From positions 1-14,595 of the forward strand of contig JAEUSS010000438.1 in NCBI GenBank assembly GCA_016788685.1: a stretch of 14,595 bases of DNA, read 5' to 3'. Of the stretch, positions 1-14,595 are shown piece by piece (the first letter of the stretch is position 1; the number at the start of each line of letters is the position of its first letter). The notes under the pieces are model-generated. The model searched no databases. It was not told where the DNA came from and was given only the letters and a program-made list of their open reading frames with translations. Position numbers and translations under genes: made by a program. Origin of the DNA: Prolixibacteraceae bacterium (lineage in GTDB: Bacteria > Bacteroidota > Bacteroidia > Bacteroidales > Prolixibacteraceae).

Positions 1-167
1 GGCACGCCTGCCTGCCCGGCAATGGCCCGTGCCGCTTCTTCCTCGACGCGATGCCGCTGCCCGTAGTCGAAACAGAGCGTTTCCACCTCATCAAAATGCT
101 TCAGGGCCCAGAACAGACAGGTCGTCGAGTCTTGTCCTCCGGAGAATACAACTAATGCTTTGCTCAT
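1..167 (-). CDS. queC: 7-cyano-7-deazaguanine synthase QueC, N-terminal part
   Basis: The first 55 codons are visible; the rest of the gene runs off the left edge. QueC is a cytoplasmic ATP-dependent enzyme that converts 7-carboxy-7-deazaguanine and ammonia to preQ0, the precursor of preQ1 and queuosine. Residues 5-18 carry the family's N-type ATP pyrophosphatase PP-loop, with SGGQDS at about residues 9-14. The [11 protein letters not shown] segment at about residues 32-42 is also typical of QueC. The start is placed at the ATG reading [11 protein letters not shown], which leaves no room for a longer N-terminus in this family. The stop of an upstream mini-ORF overlaps this ATG (ATGA), so translation may be coupled. 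It lies downstream of the queuosine-precursor transporter on the same strand with no visible terminator between them, so co-transcription is likely. Identification is firm from motif and context; only the truncation limits it. Confidence 0.95.
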
Positions 168-253
168 GCTATTTTTTCTTCTTCCCGTTTCGTGTCGAAA
201 ACGATGCGCATCGTTCTAAATTTCATGCGCATCATTTTAAATTTCATGCGCAT
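164..253 (-). CDS. possible 29-residue leader peptide ORF overlapping queC start
   Basis: A mini-ORF of 29 codons between the transporter and queC. Its protein has a seven-residue repeat: [14 protein letters not shown], then MRIVFDT, followed by a charged tail TKREEEKIA. The TGA stop overlaps the queC ATG as ATGA, the arrangement expected for translational coupling. The frame is also open upstream to the TAA of the transporter, and there are several ATGs, so the true start is uncertain. I do not recognise the peptide. It may simply be the coding shadow of the 21-base DNA repeat, since 21 is a multiple of three. No comparison with homologues was possible, so treat it as a candidate only. Confidence 0.3.
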
Positions 254-258
254 CGTTT
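200..258. repeat. three tandem 21-bp repeats built on palindrome ATGCGCAT
   Basis: The self-complementary octamer ATGCGCAT occurs at 204-211, 225-232 and 246-253, exactly 21 bases apart, two turns of B-DNA. Units 204-224 and 225-245 differ at two of 21 positions; the third unit matches for its first 12 or 13 bases. The first copy sits in a perfect 16-bp palindrome, AACGATGCGCATCGTT (200-215). The array is 33-90 bases upstream of the queC start. It could be an operator array, an mRNA structure, or a slippage-expanded sequence with no role. Confidence 0.85.
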
Positions 259-325
259 TTTTAACCCTGAGGAACCGTTCTCCGGAAGCCGCCGCCAAGT
301 GTCTGCAACGCCCGCCCCGGTTGGG

Positions 326-1006
326 TTAAATTTCCCTGATCCTGAACAGGTTGTACGACTGATTGGTGTCGAACGTATCCACGCCTTCCACGCGTTTCAC
401 CCAATTGACCACCGCCATGGTGACCGGCAGAATCAGGATTTCGTACACCGTTTTCAGCATCGCCTGGGTGAACATCATGGTGACCAGCACTCCGGCCGGG
501 AAAACTCCGGCAAAAGCAATGGAAATAAAGATCAGCGAATCGGCGCTTTCGCCGGCCAGTGTCGACAGAATTGCCCTCCCGGAGAAACCTTTGCCCTTGG
601 TGGCCACCTTCATGCGGCTCATCACAAAAGCATTCAGGAACGACCCGATCAGGTAAGCGCACAGGCTGGCGATTACAATGCGCGGAGTGTTACCCAGCAC
701 CGTAGCAAACGCTTCCTGGTTTGGCCAGAAGGGGGCGCCCGGAATGACGATTCCGGCAGTGAAAAACAACACGGCCAGCACATTCACCGCAAAGCCGGTC
801 CAGATGATCAGGCGCGCTTTGCCAAAGCCCCACACCTCGGTGATTACATCGTTCAGGATGTAGGCAATCGGGAAAATCAACACTCCGGCCGGTGCGGCTA
901 GCGATCCGATTAATAAAATTTTAGTGGCAAGGATGTTGGAAATCAACAAACAGGTGGCAAATAAAATGCCCGCAAGCATAAACAATACAGATACTGAATT
1001 TTTCAT
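326..1006 (-). CDS. yhhQ: YhhQ-type queuosine precursor transporter
   Basis: A 226-residue integral membrane protein of the VUT/YhhQ (COG1738) family, which imports queuosine precursors such as preQ0 and preQ1 across the inner membrane. About six hydrophobic segments are visible (roughly residues 7-27, 30-52, 66-88, 105-127, 155-180 and 185-203). Family-typical stretches include SNILATK (23-29), FPIAYILNDVITEVWGFGKAR (starting near 45), GSFLNAFVMSRMK (121-133) and GESADSLIF (152-160). The length matches the family norm of about 220 residues. The ATG chosen is the first in frame after the predicted leader, and the riboswitch-like element ends two bases before it, which supports this start. The neighbour queC makes preQ0, so import and synthesis of queuosine precursors appear co-regulated. 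The reading frame stays open past the TAA as far as the queC start. Confidence 0.92.
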   Translation of the reverse strand: MKNSVSVLFMLAGILFATCLLISNILATKILLIGSLAAPAGVLIFPIAYILNDVITEVWGFGKARLIIWTGFAVNVLAVLFFTAGIVIPGAPFWPNQEAFATVLGNTPRIVIASLCAYLIGSFLNAFVMSRMKVATKGKGFSGRAILSTLAGESADSLIFISIAFAGVFPAGVLVTMMFTQAMLKTVYEILILPVTMAVVNWVKRVEGVDTFDTNQSYNLFRIREI

Positions 1007-1007
1007 T

Positions 1008-1038
1008 TCTTGTTTTTTACGTGGTTACCAAGTACACG
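1008..1038 (-). promoter_or_regulatory. candidate preQ1-I riboswitch (H-type pseudoknot)
   Basis: Read on the minus strand, the leader of the transporter gene has all parts of the preQ1-I aptamer. P1 is CGUG (1038-1035) paired with CACG (1023-1020). The loop starts with U1034 and ends GUAA then an unpaired C1024 next to P1, matching the U, AAC and C that contact preQ1 in the Thermoanaerobacter tengcongensis aptamer. P2 is CUUG (1032-1029) paired perfectly with CAAG (1012-1009). Between them is the A-rich tail UAAAAAA. The tail P2 strand ends two bases before the AUG, so docking would hide the translation start: an OFF switch is inferred. P1 is short (4 bp), and the loop is one base longer than in the T. 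tengcongensis aptamer. The downstream gene, a preQ1/preQ0 transporter, fits the ligand. Not confirmed by a covariance search. Confidence 0.75.
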
Positions 1039-1054
1039 GCTTTCTTCGGAAAGC
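1039..1054 (-). promoter_or_regulatory. 5' leader hairpin abutting the riboswitch
   Basis: On the minus strand GCUUUC (1054-1049), loop CGAA, GAAAGC (1044-1039) forms a perfect 6-bp hairpin. It begins about seven bases downstream of the TAnnTTTG element, close to the expected transcription start, and ends on the base before P1 of the preQ1 element, so the two helices could stack. A likely role is shielding the 5' end or helping aptamer folding; this is inference. Confidence 0.6.
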
Positions 1055-1060
1055 ACGGCG

Positions 1061-1068
1061 CAAAAATA
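1061..1068 (-). promoter_or_regulatory. -7 element of the yhhQ-queC transcription unit
   Basis: TATTTTTG on the minus strand fits the Bacteroidota -7 consensus TAnnTTTG. Predicted transcription starts near 1054-1057, giving a leader of about 50 bases that consists of the hairpin and the preQ1-like pseudoknot. No good TTG is seen at the -33 position. A 10-bp palindrome ATTCCGGAAT (1076-1085) lies just upstream. Confidence 0.6.
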
Positions 1069-1126
1069 CACTTTTATTCCGGAATCGGAAAAAGGCAGAC
1101 AAGCGCCAAAGAAAAATGCCCGGAAG

Positions 1127-1158
1127 ATTGATTCTCAGAGCCTAATCCTTTAACTTTG
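1127..1158 (+). promoter_or_regulatory. promoter of the DUF2007 gene
   Basis: ATTG at 1127-1130 and TAACTTTG at 1151-1158 are separated by 20 bases, matching the Bacteroidota -33/-7 arrangement. Transcription is predicted near 1163-1165, about 35 bases before the ATG. Confidence 0.6.
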
Positions 1159-1198
1159 ATGCAGTACCTGATTTTCGAAAATCCTAAACCAACACCCG

Positions 1199-1642
1199 AT
1201 GAATAACGATAAAATTGTGGTTTACGAAACCTTCACCGATCCGAACCACGCGCACATCGTCAGAGCATTACTTGAGCAGTACGGCATCGACTGTTTCCTT
1301 TCCGACGAACACATGGTCAGCTTGAATGCCATGTACAGCGCGGCGGTTGGCGGAGTGAAACTCCATGTTTTTGAAAAAGATATCGACCGCATTTCCGCCC
1401 TTCTCCGGTCAGAAAATGCAATTCCCGAAACTAACTCCGGACAGGAACCCGAAGCAAGTAAAATCACCTGCCCCCAATGCCATTCCGGCAACGTGGCCTA
1501 CGGCGGTTCGGTAAAGAAAAAGTTCGGACTGAGCACCGCGCTGATCTTTTCGGTGATCACGTCTTTTGTGTTAATGGTCTATCCGTTTAAGATGCGGAAA
1601 GTCTATCACTGTTTCGGGTGCGGGCACGAATTCAAAAAATGA
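1199..1642 (+). CDS. DUF2007 domain protein with membrane-associated zinc ribbon
   Basis: A 147-residue protein. Residues 4-72 match the DUF2007 pattern (a small alpha/beta fold annotated as putative signal-transducing): VVYETFTDPNHAHIVRALLE opens the domain and VGGVKLHVFEKD follows. The C-terminal part has two knuckles, CPQC (91-94) and CFGC (138-141), as in a zinc ribbon, separated by about 43 residues including a hydrophobic run at 112-130. The function of DUF2007 proteins is not established; zinc binding is inferred from the cysteines. The hydrophobic run may be a membrane-dipping beta-hairpin rather than a through-membrane helix, because a single crossing would put the knuckles on opposite sides. 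It is divergent from the queuosine transporter and followed 58 bases later by a CPBP protease with its own promoter-like element. Confidence 0.85.
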   Translation: MNNDKIVVYETFTDPNHAHIVRALLEQYGIDCFLSDEHMVSLNAMYSAAVGGVKLHVFEKDIDRISALLRSENAIPETNSGQEPEASKITCPQCHSGNVAYGGSVKKKFGLSTALIFSVITSFVLMVYPFKMRKVYHCFGCGHEFKK

Positions 1643-1670
1643 GCCCGTTCCGATTTCTGCGTTTACTTTC

Positions 1671-1678
1671 TATCTTTG
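1671..1678 (+). promoter_or_regulatory. -7 element of the CPBP protease gene
   Basis: TATCTTTG fits TAnnTTTG and lies 22 bases before the CPBP start, implying a leader of roughly 15-18 bases. The -33 region (around 1648) has no clear TTG, so the promoter may be weak or supplemented by read-through from the DUF2007 gene. Confidence 0.5.
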
Positions 1679-1700
1679 TTCCTGAACAAAAAAAACAAGC

Positions 1701-2642
1701 ATGCTTACTACCGCTTTCCGGGGAATGAATCCTTTGGCACAACTGATGTTTGCCGCATTTATTATGGTGGCTTCGGTGTTGATATTTGTAGTGGTCGGAA
1801 CACTCGCGGCCATCCCGTTTTTTGGTATGGCTGCCATCATGAGCAGCCTGTCGGCGGCAAGCCTCGAAACTCCGGAAGGCATGGCCTTACTGAAATATTT
1901 CCAGGTTATGCAATCCATCGGCCTGTTTGTTGTACCTCCGTTTATTCTGGCCCGGCTATATGACGGCCACATCGGCGATTATTTAAAGATCAACCGCTCA
2001 GCCAGTAACCGTACATTTTTCCTGGCGGCTCTTTCCCTGTTACTGGTCATCCCGTTTATCAATTTCTTAGGTGCCGTCAATAGCCAGATGTCTTTTCCCG
2101 AAGCCTTTTCAGGCATTGAAAACTGGATGCGGAATATGGAAGATTCGGCAGCCGCCATGGTTGAGAAGTTCATGAAAGTTGACCACCTTTCGGGGCTGAT
2201 GTTCAATATTTTCATGATTGCCATTATTCCGGCGCTGGGCGAAGAACTGATGTTTCGCGGAGTTATTCAGCGCATTTTTACCAGCTGGACCAGAAACTAT
2301 CATTGGGGAATCTGGATTACTGCTTTTTTGTTTAGCGCCATGCACCTTCAGTTTTACGGTTTTCTGCCCCGGATGGTCCTGGGCGCTATGTTTGGCTATC
2401 TGCTAGTTTGGACCGGAACCATGTGGGTGCCCATTCTGGCCCACTTCGTAAACAATGCGGTGGGTGTGCTGGGTTATTACCTGATCAACCAGGGAGTGCT
2501 TACCGAAGACGTGGAAAAATGGGGAACCGGTACGGAGCAGATTCCGATACTGGCGTTCAGCTTTGCCTCGGTTGGCTTTTTACTTTTTCTGATCTGCCGG
2601 AACCAGGCCCAAACAAAAATGCCCGCAAATCCGGTGGATTAG
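1701..2642 (+). CDS. CPBP family intramembrane metalloprotease
   Basis: A 313-residue polytopic membrane protein of the CPBP/Abi family (related to Rce1 CaaX proteases). The three catalytic motifs are present in order: EELMFR (E181, E182, R186), FSAMH ending at H215, and HFVNN (H248, N252). Hydrophobic segments occur at about 14-42, 68-85, 105-124, 165-180, 203-218, 225-240, 245-262 and 280-300. An amphipathic, probably extracytoplasmic stretch lies around 126-160. Since all catalytic residues are kept, it is probably an active protease; the substrate cannot be deduced. Bacterial relatives are linked to bacteriocin immunity, membrane-protein turnover or unknown roles. The first ATG after the -7 element is used as start. 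It converges on the next gene with only 27 bases between stops. Confidence 0.9.
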   Translation: MLTTAFRGMNPLAQLMFAAFIMVASVLIFVVVGTLAAIPFFGMAAIMSSLSAASLETPEGMALLKYFQVMQSIGLFVVPPFILARLYDGHIGDYLKINRSASNRTFFLAALSLLLVIPFINFLGAVNSQMSFPEAFSGIENWMRNMEDSAAAMVEKFMKVDHLSGLMFNIFMIAIIPALGEELMFRGVIQRIFTSWTRNYHWGIWITAFLFSAMHLQFYGFLPRMVLGAMFGYLLVWTGTMWVPILAHFVNNAVGVLGYYLINQGVLTEDVEKWGTGTEQIPILAFSFASVGFLLFLICRNQAQTKMPANPVD

Positions 2643-2669
2643 CAGGCATAACGAATTGATTAATCTTTG

Positions 2670-3404
2670 TTAAGAAAAGACAATGCTTTGCTGTAAGTTT
2701 TCAATTTCCATTTTCTTTTGTTCCGAAGCCCGGTAAACGTAAACGATTCCGTATTCCGAAGCTTTTTCTCTCTTCTCATCATCGCCAAGGTGAGCCAGTG
2801 AGTTTTCCACTTCGTTCCACATTTCCTGGATCATCTGATCTGCCTGTTCCCGCAACTCAGCAACTTTCGAAGAAGCCCGGTTGGTAATGTTCTGAAGCAT
2901 CTTCTGATGCCGGTATGCTTCTACAAACTCTTCGTAATGAACTTTGACCAGCGCAATCGACGGACTGTAAATCGGACTTCCGCCTTTCATCACCCGTTTT
3001 TGCTCGCCGGCAATAATCCGTTCGCCCCAGGTAAGCACATTCCCCTCCAGGTTAAGCGGAGGTGTTGCCTTCGAATTCGCTTTCAACCCATAGAACTCGA
3101 TCACTTCCGGCTTCATTTCGCCACGCAGAATAGCAAAGTTTACCACCTGAAGAAAATGCGACAGGTACAGTTTTGCTTTCCTGAAAATCTCGCCATACTC
3201 TTTTGAGCGATCAAATTGGTTTTGTTTGGAGATATTTAACTGGCGGATCGCCCCCAGAAAATGCGGATAGAATGTCTGCAGTTTTTCCAGAGTCTGCTGG
3301 CTGAATGCCAGTTTGTTCAATGCTGTTCTCTTACCAAGTTCCAGTCCGGCTTCTATGGCGCGAAGCCTGGCCACATCTGTATTCGGTAATCTCCTGTAAG
3401 GCAT
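2670..3404 (-). CDS. uncharacterised helical protein, 244 residues
   Basis: I do not recognise a functional family. The protein is soluble-looking with no signal peptide or membrane segment. It opens with MPYRRLPNTDVARLRA, an N-terminus I associate with uncharacterised Bacteroidota proteins. Residues 10-60 and 155-205 are rich in helix formers with charged heptad-like spacing (for example KVAELREQADQMIQEMWNEVEN near 180-201), suggesting coiled-coil or helical-bundle structure. A central region (about 105-150) is richer in glycine and proline and may form a small beta or loop domain. The C-terminal part GIVYVYRASEQKK looks like a strand followed by a helix. It stands alone: no same-strand neighbour is close, and an AT-rich gap precedes it. 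Composition resembles its neighbours, so there is no sign of recent transfer. The only near-consensus promoter element upstream (CTTATTTG on the minus strand, 3437-3444) is weak. Confidence 0.8.
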   Translation of the reverse strand: MPYRRLPNTDVARLRAIEAGLELGKRTALNKLAFSQQTLEKLQTFYPHFLGAIRQLNISKQNQFDRSKEYGEIFRKAKLYLSHFLQVVNFAILRGEMKPEVIEFYGLKANSKATPPLNLEGNVLTWGERIIAGEQKRVMKGGSPIYSPSIALVKVHYEEFVEAYRHQKMLQNITNRASSKVAELREQADQMIQEMWNEVENSLAHLGDDEKREKASEYGIVYVYRASEQKKMEIENLQQSIVFS

Positions 3405-3716
3405 AAAGTGGATTTTAGTACGCTATTGCGAATATACAAATAAGAGACTCAACTATCCGATCTTCGCCAAAGAACTAATGAACAATCAATTGTTAAAAAC
3501 ACACCACAACAACCTGTATATATGAACGTTAGCAACTATTCCCCCAAAGATATTAACAGGCGCCTACTCATATTTTTCTGAAAAACATATACTATGGCTT
3601 ATCAGGTGCCCTCTGATTAATATGATTAAGAAAAACATTCATTACCCGACAGTACAAAAAAAAGCCCCGAAGAAATTAATCTCCGGAGCTTTTGCTATTT
3701 GATAACGAATATACGA
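3405..3716. other. AT-rich intergenic region
   Basis: This gap separates the uncharacterised gene from the end of the sdh operon. Its right part holds the sdh terminator (3656-3690). Its left part should hold the promoter of the uncharacterised gene, but only a weak -7-like CTTATTTG (minus, 3437-3444) is visible. A small inverted repeat, AACAAT-CA-ATTGTT, is at 3481-3494. A 19-codon plus-strand ORF at 3522-3581 has no supporting feature. I see no RNA gene or other recognisable element here. Confidence 0.7.
3656..3690 (-). terminator. Rho-independent terminator of the sdh operon
   Basis: On the minus strand an 11-bp stem (3690-3680 with 3673-3663, containing two G-U pairs) closes a six-base loop TTAATT and is followed by eight T residues (3663-3656). 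It starts 27 bases after the iron-sulfur subunit stop. Confidence 0.9.
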
Positions 3717-4472
3717 TTAGTCTTTCAGCTTGGCGCTTAAGAACTCGCGGTTCAGGCGGGCGATGTTCGACAGTGAAATGTTTTTCGGGCATTCCACTTC
3801 ACAGGCACCGGTGTTGGTACAGTTACCGAAACCCAGTTCATCCATTTTAGCCACCATCGCTTTGGCACGACGGGCACCTTCAACACGCCCCTGTGGCAAC
3901 AAGGCTAACTGGCTGACTTTTGCTGAAACGAACAGCATTGCCGATCCGTTTTTACAAGCTGCAACACAAGCTCCGCAACCGATGCACGATGCCGAGTCCA
4001 TGGATTCGTCAGCGTCAGCTTTCGGAATCGGAATAGCATTGGCATCAGGCACACCTCCGGTGTTCACCGAAACATAACCTCCGGCAGCAATAATTTTATC
4101 AAAAGCCTGCCGATCAACGATTAAGTCGTGAATAACCGGGAAGGCTGCCGAACGCCAGGGTTCGATCGTGATGGTCTGCCCGTCTTTGAATTTACGCATG
4201 TGCAACTGGCAAGTCGTTACATCGTCGTCTGGTCCGTGCGGGCGGCCATTGATGTACAACGAACACATTCCGCAGATTCCTTCGCGGCAGTCGTGGTCGA
4301 ATGCAACCGGCACCTTGTTTTCGTTAATCAGCTGCTCATTCAGAATGTCAAGCATTTCAAGGAATGAGCTATCGGTTGAAATTTTGTTAACCTTGTAGGT
4401 TTCGAAACGGCCTTTATCTTTTGGACCGTTTTGACGCCAAACCCTAAGCGTAAGATTTATTGTTTTTTCCAT
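3717..4472 (-). CDS. sdhB: succinate dehydrogenase/fumarate reductase iron-sulfur subunit
   Basis: A 251-residue electron-transfer subunit linking the FAD subunit to the heme-bearing membrane subunit. The N-terminal ferredoxin domain has the [2Fe-2S] ligands C62, C67, C70 and C88, in CREGICGMC plus a later TTCQLH. The C-terminal domain has [11 protein letters not shown] (C163, C166, C169, C173) and [12 protein letters not shown] (C218, C224, C228). By family analogy, C163, C166, C169 and C228 bind [4Fe-4S], while C173, C218 and C224 bind [3Fe-4S]. All ligands are intact and the length is normal for the Bacteroidota type. It is the last gene of the operon, 23 bases after the flavoprotein, and is followed by a strong terminator. 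Whether the complex mainly oxidises succinate or reduces fumarate cannot be told from sequence, so frdB is an equally valid name. Confidence 0.95.
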
Positions 4473-4495
4473 GATTGATCTCTTTTAAAAAGCCA

Positions 4496-6433
4496 TTACT
4501 TGTAATTACGCTGAACCATTTTTACGCTTTCGTAAACCAATTCTTCTTTGTGAAGTTCAGGAGTCACATCGCTTCCTTTGAATTCCCAGCAGGAAACGTA
4601 GGCAAATTTGTCGTCCTGACGAAGCGCCTCGCCTTCAGGAGTCTGATATTCTTCACGGAAGTGACCTCCGCACGATTCTTCACGGTTCAGTGCATCGCGG
4701 GCCATCAGGTCGCCAATTTCGATAAAATCGGCCAAACGGCTGGCTTTTTCAAGTTCGATATTCATACCAGTTATATCTCCCGGGATGCGAACATTGCTCC
4801 AGAATTCTTTTTTGATGGCAGCTATTTTCTCAACGGCAATTTGCAGTCCTTCTTTGTTCCGCCCCATACCAACAAAATCCCACATCACCAAGCCGAGTTC
4901 TTTATGCAGGCTGTCAACCGAACGTTTACCTTTGATGCTCATCAGCTTTTCGAAACGGGCTTTAACCGCTTTCTCCGCTTCAACAAACTCAGGTTCGTTG
5001 GTTGTCATTCGTTTGGTTGCAATATCGTCAGCCAGATAATTCTGGATAGTATAAGGCAATACGAAATATCCGTCGGCCAGTCCCTGCATCAAAGCAGAGG
5101 CACCCAAACGGTTAGCTCCGTGGTCGGAGAAGTTAGCTTCACCGGCAGCGAACAAGCCAGGAATGGTTGTCTGCAATTCATAATCAACCCAGATACCACC
5201 CATGGTGTAGTGGATAGCCGGATAAATCATCATCGGAGTTTCGTATGGATTTTCGTCAACGATTTTTTCATACATCTGGAAGAGGTTTCCGTAACGCTCT
5301 TCTATTACTTTTTGTCCCAGACGTTCGATTGAAGATTTGAAATCGAGGTAAACAGCCAAGCCGGTTCCAACACCGAATCCGGCATCGCAACGTTCTTTAG
5401 CTGCACGTGAAGCAACGTCACGCGGAACCAGGTTTCCGAAAGCCGGATAACGACGCTCCAGGTAGTAATCGCGATCTTCTTCTGCAATCTGAGTAGGTTT
5501 CAGTTTTCCTGCACGGATAGCTTCGGCATCTTCTTTCTTTTTGGGTACCCAGATACGTCCGTCGTTACGCAATGATTCCGACATCAGTGTCAGCTTACTC
5601 TGCGACTCGCCGTGAACCGGAATACAGGTCGGGTGAATTTGTGCCATACACGGATTGGCAAACATCGCGCCTTTGTGGTAAGCTTTAATGGCTGCAGACC
5701 CGTTTGATCCCATGGCATTGGTCGACAGGAAGAATGTATTTCCGTATCCGCCTGTTGCTAAAATCACTGCATGACCGAAATGACGTTGCAATTCGCCGGT
5801 AACCAGATCGCGGGTAATAATTCCGCGGGCTTTCCCGTCAACAATTACGATATCAACCAGCTCAGTACGAGTATAAAGAGTTACTGTTCCCAGGTTTACC
5901 TGACGCATCAGTGCCTGATAGGCTCCAAGCAAAAGCTGCTGACCGGTTTGTCCTTTAGCATAGAATGTACGGCTTACCTGAGCACCTCCAAATGAACGGT
6001 TGTCGAGCAGACCGCCGTATTCACGGGCAAACGGAACACCCTGAGCAACACACTGGTCGATGATATCGTTACTCACTTCGGCCAAACGGTGAACGTTGGC
6101 TTCGCGGGCGCGGTAGTCACCCCCTTTAATCGTATCGTAAAACAAACGGAAAACAGAGTCACCGTCGTTTGGATAATTCTTTGCAGCATTGATCCCACCC
6201 TGTGCAGCGATAGAGTGTGCGCGGCGTGGTGAATCCTGAATAGTGAAATTTTTAACGTTAAAACCCATTTCGCCCAGCGAAGCAGCAGCCGAAGCTCCGG
6301 CCAAACCGGTACCAACAATGATTACATCCAGTTTACGTTTGTTGGAAGGGTTCACCAGTTTCTGGTGATTCTTATAATTGGTCCATTTTTGAGCCAGTGG
6401 CCCTTCAGGAATCCTTGCATTCAATTTACTCAT
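4496..6433 (-). CDS. sdhA: succinate dehydrogenase/fumarate reductase flavoprotein subunit
   Basis: A 645-residue catalytic subunit that interconverts succinate and fumarate with covalently bound FAD on the cytoplasmic face. The dinucleotide-binding motif [10 protein letters not shown] is at about 41-50. The segment [11 protein letters not shown] at 70-80 carries the histidine (H73) that attaches FAD in this family. The substrate-site regions HPTCIP (267-272) and SESLRNDGR (285-293) are visible, as is PRDVASRA with the proton-shuttle arginine R338. The [11 protein letters not shown] stretch near the C-terminal third closes the FAD pocket. The length and long N-terminus match Bacteroidota and epsilonproteobacterial FrdA-like proteins. 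It sits between the cytochrome b gene (19 bases upstream) and the iron-sulfur gene (23 bases downstream), a compact three-gene operon. The name frdA is equally possible. Confidence 0.96.
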
Positions 6434-6452
6434 GTTTCAGTTATTTAGAGAA

Positions 6453-7163
6453 TTAGAAAAACAGGTATTGTGCCAGTGCAATGACGGTGAACCCACCACC
6501 CAGAATAATGGCAACAACAGTACTAATTACTTTCAAACGAGGCATCCAGATGGTATTGTTCCAGCCAATGGTTTGGAAAGCCGACCAAAATCCGTGAGCC
6601 AGGTGAAATGCAAGTGCAACAGAACCAATGACGTAAATAAGAACAATTGGCAGGCTTTGGAATGTTTCGTTTACCAAGGCATACGCATTTTCGCCTTTAG
6701 CCATTGCACCGAAAAACGGGAACTCTACTTCTCCGCCTTCCCACGCAATAAAGCCTTTCATCTTCATGTAGAAATTGATAATATGAATTACCAGGAAAGC
6801 GAAAATGGCGATACCCAAAGGCAACATGTTCAGTGATGCGAACTCAACACCGGTTGTTTTTTTGCCTGAAGCATAACGCTGAGGGCCACGCGCTTTCATA
6901 TTCTGAAGTGTCAGAATCAATGAATAGACGATGTGTACAATAAATCCCAAAGCCAATGTTGGCTCAATAACTTTGATCAAGGGGTTGGTTCCCATAAAAT
7001 GCACCCCGGCATTAAACATCTGACCTTCTTCAAACCCCAGACAACTGTCAAGCAGCAGGAAAGAATTCAGGATTAAATGCACAAAGAGGAACAAAATCAG
7101 AAACAAACCTGAAACGCTCATCAGGAGTTTCCGTCCAATAGAGGCAGTCAGTAAATTGCTCAT
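6453..7163 (-). CDS. sdhC: succinate dehydrogenase/fumarate reductase cytochrome b subunit
   Basis: A 236-residue membrane anchor that exchanges electrons with quinone. Five hydrophobic helices are visible (about 15-37, 66-88, 113-134, 170-190, 210-234). This is the single-polypeptide, two-heme type B anchor rather than separate SdhC and SdhD. Histidines H29, H77, H127 and H187 (or H190) have spacing similar to the four axial heme ligands of Wolinella succinogenes FrdC, so two b hemes are expected. The long loops at 40-60 and 90-110 are polar. It is first in the operon, consistent with C-A-B order in Bacteroidota, and the start lies about 43 bases after the predicted transcription start. The enzyme direction, menaquinol:fumarate or succinate:menaquinone, cannot be settled here. 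Confidence 0.94.
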   Translation of the reverse strand: MSNLLTASIGRKLLMSVSGLFLILFLFVHLILNSFLLLDSCLGFEEGQMFNAGVHFMGTNPLIKVIEPTLALGFIVHIVYSLILTLQNMKARGPQRYASGKKTTGVEFASLNMLPLGIAIFAFLVIHIINFYMKMKGFIAWEGGEVEFPFFGAMAKGENAYALVNETFQSLPIVLIYVIGSVALAFHLAHGFWSAFQTIGWNNTIWMPRLKVISTVVAIILGGGFTVIALAQYLFF

Positions 7164-7212
7164 AGAATAACAGATTTTTATTTTAATAATAGATTCATTT
7201 TTGTTTGCCCGA

Positions 7213-7243
7213 CAAAAGTAGAGTTAACAGGCATCAGATACAA
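7213..7243 (-). promoter_or_regulatory. promoter of the sdhCAB operon
   Basis: On the minus strand TTG (7243-7241) is followed after 20 bases by TACTTTTG (7220-7213), an excellent match to the Bacteroidota -33/-7 pattern. Transcription should start near 7206, about 43 bases before the sdhC ATG. Confidence 0.8.
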
Positions 7244-7379
7244 TTAAAAGCGATCCAAAATAACTAATTTATAATGTTTCTAAGCATAAACCGCCTTCTC
7301 ACAAAAATATGAATTTATATAATGTTAAAATATAGCTCCTTTTATCAGGCTCCTGCCGCCAAAAATATATCCATCCATT

Positions 7380-7410
7380 TTTGCATAAACAGCATATTTG
7401 CATATTTTTG
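7380..7410 (+). promoter_or_regulatory. promoter of the tRNA-Arg gene
   Basis: TTTG at 7380-7383 and TATTTTTG at 7403-7410 are 19 bases apart, fitting the Bacteroidota -33/-7 consensus. The predicted start near 7416 leaves a leader of about 30 bases before the tRNA. Confidence 0.7.
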
Positions 7411-7446
7411 CAGCTCCTTTGTAAGAGAATGCCAAATTTAAGGACT

Positions 7447-7518
7447 GGTTCCATAGTTCAACGGATAGAATAGCAGTTTCCTAAACTGTAGATCCGGGTT
7501 CGATTCCCGGTGGGACTA
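7447..7518 (+). tRNA. tRNA-Arg, anticodon CCT
   Basis: A 72-base cloverleaf can be drawn. The acceptor GGTTCCA pairs with TGGGACT (7511-7517, with two G-U pairs) and A7518 is the discriminator. The D stem is GTTC/GAAT. The anticodon stem GCAGT/ACTGT encloses loop TTCCTAA, with the anticodon CCT at 7480-7482 reading the arginine codon AGG. The T arm is CCGGG-TTCGATT-CCCGG. The 3' CCA is not encoded, so it would be added by nucleotidyltransferase. The gene stands alone with its own promoter and terminator. Confidence 0.95.
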
Positions 7519-7519
7519 C

Positions 7520-7561
7520 AAAAAAATCCCTGCAAATCGATTGATTTACAGGGATTTTTTT
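7520..7561. terminator. bidirectional terminator between tRNA-Arg and the AraC-family gene
   Basis: TCCCTG (7527-7532) and AAATC (7534-7538) pair with GATTT (7543-7547) and CAGGGA (7549-7554) across a GATT loop with one C/A mismatch. Seven A residues lie on the left and seven T residues on the right, so it works in both directions: for the tRNA on the plus strand and the regulator on the minus strand. Confidence 0.9.
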
Positions 7562-7590
7562 GTATGTATTGTTTTTTAACACCCGAAAAT

Positions 7591-8403
7591 TCATTCCGAA
7601 AAATAGTCAGAAAAAGGTTCACATACTGAAAAATACTGGCGCGGAGTAATTCCGGATAAATCGCGAAACTCGCTGATCATGTGCGATTGATCAAAAAAAC
7701 CACAGGCGTAGGCCAGATCGGTCAGTTTGGTGTCAGGATGGGTTCCCTTGAAATGGATGGTGTGCTGAAAACGCACGGTGCGAATAAATTGCTTGGGCGA
7801 AGTTCCCACCAGTTCCCGGAAATTGCGTTCGAATTGCTTCCGGCTCCAGCAGGCTGATGCAGCAAGTTTTTCAATATCAACCAAGCCTCTGTGCCGATTG
7901 ATCAGGCTAATGCTTTCTTTTAGCCGTTGCTGACCAAAATCGTCGTTCTTTTTCGCCAGCATTTCAGTTAAAAATCGTTCGGCAACCTCTGTTTGTTGCT
8001 GAAAATCTGACGCTTCAAAAAGATCGGCCTCGAGTTGTTCCACCCGGTTTTTAATCAGGAAACGGAGGGGGACGATGCATCCGTAAAGTTCGCTCATCGG
8101 AAGATTGAAGAACATGGACGCTCCCAACGGGCGGAGCGAAACCGAGAAAAGCCGCATGTTTCCAATGACGCGCAAATCGTACGGACTATTGCAATGCCCT
8201 GTCAGAACGGTGCTTTCTATCGAATCCTGCTGATGATTGAGCAAAACAGGCCGTTCGCCAAGGTAAAAAGTGAGGTCCATGAGGCCGTTCGGAACAATGC
8301 GCTGCACATGTTCTTCGCCAGGCTTCAGGCAATTTTCGAGTCCCCAGTATTGTTTCACGTAGGGCGACAAAAGAGCCGATGGTTTTCCAAAATAAAACCC
8401 CAT
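7591..8403 (-). CDS. AraC-family transcriptional regulator
   Basis: A 270-residue cytoplasmic DNA-binding protein. Residues 176-258 form the AraC/XylS domain with two helix-turn-helix motifs. The first recognition region ends in ACWSRKQFERNFRELVGTSP (about 184-203). The second includes DLAYACGFFDQSHMISEFRDLSGITPRQY (about 229-257), with the conserved GF-DQSH-SEF-GITP signature. The N-terminal part (1-130) starts GFYFGKPSALLSPYVKQYWG and contains VPNGLMDLTFYLG and GHCNSPYDLR. It resembles the sensor region common in Bacteroidota AraC regulators (DUF6597-like); its ligand is unknown. A VOC-fold gene lies 98 bases upstream on the same strand, a pairing that suggests the two act together, but no target is shown. 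The gap between them contains a repeat cassette. No convincing TAnnTTTG is seen immediately upstream, so it may depend on the VOC promoter. Confidence 0.9.
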   Translation of the reverse strand: MGFYFGKPSALLSPYVKQYWGLENCLKPGEEHVQRIVPNGLMDLTFYLGERPVLLNHQQDSIESTVLTGHCNSPYDLRVIGNMRLFSVSLRPLGASMFFNLPMSELYGCIVPLRFLIKNRVEQLEADLFEASDFQQQTEVAERFLTEMLAKKNDDFGQQRLKESISLINRHRGLVDIEKLAASACWSRKQFERNFRELVGTSPKQFIRTVRFQHTIHFKGTHPDTKLTDLAYACGFFDQSHMISEFRDLSGITPRQYFSVCEPFSDYFSE

Positions 8404-8444
8404 TGTTCTGTTCTCTATAAATTCAGCAGAATTGGTTTAAAATT

Positions 8445-8494
8445 ACAGAAATGGATTACAACCTCATCTAAAAGAAGTTGTAATCCACAGAAAT
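8445..8494. repeat. direct-repeat/inverted-repeat cassette between VOC and AraC genes
   Basis: Direct repeats ACAGAAAT at 8445-8452 and 8487-8494 exactly abut a perfect inverted repeat, GGATTACAAC (8453-8462) and GTTGTAATCC (8477-8486), around a 14-base spacer. The whole reads DR-IR-spacer-IR-DR without gaps. On the minus-strand transcript it would fold into a 10-11 bp hairpin just after the VOC stop and about 50 bases before the AraC start. It has no strong T tract, so it would be at best a weak attenuator. It could also be an operator or the scar of a tiny insertion. Confidence 0.7.
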
Positions 8495-8501
8495 TGGCAG
8501 G

Positions 8502-8858
8502 TTAAAAACCGTAAAGCCCGAGGCGATTGCCTTCGGTGTCGTGAAAGAGGGCGAACCAGCCGCGGCCTTCCACTTCAATTTTACACTTTGGCTGAATAAT
8601 TTTTCCTCCCATTAAAACTACGCGTTCGATCGCTCCGTCGAGATCATTTCCGCAGTCAAAATTAACAATTGGCCCGTTTTCTGAAGGCTTAAAGTTAGGG
8701 GCTTCAGAAATGGCTCCTTCGCCGGTGGGGAAGCAGGCCATCTTTTCGGCGCCGCCATCAAATACTTCGAATTTGGTTTGCAGCACGGTTTCGTAAAAAC
8801 TAACGGCACGATTAAAATCAACTGCGGGTACATCAACCCAAATGACTAACTTTTTCAT
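8502..8858 (-). CDS. VOC-superfamily (glyoxalase-like) protein
   Basis: A 118-residue protein of the vicinal oxygen chelate fold with two beta-alpha-beta-beta-beta units. The first unit begins LVIWVDVPAVDFNRAVSFYETVLQ (4-27), the typical opening strand and helix. The second ends ALFHDTEGNRLGLYGF (103-118), the typical closing motif. Candidate metal ligands are H106 and acidic residues in the last strands, but the usual early His/Glu ligand is not clear (W7 and D9 occupy that region). Metal dependence and substrate are therefore uncertain, and a binding or resistance role is possible. Members with this FYE and DTEGN pattern are usually annotated as glyoxalase/bleomycin resistance/dioxygenase family. 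It precedes the AraC regulator and follows the aspartate kinase gene; a TACTTTTG element upstream gives it its own promoter. Confidence 0.87.
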   Translation of the reverse strand: MKKLVIWVDVPAVDFNRAVSFYETVLQTKFEVFDGGAEKMACFPTGEGAISEAPNFKPSENGPIVNFDCGNDLDGAIERVVLMGGKIIQPKCKIEVEGRGWFALFHDTEGNRLGLYGF

Positions 8859-8886
8859 TGTTTATTGTTTTAAAGTTTTGACAATT

Positions 8887-8894
8887 CAAAAGTA
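8887..8894 (-). promoter_or_regulatory. -7 element upstream of the VOC gene
   Basis: TACTTTTG on the minus strand matches TAnnTTTG exactly and lies 29 bases before the VOC ATG. The -33 region lacks a clear TTG. It probably drives the VOC gene and perhaps the AraC regulator. Confidence 0.55.
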
Positions 8895-8935
8895 GCCGGG
8901 CGAAATTTCCTGAAATTGGAAAATTGCGACATTCT

Positions 8936-10183
8936 TTATTTCAGCAACATTCGGGCAGTTCTGCGACTTTTTTGCTCAACGTAAACTTTTCGTCCGTTTT
9001 GTATCTGGGCAACCGAATCGGGCGTATAGTAGCGAATGGTCACCAGGTCGAGACCGGTGTTGTATTTCAATTCGAATTTTTGCTGCAACTGCCCAATCAG
9101 GGTTTCGATGCCCTGCTCCGGTTCGTCAAACGCCAGCGAAAGATCAACGGCCGACTGCTGTATCAGGCCGACTTTCAGGCGGTATTTGGCAAACAAGCTA
9201 AAAACATCAGACACACTGTTAATGCTGATAAACGAAAAATCGACAGGCGTTAGGGTGATCAGCGCCATGTTCTTTTTCACAATAAATACAGGCACCAGCT
9301 CCAGTGCATGCTCCGCCGCGTGAATGATTGTTCCGCGCTTTTCAGGCTCGATAAACGAATTGACATACAACGGAATATTTTTATTCTGAAGCGGTTTTAT
9401 GGTTTTGGGATGGATCACTTTTGCTCCTGAATACGACAATTCGATTGCCTCTTTGTAGGATAGTTCTTCGAGTTTTTGCGTGTCGGCAAAAAAGTCAGGA
9501 TCGGCATTCATAATTCCCGGAACATTCTTCCAGATGCTCACATCTTCGGCATCGAGCAAATTCGCCAGGATGGCCGCTGTATAATCCGAACCTTCGCGCC
9601 CAAGAGTGGTGGTCTGGTTCGTCAGCGTTCCGCCAATAAAACCCTGTGTGATGTATAAATCTTCTCCTTCGAAAGTGAAAACCCGCTTTGCCAAACGCAC
9701 CGAGAGCTCCCAGTTAACATTTCCTTCGCGGTAAACATCATCGGTTTTCAGGCAATTCCTTACATCCACCCAACGATTCTTCAGACCTATTTTATTGAAA
9801 TACAAACTGATGATCTGCGTTGAAATCAATTCACCGAACGCCACGACCTGGTCGTATTCGTAATCAAAATTCATCGACGGATCGCCCTTTAAGCGGGCAG
9901 CAATCAGTCCAAACAGTTTTTCAACCTCCGGAAGCTCGGTCGGAGCCCCCCAGAGTTCGGCAATAATTTCGTCGTGATAGGCTTTTACTTCCTGAAAGGC
10001 AGCCCACACTTCCGGATCCTGACTGAAATACCGGCGGGCAACAACCTCAAGGGCATTGGTTGTTTTTCCCATGGCCGAAATAACCAACACCTTATTGCCG
10101 GGATACATTTTTAAAATATTGACCGAATTACGCACAGCGTCTGCTGAACTGACAGAGGCACCTCCAAATTTGAAAACCTTCAT
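8936..10183 (-). CDS. aspartate kinase (monofunctional)
   Basis: A 415-residue cytoplasmic enzyme that phosphorylates aspartate, the first step toward lysine, diaminopimelate, threonine and methionine. The N-terminal kinase domain opens with KVFKFGGASV (2-11), the family's signature with K5. It continues with VLVISAMGKTTNAL (32-45), AFGELIST (115-122) and TTLGREGSDYTAA (192-204), the last being the ATP/aspartate-binding region. IMNADPDFF (224-232) and the HPKTIKPL region (258-265) follow. Residues from about 305 to 395 look like tandem ACT regulatory domains (SFISINSVSDVFSLFAKY), so allosteric feedback control is likely; the effector cannot be read from sequence. There is no C-terminal homoserine dehydrogenase domain. 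It has its own -7 element and lies 77 bases upstream of the VOC gene, with no clear terminator between. I leave the symbol blank because lysC, thrA-like and metL-like isozymes cannot be told apart here. Confidence 0.94.
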   Translation of the reverse strand: MKVFKFGGASVSSADAVRNSVNILKMYPGNKVLVISAMGKTTNALEVVARRYFSQDPEVWAAFQEVKAYHDEIIAELWGAPTELPEVEKLFGLIAARLKGDPSMNFDYEYDQVVAFGELISTQIISLYFNKIGLKNRWVDVRNCLKTDDVYREGNVNWELSVRLAKRVFTFEGEDLYITQGFIGGTLTNQTTTLGREGSDYTAAILANLLDAEDVSIWKNVPGIMNADPDFFADTQKLEELSYKEAIELSYSGAKVIHPKTIKPLQNKNIPLYVNSFIEPEKRGTIIHAAEHALELVPVFIVKKNMALITLTPVDFSFISINSVSDVFSLFAKYRLKVGLIQQSAVDLSLAFDEPEQGIETLIGQLQQKFELKYNTGLDLVTIRYYTPDSVAQIQNGRKVYVEQKSRRTARMLLK

Positions 10184-10206
10184 AACATCTGATTTAATTA
10201 TTCGGA

Positions 10207-10214
10207 CAAAAATA
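10207..10214 (-). promoter_or_regulatory. -7 element of the aspartate kinase gene
   Basis: TATTTTTG on the minus strand fits TAnnTTTG and lies 23 bases before the start codon, implying a leader of about 17 bases. No TTG is apparent at the -33 position. Confidence 0.55.
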
Positions 10215-10310
10215 AAAAAAGGACATCGCCATTTTAGTTTTTATGAAAAAGTTTGGGCGCATGGAAACATTAAAATAAAAGATAAATTTATCCGGTATAA
10301 TCCTGCGGTT

Positions 10311-10326
10311 TGTAACAATAGTTACA
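10311..10326. promoter_or_regulatory. candidate operator, TGTAAC-N4-GTTACA
   Basis: A perfect 6-bp dyad with a four-base centre AATA. Its right half reaches the position expected for the -33 element of the downstream TACATTTG (10348-10355), so a bound protein would block polymerase. Which regulator binds it is unknown. Confidence 0.5.
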
Positions 10327-10347
10327 GCCTGCGCGCCTCAGGAAATA

Positions 10348-10355
10348 TACATTTG
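10348..10355 (+). promoter_or_regulatory. -7 element of the PepSY-TM-like gene
   Basis: TACATTTG fits TAnnTTTG and lies 20 bases before the ATG, giving a leader of roughly 14 bases. The -33 region has no good TTG and instead overlaps an inverted repeat. Confidence 0.55.
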
Positions 10356-10375
10356 CAACATCATCAAGCCAAACC

Positions 10376-11932
10376 ATGACCAGAAACAGAATTCTTAAAA
10401 TATTCCGGAAATTCCACAAATGGCCCGGAATCCTGATTACCTTGTTTGTCGTACTATTCTCGGCCTCCGGAATTTTTATGAACCACCGGAGCCTGATCTC
10501 GTCTGTTGACATCAGCCGCTCTTTTCTGCCCTACGAATACAGCTACCAAAACTGGAACAAAGCAGCGGTAAAATCAGCCTGTTTAATCGGCAATGATTCG
10601 ACGCTGGTATACGGCAATATCGGAGTCTGGCTCAGCACCGATCAGTTTAAAACTTTTCAGGATTGGAATGCCGGATTCCCCAAAGGAATCGACAACCGGA
10701 AAATCAGTAAAATACTGAAAACTCCGGATGGAAAATTATTTGCAGGAACCTATTTCGGATTATATGAGTATTCAGCAGCCGATCGTCAATGGAAGAAAAT
10801 ACTGCTGCCGGTTTCCGAAGAACGGATTACCGACCTGATTGTGAAAAAGACAGAGTTAATTGTTCAGACCCGTTCGTTCTTAATGAAATCCTCCGATGGC
10901 AAATCGTTTCAGCCCATCTCTCTGCCAGCCCCGCTCGACTACGAGGGAAAGGCCAGTCTGTTCAAAACCCTGTGGCTGCTGCACAGCGGCGAGCTGTGGG
11001 GATTCGCAGGGAAACTGGCTGTTGATTTATTCGGGCTCACACTTCTTGTTATTTCGTTCACGGGGCTGATGCACTTTCTCTTCCCGGGCTGGCTGAAACG
11101 CCGGAAAGCAAAGCAAAAAAACAACTCGGCACTTGTTGCCGCCCGCAACACCAACCTTCGCTGGCACAACCGCCTGGGCTGGATTTTTATTCCATTCCTG
11201 ATTTTTGTAACTGTTACCGGCATGTTTTTACGCCCGCCCCTGCTCATTGCCATTGCCAACTCAATGGTTTCGCCCATTCCCGGAACTGTGCTTAGTTCTC
11301 CGAATCCTTGGTACGACAAGCTTCGCCGCGTTTTGTACGACGAGCAACAACACATTTTTCTGTTCTCTACCAACGATGGAATCTATTTTACTGATGAAAA
11401 TTTTCAGGAGCCCATGCGCCGACTTCCCGGCGAACCACCGGTGAGTGTGATGGGCTGCAATGTATTGGAGAAAAAAGGCGAAAGCTCTTACCTGGTTGGC
11501 TCTTTCAACGGGCTGTTTATCTGGAATCCGCTCAGCGGACAGGTTTTCGATTACCTCTCCGGAAAACCATATCAGGCGCCGCAGGTGGCAGGCCCACCGA
11601 TATCAAAAGACATGATTGATGGTTGGTTTGCCAATTCCTCAGGAAAAGAATTTTATTTTGATTATAATCAAGGTGTTTTGCCTATCCGCCACAACGAACA
11701 ATTTGGAGAAATGAGTGCAGAAATCATTCAGAAAAGCCCCATTTCTTTGTGGAACCTTTCGCTCGAAGTTCATACCGGGCGCATCTTCGAGCCACTTTTA
11801 GGCATGTTCTACATCCTCTATGTCCCACTTGCCGGAATCTGCATCCTGGTCGTGCTCATCAGTGGATTCTTTATTTGGTGGATGGGATATCGGAAAAACA
11901 AGTCAACCGCAAAACTTAATAGCGCCAAATAA
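10376..11932 (+). CDS. PepSY-TM-like membrane protein with propeller-like loops
   Basis: A 518-residue inner-membrane protein with four strong hydrophobic helices (about 16-36, 212-237, 266-290, 474-503). Histidines H14 (FHKWPG), H203 (LLHSGELWG), H264 (RWHNRLGW) and H466 (EVHTGRIF) sit at helix ends, as in PepSY-associated TM proteins (PiuB/FoxB type) that bind heme b and reduce siderophore-bound iron or other substrates. The protein is two similar halves: H14-KWPG-helix-loop-H203-SG-helix, then H264-NRLG-helix-loop-H466-TG-helix. The two extracytoplasmic loops (about 40-200 and 291-460) lack an obvious PepSY domain. They contain short repeats such as DGKLFAGTYFGLYEY and SSYLVGSFNGLFIW that resemble beta-propeller blades. 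A redox role at the membrane is inferred; iron is a guess. It stands alone, with its own -7 element and a candidate operator. Confidence 0.8.
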   Translation: MTRNRILKIFRKFHKWPGILITLFVVLFSASGIFMNHRSLISSVDISRSFLPYEYSYQNWNKAAVKSACLIGNDSTLVYGNIGVWLSTDQFKTFQDWNAGFPKGIDNRKISKILKTPDGKLFAGTYFGLYEYSAADRQWKKILLPVSEERITDLIVKKTELIVQTRSFLMKSSDGKSFQPISLPAPLDYEGKASLFKTLWLLHSGELWGFAGKLAVDLFGLTLLVISFTGLMHFLFPGWLKRRKAKQKNNSALVAARNTNLRWHNRLGWIFIPFLIFVTVTGMFLRPPLLIAIANSMVSPIPGTVLSSPNPWYDKLRRVLYDEQQHIFLFSTNDGIYFTDENFQEPMRRLPGEPPVSVMGCNVLEKKGESSYLVGSFNGLFIWNPLSGQVFDYLSGKPYQAPQVAGPPISKDMIDGWFANSSGKEFYFDYNQGVLPIRHNEQFGEMSAEIIQKSPISLWNLSLEVHTGRIFEPLLGMFYILYVPLAGICILVVLISGFFIWWMGYRKNKSTAKLNSAK

Positions 11933-11967
11933 AAACAAATCAGGGCTTCACTCGAGTGAAACCCTGA
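11930..11967 (-). terminator. terminator downstream of rmlB
   Basis: A 28-base dyad at 11940-11967 is perfect except for one C/A pair: outer arms TCAGGG and CCCTGA, inner 14-base palindrome TTCACTCGAGTGAA. On the minus strand it is followed by a T-rich tail (TTTGTTTTTA). It starts 28 bases after the rmlB stop. On the plus strand the hairpin also follows the PepSY-like gene but lacks a T run, so it may slow rather than stop that transcript. Confidence 0.85.
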
Positions 11968-11995
11968 CAAATATTATTGCTTTTATAACAGCTTT

Positions 11996-13048
11996 TTAGC
12001 GGTTTTGATATTGCTTTTCGTAATAGCTCTGGTAGTCGCCGCTGGTCACATTTTCCATCCATTCGGCGTTAGCCAGATACCAGTCAATGGTTTTTTCCAG
12101 ACCTTCTTCAAACTGAAGGCTCGGCACCCAACCCAGTTCTTTTTGCAGCTTGGTTGAGTCGATGGCGTAACGAAGGTCATGTCCGGCACGATCTTTTACG
12201 TAAGTAATCAGCTTTTCCGAGGTTCCGGACTCACGTCCCAGCTTTTTGTCCATAATCCGGCACATTACCCTGATTAAATCGATGTTCGTCCATTCGTTGT
12301 GCCCGCCAATGTTATACGTATCGCCATTTTTCCCCTGATGAAAAATCAGGTCGATGGCCCGCGCGTGATCTTCCACCCACAACCAATCGCGTACGTTTTC
12401 GCCCTTCCCATAAACCGGGAGCGCCTTATTGTATTTGATATTATTAATAAACAACGGGATCAGCTTTTCAGGAAACTGGAACGAGCCATAATTATTCGAG
12501 CAATTTGACACAACGGCCGGAAGCCCGAACGTGTCGTGATAAGCACGTACAAAATGATCGGAACTGGCTTTGGAAGCTGAATACGGACTATGCGGATCAT
12601 ACCCGGTTTCTTCGGTAAACATCCCTTCATTGCCCAGACTTCCGTATACTTCGTCCGTAGAAATGTGGTAAAAGCGCTTGTCCTCTGTATTGTCTTTCCA
12701 GATTTGACGGGCAGCATTCAGCAAATTAACTGTCCCGATGACATTGGTAAATACAAATTCGGTCGGGTTGCTGATTGACCGGTCAACATGAGACTCGGCT
12801 GCCAGATGAATCACTCCGTCAAACTGACGTTCAGTAAAAAGCTTCAGGATAAATTCACTATCCACAATGTCGCCTTTTACAAATTCGTAATTCGATTTGT
12901 TTTCGACATCCTTCAGATTAGCCAGATTTCCGGCATAAGTTAACTTATCGAGGTTCACAATTTTATACCCGGGATACTTATTGACAAACAATCGCACCAC
13001 GTGCGAACCAATAAAACCGGCACCTCCGGTGATCAGAATTGTTTTCAT
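11996..13048 (-). CDS. rmlB: dTDP-glucose 4,6-dehydratase RmlB
   Basis: A 350-residue NAD-dependent short-chain dehydrogenase/reductase of the extended type. It converts dTDP-glucose to dTDP-4-keto-6-deoxyglucose, the second step toward dTDP-rhamnose and other deoxysugars. The Rossmann motif TGGAGFIGS is at 7-15, the active-site STDEVYG at 130-136 (T131, D132, E133), and the catalytic YSASK at 156-160. HLAAESHVDRSI (81-92), LDKLTYAGN (33-41), SNNYG and VRDWLWVEDHA further along are hallmark RmlB stretches. The reading frame is open nine codons further, to 13075. I place the start at the later ATG because homologues begin MKTILITGG and because the -7 element (13073-13080) overlaps the longer start. 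No rmlA, rmlC or rmlD is visible in the window. The next upstream gene, galE, is separately terminated. Confidence 0.95.
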   Translation of the reverse strand: MKTILITGGAGFIGSHVVRLFVNKYPGYKIVNLDKLTYAGNLANLKDVENKSNYEFVKGDIVDSEFILKLFTERQFDGVIHLAAESHVDRSISNPTEFVFTNVIGTVNLLNAARQIWKDNTEDKRFYHISTDEVYGSLGNEGMFTEETGYDPHSPYSASKASSDHFVRAYHDTFGLPAVVSNCSNNYGSFQFPEKLIPLFINNIKYNKALPVYGKGENVRDWLWVEDHARAIDLIFHQGKNGDTYNIGGHNEWTNIDLIRVMCRIMDKKLGRESGTSEKLITYVKDRAGHDLRYAIDSTKLQKELGWVPSLQFEEGLEKTIDWYLANAEWMENVTSGDYQSYYEKQYQNR

Positions 13049-13072
13049 TTCGTCTTCGTTTTCAATGATGAT

Positions 13073-13080
13073 CAAAAATA
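13073..13080 (-). promoter_or_regulatory. -7 element of rmlB
   Basis: TATTTTTG on the minus strand fits TAnnTTTG. TTTG at 13102-13099 lies 18 bases upstream and may be the -33 element. Predicted transcription starts near 13066, so an ATG at 13075 would not be transcribed. This favours the start at 13048. Confidence 0.6.
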
Positions 13081-13118
13081 GGTATTAAAACAGAATATCA
13101 AAGCAGGTTAACCGAAAC

Positions 13119-13150
13119 AAAAAAGGTCTGCTATGGCTTAACAGACCTTT
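13119..13150 (-). terminator. Rho-independent terminator of galE
   Basis: On the minus strand AAAGGTCTG (13150-13142) pairs perfectly with CAGACCTTT (13130-13122) across an 11-base loop, followed by a run of six T residues in total (13124-13119). It begins 21 bases after the galE stop. Confidence 0.9.
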
Positions 13151-13170
13151 CATATTCAATTAAATCGGGT

Positions 13171-14196
13171 TCAATTAATTCCTCTTACCCGTTTTTCCCA
13201 TTCCCAGGCCGAAAGCAGTGTTTCTTCCAGTCCTTTTTCGGCTTTCCAGCCCAATTCCTGATTGGCAAGAGTCGTATCTGCCCATATTTTTTCAATGTCG
13301 CCGGCTCTGCGCCCAACTATTTTGTAGTTCAATTTCACCCCTGTAGCCTTCTCGAAAGCATGCACTGCCTCAAGAACAGAAACTCCGTTTCCGGTACCCA
13401 AATTAAAAATCTCGTATCCGGCTTTGTTCTTATTACCGAGTAACCGACTTACTGCTACCACGTGCGCTTTGGCCAAATCAACCACGTTAATATAATCGCG
13501 CACAGCCGAACCGTCAACGGTATCATAATCATCGCCGAAAATTTTTAACTCGCTGCGTAAACCAGCCGCAGTCTGGGTAATAAACGGAACCAGGTTGGCC
13601 GGAATTCCCAACGGAAGTTCGCCAATCAATGCCGAAGGATGTGCCCCTACCGGGTTAAAATACCGAAGTGCGATTCCTTTAAGCTGGGGATTTGCGGCTA
13701 TGGTATCATGCAAAATATCTTCATTTACCCTTTTGGTATTTCCGTAAGGCGATTCTGCATCTTTCCGCGGAGTATCTTCAGTAACCGGCAAATGATCGGG
13801 CTGACCGTAAACGGTGCATGATGACGAAAATACAATATTGGCAACCCCGTATTTCAACTGGCATTCCAGAAGATTAATTAAAGAAACCAGATTATTCCGG
13901 TAATACAACAACGGCTTTTCGACCGACTCGCCCACCGCCTTTGATGCTGCAAAATGTATGATCGCCTGAATATTGGGATATTTTGCAAAAAAGGCATCAA
14001 CTTTATCTTTTTCGACCAGATCAAACTGCTCAAAAACCGGGCGGATTCCCGAGATCTTTTCAATACCATCCAATACATCAACACTCGAATTCGACAGATT
14101 ATCAACAATAATAACCTCATAACCCGCACGTTGCAACTCAACTGCTGTGTGCGAACCTATATATCCGGTACCTCCGGTAACTAAAATTTGTTTCAT
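13171..14196 (-). CDS. galE: UDP-glucose 4-epimerase GalE
   Basis: A 341-residue cytoplasmic NAD-dependent enzyme that interconverts UDP-glucose and UDP-galactose (some members also use UDP-GlcNAc/GalNAc). The cofactor-binding motif TGGTGYIGS is at 7-15 and VDNLSNS at 31-37. The catalytic SSSCTVYG is at 124-131 (S126), and the catalytic pair is Y151/K155 in YGNTK. HFAASKAVGES (81-91), LRYFNPVGAHPS and VRDYINVVDLA further along are diagnostic for GalE. The length and start match the family norm of about 340. It lies upstream of rmlB on the same strand, but a strong terminator and a separate rmlB promoter split them. Together they supply sugar nucleotides for surface polysaccharide or galactose use. 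A preference for N-acetylated substrates cannot be read reliably here. Confidence 0.95.
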   Translation of the reverse strand: MKQILVTGGTGYIGSHTAVELQRAGYEVIIVDNLSNSSVDVLDGIEKISGIRPVFEQFDLVEKDKVDAFFAKYPNIQAIIHFAASKAVGESVEKPLLYYRNNLVSLINLLECQLKYGVANIVFSSSCTVYGQPDHLPVTEDTPRKDAESPYGNTKRVNEDILHDTIAANPQLKGIALRYFNPVGAHPSALIGELPLGIPANLVPFITQTAAGLRSELKIFGDDYDTVDGSAVRDYINVVDLAKAHVVAVSRLLGNKNKAGYEIFNLGTGNGVSVLEAVHAFEKATGVKLNYKIVGRRAGDIEKIWADTTLANQELGWKAEKGLEETLLSAWEWEKRVRGIN

Positions 14197-14224
14197 TCTG
14201 AATACCTGTATTTATGTTGAGCGG

Positions 14225-14232
14225 CAAATTTA
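14225..14232 (-). promoter_or_regulatory. -7 element of galE
   Basis: TAAATTTG on the minus strand fits TAnnTTTG and lies 28 bases before the galE ATG. No clear TTG is present about 20 bases upstream. Confidence 0.5.
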
Positions 14233-14314
14233 TGAATTATCTGGTTTTCTTTATCTTTTTACAGGACCTAAGTTTAGCTTACAATAAAATATGGGTTTTG
14301 TTGAAAACTTTGAC

Positions 14315-14344
14315 TTGAAGCAATGCTAAATTTTCTTACTTTTG
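14315..14344 (+). promoter_or_regulatory. promoter of the HU-CCDC81-like gene
   Basis: TTG at 14315-14317 and TACTTTTG at 14337-14344 are 19 bases apart, a good Bacteroidota-type promoter. Transcription is predicted near 14351, about 14 bases before the GTG start. Confidence 0.7.
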
Positions 14345-14364
14345 ACTGATTAAACAAGTAAAGC

Positions 14365-14595
14365 GTGGAAATTAATCATTACATAAAAGAGTTATTGTTG
14401 CTGAATGATTGTGTTATCATTCCTGAGTTTGGTGGATTTGTTGCCAATTACAAACCGGCAACAAACGAGAACAACCGGTTTTTCCCGCCAACCAAAGAAA
14501 TTGCGTTCAACAATAAACTGATTTCCAACGATGGATTGCTTATCAATCACATTTCACAAACCGAAGGAATCAGCTATTTCAGCGCACGCCAAAAA
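14365..14595 (+). CDS. HU-CCDC81-like domain protein (SPOR-family), N-terminal part
   Basis: The first 77 codons of a gene that runs off the right edge. The translation opens MEINHYIKELLLLNDCVIIP (from GTG), then EFGGFVANYKPA, FFPPTKEIAFNNKLISNDGLL and INHIS. This matches the prokaryotic HU-CCDC81-like domain found at the N-terminus of Bacteroidota proteins that usually end in a membrane segment and a peptidoglycan-binding SPOR domain. Such proteins are thought to act at the cell envelope or division site, but the role is not established. The start is GTG at 14365: a TAA sits two codons upstream in frame, and the next in-frame methionine is not seen in the visible part. The upstream -7 element leaves a leader of about 14 bases. 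The C-terminal SPOR domain is expected but lies outside the window. Confidence 0.85.
   Translation, partial: MEINHYIKELLLLNDCVIIPEFGGFVANYKPATNENNRFFPPTKEIAFNNKLISNDGLLINHISQTEGISYFSARQK

Follow-up and report, generated by a model that had tools for sequence, protein, structure and literature searches.

The window, by which we mean the whole 14,595-nt stretch of DNA that was analysed, carries yhhQ on the minus strand at positions 326–1006, encoding a queuosine precursor transporter of 226 aa (TIGR00697, 111 bits against a cut-off of 50.95; PF02592, 166 bits). It is followed by the first 55 codons of queC (1–167, minus strand), recognized from its translation and by PF06508 (69.7 bits) and cut by the contig end; queF probably comes after queC in this operon, as it does in relatives. 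Between yhhQ and queC, positions 200–262 hold a direct repeat centred on ATGCGCATC in three copies, with AAATTTC as the spacer, and Rfam placed a tRNA gene on the plus strand at 7447–7518.

Immediately 5' of yhhQ lies a candidate preQ1 aptamer, a 30-nt H-type pseudoknot on the minus strand at 1038–1009, in a leader that reads CCGUG UA CUUG GUAAC CACG UAAAAAA CAAG AA AUG. A first-pass annotation of this DNA had proposed a complete pseudoknot with P1 CGUG/CACG and P2 CUUG/CAAG at 1008–1038; both helices were confirmed in the minus-strand sequence and the upper end at 1038 was retained, but the lower end is at 1009 rather than 1008. In the direction of transcription, with the helical strands assigned from sequence and covariation, the elements are the P1 5' strand CGUG (1035–1038), of which G1035 belongs to the floor of the pocket; L1 UA (1033–1034), with U1034 as the expected ligand-contacting U, a position that was U in 85/85 distinct copies; the P2 5' strand CUUG (1029–1032); L2 GUAAC (1024–1028), with C1024 as the expected specificity base; the P1 3' strand CACG (1020–1023); L3 UAAAAAA (1013–1019), with A1013 as the expected ligand-contacting A; and the P2 3' strand CAAG (1009–1012). 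L3 includes positions −12 (A) and −13 (U), counted from the yhhQ AUG (1006–1004), from which AA separates the end of P2, two bases away as first annotated.

A hairpin, P0, with a perfect 6-bp stem (GCUUUC-CGAA-GAAAGC, 1039–1054, minus strand) directly abuts P1. A stem of at least 4 bp ending exactly at P1 was present in 26 of 79 single-copy leaders, whereas 100 single-base shuffles gave 4.25 of the 79 on average and 10 at most; P0-like stems offset from P1 by 1 nt and 2 nt occurred in 19/79 and 16/79, respectively. The 26 abutting stems fit the idea of something stacking under P1. Among close relatives, the hairpin stem varies in a compensatory way (GCUUUC/GAAAGC and GCCUUC/GAAGGC). Farther upstream, the box TATTTTTG (1061–1068, minus strand) matches TAnnTTTG, which we take to be the Bacteroidota promoter consensus; the window has 20 such matches where 11.6 are expected, and the box is weak when considered alone. 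Across relatives, 83 of 96 leaders had a TAnnTTTG box in the 90 nt preceding the first aptamer, compared with 4/96 for a control stretch 200–290 nt upstream. Judging from the box at 1068–1061 and an assumed offset from promoter box to transcription start, the transcript probably begins approximately 16 nt upstream of the aptamer. Nested folding, which cannot represent a pseudoknot, gave z values of −1.23 for the window leader and 0.43 for the leader of a relative with three aptamer copies.

A purpose-built model, constructed from 31 motif-selected copies with P2 entered without pairing, found the site as a single strong match of 47.7 bits in the window's own genome, where the best of 15 other matches (E up to 10) reached 18.6 bits; the motif therefore exceeds chance. 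With Rfam 15 at the gathering cut-off, the whole window gave only the tRNA and no PreQ1 match, and RF00522 gave no PreQ1 match in 850–1300 at E≤10, a range in which the sole match, to Clostridium-PBP, was rejected as far below its own cut-off. RF00522 at gathering detected 0 of 20 homologous loci and exceeded its cut-off in 0 of 61 neighbourhood genomes, the Bacillus subtilis control being positive; among the 61, only G011 had a match below the cut-off (30.4 bits). One triple leader scored 13.8 bits against a cut-off of 39, and a Desulfallas leader, which presumably resembles the Tte aptamer, scored 27.8 bits. The first-pass annotation had foreseen that an aptamer with a 4-bp P1 would score poorly with the standard model, as was the case. 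Its term 'divergent variant' has to be qualified, the architecture being of ordinary type II design; the RF00522 cut-off is a criterion of the curated model and separate from the biochemical definition of the class. As the family escaped RF00522 in every test made here, the annotation of queuosine regulation in Bacteroidales probably falls short of its true extent.

Conservation was analysed with alignment A3, comprising 127 copies (85 distinct) from 97 source loci that we selected from 208, leaving out near-duplicates. An earlier alignment, A2, had required P1 pairing, with two pair-breaking copies added by eye and with L036, L045 and one L042 copy left out after the aligner had shifted P1; all three are in A3, and the A3 counts are preferred. 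In the A3 copies, 96.4% of 676 cells were paired in P1 and P2, the alignment being fitted to P1 and its P1 counts accordingly leaning towards the model. Compensatory changes were present in five of the eight pairs, with 53 double-changed cells against 16.0±3.0 after shuffling, and the covariation score was 0.233, compared with 0.072 for shuffled and at most 0.074 for slid alignments. P1 and P2 covary across Bacteroidales, with P1 types including CGUG/CACG, CGAG/CUCG, AGUG/CACU and AGAG/CUCU, and P2 types including CUUG/CAAG, CCUG/CAGG, CUGG/CCAG (L142) and AUUG/CAAU (L197). The compensatory changes that the first-pass annotation proposed to look for among relatives were thereby found, and its second test, loss of the C at 1024 or of the CAAG strand, likewise did not refute it: the C before P1 (C1024 in the window) was invariant in the copies counted, and so was the C that opens the 3' strand of P2. 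The specificity C, the L1 U, the L3 A and the G–C floor pair, which are the ligand contacts described for class I preQ1 riboswitches (PMC11625349), were each invariant in 85/85 distinct copies. The two bases before the 3' strand of P1 were AC in 83/85, CC in 2/85 and UC in 0/85 distinct copies.

The type definitions within class I, which reportedly originate from McCown 2014, were applied as given in reviews. The window contains the H-type pseudoknot with P1, P2 and an A-rich L3 that characterizes class I, and its AC before the 3' P1 strand is described as the type II signature (PMC11625349). Type I features were not found, the UC before P1 being absent from all 85 copies and the window L1 being UA, not UU; nor were those of type III, the window CAAG being followed by AA and not forming AAGG, and its L1 UA leaving no UU flanking P1. 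Judged from its sequence, the window element is very probably a class I type II preQ1 riboswitch that senses preQ1. The first-pass assignment to preQ1-I with YhhQ as the target is supported. Members of preQ1-I in Bacteroidota are already known: a review lists the phylum for type I and gives a similar distribution for type II (PMC11625349). Type I-like and type II leaders are both present in the window's family. The G011 match (L096:1501–1547), from that family, is a type I-like leader with UC before P1 and AGGA in the tail, and a QueC-like frame starts approximately 100 nt downstream of it.

Of 86 homologous loci, 79 have the motif ahead of yhhQ. The 86 comprise 57 collected by YhhQ homology and 29 by family search, many of the latter from genomes already among the former, so that the 79 are not all independent. 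The seven loci without the motif were L015, with only 6 nt of leader; L046, L048, L052, L056 and L057, recorded under other phyla; and L037, from a Tannerella MAG. In genome draws scanned with strict filters, so that all counts are lower bounds, the motif was found in at least 7 of 395 genomes from the phylum (six of the seven in the window's order), 59 of 393 from the order and 177 of 301 from Bacteroidaceae, the family of genome G134. The sole phylum-draw match outside the order (G666, L157, 29.4 bits) had no suitable frame placed after it and may be a chance match. In viral contigs, the first, stricter pattern found no stretches and a looser pattern found two, neither followed by a second P2 strand; these were taken as chance.

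In the first set of 55 motif loci, the next gene was YhhQ in 52, and the others were QueC (L110), QueD (L148) and an inosine-uridine nucleoside hydrolase (L150). The second set, in which 9 of 57 loci had no pattern match or frame and some loci repeat the first set, gave 48 frames: 41 YhhQ, five QueC (L163, L169, L174, L192 and L193), one QueD (L158, which coincides with L148) and, behind a spurious hit of the pattern, one further frame (L159). The operons found by family search were yhhQ-queC-queF (L062), yhhQ-queF (L134), queC-queF (L110) and queD-queE (L148), and such searches also bore out the nucleoside hydrolase. Overall, the aptamer lies before genes of queuosine pathway or transport, and since QueF makes preQ1, negative feedback is the simplest logic.

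The distance between aptamer and AUG was 2–7 nt in 92 of 97 loci; in the remaining five (L150, L033, L192, L163 and L190), the start was at least 43 nt away or unplaced, and these would need another expression platform. None of the tetramers GGAG, GAGG and AGGA occurred in the aptamer–AUG gap of the 92 leaders. AGGA spanned the P2 strand and the gap in seven of the 92 (L036, L045, L155, L156, L196, L206 and L207) and is absent from the window. Bacteroidia ribosomes are reported generally to ignore Shine–Dalgarno (SD) sequences, and their initiation to favour A at −3, −6, −12 and −13 together with low structure (PMC9976891, PMC8710568). Among 88 distinct leaders, −12 and −13 fell within L3 in all 88, with A in 87 and 81, respectively; −6 lay inside P2 in 74, with A in 45 of these; and overall, A was present at −6 in 59 and at −3 in 47. 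The window leader has G at −3, C at −6, A at −12 and U at −13, of which only −12 fits the preference. Because the A-rich loop covers the initiation-promoting −12/−13 positions and SD sequences are generally ignored, the ribosome probably lands on the aptamer platform itself. Ligand-induced folding would directly hide this site, the argument from −12/−13 and low structure being strong and that from −3/−6 weak. The first-pass proposal of direct occlusion in place of SD hiding gains indirect support from the gap devoid of such tetramers and from ribosomes that ignore SD (PMC9976891, PMC8710568), but it is qualified by the leaders with AGGA across P2.

Some leaders depart from this spacing. In L163, L169 and L192, roughly 70–90 nt separate the aptamer from queC, and in L190 the start is unplaced; these probably use another type of expression platform or contain a small ORF. 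In L033, the aptamer (1914–1944) lies 56 nt 5' of yhhQ, and the switch may be bypassed there, because a promoter-like TAAATTTG occurs between the two.

Our main reading, to which we assign a probability of about 85%, is that a class I type II preQ1 aptamer is at the same time the region where translation of the yhhQ–queC operon starts and shuts it off by preQ1 feedback, with tandem growth of the leader in one Bacteroidaceae genus. In the course of events that we infer, the A-rich tail and the CAAG strand would be single-stranded when preQ1 is scarce, and a 30S subunit would load there. Binding of preQ1 to C1024, U1034 and A1013 would dock the tail along P1 and pair CAAG with CUUG, so that the initiation site would turn into a compact pseudoknot 2 nt from the AUG and translation would stop; the outcome would be feedback on preQ1 import and synthesis. 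In the Bacteroidaceae genus, the leader has grown to two or three mostly abutting copies, which would probably stack end to end and sharpen the response.

The same aptamer could instead act on the transcript, through pausing, Rho access or RNA decay, with initiation left unblocked. Transcription termination is among the mechanisms given for class I type II, and members of the family can induce pausing (PMC11625349); the distant queC aptamers of L163, L169 and L192, and L190 with its unplaced start, would also suit such action. However, no terminator-like site was found in window positions 900–1250, and the placement of 92/97 aptamers next to the AUG argues for initiation, leaving action on the transcript unlikely. 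Slightly less probable still is a natural ligand other than preQ1, such as preQ0 or another 7-deazaguanine (e.g. queuine). The gene downstream is an importer, a proteobacterial YhhQ is reported to salvage both preQ0 and preQ1 (PMC10622847), and no QueF turned up in the genome from which the window comes. This absence is too weak a sign of a salvage-only ligand to be accepted, since the genome is fragmented (654 contigs), the contig with the window breaks off within queC, ahead of the expected place of queF, and QueF was present in 19 of 22 same-genus relatives searched. Moreover, QueF exceeded the cut-off in 45/45 genomes of the genus with tandem copies (in G1201 only by a 28-bit match, maybe a paralogue), and the pocket positions that read preQ1 (contacts as in PMC11625349) are kept. 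The very strong conservation of primary sequence, for example AAAAAACAAG, would also be expected of a protein-binding operator that merely resembles a pseudoknot, but the compensatory changes in both helices, the agreement of every examined pocket position with preQ1-I and the Q-pathway partners make an operator very improbable.

While the window's own leader contains one aptamer, two or three copies, with no ORF between them, precede yhhQ in certain Bacteroidaceae of rumen and gut (habitats as given in the record titles of L040, L041 and L053); such leaders have the make-up of a tandem riboswitch. Exactly three matches were found in at least 13 of the 301 genomes of the Bacteroidaceae draw, among the matches listed. 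In the genus of G134, 31 of 45 genomes had a match at E≤0.05 and 14 had none; three adjacent copies were present in 18 of the 31, two in seven and one in six, giving 25 multi-copy genomes, two of which count as doublets through a second match that is weak (G425, E 0.012; G1194, E 0.044). A second search of the same 45 genomes from another centre is not independent. Among the matches listed for the family, order and phylum draws, no adjacent copies were found outside this genus. Of 30 junctions between copies, 27 were linkerless, two had 3 nt and one had 29 nt (L043). The last hides a middle copy missed by that search, which overlaps the next copy by one base; for the tree, L043 was therefore counted as a triple instead of a double. 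Neighbouring copies differed in the P1 helix at 27/30 junctions, and where CGAG lies beside CGUG full cross-pairing is impossible. In the usual triplet, copies 1 and 3 share the same P1 with different P2. In most triplets, P2 of the copy in the middle is poorly paired (CCAG/CCAG), and the third P2 pair was unpaired in 13/84 cells. This copy may use a partly non-canonical P2, as in the Tte aptamer, in which only two of four P2 steps are described as canonical (PMC11625349). A tree was made from 84 YhhQ sequences no shorter than 200 aa; it lacks L054 and L058, whose genes, behind triple leaders, are truncated where the contig ends. In this tree, the 13 triple and three double rows formed one clade with support 100/100; the group test compared only triple with double rows, and the clade was read from the drawn tree. 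Because the multi-copy rows form this one clade, the array probably arose once and was then kept with changes in copy number.

Table 3 of a 2022 survey by Sherlock et al. (PMC9481103) places PreQ1-I, -II and -III among the classes for which no tandem was found, and the tandem preQ1-I arrays contradict this entry. A full-text literature search, covering few subscription papers and no preprints, showed no report of tandem preQ1 aptamers in titles and abstract openings. Our best guess is that the copies far from the AUG would act by stacking on the third copy. In a fuller version, which we put forward tentatively and at somewhat less than even odds, the two or three abutting 30-nt pseudoknots of this genus would form a stacked rod occupying most of the 5' UTR; preQ1 would bind cooperatively by end-to-end stacking, the alternating P1 helices would avoid mispairing, and the rod would act as a digital translation switch, with the aptamer tail as an SD-free landing site. 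The copies might otherwise be a functionless, lineage-specific duplication in which only the AUG-proximal aptamer works. The confinement of the arrays to one clade and the usually weak P2 of the middle copy agree with this, and the upstream copies would lie outside the expected ribosome footprint. However, at least two copies are present in 25 of 31 matching genomes, the pocket residues are intact in the A3 copies, the P1 helices differ at 27/30 junctions and the P2 of upstream copies includes the paired variants CCUG/CAGG and CUGG/CCAG. We consider functionless duplication rather unlikely, with an appreciable chance nonetheless. If the cooperative stacked rod is real, preQ1 control would have a third route, in addition to aptamers with a single ligand and pockets with two stacked ligands. 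Three aptamers in approximately 90 nt make the arrays a very small candidate cooperative RNA sensor.

Compared with the type II riboswitches of Thermoanaerobacter tengcongensis and B. subtilis, the window element shares the approximately 30-nt H-type pseudoknot, the AC, the A-rich L3, the C, U and A contacts and the Q-pathway genes, but it has a 4-bp P1, a tail without SD and an RF00522 score below the cut-off where tested. As in type I (Carnobacterium antarcticum, Haemophilus, Neisseria), control would be exerted by a pseudoknot and mainly by means other than SD sequestration, and the sharper response expected there from the binding of two ligands would have a counterpart here. The two ligands of type I, however, are stacked in one pocket with UC, whereas here the bases are AC in 83/85 copies and multiplicity arises through repeated aptamers in some relatives. 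Type III of Escherichia coli likewise has the AC motif and a P2 tail strand near the start codon, but it buries AAGG as an SD sequence, in contrast to the CAAG and the generally SD-ignoring ribosome here. Like the tandem glycine, c-di-GMP-I and SAM-I doublets and triplets surveyed (PMC9481103), the arrays repeat aptamers of one class before one gene; unlike those, most copies are linkerless and only the last lies at a recognizable expression platform. Riboswitch control of translation is usually explained by SD hiding, and Bacteroidia ribosomes generally ignore SD; an aptamer placed on an adenine-rich initiation site would offer a natural system for SD-free riboswitch control.

A further preQ1-type leader (L150:2027–2056) lies 43 nt 5' of an inosine-uridine nucleoside hydrolase gene, on a contig that has a second aptamer, before yhhQ, approximately 14.5 kb away. 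This leader suggests queuosine nucleoside salvage, and iunH under preQ1 switches is mentioned for Firmicutes (PMC3766115).
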